Position numbers and translations under genes: made by a program
Assembly: GCA_026004615.1 (NCBI GenBank)
Contig: BPJM01000011.1
Location: 62,001 to 126,000, forward strand
DNA length: 64,000 nucleotides
Origin: Planctomycetota bacterium
Lineage (GTDB): Bacteria; Planctomycetota; J058; J103
Direction: 5' to 3'
Notes under the pieces: generated by a model
Seen by the model: the letters and a program-made list of their open reading frames with translations, nothing else
Told to the model about the DNA's origin: nothing
The model's database searches: none
In this document: in pieces, positions 1 through 64,000 of the stretch
How the letters are laid out: the number at the start of each line of letters is the position of its first letter
How positions within the stretch are numbered: the stretch's first letter is position 1

Positions 1-15
1 CAGAGCGTCGCCGCG

Positions 16-1257
16 TCACGGCCTTCCCTCCCCCCGGCTCGCTCCGCGTCCAGGAGCGCCCCCCCCGCCCGGCGAGCCCGCATCGCCCGCCGCGGGCGGC
101 CCCGCGGCTGCCGCCTGCACCCCGCCCAGCGGCAGCCGCAGCCGGAAGCGCGCTCCGCCGCCCGGCCGGTCCTCGGCGGTCAGCGAACCCCGGTGCTGCT
201 CGGCGATGGAACGCGCCAGCACCAGCCCGAGTCCGGTGCCGACCGGCTTGGTCGTGAACAGCGGTTCGAACAACCGCTGTTTCGCCTCCGCTGCCAGCCC
301 CGGCCCGTCGTCGTCCACCTCCAGCACCACCGCCCCGGGTTCCGCGCGCGTGCGTACCTGGACCCGCCCGCCCCGGGCGGCGACGGCCTCGAGCGCGTTG
401 CGCACCAGGTTGTCGATCACGCGCTCGATCAGCACCGGATCGAGCTCCAGCTGGGGCAGCCGCTCTGCGAGCTCCAGCACCAGCTCCACCCGCGGTCCAG
501 CTACCAGCTCCGAGCACGTCTCGCGCACCAGCTCGTTCAGCTCGGCGCGCACCAGGCGCGGCCGCCGCGAGCGGGCGAAATCCAGCAGCGCCGTCACGGC
601 GCGGTGCGCCCGGTGCACGTTGCGCTCGATCCGTTCCAGGTGGCGCGCCAGCGCGTCCGGTAGCGTCTCGCCCAGCAGCTCGCGCAGCGCAAAGGCGCTC
701 GAGGCGATCACGCCGAGGGGATTTTTCACCTCGTGGCTGATCGCGGCGCTCAGCTGGGCCAGCGCCGCCAGTTGCTCGCGCTCGCGCAGCGCCGCGGCAT
801 AGGCCTCGCGGTAGCTCTCCAGCATGATCGCCAGCTCGATGTCGCACACCTTGTCGATCGCCGCCACGCTCGCGGCGACGGCCTGCGCGCCCTGTGCGGC
901 CAGCCGCCGCCGCGCGCTCTCGGCGAGCCCCTGGCGCAGCACCCCCATCGCGAGCGCCATGTAGCGCGGCGGCATGCCGATCTCGACGTGCCGGCGGCCG
1001 ATCGCCGTGCGGCGCAGCAGGTACTGCTCATCGTGCGGGCCGCGCAGCAGCGTGCGCAGCCAGTCCGCCAGGCTGCGGCGCAGCCGGCCTACGCGCTGCT
1101 CGTCCCCGAGCAGCGCCGCCGCCTCGGGGTGGCGCCGGATGGTCTCGTAGAACCGCTCGACCAGAGGTTCGATATCGGGCTCGCAGTGCGGCGCCAAGGC
1201 GGCGAGCCGCGCTGCATCGCCCGGGCCGAAGCCGACGAAGCTCCTGAGCTCGTCCAT
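16..1257 (-). CDS. Globin-coupled sensor histidine kinase
   Basis: A soluble two-component sensor kinase of about 413 residues. Residues 1 to about 155 read as a protoglobin/globin-coupled sensor domain, with a candidate heme-ligating His at about residue 90 in the segment [14 protein letters not shown] short linker leads to a HisKA domain with the phosphoacceptor motif [10 protein letters not shown] (His about 175), then an HATPase with an N box (NLVRNALEA) and a G box (DDDGPGL). No membrane segments are visible, so it should be cytoplasmic and sense O2, NO or another heme ligand. A GTG four codons upstream (1269) is possible, but the ATG at 1257 has a purine-rich stretch before it. It diverges from the sigma-54 response regulator at 1471, which is its likely partner. 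The identity of the signal is inference. Confidence 0.85.
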
Positions 1258-1320
1258 GCGTCCCGCCACGGCGCCGCCGATCGTAGCGCGCGGGCTCGAG
1301 CCCCGCCACCGGCCACGCGC

Positions 1321-1356
1321 CGCCGGCCGGGCTCGAACCGCCGGCCGGGCTCGAAC
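1321..1356. repeat. 18-bp direct tandem repeat in the kinase/regulator intergenic region
   Basis: Two perfect consecutive copies of CGCCGGCCGGGCTCGAAC lie between the divergent kinase and response-regulator genes. They could be a regulator-binding site or a replication-slippage product. Nothing in the sequence decides which. Confidence 0.7.
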
Positions 1357-1431
1357 CGCCCGGCGAGCGCCGCCGCGGCGGCTTGTGTCCGCCGCGGTTG
1401 TGGAATATCACGCAATCCGAACGGCGTGCCG

Positions 1432-1442
1432 CTTGCTATGGT
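1432..1442 (+). promoter_or_regulatory. Candidate extended -10 promoter for the response regulator
   Basis: The string TTGCTATGGT fits an extended -10 (TGnTATGGT). Transcription would start near 1449, a short distance before the Shine-Dalgarno AGGAGG near 1457-1462 and the GTG start at 1471. No good -35 box is seen. This position also argues against the in-frame ATG at 1438, which overlaps the -10. Confidence 0.4.
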
Positions 1443-1470
1443 GGGCGCAGGCGGACAGGAGGCGAGGCGC

Positions 1471-3027
1471 GTGGGCGCGGAACGGGTGCTGGTCGTGGAG
1501 GATGAGGCGCTGCTGCTGCGCAGCATCGCCGATCAGCTGCGGGCCGAGGGCTACGAGGTCCAGACCGCCCCGGCGGCGCGCCACGCGCGCCAGGCGCTCG
1601 GGCGCCAGGAGTTCGACCTGGTGCTGCTCGACCAGCGGCTGCCCGACGGCAGCGGGCTCGATCTCATGCGCGAGATCCTCGAGCATGCGCCCGACACCCC
1701 CGTCATCCTCATGACCGCGTACTCCTCGGTCGAGAACGCGGTCGAGGCCATGCGGCAGGGGGCGTTCGACTACCTCAACAAGCCGTTCGATCTCGACGAG
1801 CTGGCGATCGTGGTCGGCAAGGCGCTGGAGACCACGCGGCTCAGGCGCGAGGTGCGGCTGTATACCGCGGTCCAGCGCGAACGCTTCGGGCTGCAGCGCA
1901 TCGTGGGCACCAGCCCTGCCATGCGCGAGCTGCTGCGCCAGGTGCGCCGCCTGATCCAGAGCGGCACCAGCACCATCCTGATCCGCGGCGAGTCCGGCAC
2001 CGGCAAGGACCTGCTCGCCAAGGCGATCCACCACGGAGCGGCGCGGCCTCGCGCAGCCCTTCGTCGAGGTCGACTGCGCGCGGCGATGCCCGAGAGCCTG
2101 CTGGAGAGCGAGCTGTTCGGCCACGAGCGGGGCGCCTTCACCGGCGCGCACGCGCGCAAGCCGGGTCTGCTCGAGGCGCTGGCGCCGGGGGCACGATCTT
2201 CCTGGACGAGATCGGGGAGATGAGCCTGCTGCACCCAGGCGAAGCTGCTCCGGGCCCTCGAGGAGCCGCAGGTTCAAGCGGGTGGGCGGCACCACCGACA
2301 TCGAGCTGAAGGCCCGCGTCGATCGCCGCCACCAACCGCGACCTGGCGCCCGGGAGGTGGCGCGAGGGCCGCTTCCGCAAGGATCTGTACTACCGCCTGA
2401 ACGTGATCCCGGTGCACGTCCCGCCGCTCCGCGCGAGCGCCGGGGGGACATCCCCCTGCTGGTGGAGCACTTCGTCCTCAAGCTCAGCCGGGACCTCGGC
2501 CGGGAGATCCAGGGGGTGAAGGAGCAGGCGATGGCCCGCGCTGGCAGGCCTACTCCTGGCCGGGGAACGTGCGGGAGCTGCGCAACGTGATCGAGAGGGC
2601 GATCATCCTCGGCAACGGCGAGACGCTGGGGCTCGGCGACCTGCCGCCGGAGATCCGCAGGGCGGCCGGGCGCGCCGGCACCGAGGTGCCGGCTGCCGCG
2701 CGCGCACCCGATGCGAGCGCCCCGGCGGCGGCGCCGGCCGCCGGGCTCGGCGCCGAGCCCGGCGGCACCGCGCTCGCGGCAGCGGGTGCGGCCCCCGCTG
2801 CCGCGCCCGATACGGCCGCGGCGGCCGGCGGCTTCGTATTGCCCGAACACGGAATCACCTGGGAGGAACTGGAGCGCTCGCTGGTAGTGCAGGCGCTGCA
2901 GCGCACCGGCGGCAACCAGAGCCGGGCGGCGCGGCTGCTGGGGCTGTCGCGCGACCAGCTGCGCTACCGGATGCAGCGCTTCGGGCTGTTGCCGCCGGCC
3001 GGCAGGCGGCCGCGCGCGGGCCGCTAG
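1471..3027 (+). CDS. Sigma-54-dependent response regulator (NtrC family), frameshifted
   Basis: An NtrC-type activator of about 515 residues once repaired. The receiver domain is intact (acidic pocket VVEDE, phospho-acceptor Asp in VLLDQRLP, then MTAYSS and NKPFD). The AAA+ domain shows Walker A GESGTGKD and the sigma-54 contact loop GAFTGA. The C-terminus carries a Fis-type helix-turn-helix ([20 protein letters not shown]) after an Ala/Pro-rich linker. The reading frame breaks many times between about 2030 and 2570 (at least six small indels), yet the conserved motifs [23 protein letters not shown] and RKDLYYRLN are all readable by switching frame. Either the local sequence quality is poor or the gene decayed very recently. 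GTG 1471 is chosen because AGGAGG sits eight bases before it. Likely partner of the divergent globin kinase and a candidate activator of the sigma-54 promoter at 6264. Confidence 0.85.
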
Positions 3028-3028
3028 C

Positions 3029-3045
3029 GCCGGCTCCCAGCCGGC
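3029..3045 (+). terminator. Short hairpin just after the regulator gene
   Basis: GCCGGCT/AGCCGGC arms of 7 bp with a 3-base loop begin 2 bp after the stop codon. There is no T-tract, so termination is only probable. Confidence 0.4.
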
Positions 3046-3092
3046 AACCGCCTCGGCACCGCGCCTGGCAGGCGCGCAGGGAGAGGCGAGGG

Positions 3093-4500
3093 ATGCGCAC
3101 GATCATCGAACCGTTCCGCATCAAGGCGGTCGAGCCGATCCGGATGACCACGCCCTCCGAGCGGCTCCGGCTGCTCGCCGAGGCGGCCTACAACCCCTTC
3201 CGCCTGCGGGCCGCCGACGTGACGATCGATCTGCTCACCGACTCGGGCACCGGCGCCATGAGTGCGGCGCAGTGGGCGGCGATCATGCGCGGGGACGAGT
3301 CCTACGCCGGCGCCGAGAGCTATTTTCGGTTCGAGCGGACCGTGCAGGAGCTGTTCGGCCTGCCGGAGGTCATCCCGACCCACCAGGGCCGCTCGGCCGA
3401 GGCGATGCTGGTGCGGATCCTGCAGGAGCGGGGCGGCGGCAGTCCGCGGCTGTTCATCGCCAACAGCCACTTCGACACCACGCGCGCCAACGTCGAGGCG
3501 GCGGGCGGGCAGGTGCTGGACCTGCCGGTGCCGGAGGCGCTCGAGTCCGAGCGGCCGGCGCCCTTCAAGGGGGAGATCGACCTGGAGCGGCTGGAACAGG
3601 TGCTGGCCACCCACCGGCCCGAAGAGCTGGGCTGGGTGCTCATGACCGTGACGAACAACACGCTCGGCGGCCAGCCGGTGAGCCTGGCCAATCTCCGGGC
3701 GGCGAGCGAGCTCGCCCGCGCCCGCGGCGTACCGCTCGTGATCGATGCCTGCCGCTTCGCCGAGAACGCCTGGTTCATCAAGACGCGGGAGCCGGGCTAC
3801 GCCGAACGAAGCGTGCGCGAGATCGCGCGCGCCATGTTCGCCTGCGCCGACGCCTGCATCATGAGCGCGAAGAAGGACGGTCTGGCCAACATCGGCGGCT
3901 TTCTGGCGCTGCGCGACCCGGAGCTGGCCGACCGCGCGCGCAACCTGCTCGTGCTCACCGAGGGCTTTCCGACCTATGGCGGCATGGCGGGCCGCGACCT
4001 GGAAGCGGTGGCGCAGGGACTCACCGAGGTGATCGACGAGGACTACCTCCGCTATCGGGTCCGCTCCGTGGAGTACCTCGGCGAGCACCTGGCGCAGCTC
4101 GGCGTGCCGCACGTGCGGCCGACCGGCGGCCACGCGGTCTACCTCGATGCGGGCCGCTGGTTCGAGCACCTGCCGCGCGGCGCGCTGCCCGGCCAGGCGG
4201 TCGTGACCGCGCTCCTATCTGGCCGGAGGGATCCGCGCCTGCGAGATCGGTTCCACGATGTTCGGCCGCTTCTCCGAGCGGCTCGAGCTGCTGGAGCCGG
4301 CGTGCCTGGAGCTGGTGCGGCTGGCGTTTCCGCGCCGGGTCTACACGCAGAGCCACGTGGACTACGTGATCGAGATCATCGGCGAGGTCCACCGGCAGCG
4401 GCGCGCCTTCCCGGGCATGCGGCTCTGCTGGGCGCCGCCCTTGTTGCGGGCCTTCCGCGCCCGGCTCGAGCCCCTGGGACCGCTGCCGGCCTGCGGCTGA
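3093..4500 (+). CDS. Tryptophanase / tyrosine phenol-lyase family beta-eliminating lyase, one frameshift
   Basis: A PLP-dependent beta-eliminating lyase of about 468 residues, the normal family length. Diagnostic segments are EPFRIK near the N-terminus, IDLLTDSGTGAMS, the PLP phosphate region IPTHQGRSAEAM, and the Schiff-base lysine in SAKKDGLANIGG. SAKKD resembles TnaA rather than the SGKKD of tyrosine phenol-lyase, and PFRI..VEPI is shared by both, so tryptophanase (tryptophan to indole, pyruvate and ammonia) is the better guess. The frame breaks near 4214, where one extra C follows VVTAL. In the next frame YLAGGIRACEIGSTMFGRF continues to the stop at 4500, so the indel is probably a sequence error. 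It sits between the regulator and the porin with no obvious operon partner. Confidence 0.85.
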
Positions 4501-4595
4501 GCGCTGCTCGTGCTGCGCGGCGGCAAACGCTGCGGCGCGTGCGATCGGATCGAGAGCCGAGCGGGCGCGCTTGCTGCCCGCGGGGGGCCTCCCCA

Positions 4596-6039
4596 TCAGA
4601 AGGCGAGGGCGAGTTCCACGTACAGCTGCGTCGCTGCCCCGGACGCCCCGGTGCGCTCGGCGAACGGCCCCGGCCAGAAGCGGCTGTAGACCAGGCGCGC
4701 CGGACCGAGCTGCACCGACAGATCCAGCTCGCAGCCGACCTGGCGGCCGGCGCGCCCGGTCGGATCGCGCCGCAGCGGGCGGCCCGCCGCGTCGTACCAC
4801 GCGTCGCGGCGGCGGGCGAGCCAGAACTGCCAGAACGCCGCCTTCACCCCGAGCGGCAACCGGTCGGGCAGCAGCGCCCGCCGCGCGCGCAGCGCCAGCC
4901 GCTCCCAGCGGCCCGCGGGCTCGGCAAGCGGCGCGTCGAAGAGCTCCCACTCCGCGAGCTGCAACGCCAGCTCGGCGCCCAGGTGGCTGGCGTTGCGCCA
5001 GCTCGCCAGGTCCATCTCGCCGTAGAACTTGTGGTTGGTGGGGAAGAAGTTGTCGAAGGTGTGGTGGCGCCCGTCCTGCGGATCGAGATCGCCGCTGCCG
5101 TAGTGGTACTCCAGGCCCAGGTGGGCGAGCGGCCGGAGCCAGGCCGGCGCGCGCCAGCGCGCCCGCACCGAGCCCGCCCCGGCGAGCAGCGGATCACGCC
5201 CGAACCGGCCGAGCTGCACCACGGCGTACAGATCGAGCTCGAGCGCCGGCACCGGCCGCCAGACCGCCCGCACCCCGGGGCTGTGTACCTGCAGCGGCGC
5301 GCGGCCGGGCCGCTCGCCCTCGACCTCCTGCTCGTGGTCGTACTTGAGCAGATAGAACGCCTCGAGCACCAGCTGCGATCGCGGCCGCACGGTCGCGTAC
5401 AACCCGTAGAAGTCCGCCTCCGAGCGCCGGTCGTGCCGCCGGAACCGCACCTCGCGCACCCACCAGGCCGATAGCGAGGCCGGACCGAGCTCGCTCAGCA
5501 CGCGCACCCCGTCGAAGGTGCGCGCGTCGTTGAGGTAGTCCAGCGGCCCGACCAGCTTCTCGTCGCCGAGCGCCAGCACCTGGCGGCCGGCGCGGACCGC
5601 GAGCGGCAAGGCGAACTGCTCGCTCCCCTTCGCCGCGCCCAGCTCGAGCCACCCCTCCCACACCCCGAGGTAGCGTCCCGCGCGCCGGCGCGGGATATCC
5701 GAGCCCCAGCTATCGGTGTAGCGGCCCGCCGCCCTGGCCGCGAGCAGCGGGTGCGGGCGCAGCTCGATCCCCAGCCGAGCTTCAGCTCGTGCAGCCGCTC
5801 CAGCTCCAGCGCGCTCGCGCCGAGCTCATCGAACTCCGCCGCCAGAGAAAGCGATAGCGCACCGGCGCGACGAACCACCCCTCGAGCAGCCGCTCGATCC
5901 ACCCCTGCGGTGGCGCACTGCTCGCGCGCGGCCCGCCCGCCTCACCGGAAGGGGCGGCGCCCGCCGCCGCCCCACGGCTCCACGCCAGCACCGCTGCGAG
6001 CACCAGCCACCGGCACCCCACCCACCCAGCTCCCCGCAT
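4596..6039 (-). CDS. Alginate-export-family outer-membrane beta-barrel protein, two frameshifts
   Basis: An outer-membrane porin-like protein of about 480 residues. A signal peptide (hydrophobic WLVLAAVLAW, then AAA) starts at ATG 6039. Alternating amphipathic strands follow, with the family signatures GRQVLALGDEKLVGPLDY, ARTFDGVRV and FPTNHKFYGEMD, ending in an aromatic-rich final strand (LYVELALAF). The frame is lost near 5850 and 5768. Each is repaired by adding one base to a T or G run, so I treat them as sequencing errors and the gene as intact. It is divergent from the NXR-like operon across a 276-bp regulatory gap. By context it could pass nitrite, nitrate or another small anion to the periplasmic enzyme, but substrate specificity is inference. 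Confidence 0.75.
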
Positions 6040-6119
6040 GTGGCGTCCTGCCTTGCCCCCGTCCCCCCGCCGTGGTTCCGGCGCTCCTTGCGGGGTGTTG
6101 CGGGATCGCACGCGGGCGG

Positions 6120-6156
6120 TGCGCGTTGACGCGCAGCGGTTGCGCGAGCTCGCGCA
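6120..6156 (+). promoter_or_regulatory. Twin palindromic enhancer-like sites upstream of the NXR-like operon
   Basis: Two perfect inverted repeats share the form TGCGCG-N4-CGCGCA, at 6120-6135 and 6141-6156. Their centres are exactly 21 bp apart, i.e. two helical turns. They lie about 140 and 160 bp upstream of the start predicted from the sigma-54 promoter at 6264. Position, symmetry and phasing match the paired upstream sites bound by NtrC-type activators. Which regulator binds is inference; the sigma-54 regulator encoded 3 kb away is the obvious candidate. Confidence 0.6.
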
Positions 6157-6263
6157 CACCGGCTGCGGCCGGTGCCGCCCGCGGCGATCGCGCCGGCGGC
6201 AAGCGCCCCCCTGCCGCCCGCGCGCCGCCCCCCGCGCGGGCGGAGCACCTGCAGTGCCGCACG

Positions 6264-6279
6264 TGGTCCTGCGGTTGCT
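6264..6279 (+). promoter_or_regulatory. Candidate sigma-54 (-24/-12) promoter of the NXR-like operon
   Basis: TGGTCCTGCGGTTGCT keeps the invariant GG and GC with exactly 10 bases between them, and the TTGCT of the -12 element. The -24 element matches TGG but not the following CA of the consensus TGGCAC. Transcription would start near 6289, leaving a 27-base leader with a GGGAGGGAG ribosome site before ATG 6316. Confidence 0.6.
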
Positions 6280-6315
6280 TATGCCCCCGCAGACCCGCCG
6301 ATCGGGGAGGGAGCC

Positions 6316-9300
6316 ATGGCCGAGCACCCGCGCCCATCTGCATCGCTGGACCCGGGGCAGTCTTCGCCGTCCGCGCTCCAGGGCAGCCGCCACAGCCGCC
6401 GCGCCTTCTTGCGCCTGCTGGCGCTAAGCGCAGGAGCGGGGGTGGTGGCGAGCGCGCTGCCGTCCTGGGGCTTTCAGTTCCTGGAGCCGCTGCAGGTGGG
6501 CAACCCCCTGCTCGCGTATCCGAACCGGGGCTGGGAGAACATCTACCGCGAGTTGTACCGCTACGATTCGACCTTCACCTTCACCTGCGCGCCCAACGAC
6601 ACCCACAACTGCCTGCTCCGCGCCTACGTGCGCAGCGGGGTGCTGGTGCGCATCGGCCCCACCTTCGGCTACGGCGAGGCGCGCGACCTGCAGGGCCGCC
6701 GCGCCTCGCACCGCTGGGACCCGCGCTGCTGCCAGAAGGGGCTGGCGCTGGTGCGCCGGTTCTACGGCGACCGGCGCTGCCGCTACCCCCTGGTGCGCCA
6801 GGGCTGGCTCGAGTGGGCGCGCGCGGGCTTTCCGCGCGAGCCCGAAACCGGGCTGCCGCCCGCGCAGTATCTGCGGCGCGGCCACGAGCCGTTCGTGCGC
6901 GTGAGCTGGCCCGAGGCGTTCGAGCTGGTCGCCCGGGGGCTCGTCGCCGTCGCCTCCGCCTACAACGGCGAGCAGGGCCGGCGCGGCTCGAGAGGCAGGG
7001 CTATCGATCCGGAGATGATCGCCGCCGCCCAGGGGGCCGGGGTCCGCACCATCAAGCTGCGGGGCGGCATGCCGCTGCTGGGCCTGAGCCGCATCTTCGC
7101 GCAGTACCGCTTCGCCAACATGCTGGCGCTGCTCGATGCGCACACGCGCCAGGTCGGCCCCGAGCAGGCGCTCGGCGCCACCGGCTGGGACAACTACTCC
7201 TGGCACACCGACCTGCCGCCGGGCCACCCCATGGTCACCGGCCAGCAGACCGTCGACTGGGACCTCTGTCTGGCCGAGCGCGCCCGGCTGCTGGTGGTCT
7301 GGGGGATGAACTGGATCACCACCAAGATGCCGGATGCGCACTGGCTCACCGAGGCGCGCCTCAAGGGCAGCGAGGTGATCGTGATCGCCGCCGAGTACTC
7401 GGCGACCATGAACAAGGCCGACCTGGCGCTGGTGGTCCGGCCCGGCACCACCCCGGCGCTGGCGCTGGGGCTGTGCCATGTGATCCTGAAGGAAGAGCTC
7501 TACGACGCCGACTACGTCAAGGCCTATACCGACCTGCCGTCGCTGGTGCGGCTGGATACCCTGGAGCGGCTGCGCGCCTCCGAGCTCGCGCCCGACAGCT
7601 TCGCCCCTGCGCAGGGCGGGCTTGGCCTCGAGCCCCAGGCGGCGCCGGGCCTGCCGGCCCAGCAGGCGGGCCTGCATGCGCCGGCGGCGCTCGCGCGCCA
7701 GCTCGAGCCGTTCGTGGTCTGGGACGCGGCCGCCGAGCGGCCGGCCGCCGTCGCGCGCGACGAGCTGGGAGCGCGCTGGCGCGCCCGCGGGGTCGATCCG
7801 GCGCTCGCGGGCACCTTCCGGGTCCGCCTCGCCACGGGCGAGGAGGGTCGAGTGCCGCCCGGTGTTCGATCTGATCCGGCAGTACGTCCTCGCGGACTTC
7901 GCCCCGGAGACGGTCTCCGAGATCACCTGGGCCCCCGCCGAGGGCGTCCGGACGATCGCGCGCAAGATCGCCGCCAACCCCGAGAAAACGCTGTTCGCGG
8001 TCGGCATGGGGCCCAACCAGTTCTTCAACAACGACCTCAAGGACCGCACGGTCTTTTTGCTCGCCGCGCTCACCCGCAACGTCGGTTTCGCCGGCGGCAA
8101 CGTCGGCTCGTATGCCGGCAACTACCGCGCGGCCTACTTCAACGGGCTCGGCCGCTACGTGATGGAGGATCCGTTCGCCCCGGCGCTCGCGCCCGACGCC
8201 CCGGTGCAGGTGCGGCCGCGCCTGCGCTTCGAATCCGTGCACTACTGGAACCACGGCGACAAGGTCCTGCGGGCGGGCGAGCAGTTGCTCACCGGCCGCA
8301 CCCACCTTCCGGTGCCGACCAAGGCGATCTGGGTGAGCAACTCCAACTCGCTGATCGGCAACGCCAAGGGCCACTACGAGACCGTGTTCAACACGCTCCG
8401 GCGCGTGGAGATGCTGGTGGTCAACGAGTGGTGGTGGACCGCCTCCTGCGAGTACGCCGACGTGGTGTTCCCGGTGGATTCGTGGGCCGAGTTCAAGCAT
8501 CCCGACGTGACCGCGAGCGTCACCAATCCGTTCCTGTCGGTCTTCCCGCGCACGCCGCTGGAGCGGATCCACGATACCCGTTCGGACATCGAGTGCAGCG
8601 CCGGGGTCGCGCAGGCGCTGGCGAAGCTGACCGGCGAGGAGCGGTTCGCGCAGTTCTGGAAGTTCGTGGACGAGGGGCGGGTGGATGTGTACCTGCAGCG
8701 CATCTTCGACGGCTCGCACATGACGGCGGGGATCGACGTGCTCGAGGCCGAGGCCGCGGCCCGGCGCGGGGTGCCGACGATCATCCAGTCGCGCACCTAC
8801 CCCAAGGCCGTCGGCTGGGAGCAGGCCTACGAGGACCGGCCGTGGTTCACCCGCACCGGGCGGCTGGAGCTGTACCGCGATGAGCCGGAGTTCCGCGACA
8901 GCGGCGAGAACCTGCCGGTGTACCGCGAGCCGGTGGACTCGACGTTCTACGAGCCGAACGCCATCGTGGCGAGCCCCCACCCGGCGATCCGGCCGCGCTC
9001 GCCCGAGCAGTATGGGCTGCGCGGGGCGGCGCTCGACGGCGAGAGCCGGCAGGCGCGCCACGTGGTCAAACCCTGGCGGGAGCTCGCGCGCAGCCGCCAC
9101 CCGCTCGCCGCCGCCGACCCGGCCTACCGCTTCGTCTTCCACACCCCGAAGTACCGGCACGGCGCGCACACCACCCCGGTCGACACCGACATCGTGGCGG
9201 TCTGGTTCGGCCCCTACGGCGACATGCTGCGCCACGATCCGCGCACCCCGTTCGTCACCGAGAGCTACATCGACGTCAACCCGGAGGACGCGCGCGAGCT

Positions 9301-9841
9301 GGGCTGCGAGGACGGCGACTACGTCTGGGTGGACGCCGATCCCGCCGACCGGCCGTTTCACGGCTGGCAGCAGCGGCCCGAGGAGTACAAGGTAGCGCGG
9401 CTGCTCTGCCGGCTGCGCTACTACCCGGGCACCCCGCGCGGCATCACCCGCATGTGGCACAACATGTACGGGGCCACGGTCGGCTCGGTGCGCGGCCACC
9501 AGACGCACCCGCACGGGCTCGCGCGCAATCCGGACACCGGCTACCAGGCGCTGTTCCGCTACGGCAGCCACCAGAGCTGCACGCGCGGCTACCTCAAGCC
9601 CACCCACATGACCGACTCGCTGGTGCGCAAGAACAACCTCGGACTCGTGCTGGGCAAGGGCTTCGAGGCGGACGTGCACTGTCCGACCGGAGCGCCGCGC
9701 GAGGCGTTCGTGCGGATCCGCCGCGCCGAGCCGGGCGGGCCCGGCGGCAAGGGGCTGTGGGGGCCTGCAGCTAGGGGCCTGACCCCGGGACACGAATCCG
9801 AGGCGATGCGGCGCTATCTGGAGGGCGGCTACGCGAGCTGA
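6316..9841 (+). CDS. Periplasmic nitrite oxidoreductase-like molybdopterin subunit alpha, one frameshift
   Basis: Catalytic subunit of a type II DMSO-reductase-family enzyme, about 1174 residues. The N-terminus has a Tat signal (SRRAFLRLL followed by a hydrophobic stretch ending SALPSW), so the enzyme is folded in the cytoplasm and exported. The Fe-S entry motif [12 protein letters not shown] and the segment [20 protein letters not shown] follow. Asp at about 299 there lines up with the Mo-coordinating Asp of NarG (CDLPPAS). By memory the whole chain resembles the periplasmic-clade NxrA of Nitrospira and anammox bacteria more than NarG, e.g. [20 protein letters not shown] and WNHGDK. The frame breaks at 7845-7847, where GGG should be GG; removing one G restores [12 protein letters not shown]. 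The physiological direction (nitrite oxidation or nitrate/other oxyanion reduction) cannot be read from sequence. Confidence 0.85.
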
Positions 9842-9888
9842 GGCGCCGCCGGCCCGGCGCGCGCACGAGCAGCGGAGGAAGCGGGACC

Positions 9889-11016
9889 ATGCCCACGGTG
9901 CAGAACTGGCAGCTCGGCCGGCCCATGGCATACCCCTACGAGGATGCCCGCCCGCAGCGCCAGATCGCCTATGTGTTCGACACCAACAAGTGCATCGCGT
10001 GCCAGACCTGCACCGTCGCCTGCAAGACGACCTGGACCAGCGGCAAGGGCCAGGAGCACATCTTCTACAACAACGTCGAGACCAAGCCGTACGGCTTCTA
10101 CCCGCAGGGCTGGGACGTCCAGACCCTGTCCCGGCTCGGCCCCGGTGGCTGGCAGGACATGAAGTGGGGCGGCAAGACGGTGTTCGAAGCCGCCCCCGCG
10201 GGCGAACGCGCGCTCGGCTACGAGCCGCGCGAGGAGGAGTACGCCTCGCCCAACCTGGGCGAGGATGTGTGCGCCGGCCGGATCGAGCGCGGCGCGTTCT
10301 TCCAGGGCATCCACCAGGCCTGGATGTTCTATCTGGCGCGGATCTGCAACCACTGCACGTATCCGGCCTGCCTGGCGGCCTGCCCCCGCAAGGCGATCTA
10401 CAAGCGGCCCGAGGACGGCATCGTGCTCGTGGACCAGTCGCGCTGCCGCGGCTATCGGGAGTGCGTCAAGGCCTGCCCGTACAAGAAGGTCTACTTCAAC
10501 ATGGTGACGCGGGTCTCCGAGAAGTGCATCGGCTGCTATCCGCTGATCGAGCGCGGCGAGCAGCCGCAGTGCGTGCAGACCTGCATCGGCAAGATCCGCC
10601 TGCAGGGATTCCTCAGCCGGCCGGGCGAGGAGCGGCCGGACAACCCGCTCGACTACCTGGTGCGCGTCCGCCGGGTGGCGCTGCCGCTGTACCCGCAGTT
10701 CGGCACCGAGCCGAACGTCTACTACATCCCGCCGGTGCACGTGCCGCGGCCGTTTCTGGTCCAGATGTTCGGGCCCGGGGTCGAGCAGGCCATCGCCACC
10801 TACCGCAGCGCTCCGAACGACCGGGAGCTGCTGGCGGCGCTGCTCATGTTCGGCAACACCCCGCGCATCCTGCACCGGTTCGCCGCCGAGCAAGACGGGG
10901 CGGTGGGCTACGACGGCGAGGGCAAGGAAGTGGTGCGCGTGCCGTATACCGAGCCGTTCTTCGCGCGCGAGCTGTTCGACCAGGAGCGGCAGGTCTACCG
11001 GCACAACGTGACCTGA
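9889..11016 (+). CDS. NXR-like iron-sulfur subunit beta
   Basis: Electron-transfer subunit of 375 residues with four cysteine clusters typical of NarH/NxrB/EbdB proteins: CIACQTCTVACKTTW, CNHCTYPACLAACPRKA, CRGYRECVKACPYKK and CIGCYPLIERGEQPQCVQTC. The first residue of the third block is followed by Gly-Tyr where NarH has Gly-Trp. It has no signal peptide of its own and would be exported with the alpha subunit through the Tat system. It begins 47 bp after alpha with GGAGG before the ATG. It passes electrons between the molybdenum subunit and the heme subunit. Confidence 0.88.
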   Translation: MPTVQNWQLGRPMAYPYEDARPQRQIAYVFDTNKCIACQTCTVACKTTWTSGKGQEHIFYNNVETKPYGFYPQGWDVQTLSRLGPGGWQDMKWGGKTVFEAAPAGERALGYEPREEEYASPNLGEDVCAGRIERGAFFQGIHQAWMFYLARICNHCTYPACLAACPRKAIYKRPEDGIVLVDQSRCRGYRECVKACPYKKVYFNMVTRVSEKCIGCYPLIERGEQPQCVQTCIGKIRLQGFLSRPGEERPDNPLDYLVRVRRVALPLYPQFGTEPNVYYIPPVHVPRPFLVQMFGPGVEQAIATYRSAPNDRELLAALLMFGNTPRILHRFAAEQDGAVGYDGEGKEVVRVPYTEPFFARELFDQERQVYRHNVT

Positions 11017-11058
11017 GCGGCGGCTCGTGCGCCGCGGGGCGGGACGGGGAGCGAAGTC

Positions 11059-12018
11059 ATGGGGCGAGCTCGGATCGGCTGGGCAGCGAACGGACGGGCG
11101 GCCAGCCGCGGCGCGGCGCTGGCCGTGCTCGTGGGGCTGGGGCTCGGGGCGTGCGGTCGTGAGGAGCCCCCCGCTGCGGCTCCCGCTGCGGGCGGGGGAG
11201 AGCAGCAGGCGGCGGCGGTGTCCTCGACCGAGCTGCGCGCGCTCGCGGTCGAGCGCGCGCCGCTCACCGATCCGGCCGATCCGCTCTGGGAGCGGGCACC
11301 GCGGCTGGTGGTGGCGCTGTTGCCGCAGCAGATCGCCTACCCGCGGCTGGCCGAGCCCTCGGTGAACCAGCTCGAGGCGCGGGCGCTGGCCGACCCGCAG
11401 TGGCTCTCCATCCGGCTGAGCTGGGCCGATCCGAGCCGCGACGACGTGCTGGCGACCGACCGCTACACCGACGCGGTGGCGGTCGAGCTGCCGCTCGGCG
11501 ATCCGGCGCGCACCAGCCCGTTCATGGGCTCGGCCGAGCACCCGGTCTACATCCTGCAGTGGAAGGCCGTCTGGCAGCGCGACCTGGAGCACGGCCGCGC
11601 GGATGTGCAGGACCTGCACCCGGGCTACTGGGCCGATCCGTATCCGTTCGTGACGGGCGGCCATCCCTATCCGGTGCTCGAGGCGTACCAGACCGCGGAT
11701 GCGCGGCGGTACCTGCCCGGGGTGACCGCGGGCAATCCGGCGAGCCGGCTGTACCGCCGCTGGCCGGTCGAGGAGCTGCATGCCGAGGGCTTCGGCTCGC
11801 TCGCCGCGCACCGCTTCCAGGACGCGCGCGGCGGCGGTGGCTGGGCCGAGGGGCGCTGGCGGGTGGTGCTGGCGCTGCCCCGGCACGTGCCGGACCGCGC
11901 CAATCCGACGCTGGGGCCGGGCGAGAGCGCGATCGCGTTCGCGCTCTGGGACGGCGCGCGCGCCAACGTGGGCGGGCGCAAGCACTACTTCCCGTTCGTC
12001 AAGCTGGTGCTGCCATGA
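11059..12018 (+). CDS. NXR/EbdC-like heme-b subunit gamma, lipoprotein
   Basis: A 319-residue protein of the ethylbenzene dehydrogenase gamma / type II DMSO reductase heme subunit family. A signal peptide ends in a lipobox (LGLGAC, Cys32), predicting anchoring by a lipid rather than free solubility, which is unusual for the family. Family segments include the early strand DPLWERAP, SPFMGSAEHPVYILQWK and a C-terminal GGRKHYFPFVKLVL. EbdC and DdhC bind heme b through one Met and one Lys. Met at about 156 (FMGS) and Lys at about 308 (GGRKHY) are my candidate ligands. Its stop overlaps the next start (ATGA). Confidence 0.8.
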   Translation: MGRARIGWAANGRAASRGAALAVLVGLGLGACGREEPPAAAPAAGGGEQQAAAVSSTELRALAVERAPLTDPADPLWERAPRLVVALLPQQIAYPRLAEPSVNQLEARALADPQWLSIRLSWADPSRDDVLATDRYTDAVAVELPLGDPARTSPFMGSAEHPVYILQWKAVWQRDLEHGRADVQDLHPGYWADPYPFVTGGHPYPVLEAYQTADARRYLPGVTAGNPASRLYRRWPVEELHAEGFGSLAAHRFQDARGGGGWAEGRWRVVLALPRHVPDRANPTLGPGESAIAFALWDGARANVGGRKHYFPFVKLVLP

Positions 12019-12725
12019 TGCCGCCGTTGGAGCGCGCCACGGGCTACGCGCTGCTCGGCCGCGCCTTCGCCTATCCGGATCCGGAGGTGCTCGTCGTGGA
12101 GCTCCAAGCGCTCGCGGGCGGCCCCCCCGCGCTCGCCCGGCTGGCCGCGGCGCTCGCCCCGCACCTGGAGCTCGGCGGCGGCGGGAGCTGGGCGCTCGAG
12201 GGCGAGTACAACCGGCTGTTCGCGACCGGGGTCGCGGTGAGTCCCTACGAGACCGCCTATCTGCGCGACGACCCGGGGCTGCGGCTCGGCCGGCTGGCGG
12301 CGCTGTACGAGGCGTTCGGCGCCCGCGCCGGCGGTCCGGCGCGCGAGCGGCCGGACCATATCGGCACCGAGCTGGAGTTCGCAGCGCTGCTCTGTCTCAA
12401 GGAGGCCCTGTTCGCCGAGCGTGCTGCCGGCCCGGAGCCCGCGCCCGAGGCCGCGCGCGCCCTCGCCGAGATCCGGCGCGCCCGCCGGCTGTTCGCCGAG
12501 GAGCACCTGGGGCGCTGGGCGAGCACCTTCGCGGCCCGCCTGGCCGCCGCCACCGAGCAGCCCTTCTGGCGCGTGCTGGCGGCGGAGCTGGCGCGCTGGG
12601 TCGAGCGCGACCTGCAGGAGCACCGCTGGCAACCGCTGCCCGCCCCGGCGCTGCCGCTCGAGCCCGCAGAACCGCTCGTTGTGCCGCTGCACTGCCCGCA
12701 CGCCCCGCCGCCCCCCGCCCCATGA
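12015..12725 (+). CDS. TorD/NarJ-like assembly chaperone of the NXR-like enzyme
   Basis: A 236-residue cytoplasmic chaperone, the delta protein of type II DMSO-reductase operons. It shows the helical TorD-family pattern, with YNRLFATG near residue 65, SPYETAYL, the acidic HIGTELEFAALLCLKEALF block and EEHLGRWASTFAARL. It would hold the alpha subunit for cofactor insertion before Tat export. Translationally coupled to gamma by a 4-bp overlap. The last 30 residues are Pro-rich and not conserved. Confidence 0.8.
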   Translation: MMPPLERATGYALLGRAFAYPDPEVLVVELQALAGGPPALARLAAALAPHLELGGGGSWALEGEYNRLFATGVAVSPYETAYLRDDPGLRLGRLAALYEAFGARAGGPARERPDHIGTELEFAALLCLKEALFAERAAGPEPAPEAARALAEIRRARRLFAEEHLGRWASTFAARLAAATEQPFWRVLAAELARWVERDLQEHRWQPLPAPALPLEPAEPLVVPLHCPHAPPPPAP

Positions 12726-12744
12726 AGCGCCCGCACCGCCAGCC

Positions 12745-12774
12745 GCGCGCGCCGCGCCCCGGCGCGGCGCGCGC
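12745..12774. terminator. Strong GC hairpin between convergent operons
   Basis: A perfect inverted repeat with 14-bp arms separated by CC lies between the end of the NXR-like operon and the stop codon of the convergent exopolysaccharide locus. There is no T-tract on either side. The position suggests a bidirectional terminator or transcript-stabilising hairpin. Confidence 0.6.
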
Positions 12775-13807
12775 TCAGCACCGGCCCGCGCCGCCGCGGA
12801 CCTCGGGCGCCGGCACGCGCAGCGTCTGGCGCGCGCGCCAGCGCCGCAGCGCCCATACCGCGGCCGCGACGTGCTGCGGCGCCAGCGCGCGCGCTCCCAA
12901 CCAGAGCAGCGCCGCCGCCGCGCGGCACACCTGCCCGCCCTGCCGGGCTGCAGCCCGGAGATCCTGGCGCATGGGGCCCTCTGCCCCCAGCGCCGCCCAC
13001 TCCAGCGCGTTCAGCACGAGCGCGCGCGCACACCTCCCGCGCCCGGCGGGCGTCGGCGCAATCTCCGCGCAACAGCTCCAGCACGCGCTCGATGGCCTTG
13101 CGGCGCGCCAGCAACGTCCGCTGGCCCCTGTTACCGATCATCTGCCCGTGCGCGTGGATCACATAGAAGGAGAGCGCTTCGGGCAGAAAAGCGGCGCGCT
13201 GCGAGATCGATTTGATCCGCGCGGCGTACTCCCAGTCCTCCGACGCCTCTAGCTCCTCGGCCCACGGCCCGGCCGCCAGACAGAGCCACCGGCGGTAGAG
13301 CGCCCCCGAGGTGTGCCAGTGGTGCACGGGGATGTTGCGCAGCCGGCCAGCCGGATCGAACGGGCGGCCGACCAGCGCGAGCAGCTCGCCGCCCTCGGTC
13401 ACCTGTCGCGTGAGGCCGTAGACGTAATCCAGCCCCGAGGACTGCTGCAAGGCCTGCACCTGGAGCTCGATCTTGCGCGGATCGAGCCGGTCGTCGTCGT
13501 CGAGAAACTGCACGAACTCGCCCTGGCTCGCGCGCAGCCCCGAGTTGCGCGCCGCCGCCGCCCCGCGGGCGCGCTCGTGGCGCACCGCCCTCACCTGCAG
13601 CGCCGGCCCGCCATGCGCGCGCCGGAACGCCGCCACGACCTCCGCGGTGCCATCCTCCGAGCCGTCGTCGCAGACCACGATCTCGAGCGGCCGGTAGCGC
13701 TGCGCGAGCAGCGCCTCGAGCCCCGCGCGCAACAGCTCGGCCCGGTTGCGCGTGGGCACGATCACGCTGACCCAGCCGCGCGCCCCTGCGTGCTGCGCCG
13801 TGGCCAT
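12775..13807 (-). CDS. Family 2 glycosyltransferase, one frameshift
   Basis: A GT-A fold transferase of about 344 residues. The N-terminus reads VSVIVPTRNRAELLRAGLEALL, with the sugar-nucleotide Asp in VVCDDGSEDGT and the metal-binding FLDDDDRLDP. The frame shifts near 13027 within a GC-alternating run. The next frame continues as VLNALEWAALGAEG and ends at 12775 beside the hairpin. ATG 13807 is chosen because the family core starts directly after it. Last gene of the exopolysaccharide locus; acceptor and donor are unknown. Confidence 0.8.
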
Positions 13808-13827
13808 CGCCCCTGTCCCGCCCGCGA

Positions 13828-14661
13828 TCAGCCGCCCTGCACCAGGTGGTGCTGGACCTCGCCCCCGCGCGGCCGCCGCCAGACCGAGCGGTAGTGCCGC
13901 TCGCCGAGCCACCGCAGGACCGACTCCTCGCTCTGTCCGCGCCGCGCCAGCACCGGCAGGTGCAGCTCGATGAAGATCTCCCGCACTCCCCCCGGACGCA
14001 AAACTCCCTTCATACCCTCCAGCACGTCGGTCTCGAAGCCCTCGACGTCGATCTTGACGACCCCGGGGCGCACCCCGAGCCGCCGCGCCACGTCCTCGCC
14101 CCGCTCCACGCTCACCCAGCGCGGTGCACCGCGGTGGTGCTCACCCGGCACCATAGACGCCGCTCCCCGATTCACCGCGTGCGGAAACAGCAGGGCCTGG
14201 CCGGGCTGCTGGCCGAGCGCCACCGGGTGCACGTGCAGGTTGTCCTCGCACCCGTTGAGCCGCGCATGCAGGGGGATGCGCTCCGCCAGCTCCTGCTGCG
14301 GCTCGAAGGCGTGGATCGTGACGCCCCGGGGTCGGCCATCCATGGCGGCGATCACGCTGATCACGCCGAGGTTGGCTCCGACATCGAACAGCACGTCGCC
14401 GGGCTGGAGCGCGCGCAGCAGCCGCTCCACCAGCGGGCCCTCCAAAGCCCAGAACCAGTCCAGACAGGTCACCTCAGCCGGCCCGGCCACCTGAAAGCGC
14501 ACCGTCCGCCCCGCGACCTCGAGTCCATGCCAGCCCCGCCGCAGGATCGCCCTCTCATAGGGCCGCATCACCAGATCGCGCAGCCCGAGCCGGCGCAGCA
14601 CCCTCGCCAGCACCGAGCCAGCGACCCGCCCCCGCAGGCGGGACATCGTTTCGATGACCAT
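13828..14661 (-). CDS. FkbM-family SAM-dependent methyltransferase
   Basis: 277 residues with the SAM-binding motif VLFDVGANLGVISVIAA, a second motif HAFEPQQELAERI and the FkbM signature VVKIDVEGFETDVLEGM. FkbM proteins O-methylate sugars and small molecules. Here the likely substrate is a sugar of the polysaccharide made by the surrounding genes. Another Met five codons in (MSRLRG) is an alternative start. About 20 bp separate it from the next gene, fitting one transcript. Confidence 0.85.
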   Translation of the reverse strand: MVIETMSRLRGRVAGSVLARVLRRLGLRDLVMRPYERAILRRGWHGLEVAGRTVRFQVAGPAEVTCLDWFWALEGPLVERLLRALQPGDVLFDVGANLGVISVIAAMDGRPRGVTIHAFEPQQELAERIPLHARLNGCEDNLHVHPVALGQQPGQALLFPHAVNRGAASMVPGEHHRGAPRWVSVERGEDVARRLGVRPGVVKIDVEGFETDVLEGMKGVLRPGGVREIFIELHLPVLARRGQSEESVLRWLGERHYRSVWRRPRGGEVQHHLVQGG

Positions 14662-14825
14662 GAAACGCCGCCTCCCTCTTCCTCTTGCCCACGGACGATC
14701 TCTACCCGGCGCGCGAGGCGAGCCGCTGCAGTGCGGATCGCCGCCTGGCCGCCCTTGTGCTGCCCGCGCCCGCCTCGCCCCGCCGGCACTGCGCGCTCTG
14801 CCGAGCGGCACGGCGCGCGGCGCCC

Positions 14826-17411
14826 TCAGCGGATGGCCCCCGCGGCGGGCTGCGGGACGAACCGCGCGTCCCGCAGCAGGATGCGCTCCGCGCGCGGCCC
14901 CACCAGCCCGTGCAGCTCCTCGCTGCGGCCGATCACGAACCAGCCCGCGCGCGGCAGCGCCTGGCGGAGCTGCTGCCAGCGCGCGCCCGCCACCGCATGC
15001 CCCAGGTGCTCGCCCTGCAGCAGCAGGCACACCACCGCCGGCCTGCTGCCCGGCAGCGCGCTCAGCGCCAGCTCGATCACGCCGGGTCCGCTCACCCAGA
15101 GCCAAGCGGTCCGGCCGGGCGAGAGCGCGACGATCCCCGGGGCGGGCTGGGGCAGCGGCGCTCCCAGGGGCCCGCTCCGCCAGCCGGGCTGGCCCGGCGC
15201 CCCGGGCGGCGCCGGGCGCGCGCGCTCCGCCCCCGGACAGCCGGCGCCCTCCAGCGCCAGCGCGGCCCGTTCCGCATCTCCGGCCTCGAGCAGGGCCTGC
15301 GCCACCGCGCGCCGCACCCGGGGATCGGCCGGCAGTGCGCGCACCAGCGGCTCCTGCAGCCCCAGTGCCAGCGCCGCCCGCACCGTCGCCGCCGCGGCTT
15401 CGGGCGCCAGCCCCAGCGCCTCGCGCAACCAGCCGAACGCCTCGAGGTCCTGCGGCTCCCAGCGCAGCCGCCCCAGCGCCGCTGCCCGCAGGATCTCCGC
15501 CCCGCGCGGAAAGGCCGCCACCGCCGCGCGCGCAGCCCCCAGCGCCTCGTCGCGTCGCGGGCTCAGCAGGGCCAGCGCGGCCAGCACGTCCGGGTTGGTG
15601 GGCTCGCTCTCGCGCGCCGCGCGCAGGTCCGCCAGCGAGCGCTCCTCCAGCCCTGCCGCGCGGGCATGCTCGTGCGCGGCGAGCGCAGCGCGCAGCGCCG
15701 CCAGCAGCCCGCGCCCGGCCCGGCCGTCAGCCGAGCCGCTGCCCGCCGCTTCGCCGCCCGCACCCCCGGCTCGCGCAACCGGCTGCCCGAGGCGTCCTGG
15801 CTCCAGGGCGGCCGCGGTGCGCGCAGACCAGGCCGCCTGCCGCGCCCGCACCGCGGCGAGCCGATAGCGCGCGCAATCCGGCCGCAGCGCGATCGCCCGT
15901 TCGAGCGCCGCGAGCCGTTCGGCAGCCGGCACCGGCCGGAACCCCAGCGGCCGCTGCGCGAGCCAGTCGGCTGCCAGCACCCGCGCCCCCACGGCGGTGA
16001 CTGCCGCCGCCAGCAGCACCACCGCTCCGAGCGCCGCCCAGGCCTGCTTGCCCCGCAGCGGTGCCGGGCCCTGGCGCGCCCCCAGCCCGACCAGCAGCCC
16101 GGCCACCACCGCGACCAGGCATGCCGGACCGCCGAGCTGCAGGTCGAAATCCAGACAGGCCCGCACCGAGGCCGCCAGCAGCGCCGCGACCAGCCCCCGC
16201 GCGAGCCAGCCCTCCCCGCCGCGCAGGGCGCGCACCCCGGCGCGAGCCAGCACCCACACCGCTCCGAGGGCCAGGGTGCAGAACACGGGCAGGCCCAGCT
16301 CGGCTGCCGTCTCGAGGACGTCGTTGTGCGCGTGGTCGATCCGCACCCCGCCGTACCAGCCGTCCTGATGGCGCAGCACGGCCAGCTCGAAGCAGCCCGC
16401 TCCGGCACCCTGCCAGGGCCGCTCGCCCACCACCGCCAGCGCAGCCCGCGCCAGCGCGAGCCGCCCCAGGCCTGCCGCCTGCGCGGCGAGCCCCTGGTGT
16501 GACAGGGCCGTCCAGCGCTCCTGCACCAGGCCCACACCGCCGTATGCCCAGAGCCCTGCCCCGGCCAGACCCATGGCGAACAGCACGGCGAGCAGCACCC
16601 GGCCCCCGTGTGCGGCGCCTTCCCCCGGCGGTGCGCGCAGTCCGAGCGCCAGCAGCGCCAGCAGGCCTGCCCCGAGCGCCAGCATGCCGCCGCGCGATCC
16701 GGACAGCGCGCAGCCCAACGCGCTGAGGGCCGCGCAGCCGAGCAATGCCGCGCGCCGCCACCAGTGCGGGCTGCCCAGCGCCACGCCCAGCCGCACGCGC
16801 CAGGGCCATGCCCGGAGCGAGGCGGGACCAGTCCCGCTCCAGGCCGCTCCGATCGCGACGGGCGTCGCGACCGCAAGCAATCCGGCGAAGTGGTTGCGAT
16901 TGACGTAGGTGCCGCTCACGCTGCCCGGCCACGCCTTCGGCCAGAACAGGATGTGCTCGCGGCCGCTGGCGTGCTCGACGATCCCGTAGGACGACTCGAC
17001 GGCGGCCAGCAGCGCGATGCCGCTCGCCACCCAGCGGGCGAGCCCCGGCCAGCGGCCCAGCGCCCCGGCCAGCAGGAACAGACCGCCGGCGCTCACCCAG
17101 TGCAGCCACGCCTCCTGCGCCCGCGCCGGCGCCAGCGCCAGGCCGCACGCGGCCTGCACCGCGATCCAGCCGAGCCCCAGTCCGGTCAGGATCCAGACCG
17201 GTCGCGGCACCAGCCAGAGCACCCCGCGCTGCCACAGACTGCCCGCGACGAACCCGGCCCACAGCAGGACCACCAGCAGCGCAGCCAGCGCCTTGCTCCA
17301 GACGAGGACGCCCCCGAAGGCAGCCTGCACGAACCCCAATACCAGCAGCACCGCCCATGCACACCCGCGCTCGCAGCGACCAGGGCGGGGCGGGCTCACC
17401 TGGTAGTCCAT
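14826..17411 (-). CDS. O-antigen ligase/polymerase-like membrane protein with TPR-like C-terminus
   Basis: An 861-residue protein. The first 450 residues contain about ten to twelve hydrophobic segments and the Wzy_C/O-antigen ligase-type motif GTYVNRNHFAGLLA, plus a periplasmic loop with GERPWQGAGAGCFE and RIDHAHNDVLETAAELG. These resemble the conserved regions of WaaL/PilO-type ligases. The second half is Ala/Arg/Leu-rich helical repeats resembling tetratricopeptide units, followed by a beta-rich tail. Likely polymerises or transfers the repeat unit. The locus has a second such protein at 20916, so one may be the polymerase and the other a ligase. ATG 17411 is chosen as the first Met before the first membrane helix. 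Confidence 0.75.
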   Translation of the reverse strand: MDYQVSPPRPGRCERGCAWAVLLVLGFVQAAFGGVLVWSKALAALLVVLLWAGFVAGSLWQRGVLWLVPRPVWILTGLGLGWIAVQAACGLALAPARAQEAWLHWVSAGGLFLLAGALGRWPGLARWVASGIALLAAVESSYGIVEHASGREHILFWPKAWPGSVSGTYVNRNHFAGLLAVATPVAIGAAWSGTGPASLRAWPWRVRLGVALGSPHWWRRAALLGCAALSALGCALSGSRGGMLALGAGLLALLALGLRAPPGEGAAHGGRVLLAVLFAMGLAGAGLWAYGGVGLVQERWTALSHQGLAAQAAGLGRLALARAALAVVGERPWQGAGAGCFELAVLRHQDGWYGGVRIDHAHNDVLETAAELGLPVFCTLALGAVWVLARAGVRALRGGEGWLARGLVAALLAASVRACLDFDLQLGGPACLVAVVAGLLVGLGARQGPAPLRGKQAWAALGAVVLLAAAVTAVGARVLAADWLAQRPLGFRPVPAAERLAALERAIALRPDCARYRLAAVRARQAAWSARTAAALEPGRLGQPVARAGGAGGEAAGSGSADGRAGRGLLAALRAALAAHEHARAAGLEERSLADLRAARESEPTNPDVLAALALLSPRRDEALGAARAAVAAFPRGAEILRAAALGRLRWEPQDLEAFGWLREALGLAPEAAAATVRAALALGLQEPLVRALPADPRVRRAVAQALLEAGDAERAALALEGAGCPGAERARPAPPGAPGQPGWRSGPLGAPLPQPAPGIVALSPGRTAWLWVSGPGVIELALSALPGSRPAVVCLLLQGEHLGHAVAGARWQQLRQALPRAGWFVIGRSEELHGLVGPRAERILLRDARFVPQPAAGAIR

Positions 17412-17470
17412 GCGGACACCGCTCACACTGGGTCGGGCCGCGGCCTGGATCGGCCACCAGCGGCCGGCCC

Positions 17471-19960
17471 TCACCGATCGGCACCGCCTCCGGCGGGGGC
17501 GGAAGTCCACCGCGCCGCGTTGCTCCGCTGCGGCCCGGCGGGCGCGGGCCGCGCCCCCTGGTTGCCCGCCCCGCGCCCGTAGCCATAGTCGTAGCCATAG
17601 CCCTCCTCACGCAGCCGCGGCGCGTCCGCGTTGTTGAGCACCACGCCGGCCAGGTGCACGGGCGTGCGGTGCACCAGCTCCAGCACCCGCCGCAGGGCGC
17701 GGCGCGAGGTGCGGAAGGCGCGCACCACCAGCAGCAGCTCCGGCACGTGCGCGAGCAGCGAGAGGGTATCGGCCACGGGCCGCAAGGGCGCGCTGTCGAT
17801 CAGCACCCAGCGGTACTGGCTCGAGGCCGCCGCCAGGACCGCATCCAGGGCGCCGCTGCCGAGCAGTTCGCCGGGATTGGGTGGCACCGGGCCGGCTGGC
17901 AGCAGGTCCAGCTCCGCAATCGGCCCCGGTACGACCAGCTCCGCCAGGGTGCGCTCCAGCGCAGATGCCGCCGGCCCGGTGACCGGGACGGCGGTAGCGC
18001 GCCTGCCGCCGGGGCCCGCGCCGGCAGCGGCCGCCGCCCAACCCCCGCCGTCCCGCAGAGCGCCGGGCACCAGCTGGGCACGCGCGGTCTGCGGCCCGGT
18101 GCTGCCCAGCGAGGCGAGCAGGGTGGACAGGCCCTGCGAGGAGCTCGGTTCGCCGAGCAGGAGCTGCAGCCGCGGACGGCGCAGGTCGGCGTCGATCAGC
18201 AGCACCCGCTCGCCCGCGCGGGCGAGAGCGCTCGCCAGGCCGATGCAGGCGAAGGTCTTGCCTTCTGCCTGATCCACGCTGCTCACCAGCAGCACGCGCG
18301 GCCCGGGCCCGGTCAGCACGAAGCGCAGCGAGGCGACGAGCTGCCGGAAGACCTCGGCCGGCCGCGAGTCGGGCCGCAACACCGCGAGCAGCTCCGGCAG
18401 GCCCGCGGCCGGGTCCTGGCCGTCGCGCGAGCGCTCGCTCCTGACCGGCGGCAGCGTGGCCAGTACCGGCAGCCCGAGCTGCGCCTGTACCTCGTCGGGT
18501 GCCTTGACCGAGTCGTCCAGCGACTCCAGCGCCAGTGCGAGCCCCAGCCCGACCAGCAGCCCGAGCAGGGCGGCCAGCACCAGATCGCGCACCGGCCGCG
18601 GCCGTACCGGCTCTGCCGGTACCTCGGCGCGCTCGATCAGAAACAGGTTGTGCTCGCTGTCGCTGGCGGCCGCGGCGAGCTCGAGCTCCTCGATGCGCTT
18701 GAGCAACGCCTTGTAGCTCGCCGCCAGGGTCTCGACATTGTCCTGCAGCAGCCGTCGCTGCACGTTGTGGCGCCTGAGCTCGCCCAGACGCTGCACGAGC
18801 TGCGAGATCGCCCGCTGCAGCGCCGCCTCCTCGTCCACGAGGGCGCGCAACCGCGCCTGCGCGCGCACCCGCGCCGCCTGCAGTTCCTGCTGGATGGCCT
18901 GCCGCAGCCGCTCCAGGCGGGCCCGCAGCGGCGCGAGGTAGGGGTGCGTCGGCCGATAGCGGGCGAGCAGCTCGGCCAGCTCTGCCTCGCGCTGGTGCAG
19001 CTCGGCCAGGAGCTGCTGCACCAGCGGTGCCTCGGTGGCCAGCAGCTCGGCGGGGGGCCCGGGCGGTTGCGCCTGGGCGGGGTGCTGCTCGCTGCCGGGT
19101 GCACCGGCCCCCGGCTGCGCTTGCTCGCCGTGCGCCGGCGCCAGCGCCACCGCCGCCGCGGTGCGGCGCGTCTGCACCTCGGCCAGCCGCTCGTTGAGCA
19201 CCGCCAGCTGCGCCTGCAGCACCTGCTCGTCCATGCCGTCGGCCAGCGCCGGCTGCTCGGTCTCGAAGCGGTGCAGGGCGATCTGCGCCTGCTCCAGCTT
19301 GCCCCTGAGATCCTGCTCCCGCCGGCGCAACGACTCCAACCCCTCCTTGGAGACCCCGGCGGTGCGCGCCCGACTGTCCTCGATGAACTGCTCCACCACG
19401 GCGTTCGCTGCGGCGGCAGCCAGCAGCGGGTCCACGGCCTCGAAGGAGACCCTGACCAGACGCGTGTTGCGCTCGAGCGTCACCTCGAGCTGCTCCTGCA
19501 GGCGGTGCACCGTCAGCGCCGCCAGCGCTCGCCGGGCGCCCGGGGATAGCTCGGGCTCGGCGCGCAACGCCCGCAGGGCGAGCTCGGCCACCCGTCGCGA
19601 GCGGAGCAGGCGCTGCTGGGTCTGCAAATAGTCCTGGGCCTGCCCCAGGGTCGGATCGTAGGGCTCCTGGACCCCGGTCACGTCGAGCCGCTGCGGTTCG
19701 ATCAGCAGCAGCGCCGTCGCTCGATACTGCGGCACCTGCGAGAACGACACCAGCGCCCCGAGGGCGATGCTCGCCGCCGCGCTGCCCAGCACCGCCCAGC
19801 GGCGCGCGAGGAGCACCGCGATCCAGTGCCGGAGCCCCATCGCTGCAGCCGGCATGGGCGACCAGGCCCCCCCCTCCGGGAGCGAGCCCGGCGCTGGGCT
19901 CGGCCAGCGCTGCCCGCCCGGTCCGGGCGGTACCGCACCCGGCGACGTCGGTTCGCTCAT
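17471..19960 (-). CDS. Wzc-type polysaccharide co-polymerase with tyrosine kinase domain
   Basis: 829 residues: a Wzz domain with a first membrane helix after WIAVLLARRWAVLG, a long periplasmic coiled-coil (about residues 190-440, Arg/Glu/Leu-rich), a second membrane helix DLVLAALLGLLVGLGLALAL, then a BY-kinase domain. The kinase shows Walker A' (VLLIDADLRRPR), Walker B (WVLIDSAP) and a C-terminal tyrosine cluster (GYGYDYGYG). The Walker A is atypical: SSVDQAEGKTFAC keeps GKT but has QAE where PGE is usual. Controls chain length and export with Wza. Its start overlaps the wza stop by 4 bp. Confidence 0.88.
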   Translation of the reverse strand: MSEPTSPGAVPPGPGGQRWPSPAPGSLPEGGAWSPMPAAAMGLRHWIAVLLARRWAVLGSAAASIALGALVSFSQVPQYRATALLLIEPQRLDVTGVQEPYDPTLGQAQDYLQTQQRLLRSRRVAELALRALRAEPELSPGARRALAALTVHRLQEQLEVTLERNTRLVRVSFEAVDPLLAAAAANAVVEQFIEDSRARTAGVSKEGLESLRRREQDLRGKLEQAQIALHRFETEQPALADGMDEQVLQAQLAVLNERLAEVQTRRTAAAVALAPAHGEQAQPGAGAPGSEQHPAQAQPPGPPAELLATEAPLVQQLLAELHQREAELAELLARYRPTHPYLAPLRARLERLRQAIQQELQAARVRAQARLRALVDEEAALQRAISQLVQRLGELRRHNVQRRLLQDNVETLAASYKALLKRIEELELAAAASDSEHNLFLIERAEVPAEPVRPRPVRDLVLAALLGLLVGLGLALALESLDDSVKAPDEVQAQLGLPVLATLPPVRSERSRDGQDPAAGLPELLAVLRPDSRPAEVFRQLVASLRFVLTGPGPRVLLVSSVDQAEGKTFACIGLASALARAGERVLLIDADLRRPRLQLLLGEPSSSQGLSTLLASLGSTGPQTARAQLVPGALRDGGGWAAAAAGAGPGGRRATAVPVTGPAASALERTLAELVVPGPIAELDLLPAGPVPPNPGELLGSGALDAVLAAASSQYRWVLIDSAPLRPVADTLSLLAHVPELLLVVRAFRTSRRALRRVLELVHRTPVHLAGVVLNNADAPRLREEGYGYDYGYGRGAGNQGARPAPAGPQRSNAARWTSAPAGGGADR

Positions 19961-20961
19961 GGCCGGATCGTCCCGAAACCGATGCCGCCGATGCGACCCT
20001 TCACGAAGTCCCACGCCTCGAGCGCAAAGGCGCGCCAGCCGGTCTGCGGCACCACCACCCAGTCGCCAGGGCGCACCTCCACGTCGGGCGCGCTGCCCGC
20101 AGCCACTTCGGTGAGATCGAGCGGGATCAGCTCGGTCCGCCCCTCGGGGTGCACGCGCCGGATGAACGCCGCACTCGGCGAGGCGAGCCGCGGCAGCGGG
20201 CCGCCGGCCATGGCCACCGCCTGGCCGGCGGTCGCCCCCGCATGCAGCGGGACCGGCCCCGGCCGCGCCACGTATCCGAGGACGTAGACCCGCTCCTGCT
20301 CCGGCACGTGCACGAGGTCGCCGGCCTCGAGCAGCGCGTCCGGGCCCAGCCCCTGGCCGGCGAGCAGCTGCTCCAGGTCCAGCCGCCGGGTCTGCTGCCG
20401 GCCGGCGGCGTCCCGGTGCACCACCAGCACCCAGCGCCCTGCCTCCGGCGCCAGCCCGCCGGCGAGCGCCAGGGCCTCGAGCACGGTGAGCTGCTGGCGC
20501 CCCACCGCATAGACCCCCGGCCGGCGGACCAGACCGCTCACCGTGATCCGCCGTGCTCGGTACTCCTTGACCGCGACCTGGACCTGCGGCTCGACCAGCA
20601 GCCGCTCGCCCAGCCGCTGCACGAGCTCTTGGCGCAGCTGCGCGGCGGTCTTGCCGGCCGCGACCAGCTCGCCCAGCAGCGGGATGAACACCCGGCCTCG
20701 AGGATCGATCGCGAGCTCCAGCACCGAGGTGTGCCCCGGCCGTTCGAGCTCGTAGACGTGGATCAGGAGCACGTCATCGCTGCCCAGGAGATAATCCGCT
20801 TCGGGCTCGAGCGAGATCTCCGGCAGCTCGGCCGGTGGCCCCAGGGCGGGGGGAGGCGGAGGCGGCGGCACCGGCGCGGGGGGCGCGCCGGCGCAACCGG
20901 CGCTCGCGGCGACGCTCACCGCCAGGACGGCGGCGGACCAGGCACGGCGTGTCCGTTCCAT
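19957..20961 (-). CDS. Wza-like polysaccharide export lipoprotein
   Basis: A 334-residue outer-membrane secretin. The signal peptide ends in a lipobox (ASAGCAG), then a Pro-rich spacer. A Poly_export domain follows (YLLGSDDVLLIHVYE, IDPRGRVFIPLLGELVAAG), then two SLBB domains (RITVSGLVRRPGVYAVG and VYVLGYVARPGPVPLHAG) and an amphipathic C-terminal helix containing WDFVKGRIG. Forms the export channel with the co-polymerase encoded next to it. Confidence 0.88.
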   Translation of the reverse strand: MERTRRAWSAAVLAVSVAASAGCAGAPPAPVPPPPPPPALGPPAELPEISLEPEADYLLGSDDVLLIHVYELERPGHTSVLELAIDPRGRVFIPLLGELVAAGKTAAQLRQELVQRLGERLLVEPQVQVAVKEYRARRITVSGLVRRPGVYAVGRQQLTVLEALALAGGLAPEAGRWVLVVHRDAAGRQQTRRLDLEQLLAGQGLGPDALLEAGDLVHVPEQERVYVLGYVARPGPVPLHAGATAGQAVAMAGGPLPRLASPSAAFIRRVHPEGRTELIPLDLTEVAAGSAPDVEVRPGDWVVVPQTGWRAFALEAWDFVKGRIGGIGFGTIRP

Positions 20962-22463
20962 CGTCGAGCCTCCTCGTCGGGATGTGGGGGCGAGGTCGCT
21001 TCCGCTCCCGATCCGCGGGCGGCGCGCCAGCCCCGAAGCGGCGCCCAGCCCGCCGGCGTCCACGTACCGGCTGCGCCGGCCATGGGGCCGCTTTGCAGTC
21101 CCGGCGTCCGGCCAGGCATGATCGCCCTGCCCGGCGCGAGCGGCCCGGCGCGCGCGGCATCGAGCAACCCCACGTGGGCCATCGCCGGCAGCAAGAGCAG
21201 CAGGTCGATCGCATACACGGCACCGCTGGCCTCCACCGCGCTGCGGATGGTGAAGAAGGCGAGCAGCGCCGCCGCGGCGAGCAAAGACGCGCGCTCCGCA
21301 TCCGGTGCGCCCCTGCTGGCCCGCCAGCACCTGCGCAGCGCCGCCCAGCTCCGCACCCAGCCGGCCGCGAACAGCAGCAGACCCGGCAGGCCAGCCTGCA
21401 GCGCGGCGTACAGCAATGCGTTGTGCACATGCTCGCCCAGGACGTACCGGTCCGCCTGCGGACCCCGGCCGAGCCAGGGTGGCTCGAGCACCGCCTGCCA
21501 TGCGGCGCTCCAGACCCGCGTGCGGCCGCTGAGCGTGAGCAGGTGGTCCGGGTCGGCTCCGCGCGCCAGGTAGCGGCCCGCGCCCTGGAGCGCGCGCTCC
21601 GTGAACAGCTCGGCGCCGAAGGCCAGTGCGAACAGCACCGCGGCCAGCACGCCGGCGCGCCGGGTGTGCGGCCCGGCGAGCAGCAGCACCAGCGCCGCGG
21701 CGCCGAGCAATCCGGCGATCGCGCCCCGCGCCTGCAGCAGCACCACCAGCGCCCCGCTGCCCAGCGCGAGCCCCCAGCCGAGCCAGCGCCAGCGGCCGCG
21801 CCCGGCGCAGCCGGCCACCAGGCCGAGCAGGCACGGCACCGCCGCCAGGCGCGCCAGGCCCGTCGCGCGGGACATGGGCATGCCCGCCACCTCGGGCAGC
21901 CGTCCATACACCCCGTAGCCGGTCCAGCCCTCGGGCCCCTGCACCAGCAGCACCTCGCGCGCCGCCAGCAGCAGTAGCCCGAGCAACAGCGCCGCCAGGA
22001 GCCAGCTCCAGCGCAGCGCCCGCAGGGCGCACTGCACCGCGAGCAGCGGCGGGCCGGCCGGCACCCACAGCGCAAGCACCGCGAACGCCGCCAGATAGGC
22101 TGCCGCCCAGTAGGCCGCGCCCAGCGGCTCGGGCGAGAACGCGCAGCACAGCAGGCCGAGCAACCCGTAGCAGAGCCACGGCCGCACCGGCCGTGCCCGC
22201 CACAGGGCGCTGGCGGCTTCGTGCCGGGCTGCCCGCGCCAAAAGCCCGAGCAGCGCGGCCACCAGGCATGCCGGCGGCAGCAGCGCCCGCAGCCAGTGGA
22301 CCGCGTCCGTCCACCGCTCGGGCGAGTCCGCGAGCACCCACGGCCCGGTATTGAGTCCTCCCCAGAGCCCTGCCCAGAGCAGCAGCGGCGCGGCGCCGGG
22401 GCGCCCGCCGACTGCGGCTGGCAGTCCTCTCGCGTGCCCGCGCGGCCAGGCTCCGGCGGTCAT
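20916..22463 (-). CDS. O-antigen polymerase/ligase-like multispanning membrane protein
   Basis: About 515 residues with ten or more hydrophobic helices. The largest extracytoplasmic loop contains LTLSGRTRVWSAAWQAV, LGRGPQADRYVLGEHVHNALL. The SGR...W and GxG...HNxxL pattern is the conserved O-antigen ligase/Wzy signature. Start ATG 22463 overlaps the upstream glycosyltransferase stop by 4 bp. The C-terminus overlaps wza by 46 bp. Probable repeat-unit polymerase of this exopolysaccharide. Confidence 0.75.
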   Translation of the reverse strand: MTAGAWPRGHARGLPAAVGGRPGAAPLLLWAGLWGGLNTGPWVLADSPERWTDAVHWLRALLPPACLVAALLGLLARAARHEAASALWRARPVRPWLCYGLLGLLCCAFSPEPLGAAYWAAAYLAAFAVLALWVPAGPPLLAVQCALRALRWSWLLAALLLGLLLLAAREVLLVQGPEGWTGYGVYGRLPEVAGMPMSRATGLARLAAVPCLLGLVAGCAGRGRWRWLGWGLALGSGALVVLLQARGAIAGLLGAAALVLLLAGPHTRRAGVLAAVLFALAFGAELFTERALQGAGRYLARGADPDHLLTLSGRTRVWSAAWQAVLEPPWLGRGPQADRYVLGEHVHNALLYAALQAGLPGLLLFAAGWVRSWAALRRCWRASRGAPDAERASLLAAAALLAFFTIRSAVEASGAVYAIDLLLLLPAMAHVGLLDAARAGPLAPGRAIMPGRTPGLQSGPMAGAAGTWTPAGWAPLRGWRAARGSGAEATSPPHPDEEARRWNGHAVPGPPPSWR

Positions 22464-23797
22464 GCGCCCGGCATGCACGCTGTGGCCTCGAACTCGCGCC
22501 CGGCCCCGCGCGCGCCAGCCGCCGCGGCCGCGCCCCCCTTGCCGAGCGCGCGCGCATAGACCGCCTCCAGCGCACGCGCCTTGCGCTCCCAGCAGAAGGC
22601 GCGGCTGCGCTCGAGCGCGCCCAGCGCAAGCCGCCGGCGCAGGGCTTCGTCGGCTCCCAGCTGCGCGAGCGCGCGCGCGAGCCGGCCGATGGTCTCACCC
22701 GCCTGGCCGACCGGATAGCGGATCCCGCAGGCAGGGCTCACCGCGTCCCGAAAACCGTATGCGTCGGGGCAGACCACCGGCAGCCCCGCGCTGAGCGCCT
22801 CCACCAGCACCGTCGAGGTCAGCTCGTGCAGGCTGGTGATCGCGAACACATGGCACTGCCGCAGCCGCGCCAGCGCCTGTTGCCGCTCGAGCCAGCCCGT
22901 CCACTCGCAGCGCGGCTCGAGCCCCAGCCGGCCCGCCAGCGCGCGCCAGCGGCCGGTGCACGGCCCGGCGCCCAGCACCACCAGCTGCCAGTCGAGTTCG
23001 GGCGGCAGCACCGCCAGCGCGTGCAGCAACAGCGGCAGCGCCTTGCCCGGCAGGTGCTTGCCGCTCCAAGCGATCCGCAGCGGCTCGCCCTGCCGCCGCA
23101 GCGCGGGGGCGGCCTCCGGCAGCGGCGCGCAGCCGACCTCGCAGATCACCTCGCTCTGGCGGCGGTACCAGCGCCAGATCTCGCGCTGCATGCCGCTGGT
23201 GGCGGCGATGACGACGGCGGCCCGGCGCATGGCCCGCCGCGGTCCGACGAGCAGCCGCTTGTGAAGCCCATTGACCAGATTGCGCCCGGCGAAGAACAGG
23301 GCCCCGGCAGCCCCCAGCCACGGCAGCACCCGCCATGGCACGTCTTCCAGGCCGCCGATCGGACCCCAGACGAGCGGGATCGGCAACCGCCAGTACCGCC
23401 CCGGAAAGCGGAAACCCACGTAGGTCAGCACATGCAGCAGATCGAAGCGGTGGCGAGCGTGCAGCCGGCGCGCCAGGCGACCGGCCTCGCGCAGCCAGCC
23501 GGCGTAGGCCAGGTTCATGAGCGGCTTGAGCAGGGAGTCCTCCACGCGCCGCCAGCGGGCGCTGGGGCGGTAGTGCCAGCGCCGTTCCGGCACGTAGTGG
23601 AAGTGCAACCGCGGGGCGTGCCGGCCTTCTTGCGCATACCACCGCTCGATGTCGGCCCGTTGGAAGGCGGCGGTGATCACGTGCACCTCGTGGCGCCGCG
23701 CCGCCGCGTGCGCCCATCCCCAGCCGACCCCTTCCTCGGACCCGCGATAGGGGTTGCAGGCGAACGCCGAGATGAGCACCCGGAGCGGACGGTTCAT
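22460..23797 (-). CDS. Family 4 glycosyltransferase
   Basis: 445 residues, GT-B fold. N-terminal RVLISAFACNPYRGSEEGVGWGW (first 20 residues resemble AceA-like enzymes) contains the GSE acceptor loop. The C-terminal half has WSGKHLPGKALPLLLHAL, HVFAITSLHELTSTVLVEAL and a family EX7E-like donor segment. Coupled to both neighbours by 4-bp overlaps. Sugar specificity unknown. Confidence 0.82.
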   Translation of the reverse strand: MNRPLRVLISAFACNPYRGSEEGVGWGWAHAAARRHEVHVITAAFQRADIERWYAQEGRHAPRLHFHYVPERRWHYRPSARWRRVEDSLLKPLMNLAYAGWLREAGRLARRLHARHRFDLLHVLTYVGFRFPGRYWRLPIPLVWGPIGGLEDVPWRVLPWLGAAGALFFAGRNLVNGLHKRLLVGPRRAMRRAAVVIAATSGMQREIWRWYRRQSEVICEVGCAPLPEAAPALRRQGEPLRIAWSGKHLPGKALPLLLHALAVLPPELDWQLVVLGAGPCTGRWRALAGRLGLEPRCEWTGWLERQQALARLRQCHVFAITSLHELTSTVLVEALSAGLPVVCPDAYGFRDAVSPACGIRYPVGQAGETIGRLARALAQLGADEALRRRLALGALERSRAFCWERKARALEAVYARALGKGGAAAAAGARGAGREFEATACMPGA

Positions 23798-24936
23798 GGC
23801 GGTCCCGCGCCGAGAGCGGTGAGCTCGGCCGCGAACCGGCGCGCCAGCACCGGCCAGTCGTAGTGTTCCCGCACGAGCGCCTGCGCCGACCGGCCCAGGC
23901 GGCCGGCCAGCTCGCGCTCCCCGAGCAGCCGCACGATCTCCGCGGAGAACCGCTCATCCTGCTCCGCCACCAACAGGTGCTCGCCGTCGCGGAGCAACAG
24001 CCCCTCGGCCGCCCTGGCGGTGGCGACCACCGGCAGCCCGGCCGCGCCGTACTCCAGGATCTTGACCCGGGTGCCCGAGCCGCTGTCGATCGGCGCCACC
24101 CCGAGCGCGCACGCGCGCACCACGGCTGGCACCTCTTGCCAGGGCACCAACCCAGGGCACACGATGCCCTGCTCCCGCCGGGCCCTGTATCCGCCCAGCA
24201 GGACGAGCTGGGCTGCCGGTCGCCGAGCGCGTACGCGCGGCCAGATCTCATGCACCAGCCGCGCGACCGCCCGGTCGTTGGGCGGATAGCCCTGCAACCC
24301 CATGAACAGGACCGCCTCCGGGCCGAGGCCGTACCGGCGCCGGGCCGCCGCCAGCTCGGCTGCTCCCACGCGGGCGAACCGCTCCGCATCGACGCCGTTG
24401 GGCAGCAGCGCCGGGCGCACGCCGTACAGAGCGGTGATCTGGGCCCGGTCGACCTCGGAGACCACCGTGCCGAGCGCTGCCCGCCGGAACAGCGCGCCTT
24501 CGGCCTGGCGGGTCAGCCAGGCGATCAGCGGCCCGTGGCGCTGCAGGCGCAGCGTGTACTCGACATTATGCGCGTGGTAGACGAGCGGCGTGCGGGGCAG
24601 CACGCCGCGCAGCCGCCGCCACAGCGCCCACAGATACGGCGCCCATGACGCCCCCTCGATGATGACGCGGTCCGGCGCCAGCGTCCGGCAGCGCGCCGCA
24701 ATGCGCGCCAGCAGCGAGGCGAGCCGCCGCAGGCGGTCGAACCGCCCCCGCGGGCTGGGCACGCCGACGATCTCCACGCCCTCGGGGCTCGTGCCCCGGT
24801 ACGCTCGCGGCGCGGCCTGCACAATGGCCCGCCAGCCGGGCAGGGCGCGGGCGAGCCCGTAGGTGACATTGGCCGCCCCGCTCGCCGGGGGAAAGGCCTC
24901 ATAGAGGCTCACCAGCACCGCCCGCGGCGCCCGCAC
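23794..24936 (-). CDS. Family 4 glycosyltransferase
   Basis: 380 residues with a GT-B fold: N-terminal VSLYEAFPPASGAANVTYGL, a central HAHNVEYTLRLQR, and a donor-binding region GVAPIDSGSGTRVKILEYGA typical of GT4/GT1-group enzymes that end EGLLLRDGEHLLVA. It starts at a GTG (24936) just after the stop of the preceding transferase. The first 50-60 bp of this gene recur as a fragment at 27190-27242, next to the second copy of that transferase. Confidence 0.82.
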   Translation of the reverse strand: MRAPRAVLVSLYEAFPPASGAANVTYGLARALPGWRAIVQAAPRAYRGTSPEGVEIVGVPSPRGRFDRLRRLASLLARIAARCRTLAPDRVIIEGASWAPYLWALWRRLRGVLPRTPLVYHAHNVEYTLRLQRHGPLIAWLTRQAEGALFRRAALGTVVSEVDRAQITALYGVRPALLPNGVDAERFARVGAAELAAARRRYGLGPEAVLFMGLQGYPPNDRAVARLVHEIWPRVRARRPAAQLVLLGGYRARREQGIVCPGLVPWQEVPAVVRACALGVAPIDSGSGTRVKILEYGAAGLPVVATARAAEGLLLRDGEHLLVAEQDERFSAEIVRLLGERELAGRLGRSAQALVREHYDWPVLARRFAAELTALGAGPP

Positions 24937-24948
24937 CGCACACGCACC

Positions 24949-26239
24949 TCAGCCCGCCTGCACCGCCGGCCGTGGGCCGCCAGGCGCCCCGGCCCGGCTG
25001 GCGGCGAAGCCCCAGACGATCGCGGCGAACTCGCGCATGAACCGCTCGGCCGAAAACCGCGCGCCCCTCTGCCGGAGCTGCTCTGAGAGCGCGCGCTGCA
25101 GCGGCTCGTCGCCCAGCACCCGCTCGATCTTGCCGACCGCATCGTCGATGTCGCGGTAGGCGAGCAGCGGCTGCTCGCCCACGATCTCCACCACCCCACC
25201 GCGTGCCGGCACGAAGCTCACGCACCCCGCCCCTCGCCAACTCCCCCACCGCGATCCCGAACGGTTCGTCGTCGCGCGCGTGGATGCCGAAGCGCTGCCG
25301 CCCGAGCAGCTCCCACTTCGCCGCGCCCACCAGTTCGCCGTGCACGACCACCCAGTCGCGCTCCCGCTCGCACAGCCGCCGGATCGCGCGCCCGTACGGG
25401 GTCTCGACCATCTTGCCCACCAGGTGGAGCCGCACCCGGTGGCCGCGCGCGCGCAGCCTCCGTACGATCTCGATCGCGCGCTCGAGCCTCTTTTCGGGCG
25501 AGATGCGCCCCAGACACACCAGGCCCGGCTCGCGCGCATGCCAGGGCAGCGGCTCCACCAGCGGCGCGCCGACCGGCGGGTAGAGCACCGGCAGCTCTTC
25601 GAGCCCGAACCGCCGCCGCAGCAGCTCTGCCGTATACTCCGAGTTCGCCACCAGCAGACCCGTCTCCGCAGGCGAGCGCGCCGGGGGCAAGCCCGCCAGC
25701 ACCCGGCAGGCCGCCAGATAGGCGCTCTGGAGCCACCGGGGCCGCCCGGGCCGCGAGCCGGCCAGGCGTTGCAGCTCCCAATCCCAACTGAAATCCGCGA
25801 TGCAATGGACCGCCGGCAGCCCGAAGTCCATCCAGTTGTACGCGCTCACGTGCACGTCGAACCGCGGTGCGAGCCGCCGGCAGTGCCGCTCGAACAGGGC
25901 CCGCCACAAGAACCCCGCGCGACGAAACAGCACCGCGGGCACCGAGCCGTTGCAGACGCCGAGGCCCCGCTCTGCGAGCGCGGTGCCATAGAAGGCGTCG
26001 CAGGCGGCGAGCTCCACCCACCGCGGCGCGAGCAGCGCCACCCGGCAGCCGTCCACCAGCGCCTGCGCCGCCCAGAGCGTCGTTGCCTCGGCTCCGCCGA
26101 GGCCGCGGTTGGGATTGGCGATCACGACCCGCCGCGGCACCTGCCTGCGCCCGCTCGCCCCGGCCGGCGCCGGCCCCGGCGCGCGAAACCTCGCCGGAGC
26201 CGCGCCGCGCCCGCCACCCGCGAACCCCGCTCCCGACAT
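24949..26239 (-). CDS. Glycosyltransferase copy A (GT4-like), one frameshift
   Basis: About 429 residues after correction. N-terminal RRVVIANPNRGLGGAEATTL holds the GGAE acceptor loop. A long conserved middle, then LVCLGRISPEKRLERAIEIV and the EX7E donor motif in DEPFGIAVGE complete the GT4 pattern. The frame breaks near 25228 through one extra base relative to copy B (27255-28535), which is otherwise almost identical over most of its length. Repair gives the C-terminus ending GPRPAVQAG. The frameshift may be real or a sequence error; a second intact copy would tolerate loss. Confidence 0.75.
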
Positions 26240-26247
26240 GCCAGCCC

Positions 26248-27063
26248 TCACCGGTAGGTGCGCAGGCCCAGCAGCTCCAGGCCTGCGTGCCACACAAAGC
26301 GCGGTCCCTGCCACAACGCGCGCCGCCACAGCTTGCGCGGCTCGAACACCAGCCGCCACAGCCACTCCAGCCCCAGCTCGCCCACCCACCGCGGCGCCCG
26401 CCGCAGCTGGCCGCCGACGAACCGAAAGGCCGCTCCCACCCCGATCGCCACCGGCACCTGGAGCCGCTCGCGCCGCTCGTGGATCCAGCGGTCCTGCTTG
26501 GGGGTACCGAGCCCCACCCACAGCACGTCCGGGCGCGCCCGCGCGATCGCGGCCAGCACCTGCTCCTCCTCGGCGGGACGCAGCGGCCGGAACGGCGGCG
26601 ACAGCACGCCCGCCACACGGTGGCCCGGATAGCGCCGCTCCAGCACCCGGCGGACCGCCGCCAGGGTGTCCTCCGTATCCCCGAGCAGAAAACTCCGGTA
26701 GCCGCGGCGGTGCGCCAGCGCGCAGAACGCCCGCATGAGCTCGGCCCCAGGCACCCGCCGCGCGGTGCGAATCCCCCGCAGCCGCGCGATCAACACCGGC
26801 GCGATGCCGTCCGGAAGCCACAGCTCCGCGCCGTTGAGGACCCGCTTGAGCTGCGGATCGCAGTGCGCCTCCCAAAGACCATGAAACCCGGTCACCACCA
26901 CCTGGCGGCACGGCATGCCGGGTTGCCAGGTGGTGATCCAGCGCTCCAGGATCTCGACCGCCTGCCGCAGCGTGGGCAGGTGCACCCGGCTGCCGAGCAC
27001 CTGGACGCTCGGCAGTCCGGCCACGCCCCCGGGTGCCCCTGGTCCGCTCACCGGCAACACCAT
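26248..27063 (-). CDS. WecG/TagA/CpsF-family glycosyltransferase
   Basis: 271 residues of the GT26 family that adds a second sugar to a lipid-linked first sugar on the cytoplasmic face. Signatures are VVVTGFHGLWEA, the conserved ELWLPDGIAPVLIARLRG, VPGAELMRAFC, FLLGDTEDTLAAV and VGLGTPKQDRWIHE. Fits a pathway initiated by the WecA-type transferase at 29798. A decayed copy of its 3' end lies at 28545-28750. Confidence 0.88.
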   Translation of the reverse strand: MVLPVSGPGAPGGVAGLPSVQVLGSRVHLPTLRQAVEILERWITTWQPGMPCRQVVVTGFHGLWEAHCDPQLKRVLNGAELWLPDGIAPVLIARLRGIRTARRVPGAELMRAFCALAHRRGYRSFLLGDTEDTLAAVRRVLERRYPGHRVAGVLSPPFRPLRPAEEEQVLAAIARARPDVLWVGLGTPKQDRWIHERRERLQVPVAIGVGAAFRFVGGQLRRAPRWVGELGLEWLWRLVFEPRKLWRRALWQGPRFVWHAGLELLGLRTYR

Positions 27064-27189
27064 GACGGGGCACTGCTGCGGCTATAGCCGCGAGCAGCTC
27101 TTCTCGACCCTCCGGCGCCAGGGCAACGCGCCCCTTGCGGCCAGCAAGAGCGCCGAGAAGGCCAAAGATCGCTCCTGCCGCCCCGCTCG

Positions 27190-27242
27190 CCGGGAAGGCA
27201 GGCCTCCTGCAGGCTCACCAGCACCGCCCGCGGCGCCCGCAC
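27190..27242 (-). pseudogene. 5' fragment of the GT4 gene at 24936
   Basis: Starting at 27242, the sequence encodes MRAPRAVLVSLQEA, matching MRAPRAVLVSLYEA at the start of the intact gene. Similarity fades after 50-60 bp, and the frame runs on as meaningless sequence. It sits directly after copy B of the duplicated transferase, as the intact gene sits after copy A, so it was carried along in the duplication. Bases 27064-27189 between it and wecG hold nothing recognisable. Confidence 0.7.
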
Positions 27243-27254
27243 CGCACGCGCACC

Positions 27255-28535
27255 TCAGCCCGCCTGCACCGCCGGCCGTGGGCCGCCAGGCGCCCCGGCC
27301 CGGCTGGCGGCGAAGCCCCAGACGATCGCGGCGAACTCGCGCATGAACCGCTCGGCCGAAAACCGCGCGCCCCTCTGCCGGAGCTGCTGCGAGAGCGCGC
27401 GTTGCAGCGGCTCGTCGCCCAGCACCCGCTCGATCTTGCCGACCGCATCGTCGATGTCGCGGTAGGCGAGCAGCGGCTGCTCGCCCACGATCTCCACCAC
27501 CCCACCGCGTGCCGGCACGAAGCTCACGCACCCCGCCTTCGCCAGCTCCCCCACCGCGATCCCGAACGTTTCGATCTCGCACGCGTGGATGCCGAAGCGC
27601 TGCCGCCCGAGCAGCTCCCACTTCGCCGCGCCCACCAGTTCGCCGTGCACGACCACCCAGTCGCGCTCCCGCTCGCACAGCCGCCGGATCGCGCGCCCGT
27701 ACGGGGTGTCGACCATCTTGCCCACCAGGTGGAGCCGCACCCGGTGGCCGCGCGCGCGCAGCCGCCGTACGATCTCGATCGCGCGCTCGAGCCTCTTTTC
27801 GGGCGAGATGCGCCCCAGACACACCAGGCCCGGCTCGCGCGCATGCCAGGGCAGCGGCTCCACCAGCGGCGCGCCGACCGGCGGGTAGAGCACCGGCAGC
27901 TCTTCGAGCCCGAACCGCCGCCGCAGCAGCTCTGCCGTATACTCCGAGTTCGCCACCAGCAGACCCGTCTCCGCAGGCGAGCGCGCCGGGGGCAAGCCCG
28001 CCAGCACCCGGCAGGCCGCCAGATAGGCGCTCTGGAGCCACCGGGGCCGCCCGGGCCGCGAGCCGGCCAGGCGTTGCAGCTCCCAATCCCAACTGAAATC
28101 CGCGATGCAATGGACCGCCGGCAGCCCGAAGTCCATCCAGTTGTACGCGCTCACGTGCACGTCGAACCGCGGTGCGAGCCGCCGGCAGTGCCGCTCGAAC
28201 AGGGCCAGCCGCAGGAACCCCGCGCGACGAAACAGCACCGCGGGCACCGAGCCGTTGCAGACGCCGAGGCCCCGCTCTGCGAGCGCGGTGCCATAGAAGG
28301 CGTCGCAGGCGGCGAGCTCCACCCACCGCGGCGCGAGCAGCGCCACCCGGCAGCCGTCCACCAGCGCCTGCGCGGCCCACAACGCTCGCGCCTCCGAACC
28401 ACCGCGGCCCATGTAGCTGTGGGCGATCGCCACCCGCGGCGGCGCCTGCCTGGGCCCGCCCGGCGCCGGCGCCGGCGCGCGAAACCTCGCCGGCGCCGCG
28501 CCGCACTCGCCACCCGCGAACCGCGCTCCCGTCAT
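27255..28535 (-). CDS. Glycosyltransferase copy B (GT4-like), intact
   Basis: 426 residues and an intact frame. It is nearly identical to copy A from about residue 55 (LWAAQALVDGCRVALLAPRW) to the C-terminus. The acceptor-loop region differs: VAIAHSYMGRGGSEARA here against VVIANPNRGLGGAEATT in copy A. The donor motif reads EIETFGIAVGE against DDEPFGIAVGE. Both keep EX7E. The focused differences suggest changed substrate use after duplication; specificity is unknown. Confidence 0.82.
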   Translation of the reverse strand: MTGARFAGGECGAAPARFRAPAPAPGGPRQAPPRVAIAHSYMGRGGSEARALWAAQALVDGCRVALLAPRWVELAACDAFYGTALAERGLGVCNGSVPAVLFRRAGFLRLALFERHCRRLAPRFDVHVSAYNWMDFGLPAVHCIADFSWDWELQRLAGSRPGRPRWLQSAYLAACRVLAGLPPARSPAETGLLVANSEYTAELLRRRFGLEELPVLYPPVGAPLVEPLPWHAREPGLVCLGRISPEKRLERAIEIVRRLRARGHRVRLHLVGKMVDTPYGRAIRRLCERERDWVVVHGELVGAAKWELLGRQRFGIHACEIETFGIAVGELAKAGCVSFVPARGGVVEIVGEQPLLAYRDIDDAVGKIERVLGDEPLQRALSQQLRQRGARFSAERFMREFAAIVWGFAASRAGAPGGPRPAVQAG

Positions 28536-28544
28536 GCCAGCCCT

Positions 28545-28750
28545 CACCCGCAGGTGCACGGTCCGAGCACCACCAGAGCTGCCTGCCACACCGAGCGCGG
28601 TCCTCGGCACGACACGCGCCGCCGCGGCTCGGGCGGCTGGAGCACGCGCCGCCACCACGACCTCGGCCCCCCGCTCCTCCATCCGCCGCGCTGCCCGCCG
28701 GAGCCGGCCGCCGAGCAGCGCGGCGCCCGGCACCGCGGCGCACCCAGCGC
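28545..28750 (-). pseudogene. Degenerate remnant of a wecG 3' end
   Basis: Weak but ordered similarity to the last 50-60 codons of the wecG-like gene: LRRAARRMEERGAEVVV against LRRAPRWVGELGLEWLW, with the tail recognisable at DNA level up to the duplicated transferase start. It has no open frame from a start codon. It occupies the same position relative to copy B as wecG does to copy A, marking the other edge of the duplicated block. Confidence 0.5.
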
Positions 28751-28755
28751 CTCGC

Positions 28756-29768
28756 TCAGGCGCAGATCGTCCGCTGGCCGGCCCGACCATGGCGGGCGCA
28801 GAACTGCTCATGGATCCACCGGTAGGTCTTCTCCAGCCCCACGCGCAGGGGGATGGCCGGTTCCCAGCCGAGCAGGGCGCGGATACGGCTGTTGTCGCTG
28901 CTGCGCCCGCGCACCGCCCTGGGGTTCGCTCAGGACATAGCGGCGCCGCAGCTTCACGCCGGCGATCTCTTCCGCCACATCCACGAGCTGGTCGATCGTC
29001 ACCAGCTCGGCCGACCCGATGTTCAGCGGCTCGCTCACCTCCGAGCGCATGAGGCGCAGGGTGCCCTCGATGGCGTCGTCGACGTACATGAAGCTCCGGC
29101 TCTGCTTGCCGTCGCCCCAGATCTCGATCTCCTCGCGCCCGCTGCACACCGCCTCGATGACCTTGCGGCAGATCGCCGCCGGCGCCTTCTCGCGCCCGCC
29201 CTCCCAGGTACCATGGGGGCCGTAGGCATTGTGGTAACGCGCGATGCGGACCTCTAAGCCGAACTCCTCCTGGAAGTGGTGGTAGAGCCGCTCCGAAAAC
29301 AGCTTCTCCCAGCCGTAGCCGTCTTCCGGCATCGCGGGGTAGGCATCCTGTTCGCGCAGCGGTCGCGGCGCGCTGCTCTGCTGGAGCGCCACGTTGTAGA
29401 CGCACGCCGAGGACGAGAAGAAGATGCGCTCCACCCCGCAGGTCGCGGGCGGCCAGCAGCATGTGGGCATTGATCAGCACCGAGAGCATGCACCGCGCCC
29501 GCTCGCGGGCGATGAATCCCATGCCTCCCATGTCGGCGGCGAGCTGGAAGACCTGGCGCGCGCCCTCGCAGACCCGGTAGCAGTTGGACTTCTCCCGCAG
29601 GTCGAGGCAGAGGTTGTCCGCCTGTTCGAAGCGCTGGTACCACGCTTCGAAGGGCTTGATGTCCACCGCCCGGACGTTGCGATGGCCCTCGGCCAGCAGG
29701 CGCCCGACCAGGTGGCCCCCGAGAAACCCGCCCGCTCCGGTCACGACGACCAGTCCATCCCTGTCCAT
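28756..29768 (-). CDS. GDP-mannose 3,5-epimerase-like sugar nucleotide epimerase, two frameshifts
   Basis: About 337 residues of the extended SDR family. The Rossmann motif is TGAGGFLGGHLVGRLL. LAADMGGMGFI, the Ser in FFSSSACVYN, the YGWEK catalytic Tyr/Lys, RYHNAYGPHGTWEGGREKAP and GDGKQSRSFMYVDD follow the plant and bacterial GDP-mannose 3,5-epimerase pattern closely. The frame breaks near 29441 and 28918. Each is repaired by removing one C from a C run, giving the ending IRALLGWEPAIPLRVGLEKT. Would supply GDP-L-galactose or gulose for the exopolysaccharide; substrate is inference from family. Confidence 0.82.
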
Positions 29769-29797
29769 GCGCCCTCCTCGTTCCGACCCCAGCTCGT

Positions 29798-30919
29798 TCA
29801 CGGCCCGTCCGTGCGCACGCGCGCCGCCGGCAGCCCGGGGATGCTCGTCCCCGGGCCGGTCTGCACCGCCGGGACCGCTTCTGCCGGCCCCGTCCCTGGT
29901 GGCGAAGCGCTGGCACGGGCATAGGCCAGGACGCTCAGATACAGCGCCAGCAGACAGCAGCCCGCCTGGATCCCGAACAACAGCAGGACGGCCTGCCGGG
30001 GGCTCAGCCCCAGTGCCAGCAGGCGGTGGTGCAGGTGCCCGCGATCGGCGACGAAGATCCGGGCCAGCGCCGCCAGCGGTGAACGCGCGCGCAGCGGCAA
30101 GAGCCCCCGCAGGTACCGCCGGCCGATCGCCCACGCGGTGTCGCCCAGCGGCAGGGCCACCAGCAACAACGCCACCGTCGTGATGGAGCCGACCAGCTGC
30201 TTGGCGTGTGCGTAGGCGGTCAGCACGCCCACGCAGAATCCCAGGAACTGACTGCCGCTGTCGCCGAGGAAGATGGAGGCCGGCGGCAGGTTGTACAACC
30301 AGAACCCCGCCGTGGCGCCCAGCAGCACCGCGCTGAAGGCGGCCACGGAACAATGCCCCTCCGCCGCGATGGCGAGCACGCTGCCCAGGGCCAGGATGGC
30401 CACCCCTGCGGCAAGCCCGTCCAGGCCGTCGAGCAGGTTCCAGGCATTGGTGATCCCTACGATCCAGAGCGCAGTCAGCGGAGCCGCCAGCACTCCGAGC
30501 GCCACCGTGCCATCGAGCCAGCCGATCACCTCGATCCGACAGCCGCCCCAGACTGCGAGCGCCGCAGCGAGCACCTGTCCGCCGAGCTTGCTGAGCGGCC
30601 TGAGCCCCCACACGTCGTCCATGGCTCCGAGCAGGAACATGAGCGTCCCGCCCGCCGCGACCCCGCCCACGCCCGCGGGATTTGCCTGCAGCGCCTGCGG
30701 CAGCGCTCCGCCCAGCACCCAACAGCAGACGAGGCCTCCCGCCGTGGCTCCGAAGATCGCCACCCCGCCCAGCCGCGGCACCTCACCCTGGTGCGAGCGA
30801 CGCCCGCCCGGGCGGTCGACCGCACCCAGCAGCACCGCAACGCGGCGGACCAGCGGAACGAGCGCGGCGGCGAGCAGCGCCGCGGCGAACATCGCGAAGG
30901 CCAGTTGCGGGCCGTGCAT
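29798..30919 (-). CDS. WecA/TagO-type polyprenyl-phosphate sugar-1-phosphate transferase
   Basis: 373 residues with about eleven hydrophobic helices. Conserved cytoplasmic motifs are HQGEVPRLGGVAIF, the Mg-binding FLLGAMDDVWGL, ITNAWNLLDGLDGLAAG, FLGDSGSQFLGF and the His-rich DRGHLHHRLL loop. It starts lipid-linked repeat-unit synthesis with a HexNAc-1-phosphate. Start ATG 30919 fits the first helix; an upstream in-frame Met lies in low-complexity sequence. Confidence 0.88.
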   Translation of the reverse strand: MHGPQLAFAMFAAALLAAALVPLVRRVAVLLGAVDRPGGRRSHQGEVPRLGGVAIFGATAGGLVCCWVLGGALPQALQANPAGVGGVAAGGTLMFLLGAMDDVWGLRPLSKLGGQVLAAALAVWGGCRIEVIGWLDGTVALGVLAAPLTALWIVGITNAWNLLDGLDGLAAGVAILALGSVLAIAAEGHCSVAAFSAVLLGATAGFWLYNLPPASIFLGDSGSQFLGFCVGVLTAYAHAKQLVGSITTVALLLVALPLGDTAWAIGRRYLRGLLPLRARSPLAALARIFVADRGHLHHRLLALGLSPRQAVLLLFGIQAGCCLLALYLSVLAYARASASPPGTGPAEAVPAVQTGPGTSIPGLPAARVRTDGP

Positions 30920-30994
30920 GCCAGTCGAGACGGTGGGCCGAGCGGATCGCCGACGCCGGAGCACGCGCCGCACCAGGCGCGCCCCGCACGCGCC

Positions 30995-31537
30995 TCAGGC
31001 GGCCTCCACGTCGAGCCCGTCGATCGTGAGCGCCGCTCCCTGTCCGATCAGGTCCACGGCCACCACCAGCTGAGTACGCCCCCTGCGGCGCAGCAGCGTG
31101 CCCTCGATCCCCCGCAAAGGACCGCTCCGGATCCGCACCCGCTGGCCGGGTCGCAGCCGGGTGTGCACGTCGAGGGCGAGCCCCGAGGCCATGAGCCGCC
31201 GAACGGCTTCGATCTCGCCGTCCGGCACCGGCGTGGGCGTGCCCCCGCTGCCGAGCAGGCAGACCGCGCCGCGCACCGCCAGGGCCTGGAGCCGCTGCTC
31301 CGGATGCAGGCGCACGAACAGATAGGTGCTGAACAGGGGCACCTCGATCAGCTGGAACCGGTCGCTCCAGCGCCGCCGCACGCGCTGCAGCGGCAGGAAG
31401 TGCTCGACTCCCTTGCTCGCCAGCGCGCGCGCGACCACCTTTTCGTGCCGCGCCCGGGTCTTGAGCGCATACCAGGCCAGGCTGCCGCCCGCGATCGCAC
31501 CGGCCGCCCGCACCTGGCGCTGATCGAGGCAGGTCAT
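30995..31537 (-). CDS. NusG/RfaH-like transcription antiterminator
   Basis: 180 residues. N-terminal NGN domain WYALKTRARHEKVVARAL, PLFSTYLFVR, and a C-terminal KOW segment PGQRVRIRSGPLRGIEGTLL. Specialised NusG paralogues such as RfaH, LoaP and UpxY lie at the head of long polysaccharide operons and let RNA polymerase read through. This gene sits at the head of about 18 kb of same-strand synthesis genes, which fits. ATG 31537 is preferred over GTG 31543 because GGAGG is then spaced seven bases away. Confidence 0.85.
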   Translation of the reverse strand: MTCLDQRQVRAAGAIAGGSLAWYALKTRARHEKVVARALASKGVEHFLPLQRVRRRWSDRFQLIEVPLFSTYLFVRLHPEQRLQALAVRGAVCLLGSGGTPTPVPDGEIEAVRRLMASGLALDVHTRLRPGQRVRIRSGPLRGIEGTLLRRRGRTQLVVAVDLIGQGAALTIDGLDVEAA

Positions 31538-31826
31538 GTACACACCTCCGGCCTCTCGGTCACAGCGCCGGAAGGCCGCAACCTACGTTCAAATCAGAAC
31601 TTACCGCTAACCTCGCCGCGGGGCGCCATCGCCTCGCGGCCACCCCTCTGCTGCAACGGCCGGGTCGACCAGCACTGCAGATGCGACACCGCCAGCCGTG
31701 CGCTCACTTCACGGACGCCGGAGGTCAGCCGTGTCTGACCTTGGCGCCTTCAGCGCGCGGAAGCGCAAGGACGCACCGCCCCCCCTCGTGCCATGCGCCG
31801 CGCGAGTGGACGTGCCCGTGGCCGCT
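31538..31826 (-). other. Leader region upstream of the antiterminator gene
   Basis: 289 bp without a gene. It contains a relatively AT-rich island near 31575-31610 that could hold a promoter or a recruitment element for the antiterminator. I could not identify a clear -35/-10 pair or an ops element. Confidence 0.4.
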
Positions 31827-32549
31827 TCACGGACTGGAGGGCGAGGGCCGCCGCTTGCCGTCGTCACCGTCGCCCAGCAGCTCGATCAACCCGAAGGTGC
31901 CACCGCCGACCGCGCCGGCGATCCCCACCGCGATGGCCACTCCCTCGGGGCTCGTCAGCTCATGCCCGAAGATCAACAGGCCCTCGTCGTCGTCCTCTTC
32001 GTCCTCCCGCTGTCCGCTCGCCGCCGGCCCGGGCGCCGCAGCAGCGGGCTGCTCCGTGCCCTGGGTCGGGGTAGGCTCTGCGGCCGGAGGCGCAGGCGGC
32101 GCCTTGCCGCCGCCTGCACCTGTCTGCTGCTCGGGTACGGCGTGACGGCGCGCCACCAGGACGATCACCTTGCTCGCCTGGGCGCCGGGCACCACCAGCA
32201 GCTTGCCCCGCGCGCGCCCGACCACCAGCCGATAGGAACCCTCGCCGACCAGTCCGAGCGCAAACCGCCCCTCGGCGTCCGTGAAACCGCTGGCGATCGG
32301 CGCACCGTGTTCGTCCAGCAACCGCACATGCGCCCCGCCCACCGGTTCGAAGGTGCCGGGCTCCAGCACCTGACCGGCGAGCTCGCCCGGCGCGACGACG
32401 AGCGGCCGGGGCTGCTCCTGGGCGTGGAGCCGGGGAGCCATGGCGAACAGCAGCAGGCCGGCCACGACCCGGAGCGCGATCGCCGGTGCACCGCAAGCCC
32501 CTGGGACGTGGTTACCCCAAAAAGCTTGTACACGCTTTTTGTGAACCAT
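31827..32549 (-). CDS. Secreted protein with carboxypeptidase-regulatory-like domain
   Basis: 240 residues: an N-terminal hydrophobic segment (ALRVVAGLLLFAMAPRLHAQ) acting as signal peptide, a beta-sandwich of the carboxypeptidase regulatory type (PGELAGQVLEPGTFEPVGGA, then DAEGRFALGLVGEGSYRLVV), a Pro/Ala-rich linker with an acidic EDEEDDDE run, and a C-terminal Gly-rich hydrophobic segment (VAIAVGIAGAVGGGTFGLI). The tail suggests membrane insertion. A role in surface polysaccharide assembly is suggested only by position. ATG 32549 has AGGAG nine bases upstream. Confidence 0.6.
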   Translation of the reverse strand: MVHKKRVQAFWGNHVPGACGAPAIALRVVAGLLLFAMAPRLHAQEQPRPLVVAPGELAGQVLEPGTFEPVGGAHVRLLDEHGAPIASGFTDAEGRFALGLVGEGSYRLVVGRARGKLLVVPGAQASKVIVLVARRHAVPEQQTGAGGGKAPPAPPAAEPTPTQGTEQPAAAAPGPAASGQREDEEDDDEGLLIFGHELTSPEGVAIAVGIAGAVGGGTFGLIELLGDGDDGKRRPSPSSP

Positions 32550-33025
32550 CTCATGTTTCTCCTATTGCCTGGACAACCGAGCGTTATGGTATTGCATGAT
32601 CCTGCCGAACGCTACTGTTCGCCCCAGCCTTCATCCATGCCGCTCGGGGGGCGACCGGGCCGAGCCCCGCCGCCCGCAGCGGGGGCAGCCAGCCAGCGCT
32701 CCCGCACACCTGCTTTCCCCCGCGGCCTGCCCCCCGGCGCATCCGCCCCCAGCGGGCGCCGCCGCGGCATCGGCCCCCGGCCCATCCACCAGACGCCGGA
32801 GCGGCAACCGGTCTGACCCGGGCTCGCCCGGGGCCGCTCGCCGCCGGAGGCGATCCAGCCGTGAGACGCCGGCAGACCACCGGGTCTGACAGCGCCCCGG
32901 TGGGGGGGCCCCGTGAGCGGAACACGACGGCCAACACAGGACGGTAGCGGCAAGGCACGTGCGCGCGCTGCCGGCGCGCATCCGCAGCCGCACGTACAGG
33001 ATCCGGCAGGGGTCGCCGCGCGAAC
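32550..33025. other. Intergenic region upstream of the exopolysaccharide locus
   Basis: No supported gene in 476 bp. The 80 bp next to 32549 are clearly more AT-rich than the surroundings and probably contain the promoter of the exopolysaccharide locus (for example CATAAC near 32584 as a -10), but I cannot name a convincing pair. The remainder is GC-rich with only unsupported open frames. Confidence 0.4.
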
Positions 33026-34676
33026 TCAGCGCTGTCCGGGTTCGAGCACGGCCAGGCGGGCGCCGGCTGCGGCCGGGGGCGCCCCTGCGGCGCCGAGCTG
33101 GGGCTCTTCGAGCACGACCCGGCCCGGCGGCACGCCCGCGCGCACCACTGCCTCCAGCACGGCGAAGCCCCGCGCCGCCGCCAGCGCCCTGGCCTCCTCC
33201 AGCTCCGGCGGCATGCCCTGCTCGCGCCCCGCGCTGGCCCAGCCCCGGACCAGCACCACCGCACCGGGCCGGGCCGCCACCGCCTCCGCCCAGGCCTGGA
33301 CGATCTGCTGCGCGGCAGGTCCGGGCTGTGCCGAGCCCGCGCCAAAGGGCACGAGCAGCGGGCCGCGCGGCGCCACCGCGCGCTCGGCCCGCCCGGGACC
33401 GCCCAGCCCGAGCAAGCCCTGCACGCGCGAGGCGAGCGCTCCGCTGGCCTGTCGCACGGCACCGCCGACCACATCGGCGAGCCCGCGCACGAGCAACGGT
33501 TCGAACTCCGGTACCGTGCCCTGGCCGCCCCCAGCCGCGGCGCGCGCGCGCAGCACAAACGGCATCTCGAAGCCCAGCCGCCCGTCCGCAGCCAGCGTCC
33601 CCAGCGCCGCGCGCAGCAGAACGCCGGTGGCGTTCGGCCGCTCTGCGAGCCCCGGGCCGAGCCGCACCCCCTCGCCCCGCACCCGCAGCGTACCGCGCAG
33701 CGCGCCGCCCGGGCCGTCGCCGCACGCCTCCGCCACCAGGGCGAGCTTTCCTGCCCACCGCTCGCCGAGCGCAGCCGCCCCCAGGAGGCGGCCGAGCGCC
33801 TGCAGGTCGAGTTCGGCGATCCACAGCGCCCCCAGCGCCGTTCCGCCGGCGGGCCAGCGCGCCCAGGCGCGCACCCCGCGCATGAGCCCCGGCGCCTCCA
33901 GCCCCGCGGCCGCAAACCCGACGCCCCGCGGCGCGCCCCCCGGCCCCGCCCCGAACTCCAGCTGATGCGCAGCCAGCCAGCCCTGCTGCACCAGCGGCAA
34001 CCGCACCGCGCCGGCAGCGCCGAGCGGCAGCACCGCCTCGGCCTGCACCCGGCGCAGCGCCAGGTGCTCGAGGCGATCGGGCCCCGCGCTCGCGAGATCG
34101 AACTCCAGGCGCGCCCGCAGGACCGGCAGGCCGGGCAGGCGCTCTTCGATCTGGAGCGCGCCGTCGTACACGCGCAGGCGCGGGGCGGCCTCGCCGCGGG
34201 CCAGCAGTTCTGTAAGCCAGTGTTCCAGCGGGCGCCAGCCCGCCCGCTCGCGCGGGCTGCGCACCAGCCGCAGCCGCGGCCCCCCGCAGCACGAGCTGGT
34301 CGATCCACCGCGTGCCGCGCCACGGCCCGCCCGCGAGCTCGAGCTCGGCCTCGAAGACCTCGGCGCGCGCGCCGAGCCGGGGCCAGCGCAGCGCCACATC
34401 GCGCAGCACCACCCGGCCCTGCCCCCAGCGGATCGCGCTCGCCCCGGCGTGAAACTCCACGCCCCGCGCCGCCAGCGCCAGCCCCAGCCCCGCGGTGAGC
34501 AGCGCTGGTGCGGCGAGCCAGGCCGCCAGCGCGCACCCGAGCACGAGCAGCAGGAGCACCCGCAGCCGGCGCCGCCGGCGCGCGCCCGCCCCCGGTGCAA
34601 GTGCAGCCCTGCCCGCCGGTCCCCGACCCACCGCGCCCGCTCTCCTCGGCTGCCCCGACCTCGCCAGGCGCATCAT
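33026..34676 (-). CDS. DUF748/AsmA-like envelope protein, one frameshift
   Basis: About 550 residues. Starts at the double Met near 34676 with a basic stretch and one membrane helix (RVLLLLVLGCALAAWLAAPALL), followed by the AsmA-like repeat region (ALRWPRLGARAEVFEAELEL, LTELLARGEAAPRLRVYDGAL) and an OmpA-like C-terminal segment (IVQAWAEAVAARPGAVVLVRG) as seen in DUF748 proteins. The frame is lost near 34288 in a C run. Such proteins span the periplasm and are linked to lipid transfer. No operon partner is clear. Confidence 0.65.
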
Positions 34677-34929
34677 ACCCTGCGCGCAGAACTGCCCGGA
34701 CTCCGCTCGCCCCGTGCCCTGCCAGCCGCGCGCGTGCGCCCGGGCCCCCAGGCGAGCGCCCTCACAGCAGCGGTGCCGGCGCTGCCCGAGTCGGGGCGGC
34801 CGGTTATCCTTGGAGAGGCTCGCGAGGCAGCCCGTGCGGGGCGAGCGGAGCCGCGGGCACGCTGCGAACTCGCGGCCAGCCCAGCCGCGCACGAGCCTCA
34901 GCAAGGTTCGCAGCCACAGGAGGGATCGC

Positions 34930-35166
34930 ATGGACGAACCGGTCATCGCGGCGAAGGGCCCGGCCGTGCTCGAACTCGAACCCGGAACCTACTACTGGTG
35001 TCGTTGCGGGCGCTCGCGCAACCAGCCGTTCTGCGACGGCTCGCACAAAGGGACGGGGCTCAAGCCGCTGGAGTTCCGGCTCGAGGAGAAGAAGAAGCTC
35101 GCCCTCTGCCAGTGCAAGCGGACGGCGAACCCACCGTACTGCGACGGTACCCACCGCAGCCTGTGA
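34930..35166 (+). CDS. Small protein with two CDGSH iron-sulfur motifs
   Basis: 78 residues with two full CDGSH signatures: CRCGRSRNQPFCDGSH and CQCKRTANPPYCDGTH. Each binds a [2Fe-2S] cluster through three Cys and one His, so the protein should carry two clusters in one chain (tandem-CDGSH or MitoNEET-like class 3). Functions in redox or Fe-S handling are proposed for the family but not settled. A purine-rich site (CAGGAGGGATCGC) precedes the ATG. Confidence 0.9.
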   Translation: MDEPVIAAKGPAVLELEPGTYYWCRCGRSRNQPFCDGSHKGTGLKPLEFRLEEKKKLALCQCKRTANPPYCDGTHRSL

Positions 35167-35244
35167 GTCGCATCACCGACACGGCTCGGGCCCGCGGCGC
35201 CGTCTCGATCCGCGGCGGGGCGCCCCGGCCGCTCCGACCGCGGG

Positions 35245-35271
35245 GTCGGCCCGCGCCGGGCGCGGGCCGAC
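35245..35271. terminator. Hairpin between convergent CDGSH and mer genes
   Basis: A perfect 11-bp inverted repeat (GTCGGCCCGCG/CGCGGGCCGAC) with a CCGGG loop lies between two convergent genes. There is no T-tract. Likely a shared terminator. Confidence 0.6.
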
Positions 35272-35286
35272 GGACGCCCGCGCCCG

Positions 35287-36696
35287 CTACGCCGCGCAGC
35301 ACGACAGCCGGCGCACCTCGCGCGTGAAGGACAGCGCGCAGAGCTTGATCCCCTCGCCCTGGGTCAGATACGGGTGGAAGGCCGCCGCCAGCTCGGAGAC
35401 GCCGATCCGGTGCCGGATCGCCAGCGCCGCCTCCATGATCTGCTCGCCCCCCTCCGGGGCGAGCACCCGCGCGCCGAGCAGCGCATCGCTGCCGCGCCGC
35501 TTGATGAGCTTGATGAACCCGCGGGTATCGCGCGCGACGATGGCGCGCGGCACCTCGGCGAGCTCCAGCCGCGCCACCTCGACGTCGATCCCCTGCGCGC
35601 GCGCCTGCTTCTCGTTGAGGCCCACCCCGGCGAGCTGCGGGTCGGTGAAGATGACCCAGGGCAGCGCGGTGTAATCCCGGCGCTCGCGGTTGCCCTCGAG
35701 CGCGTTGCGCGCCGCGAGCGCCCCTTCGTAGGCAGCGGTGTAGACGAAGGCCGGCTCGCCGATCACGTCGCCCGCGCCGTAGATCCCGGGAACCGAGGAC
35801 GCGAGGTACTCGTCCACGAGCAGGCGCCCGTCCTCTTCGCCCAGCCGGACGCCGACCCGCTCCAGCCCCAGCCCCTCGGTCTGCGGCCGGCGTCCGGTGG
35901 CGCAGAGCACGCCTTCGGCGGCAAAGCGCCGGGGCTCGCCGCGCACCCGCGCCTGGAGCACGACCTGCTCGCCCTGCCGCCCCACGCGCTCGATCTCGAC
36001 CCCGGTCACCACCTCGATCCCCTCCTCGCGGAGGTGGTGCGCCAGCCGCTCGGTCAGGTCCTCGTCCTCCGGCGGCAAGAGGTGCTCGCTGCGCTGCAGC
36101 AGGGTCACCCGCGCGCCGAGCCGCGCCAGCATCTGCGCGCACTCCAGCGCCACGTACCGGCCGCCCAGCACCAGCAGCGAGCGGGGCAGGCGGCGCAGCT
36201 CGAAGGCGGAGGTGCTGGTGAGCGGCTCGGCCGCGGCCAGCCCCGGGATCGGCGGCAGCCAGGGCTGTGCGCCGGTGGCCACGATCACCCGCGGCGCCGA
36301 GAACGCCTGGCCGTCCACCAGCACGGTATCGGGCGCGCGGAACTCCGCGCGACCCTGCACCAGCCGCACCCGGTCGTAGCTGGCCAGCACGTCCACGTAC
36401 TTCGCCTGGCGCAGCGAGGCGACCAGCTCCTCTTTGTGCACGATCACGGCGGCGAAATCGCGCACGCGGCTGCTCGTCTCGATGCCGCGGAAGCGCGAGC
36501 GGGCCGCTCGGTGGTGCGCCTCGGCGGCGCGGATGAGCGTCTTGGACGGCACGCAGCCCACGTTCACGCACGTGCCCCCGATCGTGCCCGCGTGCACCAG
36601 CACCACCTGCGCGCCCAGCTCGTGGGCACCGATGGCGGCGGCGAACCCCGCCGCGCCGCCCCCCACCACCACCAGGTCCGCCCGCTCCGTCCTCAC
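35287..36696 (-). CDS. merA: Mercuric reductase
   Basis: 469-residue flavin disulfide reductase. FAD motif VVVGGGAAGFAAAIGAHELG, redox pair GTCVNVGC, NADPH motif LLVLGGRYVALECAQML, ATGRRPQT, then the dimerisation domain with AFHPYLTQGEGIKLCALSF and the C-terminal vicinal cysteines LSCCAA that hand Hg(II) to the active site. It lacks the N-terminal metal-binding domain found in some MerA. Reduces Hg(II) to Hg(0) with NADPH. ATGA overlap with the transporter gene. Confidence 0.93.
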   Translation of the reverse strand: MRTERADLVVVGGGAAGFAAAIGAHELGAQVVLVHAGTIGGTCVNVGCVPSKTLIRAAEAHHRAARSRFRGIETSSRVRDFAAVIVHKEELVASLRQAKYVDVLASYDRVRLVQGRAEFRAPDTVLVDGQAFSAPRVIVATGAQPWLPPIPGLAAAEPLTSTSAFELRRLPRSLLVLGGRYVALECAQMLARLGARVTLLQRSEHLLPPEDEDLTERLAHHLREEGIEVVTGVEIERVGRQGEQVVLQARVRGEPRRFAAEGVLCATGRRPQTEGLGLERVGVRLGEEDGRLLVDEYLASSVPGIYGAGDVIGEPAFVYTAAYEGALAARNALEGNRERRDYTALPWVIFTDPQLAGVGLNEKQARAQGIDVEVARLELAEVPRAIVARDTRGFIKLIKRRGSDALLGARVLAPEGGEQIMEAALAIRHRIGVSELAAAFHPYLTQGEGIKLCALSFTREVRRLSCCAA

Positions 36697-37493
36697 GGCT
36701 CGCGCCCTCCCTGAGCCAGCTCTGCCCGCTCGATCACCGCGGCGAGCTCATAGCCGCTCGCCGCGACCGCCGCGCGCAGCGCCGCGGCGCTCACCGAATC
36801 GCCGGCGAGCACGGTGGCCTGCCCGCGCTCGTAGTCGACCGCGGCGGCTGCCACCCCCTCCAGGCCGGCCAGCCGCGCCTGGAGCGCGGCCGCGCAGCCC
36901 GCGCAGCTCATGCCCTCGATGCGCAGCGTCCACCGCCACCGCGCGGCGGGCCGGGCGGGCTCGCCACCGGTGCTGGCGGTGGCCGCCGCAGCGGGCCCGC
37001 CCCCGTGGCGCGCGCCGCCGCTCGCGAGCAGCCAGCCGGCGTATTCGGGGAACAGGGCGAAGGCCAGCACGAGCGCGCTCACCACCCACAGCATGGCCCG
37101 GTTCGCGGTCCTGAGCGCGCGGGGGGCGGCCTCGCCCCCGCTCGTGCAGCACGCCGCGCTCGGCGGCGCCGCTCCCTCGGCCGCCGAGCACGCCCCTTCC
37201 GCCCCCGCCGCCGCGCCGCCCGCAGCGGCGGGCATGCGCGGCCGCCGGTAGCTGAGGTAGAACGCCACCGCGAGCAGCGCGAAGGCCAGCGGCAGCACCA
37301 CCGGCCGCCACGCCTCGAAGCGCGCCGCCAGCGCCCCTCCCGACAGGCCGAGCGCGAGCAGCACCAGCGGCAGCCAGCAGCAGGCCGAGGCGAGCAGCGC
37401 CGCCAGCAGCGCCCCGAGCTGCGCGAGCCCGCCCGCATGGAGCCGCAGCCCTCCGGCGGCCCGGGCTGCGGGCTCCCCGTCCGTCCCGGACAT
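36693..37493 (-). CDS. merTP: MerT-MerP fusion mercury transporter
   Basis: 266 residues joining a MerT-like membrane part and a heavy-metal-associated domain. The first helix carries the vicinal cysteine pair (LLASACCWLPLVLLALGLSG). Two more helices follow, with a Cys-rich loop (ACCTSGGE) between. The C-terminal domain has the metal-binding GMSCAGC. Imports Hg(II) for reduction by MerA. ATG 37493 is chosen because AGGAGG lies six bases before it. Confidence 0.88.
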   Translation of the reverse strand: MSGTDGEPAARAAGGLRLHAGGLAQLGALLAALLASACCWLPLVLLALGLSGGALAARFEAWRPVVLPLAFALLAVAFYLSYRRPRMPAAAGGAAAGAEGACSAAEGAAPPSAACCTSGGEAAPRALRTANRAMLWVVSALVLAFALFPEYAGWLLASGGARHGGGPAAAATASTGGEPARPAARWRWTLRIEGMSCAGCAAALQARLAGLEGVAAAAVDYERGQATVLAGDSVSAAALRAAVAASGYELAAVIERAELAQGGREP

Positions 37494-37518
37494 GTGCACC
37501 CTCCTCATGCCTTCGGCT

Positions 37519-37932
37519 TCACAACGCCTGTTCGGCCCCCTGCAGGGCAGCCAGGATCGGGCAATCGGTGGCGGGCAGCGAGCCCTCGCATTCCTGGACG
37601 AGACGGCCCAGCGCCCGGCGCATCCGGCGCAGCGCGGCGATGCGGCGGTCGATCTGCGCGAGCTTGCTGCGCGCGCGCACGAGCACCTCCCCGCACCGGG
37701 CCCCCGGCCGCGCGCGCAGAGAGAGCAGCTCGCCGATCTCCGCGAGCGAGAAGCCGAGCCGGCGCGCCCGCTGGATGAAGCGCACGCGGAGCACGTCCCG
37801 CTCGGAGTAGAGCCGGTGGTTGGCAGCGCTGCGCGGTGGCGCGGGCACCAGCCCCCGCCGCTCGTAGTAGTACACCGTCTGCAGGTTCACCCCCGCGCGC
37901 GCGGCGAGCTCCCCGATCCGCAGACCCCGCAT
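37519..37932 (-). CDS. merR: Mercury-responsive MerR regulator
   Basis: 137 residues: winged helix (LRIGELAARAGVNLQTVYYYERRGL), dimer helix, and the three Hg-binding cysteines in the spacing of MerR (ARCGEV, ECEG, TDCPIL). Encoded first in the same strand and probably the same transcript as merTP and merA, unlike the divergent arrangement of Tn501-type operons. Confidence 0.9.
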   Translation of the reverse strand: MRGLRIGELAARAGVNLQTVYYYERRGLVPAPPRSAANHRLYSERDVLRVRFIQRARRLGFSLAEIGELLSLRARPGARCGEVLVRARSKLAQIDRRIAALRRMRRALGRLVQECEGSLPATDCPILAALQGAEQAL

Positions 37933-37961
37933 GCCGGCCCCTGCCTCCCTGCGGCCTCCCG

Positions 37962-37984
37962 CCTATAGCTCACTACAGCTCTGG
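37962..37984 (-). promoter_or_regulatory. Probable MerR operator in the mer promoter
   Basis: On the minus strand the sequence CTGTAGTGAGCTATAG forms a near-perfect dyad (CTGTAG/CTATAG, one mismatch) of the CTGTAG-N4-CTACAG type bound by MerR-family proteins. It lies about 30 bp before the merR start, where a long-spacer promoter would be expected. I could not place the -35 box. Confidence 0.5.
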
Positions 37985-38211
37985 CGGCGGTGCTATTCCC
38001 GCCGCGCTGCCGGGCCAGCACCACCCGCCCGAGCAGGCCGGGCTCGAGGCCCGCGCGTGCGCCGCGGTGTGCAAGGGGAGGCGCCCGAGCCCACCAGCGC
38101 CCGGGAATAACGCGCGCAGGCGATCGGTCTCGAGCGGTGGGCGGCAGCGCCGGGCAGCGCCGCCCGGTCCCTCGCCCCCGGGGACAGTGCGGTTGGCGGA
38201 GGTGCAACGGG

Positions 38212-38644
38212 ATGGCGACGATCCAGGAGACCTACGGGCGGCCACCGCTGGTCATCGACGCCCGGGCGACGGTCGCCCAGGCGGCGCGGCTCATGGTGGA
38301 CCCGCGGCGTCGGCGCGCTGGTGGTGGTGGACGAGGCGGGCGAGCCGCTCGGGGTGCTGGATGAGCGCGAGCTGGTGCGCGCGGTGCTCGCGCCGTGCCG
38401 GGACGCCTGCGCCACCGCCGGTCACCGAGGTGGCGCGGAGCGTGCCGGTCGTCTCGCCGCGCGAGCACGCCGAGCGGGTGCTCCGAGCTCATGCGGCAGC
38501 ACGGGTACCCGGTACCTGCTCGTCAAGGACGGAGCGCGGCTGGCCGGCGTCGCCTCGATGCGGGACGTGATCCGGGCGCTGTTGGCCGAGCGCGAGGAGG
38601 AGCTGCGCCACCTCAGCTCGTATCTGAGCGGCGGGCGGAGCTGA
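38212..38644 (+). CDS. CBS-domain pair protein, several frameshifts
   Basis: A small protein of about 143 residues after repair, made of two CBS domains: TYGRPPLVIDARATVAQAAR LMVD (two pieces), VVVDEAGEPLGVLDERELV, then SVPVVSPREHAERVL and YLLVKDGARLAGVASMRDVI. These bind adenine nucleotides in other proteins. The frame breaks at least four times between 38300 and 38510 while conserved CBS residues remain. It is probably intact in the organism. Preceded by GGAGG eight bases before ATG 38212. The 279 bp between merR and this gene hold only the mer promoter. Confidence 0.65.
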
Positions 38645-38781
38645 AGGCCGAGCTCCTGGCCCGGCGGTGGCCGTGCCGTGCGCCGCCGCGGGAGCGGGGC
38701 GGAGCCGTGCGTGGCCGGACGGCACCGGCGGGCGCGGAACGATCGTATCTCTTTTCCAGATCGTCGGTTATCGCACCAGCG

Positions 38782-38810
38782 CTGGCAGCTCCCCGCAGGC
38801 GTGCTATGCT
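38782..38810 (+). promoter_or_regulatory. Candidate sigma-70 promoter of the small secreted protein
   Basis: CTGGCA and TATGCT are separated by exactly 17 bp, about 75 bp before the ATG at 38887. The stretch just upstream is more AT-rich than its surroundings. Confidence 0.45.
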
Positions 38811-38886
38811 TGTCGCGGTCGGAGTGGACCTCCCGCCCCGAGGCAAGGCGCAAGGGGCGGGGCAGGCGGACAGAGGAGGGAGAGCC

Positions 38887-39249
38887 ATGTTGCCGCGAGT
38901 CGCGCTCGGTGCGAGCGTGTTCGCGGCGGCGGGTGCCCTGGCGCTGGGCCTGGCGCTGCCGGTCAGCGGGGGCGGGCAGGATTGTGAATTCTGCGGCGGT
39001 GGCCCGCGCCCGAAGTTACCTCCGATCCACGAACGAGGGGTCGTGCAGTTTACCGACTCCAACTCGGGCAAGTGCCACTTTGCTGCCGCTGCCGCGAAGC
39101 GGGCATTGTCGGGTGGGGGAGTGGCAGAGGTCGCATCGGACGGGGGCAGCAACGGCGCTATCGCGCCGTGCGGCGGTGGGCCTGGACCCAAGCCGCCCGG
39201 CCCTCCAGTCATTACGACGACCTTTGAGGTCACCTACGTGGGTAGCTAG
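38887..39249 (+). CDS. Small secreted protein of unknown function
   Basis: 120 residues, strong ribosome site (AGGAGGGAGAG). Signal peptide GASVFAAAGALALGLALPVSG, then a Cys pair (CEFCGGG) and a Gly/Pro-rich, mostly disordered chain with further single cysteines (KCHF, APCGGG). I do not recognise a family. It ends 2 bp before the anchored HEAT-repeat protein, suggesting a shared role at the cell surface or periplasm. Confidence 0.65.
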   Translation: MLPRVALGASVFAAAGALALGLALPVSGGGQDCEFCGGGPRPKLPPIHERGVVQFTDSNSGKCHFAAAAAKRALSGGGVAEVASDGGSNGAIAPCGGGPGPKPPGPPVITTTFEVTYVGS

Positions 39250-39251
39250 GC

Positions 39252-40498
39252 GTGCGCGGACCGCGGCGCGCCACCGGCGCGGGCCCGCGGGTAGGGCTCG
39301 GGCTCGGGCTCCTGGTCGCGGGGGCGATCCTCGGCTGGGAGGCGCTCCGGAGCCCGAGCCCGCCCGCCCCGGATCTCCCCCCGCGAGCGGCTCGCGCCGC
39401 GTGCTGCGGCGCCCTTTTTGCCTGAGGCCGGTGCGCGCGCGGGCGCGCGCCGCGCCGAGCTCGCGACCGCAGAGGAGCCGGCACCGACGCCGAGTCCTGC
39501 ACTTATTGCCCGCAGCCCGGAGCAGGCCGCGACCGCCCCTCGGGCTCGCGCAGCCGAGCCCGCCCCGCCCCGCGGCCCCGTGCCCGCGGGCTCGCTCGCG
39601 GCGCTGCACGAGCAGCTGGCGCTGTTGCGCGCGCTCGCGGACAGGCGCGATCTCGAGGCGGCGAGCGAGCAGCTGATCGAGCTCGCGCGGCTGGTGGCCG
39701 GCGATCCCCAGGCGCGCGCCGCCCTGCAGCAACTGCTGCTCGATCCCGCCGCCGATGTGCGCGATCGCGGGATCGCGGCGCTCGTGCTCGGCCGGCTCGT
39801 CGATCCCGTCTCCACCCAGCTCCTGCTCGATGTGCTCGAGCACGACCCGGAGGAGAGCGTGCGCGAGCTCGCCGCCATGGGGCTGTCGCACGGGCGCGAT
39901 CCGCTGGTGCTCGAGGTGGACGACCTGCTCGTGCACCGGCTGGGGCTGCCCGCGGCGGTGGGCCGCATCGTCGAAGACGACGTGCGCCAGGCGCTCGTGC
40001 AGCTCGCGCTGAACGAGCCCCGGCTCGGCTTCGTCGCGCTGGGCGCGCTCGCCGGCAGCGCGCGCGAGCCCGAGGTCATCGACGCGGCGCTGCGCGTGGC
40101 GGCCGACGAGCGCCGCCCGCTCGAGCAGCGGCTCATGGCGCTGCAGCTCCTGCGCCGCTCGGAGGGCGCCGGCGGGGAGCATGCGCCGATCCTCGCGCTC
40201 GCGCGCAGCCCCGGGGACGAGCGGCTGCGCGCCGGGGCGGTGCGGGCGCTCGGCACCGTCCCTGCGCCCCAGGCGCTGCAGGCGCTGTTCGAGTTCGGCG
40301 GCGATGCGAGCGCCGCCGTCCGCGAGGCGGTCGCCATCGCGCTCTACGAGCAGGCGCGCCGCACCGCCGATGCGCCCACCCGCGAGGCGATCCACCGGGC
40401 GCTCGTCCCGGCTCGCGACCGCTCGGATGCCGACGCGCAGCGTGCGCGCCCGCGCCCAGCAGGCGCTGGAGCAGCTCGGCCGGCAGAGCGCGCGCTGA
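39252..40498 (+). CDS. Membrane-anchored HEAT-repeat protein, two frameshifts
   Basis: About 415 residues after repair. From GTG 39252 an N-terminal helix (VGLGLGLLVAGAILGW) anchors it. A Pro/Ala-rich linker follows, then at least five HEAT-like helical repeats such as RDRGIAALVLGRLVDP, EESVRELAAMGLSHG, ERLRAGAVRALG and AAVREAVAIALYEQ. The frame breaks near 39400 and again near 40432, after which QQALEQLGRQSAR ends at 40498. HEAT arrays bind proteins; partner unknown. A 100-bp piece of its coding region recurs at 40986. Confidence 0.7.
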
Positions 40499-40654
40499 GC
40501 CGGTGCGGAAGTAAGTGCGAACGAACGGGCGCCGGAGCGCGCCCGCCCCTGCGCGTGCGCGGAGCGAGGAAAACAGCGGCGCCTGCGCCCGCGGTTTGCC
40601 ACTGCGCCGGGTGCGCCCTCGATGGGCCCGCGCCTGCCTGCGCGCCGGCTCGCT

Positions 40655-40985
40655 CTGCCGCGGTGGCGGGCGGAGCGGATCGCTTCCTCGCGCCCTTTGC
40701 GCAGGCCTTCCTCGCGCCCTCGGCGGCTGCCGGCGCGCTCGATGCCGGAGATGGAGCGCAGCCTGCCCTTGTCCTCCTCGGCGTGGATGTGCTCCGCCGG
40801 GCGCTCTTCGAGTCCCCGCGGCAGCGCCGGGATCCCGTCGACCGCCAGGAACCATACCCGCACGACGCGCCGGTCGAACCCGATCTCATAGAGCCGGCGC
40901 ATCATGGCGAGCTTCTCGCGCCAGCGCCGTTCCGGCCGGCCGCGCCTACAGAGCGCCACCAGGTGCGCGAGCGTGATCACCGCGA
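40655..40985 (-). pseudogene. Remnant of an Rpn/PD-(D/E)XK nuclease family gene (copy 1)
   Basis: Encodes only the second half of the family protein seen complete at 50564: FAVITLAHLVALCRRGRPE, KLAMMRRLYEIGFDRRVVRV, then RREEGLRKGREE-type repeats. The catalytic N-terminal half is missing. It is cut off at its 5' side where HEAT-gene sequence begins. 40499-40654 contains nothing else recognisable. Confidence 0.75.
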
Positions 40986-41090
40986 AGGGATCGCGGCGCT
41001 ACTGCTCGGCCGGCTCGTCGATCCCGTCTCCACCCAGCCGCCGCTCGATGGGCTGGAGGCACGAGCCGGAGCGAAGCGTGCGCCAACCGG
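40986..41090 (+). repeat. Transplanted fragment of the HEAT-repeat gene
   Basis: About 100 bp encoding GIAALLLGRLVDPVSTQPPL closely match 39767-39870 (GIAALVLGRLVDPVSTQLLL). The join with the Rpn remnant falls at shared GGGATCGCGG bases, pointing to recombination at microhomology. Confidence 0.75.
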
Positions 41091-41133
41091 CGGCACGCTT
41101 GGAGCCCGGCCGTGGCGCGGCTAGACTCTCCGC

Positions 41134-41562
41134 ATGCAGACCGTGCTCTTCGCCTGCACGCACAACGCCGGCCGCTCGCAGATGGCGGCGGCCTGGTTCC
41201 AGCGGCTCGCCGACCCGGGCAAGGCGCAGGCCATCTCGGCCGGCACCGAGCCCGCCGCGCGCGTGCACCCGGCGGTGGTGGCGGCCATGCGCGAGGTGGG
41301 GATCGAGCTGGAGGGCGTGCGCCCGCGGCTGCTGACCGCGGAGCTCGCGCGCGGGGCGAGCCTGCTCGTCACCATGGGCTGCGGCGAGCGCTGCCCGCAC
41401 GTGCCCGGGCTCCGGCGGCTGGACTGGGAGCTGGAGGACCCCAAGGACCAGCCGCTCGCGCGCGTGCGCGCGATCCGCGACCGGATCCGCGAGCTGGTGT
41501 GCGAGCTGCTCCGCGCCGAGGGCTGGGGCCGCCCCGGGCCGGCGGAACAGCCCGCGCGCTGA
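41134..41562 (+). CDS. arsC: Arsenate reductase, low-molecular-weight phosphatase type
   Basis: 142 residues with the phosphatase P-loop ACTHNAGRSQMA at the N-terminus and the Cys-rich LVTMGCGERCPHVPG loop typical of thioredoxin-linked ArsC, followed by the Asp of WELEDPKDQPL. Reduces arsenate to arsenite using three cysteines. No arsenite pump or ArsR is found in the window, so it is isolated from the usual operon. It lies in the mosaic region but looks intact. Confidence 0.88.
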   Translation: MQTVLFACTHNAGRSQMAAAWFQRLADPGKAQAISAGTEPAARVHPAVVAAMREVGIELEGVRPRLLTAELARGASLLVTMGCGERCPHVPGLRRLDWELEDPKDQPLARVRAIRDRIRELVCELLRAEGWGRPGPAEQPAR

Positions 41563-41625
41563 ACGGACGGCTCTGCGCTGCGGCATCACCACCGGCGCCG
41601 CAGCCCCGCCTCGGGCAGCCGGGCC

Positions 41626-41980
41626 TCAGCCGACCGGCCCGGGCAAGAGCGAGACCCCTTCGACGAGCAGCCGCTCCAGCCGCCGATCGCGCTGGCGGCG
41701 CCGCCGCTCCAGCTCCGCGCGTGTGAGCGGAAAGACATCCACCGGCACCGGAAGATCCACCGGTAGACAGGCCGGCACGCGTGCGGCAGGGTGCGGCTCC
41801 TCAGAGCGGGCGAGCACGATCAAAAGGCCCGCATCGCTGCCCGGGGCGTGATCGCTCGCGCGCATACGAGCCGAACAGCACCACCTGCTCGACCGCCGGA
41901 TCGCGCGCCGCCAGCTCTTCGGCGAAGCGCTGGCAGGCTCGGATCACATCCTCACGGCGCGGTGCCCGGATGATGCGCAC
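41626..41980 (-). CDS. MNT-type nucleotidyltransferase, frameshifted, altered active site
   Basis: About 115 residues. The fold is recognisable from VIRACQRFAEELAARDPAVEQVVLFGSYARE (shown here only as family context) and APGSDAGLLIVL. MNT enzymes need GSDxD; here the second Asp is Gly, so catalysis may be lost. The frame breaks near 41870. Lies just after a HEPN gene, the usual toxin-antitoxin partner. Start taken at GTG 41980. Confidence 0.65.
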
Positions 41981-42277
41981 AGCGCTCGATGATCGCCTGC
42001 GCATGGCCCAGCGCGCGCTCGGCATCCGGCGCGGCGTAGTAGTCCATGGACGCGCCCGATTCGCAGCCGTTCGGATAGTGCGCGGACACGCAGTAGCGGT
42101 CCAGCTCCTTCTCCCGCTCGATCAGTCGGCTCGCCGAACGCAGCGGCTCGGCGAGCCGCGCGAGCAGATCGCTCACCACGTGTCCCCACGCCTCGGGATG
42201 CAGACGCCGGTAGAGCGCCTTCGCGGCCTGTTCCGCCGCCTGGTGCGCGCAGAAGCACGCCCACTCGTGGAGCCCCT
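41952..42277 (-). pseudogene. HEPN-domain protein, 5'-truncated
   Basis: Typical HEPN core: LHEWACFCAHQAAEQAAKAL, then LDRYCVSAHYPNG and DYYAAPDAERALGHAQAII at the C-terminus. The expected N-terminal helix and start codon are replaced by sequence from an Rpn-family gene on the other strand at about 42278. HEPN/MNT pairs form toxin-antitoxin or regulatory modules. With one partner truncated and the other altered, this pair is probably dead. Confidence 0.65.
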
Positions 42278-42923
42278 TCGCCGCCGCGAGCGGCGGGCCG
42301 AGCTCGAGCGGAGCCGCAATCCCTTCGCGGTGATCACGCTCGCGCACCTGGTGGCGCTCTCGACGCGGGGGCGCCCGGAGCTGCGCTACCGGGAGAAGCT
42401 CGCCATGCTGCGCCGGCTCTACGGGCTCGGGCGTCGGCCGGCGCGCTGTGCGGCTGTTGTTCCTGGTAGTAGACTGGATCCTGGCGCTGCCGGCCGAGCT
42501 GGACGAGCGCCTGGCCGAGCAGGCTCCACGCCGAGGAGGAGAAGCGGCAGGTGCGCTACATCTCCAGTTTCGAGCGCGTCGGCATCCGCAAGGGTCGCGA
42601 GCAGGGCATCCGCAAAGGGCGCGAGGAAGGCATTCGCAAGGGCCGCGAGGAGGGCATCCGCAAGGGTCGCGAGGAGCGAATCCGCAAGGGCCGCGAGGAG
42701 GGCATCCGCAAGGGCCGCGAGGAAGGGCTGCGGGCGGGCAGGCTGCTGGCGCTGCGCGAGGCCGTCGTGCGCTGCCTGCAGGCCCGCTTCGGCCCCCAGG
42801 CGCGCGAGTGCGCCGCGCAGCTCGCGCGCCTAAAGGACGCGCGCACACTGGAGCGGCTGGTCGGCGAGGCCGCCACGGTCGGCTCGCTGGGGGCCTTCGA
42901 AGAGCTGCTCCGGGGGGGCGTAG
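42278..42923 (+). pseudogene. Rpn/PD-(D/E)XK nuclease family gene, 5'-truncated (copy 2)
   Basis: Begins within ERRAELERSRNPFAVITLAH, the same place where copy 1 breaks, and runs through RGRPELRYREKLAMLRRLYG, VVDWILALPAELDERLAE, the GIRKGREE repeat region and a C-terminal helix LERLVGEAATVGSLGAFEEL. Frames break near 42440, 42530 and at a G7 run before TAG 42921. The N-terminal catalytic half is absent. The 3' flank resembles that of the full copy at 50564. Confidence 0.75.
42581..42724 (+). repeat. 24-bp tandem repeat encoding GIRKGREE
   Basis: Six consecutive 24-bp units, each coding an eight-residue charged segment, give a coiled-coil-like stretch. The copy at 50564 has fewer units with Leu for Ile. 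The unit number varies between copies, as expected for slippage. Confidence 0.85.
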
Positions 42924-43014
42924 GACTGCTGCGAGGCGGTGCTCGAGCCGCCGGTGCGCGGTCCGGTCCGGCATGCGCCTGCGTGGCGCAACAACCACCG
43001 GCAGGATACGCCTC

Positions 43015-43960
43015 TCGGCCCCCTCACCCCGACCCTCTCCCCCGCAAGCGGGGGAGAGGGAGTCCAGCGCTCGCCCCGCTCTTTCCGGACCCTCGCAGCG
43101 CAGCCCTCTTCCCGTAGGCAGGGGAGAGGAGCCGCGCAAGGCCATTCGAACCCTGATCGCCGCGGGGCTCTCACCCCAACCCTCTTCCCCGCAAGCGGGG
43201 GAGAGGGAGTCCAGCGCTCGCCCCGCTCTTTCCGGACCCTCGCAGCGCAGCCCTCTTCCAGTAGGCAGGGGAGAGGGCGTTCAGCGCTCGCCCGACGCCC
43301 TCTGTTCCCCCTCTCCCCACCGCGGAGAGGGCCGGGGTGAGGGGGCAAAGCGAGCTGCGCCAGCTCTCTTCCCGTCCCCCTCACCCCAACCCTCTCCCCC
43401 GCAAGCGGGGGAGAGGGAGTCGCAGTGCTCGACCGGCGGCGCTTCTCCTCTCCCTCTCCCCACCGGGGAGCGGGCCGGGGTGAGGGGGCAAGGCGAGCTG
43501 CGCCAGCCCTCTTCCCGTCCCCCTCACCCCAACCCTCGCCCCCGCAAGCGGGGGAGAGGAGCCGTCGCAGAGGCCATTCGACCCCTGCTCGTTCCGCGGC
43601 CCTCGCACCCCAACCCTCTTTCCCGCAGGCAGGGGAGAGGCCGTTCAGCGCTCGCCCCGCGCCCTCTGTTCTTCCTCTCCCCACCGGCGCTTTTCCTCTC
43701 CCTCTCCCCACCGGGGAGAGGGCCGGGGTGAGGGGGCGGTGCAAAGCGCGCTCGCTTGCCTTCTGCCTCTCCGCACGAGGGACGGAATGGGGGTGAGCAG
43801 GCGGTGCCGAGCCGGATCGCTCCCCGTGTTCCGCTGTACCGCACGCGGAACAGAGGGAGTCCAGCGCTCCAGCCGCGCGCCCTCTCCTCCCTCTCCCCAC
43901 CGGGGAGAGGGCGGGGGTGAGGGGGCGGTGCGAAATGCGGGAGCGCGCACGCCGCCCCCG
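43015..43960 (+). repeat. Array of GGGAGAGGG-type palindromic repeats (left array)
   Basis: About 950 bp of interspersed palindromes in two alternating forms: CCCTCACCCCAACCCTCTCC with a CCCCGCAAGCGGGG core, and CTCTCCCCACCGGGGAGAGG followed by GGGGTGAGGGGG. Spacers such as GCGAGCTGCGCCAGCTCTCT recur. The units occur in the opposite orientation at 51755-52860. Open frames here follow repeat periodicity and are not genes. Confidence 0.9.
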
Positions 43961-44004
43961 GCGCGAGCCGCGCCCCCTCCGCCCTGCCCCTCCGCCGGCG
44001 GCGC

Positions 44005-44900
44005 TCACGGTCCGGCGCCCGCCGGCCGGTTGCCGAGGTCGTTGAGCCGCCAGTCGTACTCGAGCCAGCGCACGGCGGGCTCCTGCCCGGCCTCGAGCAG
44101 CTGCTCGAGCCGCGGCACGTAGCGGGCGGCGTAGGCGAGCACCGAACCGGCCACCTGGACGAAGTCCCCGCCGTACCACTCATAGAGCTTCGTCAGCTCC
44201 ACGCTCCGGCCGTCCGGGGCCAGGCGGAACCAGCGCTCGTGCGCGTGCACGTACCTCGCCTGCTCTTCGAGCTGCTGCTCGAGCCGCGCGCCGGTGTACG
44301 CCTCCGCCCGCAGCGGCGGACAGCCGATCGCCGCACACACCAGCGCGAAGTGGATGCGCGGCTCGGCGAAGCGAGGCCGGATCTGCTCGTGCTCGAGCTG
44401 GTCCAGGGCTATAGCGCACCCCGGCGAGCTCCCAGCGCACCGCCTTCCAGCGCTGCTCGGCCGGGATGTCCAGGATCGAGCGCACCGGCCAGTGCTCCAG
44501 GATGAGCGCGAGCGTGAAGGCGTTGTAGGCATTGAGCAGCAGCGCCAGCTTCTCGTCCCGCCCCAGCGCCTCGAACGGCGCCTGCGCGAGCTCGGCGAGA
44601 TAGGCCTCCAGCTCCGCGCGCTCCGCCATGAGCCCCTGGTAGTCCACCCAGCCGCCCTCGCGCACGTGCGCGCGCAGCAGCGCGTCGTACCGCCCGTGGT
44701 CGAACACCGCGCCGCCGGGCTTGCGCTCGTAGGCCTCGGCGAGCTGGACCGCGGGCGGGCCGAACAGCTGCGCGAGACTCGCCCGCACTCGCTCCGCGTG
44801 TGCGCACGCTAGGATGGCCCCGCCGAGCAGCAGCACCGCCAGCGCCGCGGTGAGCAGCGTCGCCGCCCACGCTCGCCGAGCCGCCCCCCGGCGCCTTCAC
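44005..44900 (-). CDS. DUF547 domain protein, two frame breaks
   Basis: About 297 residues with an N-terminal signal-anchor (WAATLLTAALAVLLLGGAIL) and the DUF547 core: YDALLRAHVREGGWVDYQGL, LLLNAYNAFTLALILEHWPV, IHFALVCAAIGCPPLR and LYEWYGGDF. I take GTG 44900, which overlaps the VTT stop as GTGA. This requires one fewer G in the G6 run near 44887. A second break near 44415 is one extra C. Function of the family is not established; a transglutaminase or papain-like fold has been proposed. Confidence 0.75.
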
Positions 44901-45765
44901 GCCGCCGGCCCGCGCCCCGCCATGATCACCTCCTGCTCGGGCTGCCCGCCCGGCACGCCCTGCGCGGGCGCGGCCGCCGCCAGCTCGCCGCGCGGCGGCC
45001 GCCCCTGCGCAGCTGCGAGATCGGCCTGCTCGCGGATCGCGCGATAGGCGATGACCGCTGCGTAGATCGTGACCGCGGCGGTGGCGAGCAGTCCCACCGC
45101 CGTCAGCACCAGCCGCCCCGTGCTCGGTGCCGCCGCCGCGCCGGCGGCCACCTCCAGCCCCTGGCGCGCCGCATGCCCGAGGTAGACGTAGAGCAAGGTG
45201 CCCGGCAGCATGGCGAGCCAGCTCGCCAGCACGCACGGCCAGAAGCCGATCGCGGTCAGCCCGTAGAGATAGTTCTGGACGTTGAACGGCAGCGCCGGCG
45301 ACAACCGCAACAGCGCGACGATCTTCCAGCCCCGCTCCCCCACCGCGCGATCGATGGCGCGCACCTTCGGATAGTGCTCCAGCCAGCGCGCCACCCGCGC
45401 GCGCGCCACATGGCGCGCGATCAAAAAGCAGAGCGCCGCGCCGGCCGTCGAGGCGAGCGAGACCACGACCAGCCCCAGCCCGAGCCCGAAGACCGCCCCT
45501 GCCGCCAGGGTGAGCACCGATCCCGGGATGAGCAGCACCGTCGCCAGCACGTAGATCAGGCCGAAGACCACAGGCGCCACCGCCCCCAGGCCCTCGACCC
45601 ACGCGCTCAGGCGCCCGAGCGCCTCGCCGGCCGGCAGCACCCGTGCCAGCAACACCACCGCCACCGCGATCGCCACCACCGCCGCCGCGCGGATCGCGCA
45701 CGGGCGTGCCGCTGCACCCACGCCGTGAAACCGCTGCTCGGCGCCGGGGCCGGGGCTCGCCGCAC

Positions 45766-45769
<4 letters not shown>
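44897..45769 (-). CDS. VTT-domain (TVP38/TMEM64 family) membrane protein
   Basis: 290 residues with five to six hydrophobic helices and the VTT signature region: LATVLLIPGSVLTLAAGAVF, FLIARHVARARVARWLE and the re-entrant LRLSPALPFNVQNYLYGLT. Relatives move lipids across membranes or act in membrane homeostasis. Start GTG 45769 overlaps the preceding stop by 4 bp, so the four genes from 48370 to 44005 are translationally linked. Confidence 0.82.
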
Positions 45770-48261
<2,492 letters not shown>

Positions 48262-48369
48262 GGCTTCGCTCCTCCGCGCAGCTGGGGGCGGCCGCAGCTC
48301 CGCCGCTTCCGTCCCGGTGTCCGCCCACCAGGCGCCGCCCCCCGCGCACGTATGCAGGGGCGGCGCCAG

Positions 48370-49110
48370 CTATTCCGCGCCCCCCTTGCCGTCGCCCGTC
48401 GCACCCGGCACCGTTGTGCCCTGCAGCCGCGCGAGCGCGCGGAGGGTGGCCGGCGCCTCGATCTCGCCGCGTTGCAGGGCGGCGCCGAGCCGCACCAGGT
48501 CGGCGGGCCGGTCGACGTCGAACCAGGGCTCGATCTCGACCACCACGAGTCCCTGCGCGCGTAGCCGGCGCGCGGTCGCGGCGCGGGTGCGGGCGTTGCT
48601 CCAGGGCAGCCCCGCGAGCAGACCGGGCGGGCAGCGCCCTAATCCCAGGAGATAGAAACCGCCGTCGGCGGCGGGTCCGAGCACCGCGCCGGCCCCGCCG
48701 CCGAGTGCCGCGCGCGCCTGCTCCAATAGCCGCCGCGGCAGGCCGGGACTGTCGGCGCCGAGCGCGAGCGCGGCCGGAGCGCCGCGCGCGAGCAGCCCCC
48801 CGAGCACCCGCTCCAGCCGCGCGCCGAGATCCCCCTCGCCCTGCAGCAGGATCCGGCCCGGCCCCAGCTGCGCCACGAGCTCCGCGGGCAGCGGCCCGGT
48901 GCTCGCGAGGTAAGGCTCCGCCCACGGACACGCCGCGACCGCACCCCACGCATCGAGCAGGAACGCGCGCGCGAGGGCGGCCGCCCCCTCGGGCCCGAGC
49001 GCCGCCACCAGCCGCGTCTTGACCTGCCCCGGCACCGGTGGCTTGGCGAACACCACCACCGGCAGGCGCGCCCGCCGCTGCTGGCCGTCTGCGCGCGCTC
49101 GATCCCGCAT
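48370..49110 (-). CDS. DUF2064 / TIGR04282-type nucleotide-sugar transferase-like protein
   Basis: About 246 residues. N-terminal VVVFAKPPVPGQVKTRLVAA is the family signature; LALGADSPGLP and GPAADGGFYLLGL complete the GT-A-like active site. Proteins of this model are annotated as putative arsenosugar biosynthesis glycosyltransferases on genomic context. The next genes (DUF255, VTT, DUF547) are frequent companions, but no ArsM or ArsS is in the window. ATG 49110 has GGAG upstream; an earlier Met at 49140 is possible. Confidence 0.75.
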   Translation of the reverse strand: MRDRARADGQQRRARLPVVVFAKPPVPGQVKTRLVAALGPEGAAALARAFLLDAWGAVAACPWAEPYLASTGPLPAELVAQLGPGRILLQGEGDLGARLERVLGGLLARGAPAALALGADSPGLPRRLLEQARAALGGGAGAVLGPAADGGFYLLGLGRCPPGLLAGLPWSNARTRAATARRLRAQGLVVVEIEPWFDVDRPADLVRLGAALQRGEIEAPATLRALARLQGTTVPGATGDGKGGAE

Positions 49111-49236
49111 CGCCACTCCGCCGGCCCCTGAGCGGTTCATCCTATCCCATGGCGCCCCAGCTGCGAGCCCGGCTCGCGCTGCGAACCACAAGACGGCGCG
49201 CCGCCTGGCGGCCGCCGGTCAGCGCCCGCCGCCGAG

Positions 49237-50016
49237 CTAGCGGCCTCCCTGCTGCTCCGGCCAGCGGCACAGCGCGCGCACCGGGCAGCGGCTGCAGGCG
49301 GGCTTGCGCGCGGTGCAGGTACGGCGGCCGTGCAGGATGAGCAACCAGTTGGCCTGGATCCACAGCTGCTCGGGCAACACCGCGCGCAGGCGCGCCTCGA
49401 TCCGGTCGCGGTCCCGCTCGGTGGCCGGCACCAGCTCCAGGCGCTTGCTCACCCGGTCGACGTGGGTGTCGACCCCGATGGCCGGCACGCCGTACGCGGT
49501 CCCGATCACGATACCGGCCGTCTTGCGGCCCACGCCCTTGAGCTGGGTGAGCTCCTCGACCGTGCGCGGCACCTCGCCGCCGAACCGCTCGACGAGCCCC
49601 TGGCAGACCGCCCGCACCGCGCGCGCCTTCTGCCGGTAGTAGCCCGTGGGACGCAACAGCTCCTCCAGCTCCTCGGGGCGCGCCTCGAGGAAGGCCTGCG
49701 GCGTCGGGTAGCGGCGGAACAGCTCGGGGGTGATGCGGTTGACGGTCTCGTCGGTGGTCTGCGCCGCGAGCACGGTCGCGATGAGCAGCTCGAACGGATT
49801 GCGGTGCCAGAGCGTGCAGCCCCAGTCGGGATACGCCGCCACGAGCCGCTCGATGATCCGGCGGGCGCGCCGCCGCTCGGCCGCGCTCGGCGGCGGGACG
49901 GCGGGAAGGACGGAGCCGGCTGCGCGAGCACCTCGGGCCTGCCCGCCACGCGCCTGCCCGCGCTCGCTGCGCCCGCGCGCGGCGCCCGCTGCCGCTCCAG
50001 GATCGCGCGCCGCCAT
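49237..50016 (-). CDS. nth: Endonuclease III
   Basis: 259 residues. The HhH-GPD core is LIATVLAAQTTDETVNRITP, the helix-hairpin-helix with catalytic Lys is LTQLKGVGRKTAGIVIG, the catalytic Asp is in IGVDTHVDRVSKR, and the C-terminal [4Fe-4S] loop has C-x6-C-x2-C-x5-C spacing (CTARKPACSRCPVRALC). Removes oxidised pyrimidines. The first 45 residues are a non-conserved Ala/Arg/Gly tail. ATG 50016 has GGAGGAGGG eight bases upstream. Confidence 0.92.
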   Translation of the reverse strand: MAARDPGAAAGAARGRSERGQARGGQARGARAAGSVLPAVPPPSAAERRRARRIIERLVAAYPDWGCTLWHRNPFELLIATVLAAQTTDETVNRITPELFRRYPTPQAFLEARPEELEELLRPTGYYRQKARAVRAVCQGLVERFGGEVPRTVEELTQLKGVGRKTAGIVIGTAYGVPAIGVDTHVDRVSKRLELVPATERDRDRIEARLRAVLPEQLWIQANWLLILHGRRTCTARKPACSRCPVRALCRWPEQQGGR

Positions 50017-50077
50017 CTCAGGATCCCTCCTCCGCTGCAAGCCCGCGGGCAGAAGGACCGCGAGCCCCCGCTGTCCC

Positions 50078-50250
50078 CTCACCTCGATCCTCTCCCCGCT
50101 GGGGAGAGGGAAAAGGGGCGAGCAGGCGTGGTTCGCATTGCCCCCTCGCTCCGACCCTCTCCCTGGTGGGGAGAAGGAAAAGGGGGGCGAGCAGGCGTGG
50201 TTCGCATTGCCCCCTCGCTCCGATCTCTCCGCGCCCGGGAGAGGGAAAAA
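50078..50250. repeat. Short cluster of GGGAGAGGG-type palindromes
   Basis: Two to three palindromes (CTCTCCCCGCTGGGGAGAGG and variants) with a recurring spacer containing GAGCAGGCGTGGTTCGCATT at about a 70-bp step. The same spacer type occurs at the left edge of the array at 51755. Confidence 0.8.
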
Positions 50251-50424
50251 CCAAGGGCGCGGGTCGAGCTCTCGACTCGCGGGGCGCCGCCGTCCGGCGA
50301 GGCGTCGCCGTCCGGGGGAAAAACCAAGGGCGCGGGTCGAGCTCTCGACTCGCGGGGCGCCGCCGTCCGGCGAGGCGTCGCCGTCCGGGAAACACACCAA
50401 GGGCGCGGGTCGAGCTCTCGACTC
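50251..50424. repeat. 73-bp tandem repeat, 2.4 copies
   Basis: Units start at 50251, 50324 and 50397 with CCAAGGGCGCGGGTCGAGCT. Each contains the internal near-repeat CGCCGCCGTCCGGCGAGGCG. The third copy runs into the palindrome at 50424-50463 with the core CCCCCGCTTGCGGGGG. Confidence 0.85.
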
Positions 50425-50563
50425 CCTCTCCCCCGCTTGCGGGGGAGAGGGTTGGGGTGAGGGGGGCCGTGAGGCGGTTCCTCGCCGGTGGCTGTGCGAC
50501 CACAGAGGCGCACGCCGGCCGGCGGCCGCACGGCAGGGCTGCACCGCCGCCTCGACAGCAGTC

Positions 50564-51622
50564 CTACGACCCCCGAAGCAGCTCCTCGAAGGCCTCGAGC
50601 GAGCCGACCGTGGCGGCCTCGCCGACCAGCCGCTCGAGCATGCCCGCGTCTTCGATGCGCTCGAGCTGTCGAGGTGCGCTCGCGCGCCTGGGGGCCGAAG
50701 CGGGCCTCCAGGCAGCGCACGATCGGCCTCGCGCAGCGCCAGCACCCTGCCCGCCTGCAGCCCTTCCTCGCGGCCCTTGCGGAGCCCTTCCTCGCGCCCC
50801 TTGCGCAGGCCCTTCCTCGCGGCCCTGCTCCCGGCCCTTGCGAGGGCGACCCGCTCGAAACTGGAGATGTAGCGCACCTTCCGCTTCTCCTCCTCGGCGT
50901 GGATCTCCTCGGCCAGGCGCTCCTCCAGCTCGGCCGGCAGCGCCAGGATCCAGTCTACTACCAGAAACAACAGCCGCACAACGCGCCGGCCGAGCCCGAT
51001 CTCATAGAGCCGGCGCAGCATGCCGAGCTTCTCCCGGTAGCGCAGCTCCGGCCGGCCGCGCGTGGAGAGCGCCAGAAGGTGCGCGAGCGTGATCACCGCG
51101 AAGGGATTGCGGCTCCGCTCGAGCTCGGCCCGCCGCTCGCCGAAATCCAAGAGCTTCACCACCGGGAAGCGGAGCTCGTGCCGGCTGAGCACCGCCTGCG
51201 CGACGAAGCGGTCCGGCCGCCAGTGCGGGTGCGCATCGGCGAGCACCACCAGCGTCTCGGGCATGCGGCCGTAGCGGTCGTAGATGCGGTAGCTGTAGGA
51301 GAAGACGCGCTCCAAGAAACGCGGATCGGGCTCGGCCTGCACCTCGATGTGGATCAGGAGCCACCTCTCCTCGCCGTTGCGCAGCGCCACCCTGCAGAGC
51401 ACATCGACCAGCCGCCCGCGCACCTGCGCCCGCGGGGCTGAGCCGGCGCAGCTCCTTGTCCAGCACCTGGTAGGGCTGTGCGGTGTCCACCTGGGCATGC
51501 ACGCGCGGGAAGAAGAACTCCAGGAACTCGAACAACAGCCCCGCGATCGCCTCCTTCCACGGCGGGTCGTACTCGGTCCGCCGCCGCTTTTTCTGGGGAC
51601 CGTGGGCTTCGGCGCTCGACAT
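50564..51622 (-). CDS. Rpn/PD-(D/E)XK nuclease family protein (copy 3, fullest), frameshifted
   Basis: About 350 residues after repair. Start MSSAEAHGPQKKRRRTEYDP, then WKEAIAGLLFEFLEFFFPRV and, in the next frame, LIHIEVQAEPDPRFLERVFSY, where the E-x-Q pair is the nuclease core. RYREKLGMLRRLYEIGLGRR, VVDWILALPAELEERLAEEI and a KGREEG coiled segment follow, ending LLRGS at TAG 50564. Frames break near 51440, 50835, 50720 and 50665. The family includes recombination-promoting nucleases and putative transposases. The other two fragments in the window derive from relatives of this gene. Confidence 0.78.
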
Positions 51623-51754
51623 CGGGGACCTCTGCATGCTGCGCGGCGCGGCTGTCGGCCGCGGTCGTATCGAACAGAAGGCTAACACGCAGGTCCGACA
51701 GTTCTCGGGCCCTGCGAGGTGAAAAGGGGTTGCTGCTCGAGCGGCGAGCGTGGT

Positions 51755-52860
51755 TCGCACTGCCCCCTCACCCCGACCCTCTCCCCGGTGGGGAGAGGGA
51801 GAGGCTAAGCGAGCGGGGTTGGCATTGCCCCTCATGGGGGTGGGGACAGGAAGAGCAGAGGTGCCGCCGGGCGAGCGCTGGACGCCCTCCTCCCCTGCCT
51901 CGCGGGGAAGAGGCTTGGGGCGAGAGGGTCCGGAAAGAGCGGGGCGAGCGCTGAACTCCCTCTCCCCCGCCTGCGGGGGAGAGGGTTGGGGTGAGGGGGA
52001 CGCGAAGAGAGCTGGCGCAGCTCGCCTTGCCCCCTCACCCCGGCCCTCTCCCCGGTGGGGAGAGGGAGAGAAGAAGCGCCGCCGCGTCGAGCGCTGCACT
52101 CCCTCTCTCCCCGCTGGCGGGGGAGAGGGTTGGGGTGAGGGGGTCCGGAAGAGAGCTGGCGCAGCTCGCCTTGCCCCCTCACCCCGGCCCTCTCCCCGGT
52201 GGGGAGAGGGAGAGGAGAAGGCGCCGGTCGAGCCTGACTCCCTCTCCCCCGCCTGCGGGGGAGAGGGTTGGGGTGAGGGGGACGGGAAGAGAGCTGGCGC
52301 AGCTCGCCTTGCCCCCTCACCCCGACCCTCTCCCCGGTGGGGAGAGGGAGAGGAGAATCCCCGGTGGGGCGGGAGAGGGAAGCGCCGGCCGGTCGAGCGC
52401 TGAACTCCCTCTCCCCCGCTTGCGGGGGAGAGGGTTGGGGTGAGGGGGACGGGAAGAGAGCTGGCGCAGCTCGCCTTGCCCCCTCACCCCGGCCCTCTCC
52501 CCGGTGGGGAGAGGGAGAGGAGAAGCGCCGCCGGTCGAGCACTGCACTCCCTCTCCCCCGCTTGCGGGGGAGAGGGTTGGGGTGAGGGGGATCCGGAAGA
52601 GAGCTGGCGCAGCTCGCCTTGCCCCCTCACCCCGGCCCTCTCCCCGGTGGGGAGAGGCAGGAGAGGGCGCGCGGCTCGAGCGCCGCACTGCCGCTGTTCC
52701 GCCTGCGGGCCCGCGGAACAAGGGGGCGATCCGGCTCGGCACCGCCTGCTCACCCCCATTCCGTCCCCCGGGCAAAGAGGCAGAAGGCAAGCGAGCGCGC
52801 TTTGCACCGCCCCCTCACCCCCGGCCCTCTCTTCGGTGAGGAGAGAGGAGAGGGAGCACC
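51755..52860 (-). repeat. Array of GGGAGAGGG-type palindromic repeats (right array)
   Basis: About 1.1 kb. Two palindrome forms alternate strictly, giving a composite period of about 140 bp repeated about five times: CTCTCCCCGGTGGGGAGAGG, a short spacer with GTCGAGCGCTGAACTCCCTC, CTCCCCCGCTTGCGGGGGAG, then TTGGGGTGAGGGGG and AGAGAGCTGGCGCAGCTCGC. The same units, including a unique spacer with GCGAGCGCGCTTTGCACCGC, lie inverted at 43015-43960. No gene is supported here or in the 190 bp up to 53053. Confidence 0.9.
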
Positions 52861-53053
52861 TGCGGTGCTAGCCCCGTTCGCCCCGGCGCGCACGTCGCTG
52901 CCCGCAGCCGGGCAGCCTCGGGCTCGGTGGGCTCCTCCACCGCCTGGCCAGCGAACTTGCCAGTGCCCGGCGCGCCGTCTACCCTACCGGGCCAGTGCCG
53001 CGCGATCGGGGACGCGGGGCTGAAGCCGGTCGAGCTGCGGGCGGGGTGATCTC

Positions 53054-56035
53054 GTGAACACGGCGCAAGCGCGAGCAGCGGAAGGGGGACAGCTGACCGC
53101 ACCGGTAGAGATCGCCGGCCGGACTGGACTCAGCCGCGCCGAGGTGCTGGCGAGCCGGCGCGAGCACGGCCCCAACGTGCTCACCCCGCCGCCGCGCACG
53201 CCCTGGTGGCGGCTGCTGGCCGAGAAGTTCGACGACCCGGTGATCCGCATCCTGATGGTCGCCGCGGCGCTGTCCTTCGGGATCGGGCTGTTCGAGGGCG
53301 GCCACGCGATCGAGGCACTGGGGATCCTCATCGCAGCCCTGCTCGCCACCACGATCGCCTTCTTCAACGAATACCGCGCCGGCCGCGAGTTCGAACTGCT
53401 CACCCACGTCAGCGACGAGGTACCGGTCAAGGTGCTGCGCGAGGGCGCGTTCACCACGGTGCCGCGGCGCGAGGTGGTGGTGGGCGACCTCGTCATCGTC
53501 GAGACCGGCGACGAGGTGCCGGCGGATGGCGAGCTCATCGAGGCGGTCTCGCTGCTGGTCGACGAGTCGCGGCTGACCGGCGAATCCGTCCCTGCGCCCA
53601 AGCACCCGCGCCTGCAGGGCGCGCCGCCGGAGGGAGATCACCAGGGCGCCTACCCTCCCCACCGGTTGCTGCGCAGCACGCTGGTGGTCGAGGGCCACGG
53701 GGTCATGGTGGTGGACGCGGTCGGCGATCGGACGGAGATCGGCCGCACCGCGCAGGCGGCCATGATCGAGCTCGGGGAGCCGACCCCGCTCGGCCGCCAG
53801 CTCGAGAAGCTCTCCAAGCTCATCGGTGTGCTCGGGTTCCTGCTCGCCGGACTGGCCTTCGCCGGCCTGCTGCTGCGCGGCACCCTGTCCGGGGATCTCG
53901 TGCTCAAACCGCATCAGTGGTGGTTCCAGGCTGCGGTGCTGGCAGGCGCGGTCGTGGCGCTGCAGCGGCTGTGGCTGCCGGTGGTCTACGACGCCCTGGA
54001 ACTGCTGGGCCGGCAACGCCCGCGGCCCGCCTGGCTGCGCGGAGAGGGCGGAGCCCGGCGTTGGCTCTACACCGTGGTCGCAGGGGCGGCGGTGTTCGGA
54101 GCCGCGCTCGGAGCGCTGCTCGCCCTCGGCCTGGTGCCCGCCGCCCCCACGGAATGGATCGATCTCGAGGACAGCCGCCAGCTCTTGCGCTACTTCATGG
54201 TCGCGGTGGTGATCATCGTCGTCGCGGTGCCCGAGGGGCTTCCCATGAGCGTCACCCTCAGCCTCGCCTACAGCATGCGGCGCTTGGCGGCGGCCAACAA
54301 CCTGGTGCGCCGGATGCACGCCTGCGAGACGATCGGCGCGGCGACGGTGATCCTCACCGACAAGACCGGCACCCTCACGCTCAACCGCATGCGCGTGGTG
54401 CAGGCGTGGGTGGCCGGGCGCGAGAGCACCTCGTTCGCCGAGCTCGCCCAGACCGCGGCCGGCCGCCTGCTGGCCGAGGGCGTCGCGGTCAACAGCACCG
54501 CCAACCTCGCCTTCGAGGACGAGCACGGGGCACCGTTCGCCGAGCCGCGCCCGATCGGCAACCCCACCGAGGGCGCGCTCCTGGTCTGGCTGGCGGCCGG
54601 CGGGGTCGATTACCGGCCGCTGCGGCGCGGCTTCGCCCTCGCCCGGCAATGGCCGTTCTCCACCCAGCGCAAGTTCATGGCGACTGCGGGTGGCAGCGAG
54701 CGGGTGCTACACCTCAAGGGCGCGCCGGAGATCCTGCTCGAGCGCTCGAGCCACTGCCTCACGCCGGAGGGCAGCCGCGAGCCGCTCGGCCCCCAGCTGG
54801 CCGAGATCCGCTCCCGGCTGGAGGAGCTGCAGCGGCGCGGCATGCGCACCATCGGCTTCGCCGTGCGGCGCCTGGAGCCGGACACGCCGCTGGAGCGCGA
54901 GCTGGACGAGCTGGCCCAGGAGCTGGACTGGCTCGGCTTCGTCGCCATCGCGGACCCGGTCCGCCCCGACGTACCGGCGGCGATCGCGCAGTGCCGCGCC
55001 GCCGGCATCGAGGTCAAGATCGTCACCGGCGACACGCCGGCGACGGCTCGCGAAATCGCACGCCAGATCGGGCTGCTGGAGGGGGAGGGCGAACCGGGCA
55101 CGGTCATGACGGGCCCGGAGCTGGCGGCGCTGAGCGATCCGGAGGCAACTGCCCGCCTGGGTCCGCTCAAGGTGCTGGCGCGCGCGCGGCCGGCCGACAA
55201 GCTGCGCGCGGTGCGGCTGCTGCAGCGCCAGGGGCACGTGGTGGCGGTGACCGGGGACGGCACCAACGACGCCCCGGCGCTCAACCAGGCCGACGTCGGC
55301 CTCGCCATGGGCCGGACGGGCACCGCGGTCGCCAAGGAGGCGGCCGACATCGTCCTGCTGGACGACTCGTTCCCGAGCATCGTGAACGCGGTACGCTGGG
55401 GTCGCGGGCTGTACGCGAACATCCAGCGGTTTCTTTATTTCCAGCTCACCATCAACGTCACCGCCTGCCTGATCGCCATGCTCGGGCCCTATATCGGGGT
55501 CGAGATGCCGCTCACCGTGATGCAGATGCTCTGGGTCAACCTGATCATGGACACCTTTGCGGCGCTGGCGCTGGCGACCGAGCCACCGCGCGAGGAGGTC
55601 ATGCAGCGGCCGCCCCGCCGGCCCGATGCTTTCATCATCACGCCGCGCATGGCGGCCGCCATCCTGGGCACAGCGGCCATCTTCGTCCCGGTGCTGGTGC
55701 TGCTGCTCAAGACCCGCTTGCTGGGCGGGGCGGAGCTGCGCCACGAGCTGACGCTGTTCTTCAACTTCTTCGTGTTGCTGCAGCTGTTCAACCTGTTCAA
55801 CGCCCGCGCGCTCGACACCTGCGAACCCGCGCTGCGCGGACTGGCGGCCAATCCGGCCTTCCTCGGCATCGCCTGCGCCATCGCGCTGGGCCAGGTCGCG
55901 ATCGTGCAACTGGGCGGCGAGGTCTTCCGGACCGTGCCGCTGGGGATCGACGACTGGGTGCGGACGGCGGGCCTCGCCGCCCCGGTGCTGGTCGTGGGCG
56001 AGCTGCTACGCCGCTGGCGCCGGCGGAACGCCTGA
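53054..56035 (+). CDS. P-type ATPase, calcium-transporting (PMCA/SERCA-like)
   Basis: 993 residues. Cation N-terminal domain (LSRAEVLASRREHGPNVL), actuator motif LTGES, membrane helix 4 with VVAVPEGLPMSVTLSL, phosphorylation motif DKTGTLTLNRM, nucleotide-binding KGAPE, hinge TGDGTNDAPALNQADVG, and C-terminal helices with MLWVNLIMDTFAALALATEP. The PEGLP site and the M6 sequence NLIMDTFAALAL indicate a type IIB Ca2+ pump. Between M3 and M4 there is an extra stretch of roughly 100 residues (about 295-385) with one or two hydrophobic helices. Start GTG 53054; the frame is clean. Confidence 0.88.
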   Translation: MNTAQARAAEGGQLTAPVEIAGRTGLSRAEVLASRREHGPNVLTPPPRTPWWRLLAEKFDDPVIRILMVAAALSFGIGLFEGGHAIEALGILIAALLATTIAFFNEYRAGREFELLTHVSDEVPVKVLREGAFTTVPRREVVVGDLVIVETGDEVPADGELIEAVSLLVDESRLTGESVPAPKHPRLQGAPPEGDHQGAYPPHRLLRSTLVVEGHGVMVVDAVGDRTEIGRTAQAAMIELGEPTPLGRQLEKLSKLIGVLGFLLAGLAFAGLLLRGTLSGDLVLKPHQWWFQAAVLAGAVVALQRLWLPVVYDALELLGRQRPRPAWLRGEGGARRWLYTVVAGAAVFGAALGALLALGLVPAAPTEWIDLEDSRQLLRYFMVAVVIIVVAVPEGLPMSVTLSLAYSMRRLAAANNLVRRMHACETIGAATVILTDKTGTLTLNRMRVVQAWVAGRESTSFAELAQTAAGRLLAEGVAVNSTANLAFEDEHGAPFAEPRPIGNPTEGALLVWLAAGGVDYRPLRRGFALARQWPFSTQRKFMATAGGSERVLHLKGAPEILLERSSHCLTPEGSREPLGPQLAEIRSRLEELQRRGMRTIGFAVRRLEPDTPLERELDELAQELDWLGFVAIADPVRPDVPAAIAQCRAAGIEVKIVTGDTPATAREIARQIGLLEGEGEPGTVMTGPELAALSDPEATARLGPLKVLARARPADKLRAVRLLQRQGHVVAVTGDGTNDAPALNQADVGLAMGRTGTAVAKEAADIVLLDDSFPSIVNAVRWGRGLYANIQRFLYFQLTINVTACLIAMLGPYIGVEMPLTVMQMLWVNLIMDTFAALALATEPPREEVMQRPPRRPDAFIITPRMAAAILGTAAIFVPVLVLLLKTRLLGGAELRHELTLFFNFFVLLQLFNLFNARALDTCEPALRGLAANPAFLGIACAIALGQVAIVQLGGEVFRTVPLGIDDWVRTAGLAAPVLVVGELLRRWRRRNA

Positions 56036-56085
56036 AGGTGCCTCACAGCGGGCGGCGCGCCGGAACACGCGCGAACTCATGGCTC

Positions 56086-56161
56086 TGGTGGAGGTAAGGG
56101 GACTCGAACCCCTGACCTTCTGGATGCCATCCAGACGCTCTTCCAGCTGAGCTATACCCCC
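56086..56161 (-). tRNA. tRNA-Ala (GGC anticodon)
   Basis: 76 nt including encoded CCA. Acceptor GGGGGTA pairs with TACCTCC, D-arm AGCTCAGCTGGAAGAGC, anticodon stem TCTGG/CCAGA with loop ATGGCAT, T-arm GGTTCGAGTCC. Discriminator A73. All stems pair. Confidence 0.97.
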
Positions 56162-56215
56162 ACCGCCACCTCGCGCGCCGGAAGCAACATGCCGTACCCC
56201 GGCGCGGGATGCGGG

Positions 56216-56244
56216 ATTTTAGCCGGCCCGCGACGCGCGGTCAA
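56216..56244 (-). promoter_or_regulatory. Near-consensus sigma-70 promoter of tRNA-Ala
   Basis: On the minus strand TTGACC and TAAAAT are separated by exactly 17 bp, about 47 bp upstream of the mature tRNA end. It overlaps the last codon of the epimerase gene at 56241. Confidence 0.8.
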
Positions 56245-57317
56245 CGCCGCTGGCACTCCCCCCCCACCGTCTCGGCGAGCGCGGTTGCACCCCGCTCTGC
56301 GGGCGGCGGAGCGTGCGGGGCCCCGGCGGGCTCGCGGTCCCCGGAGCTGCCGGCGGTACGCGCCGCCCAGGTCTCGCGGTGGGCGCGCAGGTAGGACTTG
56401 AGCACCTCGCGCGTGGTGTAGCGGAACTGGAAGCCGAGCTCCTCCTTGAGCCGCCGGTTGGACAGCAGCCAGGGATAGGCGACGAACCAGACGAAGTCGC
56501 CCGGGGCCTCGACCAGCGCCTTGAGGTCGAGCCACCACGCCCCCCACGCCGCGGCGCGCAGCACCGGCAGCGGCAGTGCCAGTACCCGCGCGCCGAGCAT
56601 CTGGTACGCCTCGCGGATCGTCATGGTGCCGTCGGCCGCCACGTTGAACGCGCCCGGCACGCGGCTCTTCAGGATGGCGAGCAGCGCCCGCGCCACGTCG
56701 TCCTCGTGCACGAGCTGGATCTCCGGGTCGTGCCCGAGCGCCACCGGCACGAACGACTTGTCCAGCGCGCGGAACAGGAAGTTGGAGACGTTGGGGCCGC
56801 CCACCACGCACGGCCGCACGATCTGCAACAGGGTCCCGGGGTGGTCGGCGGCGAAGCGGCGGCACATGCCCTCCGCCTCGCGCTTCTCCGCCGAATACTG
56901 GAAGTGGTAGTGGTCGCGCAGCGGCTCGAACTCCTGCAGCGGATGGTCGTGCTCGGGGTGGGCGCCGTAGGCGGTGCCGCTCGACATGAACAACAGCTGC
57001 TTGACCCGGCCCGCCGCACACGCCTCCAGCACCCGGCGCGTGCCGCCGATGCAGATCTGGCGCTGCCGCGCGGCATCCCGCAGCGGGTTGAGCACCCACG
57101 CCAGATGCAGCACCGCATCGACGGGGCGGCCGCGATCCGCGGTCAGGTCCGTCAGGTCCTCGGTGACGCTGCGCTTGACGAAGCGGACCTTCGGCAGCAT
57201 GGCGCGCGGGGGCCGGATATCGAGCACGATCGCCTCCTCGAGCTCCGGCTCCTGCACCAGCACCTCCAGCAGGCGCGAACCGATGTAGCCCGAGCCGCCC
57301 GTGATCAACACCCGCAT
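56241..57317 (-). CDS. NAD-dependent epimerase/dehydratase (extended SDR)
   Basis: 358 residues. Rossmann motif LITGGSGYIGSRLLEVL, catalytic Ser/Tyr/Lys region FMSSGTAYG and YHFQYSAEKREAEGM, then PCVVGGPNVSNFLFRA and a C-terminal substrate half. The YSAEK motif gives Tyr and Lys of the SDR triad. Substrate not identifiable; nucleotide sugars or steroid-like molecules are both possible for this branch. ATG 57317 starts directly on the conserved MRVLITG. Confidence 0.82.
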   Translation of the reverse strand: MRVLITGGSGYIGSRLLEVLVQEPELEEAIVLDIRPPRAMLPKVRFVKRSVTEDLTDLTADRGRPVDAVLHLAWVLNPLRDAARQRQICIGGTRRVLEACAAGRVKQLLFMSSGTAYGAHPEHDHPLQEFEPLRDHYHFQYSAEKREAEGMCRRFAADHPGTLLQIVRPCVVGGPNVSNFLFRALDKSFVPVALGHDPEIQLVHEDDVARALLAILKSRVPGAFNVAADGTMTIREAYQMLGARVLALPLPVLRAAAWGAWWLDLKALVEAPGDFVWFVAYPWLLSNRRLKEELGFQFRYTTREVLKSYLRAHRETWAARTAGSSGDREPAGAPHAPPPAERGATALAETVGGECQRR

Positions 57318-57410
57318 CGCCTCGACCCTCCCCGCTCCCGGAGCCTTCAGGGTACGGCGAGCCCCGCCCCAGGGCAAGCCGCCCCGCCGCCCACTGCCGG
57401 CGCAGTCGCT

Positions 57411-57440
57411 GGACCACCGAAGAGCGCCCCTGATATCATG
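57411..57440 (+). promoter_or_regulatory. Candidate extended -10 promoter for leuS
   Basis: TGGACC (-35) is followed after 18 bp by TATCAT preceded by TGA (extended -10). It lies about 60 bp before ATG 57501 in the 183-bp gap between divergent genes. Confidence 0.5.
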
Positions 57441-57500
57441 GCGGGCTTCACCGGCCCGGTGTGTCCTGGCCGCGAGCACAACCCGAGAGCGCACGAGGTT

Positions 57501-60057
<2,557 letters not shown>

Positions 60058-60088
60058 TGGCCCCTGTCGCCGGAGTCGCGTCGCGTCG

Positions 60089-61927
60089 ATGACGTCCTCG
60101 CCGCAGGCCGAGACCGGTTCGCCGTCGCACGCCTCCACCGGCTGCGCCACCGAGCCCGCGATCTACGAGCACCATCCGCTGTCGCGCGAGATGATCGACC
60201 CGGACGCGATCAAGATCGTGCGGCGGCTGCAGCGGCACGGCCACGAGGCGTACCTGGTGGGCGGCTGCGTGCGCGATCTGGTGCTGGGGGTGCGGCCGAA
60301 GGACTTCGACGTCGCCACGGACGCCACGCCCCAGCAGATCCGGGCGCTGTTCCGCAACTGCCGGGTGATCGGCCGCCGCTTCCGGCTGTGCCACGTCTTC
60401 TTCCAGGACAAGATCATCGAGGTCGCCACCTTCCGCGCCGAACCGCTGGCACGGCTGGAGGAGGACCGGCCCGACAGCCCCCTGCTCGCGGCCGCCGCCG
60501 CGGGCACTGCGGAAGGCAGCGGCACCGCCGGCGATCCGAATGGCGCCCGGCTGGCGACAGCGCCCCCCGCGCCCCCGCCGCGGCCCCCAGAGCAGCCCCG
60601 CACCGGCTGGGCGGGGCTGTCCGCCGAGGAACTGCGCGCCTTTCAGCTCGGACTCCTCGAGGAGCCAGCGAGCGCGGCGCCGCCCGCCACCGGGCCCGCC
60701 CCGGAGGCCTCGCCGGGGGCGGGGGCCGGCCCCCCGCCCCCGCCCCCGCCCGCGCTCGAGACCGAAGAGGAGCTCGCGCCCTGGGAGCGGGACGAGGAGT
60801 CGGCGGCGCGCGAGGAGGCGGCCGTGCGCGGCCGGCGGGCGCGGGTGGAGGAAGAGGTCGCCGAGGCGCTGGACGGCCCCACGCCCCCAGCCGCCCCGCC
60901 TCGCCCGCGGCGGCGCCGCCGGCGCTGGGAGCGGCTGCTCGCCGAGCCGCCGCCCCAGGGCTACGGCACCGCCGCCGAGGACGCGCGGCTGCGCGATTTC
61001 ACGGTCAACGCGCTGTTCTACGACCCGGTCGCCGACCGCGTGATCGACTACACCGGCGGCTGGCGCGATCTGCAGGCGCGCGTGCTGCGCACGATCGGCG
61101 ATCCGGACCAGCGCTTCATCGAGGATCCGGTGCGCATCCTGCGCGCGGTCAAGGGCGCCACCCGCGCGGGGCTTGTCATCGAGCAGGCCACGCTCGCCGC
61201 CATGCAGCGGCAGCGCCATCTGCTGCGCGACTGCTCGCCGCGCCGGCTGCTGGAGGAGGTGCTGAAGCTGCTGTCCTCCGGCGCAGCTGCGCCGGCCTTC
61301 CGCCTCATGGGCAGGCTGGGCATCACGCCCGAGTTCCTGCCCCTGCTCGCGCCGGCCTACCCCGCGGACCCCGACGCGCCGGGCTACCGCTACCTGGAGG
61401 CGCTCGACCTGGCGCCGCGCGCGCGGCTGGACACCGCGGTGCTGATCGCGGCGCTGTTCTACCCGCTGGTCTGCACCCACTGGGAACGACAGGGCCTCGG
61501 CCGGCCCGGGATCGCGGGCAGCTCCGAGCTGCCGCACACCGACGAGGCGCGGGCGGAGCAGATCGCCGACGAGCTGCTGCGCACCTTCGCACAGGCGCAC
61601 GCGTTGTCGCGCCGGGCGCGCGCGATCGCCACCCGGCTGCTGCTGGCCCAGCGGCTCATGCGGCGGCCGCCCGAGCGCCGCCGCCGCGCCGCGCGCCTGG
61701 TCGCGCGCGAGTGGTTCGACCAGGCGCTGACGCTGCTCGGCATCGCATGTGCCGCGGAGCGGGCGGAGCCCGAGATCGTGCACTGGTGGTACGAGCGGGC
61801 CCGGGCGGTGCGCAGTGGCGGCCCGGTTGCGAGCCCCGGCGGCGAGGAGGACGAACCGCAGGCGCTGGCCCGGCGCCGGCGCCGGGGGCGGCGCGGGGGG
61901 CGGGGCCGGCGGCGTCCGGGCGCATAG
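60089..61927 (+). CDS. pcnB: Poly(A) polymerase I-like nucleotidyltransferase with large insertion
   Basis: 612 residues against about 450 for E. coli. The head domain has AYLVGGCVRDLVLGVRPKDF with the metal-binding DFDVAT, then FRNCRVIGRRFRLCHVFFQD and EVATFRAEP. An insertion of about 150 residues (about 117-290) rich in Pro, Ala, Glu and Arg follows before the family resumes with YGTAAEDARLRDFTVNALFY and VIDYTGGWRDLQARVLRTIG. The C-terminus ends in a highly basic Arg/Gly tail, common in PcnB. Adds 3' tails to RNA for decay. Start ATG 60089. Confidence 0.88.
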   Translation: MTSSPQAETGSPSHASTGCATEPAIYEHHPLSREMIDPDAIKIVRRLQRHGHEAYLVGGCVRDLVLGVRPKDFDVATDATPQQIRALFRNCRVIGRRFRLCHVFFQDKIIEVATFRAEPLARLEEDRPDSPLLAAAAAGTAEGSGTAGDPNGARLATAPPAPPPRPPEQPRTGWAGLSAEELRAFQLGLLEEPASAAPPATGPAPEASPGAGAGPPPPPPPALETEEELAPWERDEESAAREEAAVRGRRARVEEEVAEALDGPTPPAAPPRPRRRRRRWERLLAEPPPQGYGTAAEDARLRDFTVNALFYDPVADRVIDYTGGWRDLQARVLRTIGDPDQRFIEDPVRILRAVKGATRAGLVIEQATLAAMQRQRHLLRDCSPRRLLEEVLKLLSSGAAAPAFRLMGRLGITPEFLPLLAPAYPADPDAPGYRYLEALDLAPRARLDTAVLIAALFYPLVCTHWERQGLGRPGIAGSSELPHTDEARAEQIADELLRTFAQAHALSRRARAIATRLLLAQRLMRRPPERRRRAARLVAREWFDQALTLLGIACAAERAEPEIVHWWYERARAVRSGGPVASPGGEEDEPQALARRRRRGRRGGRGRRRPGA

Positions 61928-62032
61928 CCACCGTGGCGAGGAGGATCGCGGAGCGCACGACGCACACCGGGACGGAGACCGAGCGGAGCCGAGCGCGCGC
62001 GCCGGGCGCGCGCCTGCACAGGGGGGCATGCC

Positions 62033-63061
62033 GTGAGACCGATCCAGACCTACAAGCTCATGACGCTCAACCGCTACGTCGCGGAGGAGCAGAGGTGGCA
62101 CCCCGAGGCGACCGGGACCTTCACCCGCATGATGTGGGACATCTCGCTCGCCACCAAGATGATTGCGCGCGAGGTCAACAAGGCGGGGCTGGCCGACATC
62201 CTGGGCGATGCCGGGATCGAGAACGTCTCGGGCGATCGGGTGCAGAAGCTCGATGCCTACGCCCAGGCCCGCATCAGCCGGACGCTGGGGCGCGGGGGCT
62301 ATCTCTGCCTCATGGCCTCGGAGGAACAGCCCGAGCCGACACCGGTTCCCGAGGGCTATCCGCGCGGGCCGTACGTGCTGGTCTTCGACCCGCTCGACGG
62401 GAGCTCGAACATCGACGTCAACGTGAGCATCGGCACCATCTTCGGCATCTACCGCCGGGTGTCCGCGGGCGAGGGCGACGGCACGCTCGAGGACGTGCTC
62501 CAGCCGGGCTCGCAGCTGATCGCCGCCGGCTACGTGATCTACGGCTCCTCGACCATGCTCGTCTACACCAGCGGCAACGGGGTGCACGGTTTCACGCTCG
62601 ATCCCTCGCTGGGCGAGTACCTGCTCTCGCACCCCGACATCCGGATCCCGGAGCGGGGCACCACCTACTCGATCAACGAGGGTTATGCCGGGCGGTGGGA
62701 TGAGCCGACGCGGCGCTATCTGAGCTGGCTCAAGCAGGAAGATGCGGCGAGCGGCCGGCCGTACAAGCACCGCTACGTCGGCACGCTGGTCGCCGACGTC
62801 CACCGGACGCTGCTCACCGGCGGCATCTTCCTCTATCCGAGCGACGCGCGCGATCCGGCGCGGCCCAAGCCGAAGCTGCGGCTCGTCTACGAGGCGAACC
62901 CCATGGGCTTCATCATCGAGCAGGCCGGCGGTCGCGCCTCCACGGGTCGCGAGCGCATCCTGGAGCTCCAGCCCGCCGGGCTCCACCAGCGCGTGCCGCT
63001 GGTGCTGGGCAGCCGGCGCGAGGTGGAGCTGTACGAGGAGTTCGTCGCCGGCGCGCGCTGA
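62033..63061 (+). CDS. fbp: Fructose-1,6-bisphosphatase class I
   Basis: 342 residues. N-terminal TLNRYVAEEQRWHPEATGTF, Mg-binding acidic site CLMASEEQPEP and the signature FDPLDGSSNIDVNVSIGTIF, then KHRYVGTLVADVHRTLLTGG and EANPMGFIIEQAGGRASTGR. Hydrolyses fructose 1,6-bisphosphate in gluconeogenesis or the Calvin cycle. GTG 62033 gives MRPIQTY; the next start would be ATG 62060 and would cut conserved sequence. Confidence 0.93.
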   Translation: MRPIQTYKLMTLNRYVAEEQRWHPEATGTFTRMMWDISLATKMIAREVNKAGLADILGDAGIENVSGDRVQKLDAYAQARISRTLGRGGYLCLMASEEQPEPTPVPEGYPRGPYVLVFDPLDGSSNIDVNVSIGTIFGIYRRVSAGEGDGTLEDVLQPGSQLIAAGYVIYGSSTMLVYTSGNGVHGFTLDPSLGEYLLSHPDIRIPERGTTYSINEGYAGRWDEPTRRYLSWLKQEDAASGRPYKHRYVGTLVADVHRTLLTGGIFLYPSDARDPARPKPKLRLVYEANPMGFIIEQAGGRASTGRERILELQPAGLHQRVPLVLGSRREVELYEEFVAGAR

Positions 63062-63069
63062 GACGAGCG

Positions 63070-63120
63070 GCCGCGGCGGCGGGCCAGCCGGGCGGACCGG
63101 CCGCGACACCCCGCCGCGGC
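63070..63120. terminator. Possible hairpin between convergent fbp and LuxR genes
   Basis: 10-bp arms (GCCGCGGCGG/CCGCCGCGGC) with a 31-base loop lie between two convergent stops. No T-tract; weak evidence. Confidence 0.3.
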
Positions 63121-63133
63121 GCGGCGCCGCCGC

Positions 63134-63919
63134 TCACTCCGCGGTTTCGCCGCCGCCATAGCGCAGCTGGGGCAGTGCGGTCAGCAGCAGGCTCACCAGC
63201 GCCGCCTGCCGCCGCACCCCGGTCTTCGTGAACACCCGCTTGAGGTGGTTGCGCGCGGTGTTGCTGCGGATCGCCAGTGCCCGCGCCGCCCCGGCGAGCG
63301 TCGCGCCCTGCGCGAGCAGCGCTGCCAGCCGTGCCTCGGCCGGCGTGAACCCCCACAGCCGTGCCAGCACCTCCGCCGGGGCGCGCAGCCGGCAGCTCGG
63401 ATCGATCACGAACAGCGCGACGAGCCCCCCGCTGGTGCCCTCGATGAGCGGCCGCAGCTCGGGGGCGAGTGGGCTCACCACCACGCGCAGGGCCATGAGC
63501 TCACCGGGCCTCCGTACCACCACGACACGCGGCACGCCGCTCGCGTCTGTGCTGGCCGCGCGCTGCGCCTCCGCCTGCACCGCCTGCTGCAGCGCGCGGT
63601 CGTCCCCGCCGTGCAGCGCGCGCAGGCAGCCATCCTCCTTCACCATGAAGGCATCGCCGCGCCCCAGCAGGGCCAGCGCTCTGTGGTTGGCGCGCAGCAG
63701 CCGCCCGCTCCCCTCCAGCACGAACACCCCGAGCTCCAGGCGATCCAGCACCCCACCCAGCGCGTCGCGCTCGGCCTCCAGCTCCTGGCCGAGGCGCTCG
63801 GGGTGCAGGAGCGCGCCGGGCTCCAGGGCGCCGCCCTCCGCGGGGGTAGCAGCGAACGCGACCTGCTCGCGCGGCACGCTCTCGCCCGCGGAGGGTCGGG
63901 GCTCTGGTGGGTCAGGCAT
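63134..63919 (-). CDS. PAS-like LuxR-family transcriptional regulator
   Basis: 261 residues. A PAS-like sensor half (LDRLELGVFVLEGSGRLLRA, then LRALHGGDDRALQQAVQAEA) is followed by a LuxR-type helix-turn-helix at the C-terminus (LWGFTPAEARLAALLAQGAT, ALAIRSNTARNHLKRVFTKT). The signal is unknown; it has no receiver domain. No linked target gene is evident; fbp is convergent. The last 81 bp of the window show no gene. Confidence 0.8.
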   Translation of the reverse strand: MPDPPEPRPSAGESVPREQVAFAATPAEGGALEPGALLHPERLGQELEAERDALGGVLDRLELGVFVLEGSGRLLRANHRALALLGRGDAFMVKEDGCLRALHGGDDRALQQAVQAEAQRAASTDASGVPRVVVVRRPGELMALRVVVSPLAPELRPLIEGTSGGLVALFVIDPSCRLRAPAEVLARLWGFTPAEARLAALLAQGATLAGAARALAIRSNTARNHLKRVFTKTGVRRQAALVSLLLTALPQLRYGGGETAE

Positions 63920-64000
63920 GTCCGGTCGGGGCCTCCCCGCTCTGGCGCGCCGGGCGCTCCTGCCGGCTTGCTGCGCGCGAAGCGGCCCTTATGCCCTGTC

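Follow-up and report, generated by a model that had tools for sequence, protein, structure and literature searches.

A non-random twin palindrome and a −24/−12 element as the likely sigma-54 enhancer-promoter of an NXR-like operon beside an Nmp-like gas-sensing gene set

The window analysed here, a 64-kb stretch of DNA with 74% GC, carries an NXR-like operon and, divergent from it, an outer-membrane porin gene (Table 1). The catalytic subunit finds its best PDB match in NXR-A (7b04; 414 bits over the N-terminal half, 486 residues), and the presence of type II DMSO reductase A, B and C subunits, nearest to NXR-A, places the operon among those of the NXR type. Subunits A, B and C and the chaperone are held in common with nitrite oxidoreductase (subunit A, PDB 7b04); unlike that enzyme, the present one lies in a neighbourhood of denitrification and gas sensing and may work in either direction. 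The nearest proteins to the NxrA-like subunit, at 69-74% identity, come from genomes labelled Myxococcales, Polyangiaceae or 'Deltaproteobacteria', whereas identity to the proteins sampled from its own phylum does not exceed 62%, suggesting that positions 6316-12018 were acquired by horizontal transfer. Elsewhere in the window, two pairs of identical motif matches within 25440-28160 (25440/27745 and 25839/28144), each with an offset of 2305 bp, suggest that roughly 2.3 kb has been duplicated in tandem.

The original prediction had also placed a sigma-54 activator gene near this operon, and such a gene was recovered, divergent from a globin-coupled histidine kinase whose globin domain matches AfGcHK (5ohe) and retains the heme-ligand histidine. 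A receiver-kinase gene, clade II nosZ and nosD follow just outside the window, the nosZ product scoring 847 bits (cut-off 625). About six frame breaks interrupt the stretch from 2.18 to 7.85 kb: three in the activator (~2185, 2430 and 2540) and others in a tryptophanase-like gene, the porin and nxrA. They are not accompanied by obvious nonsense substitutions, at least two fall in G runs, and in the same neighbourhood nosZ and nosD, the two kinase genes, nxrB and nxrC are unbroken. The breaks are probably long-read sequencing indels, local decay being less likely. Because the control region lies within this stretch, single-base errors in its spacings are possible.

Table 1. Positions of genes and control elements in the window (or in the named locus)
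Feature	Position	Strand	Description
Globin-coupled histidine kinase (NmpU/AfGcHK-like)	16..1269	-	PF11563, HisKA, HATPase_c; divergent from activator
Enhancer-binding protein, Nmp-like activator	~1438..3027	+	receiver + sigma-54 AAA + Fis-type HTH; PF00072, PF00158, PF25601, PF02954 across frame breaks
Outer-membrane porin (Alginate_exp), divergent	4596..6039	-	PF13372; start codon read from sequence; frame break near 5800
Distal palindrome TGCGCGTTGACGCGCA	6120..6135	.	exact TGCGCG-N4-CGCGCA; centre 6127.5, -162.5 from predicted start
Perfect NmpR consensus GCGCA-N5-TGCGC	6131..6145	.	straddles both palindromes, alternative register
Proximal palindrome TGCGCGAGCTCGCGCA	6141..6156	.	exact TGCGCG-N4-CGCGCA; centre 6148.5, -141.5
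-24/-12 sigma-54 promoter-like element TGGTCCTGCGGTTGCT	6264..6279	+	GG-N10-GC spacing; 9/12 defined positions of TGGCACG-N4-TTGCW
Predicted transcription start	6290	+	from C6278 taken as -12
nxrA-like catalytic subunit	6316..9841	+	Tat signal, DMSO reductase type II; TIGR03479; single-base frameshift near 7840
nxrB-like iron-sulfur subunit	9889..11016	+	TIGR03478
nxrC-like heme b subunit	11059..12018	+	TIGR03477
Type II enzyme chaperone (nitrate reductase delta family)	12000..12722	+	PF02613, TIGR03482
Clade II nosZ + nosD	L156 2637-6720		same direction, directly past both kinases, just upstream of window
Receiver-kinase (NmpS-like)	L156 6796-8847		Response_reg-HisKA-HATPase; just upstream of window, in the kinase's direction
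NorR + moaA beside NXR-like operon	L036 4903-8000; L038 3834-7330		GT-N7-AC twin, strong sigma-54 promoter
Near-consensus sigma-54 promoters upstream of NXR-like operons	L037 7670; L043 685		L043 site precedes cytochrome c gene

The intergenic region between the porin start (6039) and the nxrA-like start (6316) contains the two palindromes, both exact copies of TGCGCG-N4-CGCGCA as predicted. Their centres are separated by 21 bp, which bears out the proposed phasing of two helical turns, and the half-sites at 6120, 6131, 6141 and 6152 advance in 10-11-bp steps, all on one DNA face.

We evaluated these motifs by pattern searches and local simulations, and the twin site is non-random. When the intergenic stretch is simulated with its dinucleotide content preserved, a pair of palindromes with identical 6-bp arms no more than 60 bp apart arises at P ~0.0017, or ~0.0003 if helical phasing is included; the pair at 6120-6156 is the only such pair anywhere in the 64-kb window. 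The exact single motif occurs 15 times in the 3.87-Mb genome, versus 4 for a control pattern, and the exact pair once. The scan for paired sites proposed with the original prediction revealed no second exact pair among 392 genomes of the phylum. Degenerate twins with two or three mismatches were set aside, their frequency in those 392 genomes being about that of the control, i.e. chance level. The other single genomic copies were likewise rejected as regulon members: those examined fall within long open reading frames and have no convincing sigma-54 site; a sigma-54-like box lies downstream of a single one, which is itself intragenic.

A chance match favoured by high GC content, or an artefact of assembling a stretch rich in indels, could be argued from the abundance of palindromes with one or two mismatches in the window (79 found, 56 expected) and from the frame breaks described above. 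Such an origin is highly improbable in our estimation, given the rarity and uniqueness of the exact twin and a position that agrees with that in relatives to within 2 bp (see below).

The twin is enclosed, together with a third hairpin, by an outer inverted repeat, GATCGC(A)CGCGGGCGG / CCGCCCGCGGCGATC, and the whole of 6104-6191 can be drawn as a multi-stem junction whose stems follow one another without an unpaired base (fold z = -3.2). This gapless arrangement is what a structured RNA or DNA element, such as a leader hairpin or a cruciform, would display, but a GC content of 79% favours stems anyway, no Rfam family matched, and the feature found again in relatives is the twin-site geometry alone. 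Copies elsewhere in the genome amount to short GC-rich matches, which speaks against a structured element and also led us to discard a repeat-element origin of the region. We accordingly assign a structured element very little likelihood.

Downstream of the palindromes, the -24/-12 element shows the GG-10-GC spacing that had been predicted and ranks fifth among 127,970 window positions under an approximate sigma-54 weight matrix based on the consensus. The box is weak and not significant by itself, a comparable match being expected in 5-8% of comparable stretches (P 0.05-0.08). The supposition that the elements are rarer than base composition predicts thus holds for the twin but not for the promoter box alone. 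With C6278 as -12, transcription would start near 6290, producing a 26-nt leader that carries GGGGAGGGAG at 6304-6313 before the ATG at 6316. The palindromes would then be tandem dyads on one DNA face within the range of roughly 80-200 bp upstream that defines sigma-54 enhancers. The earlier figure of about 130 bp upstream corresponds approximately to the interval between the sites and the -24 box; measured from the palindrome centres to the predicted start, the distances are about 162 and 142 bp. The genome encodes RpoN (Sigma54_DBD, 215 bits; open frame of 684 aa), and a search for a sigma-70-like promoter or a terminator detected neither. Elsewhere in the same genome, a perfect TGGCACGGCGATTGCA precedes a dnaK-like start by 94 bp (C4:375733), raising the possibility of sigma-54 control of dnaK, and CGGCACGTGGCTTGCT lies ahead of a universal-stress-protein-like gene (C11:42492) about 20 kb from the kinase genes.

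Comparison with two Myxococcales relatives that carry NXR-like operons (L036 and L038) revealed the same geometry built from a different operator. Both possess a twin CGTTGT-N7-ACAACG with sites exactly 21 bp apart, at -161/-140 in L036 and -163/-142 in L038, against -162.5/-141.5 in the window. The first palindrome centre lies 135 bp (L036) and 137 bp (L038) from a downstream TGGCAATGATCTTGCA that is identical in the two loci, compared with 136.5 bp to the window element. Alignment of L036 with L038 showed that the palindrome arms and the promoter are conserved, whereas the central bases and the spacer and flanking sequences have diverged. A twin of the GT-N7-AC type occurs once per genome in both; among 284 genomes of the phylum of L035 it was found in the L036 genome only, apart from one match at control level. 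In each locus a NorR gene adjoins the operon (687 bits in L036 and 678 bits in L038; cut-off 476), with moaA also upstream. The core recognised by NorR is GT-N7-AC, arranged in tandem before sigma-54 promoters (PMC1274295). The shared geometry, combined with an operator that matches the adjacent NorR, makes this a recognisable sigma-54 enhancer of the same operon in relatives, and control of the NXR-like enzyme by NO is predicted for L036 and L038.

Sigma-54-like sites are more generally enriched upstream of nxrA in the Myxococcota-type group, with 16.2 bits in L037 and L043 and 13.7 in L036 and L038; of the control segments, 0.1% score as high as 16 and 1.3% as high as 13. None of the other NXR-like loci examined has conserved the window operator. 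As a separate observation, L038 has a cytochrome c gene ahead of nxrA, which L036 seems to have lost.

These relatives also bear on whether an ordinary dimeric regulator, perhaps of the divergent porin, might use the palindromes as its operator, which would then not be a sigma-54 enhancer. Such an operator would fit both the weakness of the -24/-12 box and the location of the sites, 81-118 bp upstream from where the porin gene starts. However, the 21-bp twin and its distance to a conserved sigma-54 box recur in L036 and L038, where no Alginate_exp-like porin was detected beside nxr, and the failure to find a sigma-70-like promoter points the same way. We consider a porin operator decidedly improbable.

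We therefore favour the reading of 6120-6279 as a sigma-54 enhancer-promoter of the NXR-like operon, as originally predicted, because the twin is non-random, RpoN and an adjacent activator are present and the geometry recurs in two relatives. Its strongest support is comparative: L036 and L038 combine this geometry with another operator, one that matches another adjacent activator. For this enhancer-promoter driven by the neighbouring Nmp-like gas-sensing relay, we estimate a probability of about 0.6.

The system most similar to the neighbouring gene set is the NmpRSTU oxygen relay of Myxococcus xanthus (PMC11841059, PMC6211767). In both, a protoglobin kinase, a receiver-kinase and an NtrC-like activator are neighbours, and the three proteins here are counterparts of NmpU, NmpS and NmpR. 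NmpR binds GCGCA-N5-TGCGC upstream of sigma-54 promoters, its target mxan_4236 being induced under hypoxia; its sites normally come in twos with a gap of 14-15 nt, or of 5 or 24 nt in two promoters (PMC11841059). Sigma-54, multiple dyad sites and a perfect GCGCA-N5-TGCGC are likewise common to both systems, and the copy in the window operator is the sole exact one in 64 kb. Unlike the Myxococcus arrangement, the window has one perfect site with two outer half-sites, its palindromes are 21 bp apart, a second GCGCA-N5-TGCGC at the usual 14-15-nt gap is absent from the operator, and the target is an NXR-like operon next to nosZ. No NmpT (double-receiver protein) was found between kinase and receiver-kinase. 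Moreover, the recognition helix of the window activator (10 residues) differs from the RKIQY type of the Myxococcota clusters carrying NmpR motifs. In view of the single full site, the different helix and the lack of an NmpT between the kinases, we liken the activator to the Nmp relay without classing it as NmpR. Since the half-sites lie 10-11 bp apart on one face, either register, or both, could be occupied, and the central GCGCA-N5-TGCGC may replace or supplement the two palindromes as the bound register.

Kinase-activator clusters of the window type were found again in other genomes, and the window's helix type also occurs next to other globin kinases. A shared operator at clusters with this helix type was sought and rejected, no comparable palindrome being found; the L220 and L221 clusters, in particular, have none in common. 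Strong sigma-54 promoters are nevertheless seen in these two loci, before a CBS-domain-like gene (L220 3786), a stress-protein-like gene (L220 9991, minus strand) and the activator gene (L221 9028). In six other loci (L255, L260, L265, L269, L274 and L217), paired sites of the GCGCA-N5-TGCGC type accompany globin-kinase/activator clusters with a period of 29-32 bp (41 in L217), and the Nmp regulon is apparently widespread. An NmpR-like motif as a common NXR operator was rejected, none being present upstream of 70 other NXR-like operons.

An enhancer that is real but bound by an activator encoded elsewhere, with the neighbour controlling other genes such as nos, must also be weighed. About 11 other intact sigma-54 activators are encoded in the genome, the neighbouring activator gene is frame-broken, and its helix belongs not to the NmpR type but to a subclass with no recognised common operator. 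Against this, NorR adjoins its target in L036 and L038, providing a precedent for adjacency, and the operator contains a perfect NmpR consensus beside an Nmp-like gene set. On this evidence we judge an activator from elsewhere to be unlikely.

The NtrC/glnA enhancer has the core TGCACC-N5-GGTGCA. Tandem TGC..GCA dyads before a sigma-54 promoter and a receiver-AAA-Fis HTH activator are common to that system and the window, which differs in its TGCGCG core with N4 spacing and in a kinase that is a heme globin sensor. The prediction of an NtrC-type system is supported for the enhancer and promoter layout; the activator stands closer to the Myxococcus Nmp oxygen relay than to NtrC. The NorR/norVW nitric-oxide system also combines tandem dyads before a sigma-54 promoter with an adjacent activator, and the NorR-associated NXR-like operons of L036 and L038 have a geometry near-identical to that of the window. 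Here, in contrast to NorR, the activator has a receiver in place of GAF and the operator consists of TGCGCG dyads, not GT-N7-AC. The E. coli system has three NorR sites, all essential at norVW (PMC2941729), against the twin found here.

We infer which protein binds, where transcription starts, and the signal and its sign. In the proposed mechanism, dimers of an NtrC-class enhancer-binding protein would occupy the tandem site, at about 162 and 142 bp before the start, and oligomerise; the intervening DNA would loop toward the promoter, and the AAA ring would remodel RNA polymerase-sigma-54 at 6264-6279, with transcription from near 6290. The leading candidate for this activator is the neighbouring receiver-AAA-HTH protein, which would take its signal from the globin-coupled kinase and receiver-kinase next to it, as in NmpU-NmpS-NmpR. 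The M. xanthus relay is on at low oxygen (PMC11841059), and by analogy low oxygen, or a gas signal related to it, would probably induce the operon.

The nos genes, together with NorR at homologous operons, suggest a role in anaerobic nitrogen-oxide metabolism, in which the enzyme may work in the direction of nitrate reduction. A wider generalisation is tentative and leans toward doubtful: NXR-like enzymes of the Myxococcota-type clade may stand under unrelated gas-sensing sigma-54 activators (NorR, or an Nmp-like globin relay) that share one enhancer geometry, and may be induced by NO or low oxygen, with nitrate reduction in anaerobic respiration, and not nitrite oxidation, as their main role. 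Gas-sensing sigma-54 control is itself already known; what is new is the target and the operator arrangement. Little is known of how NXR-type operons are switched on, and a full-text search for NXR with sigma-54 returned just one paper, on genome mining and unrelated. The inducing gas bears on nitrite oxidation versus nitrate reduction, a choice that metagenomes repeatedly leave ambiguous. The use of the same 21-bp geometry near -160/-140 by two activator families at homologous operons would provide a test of operator replacement with the enhancer architecture kept.
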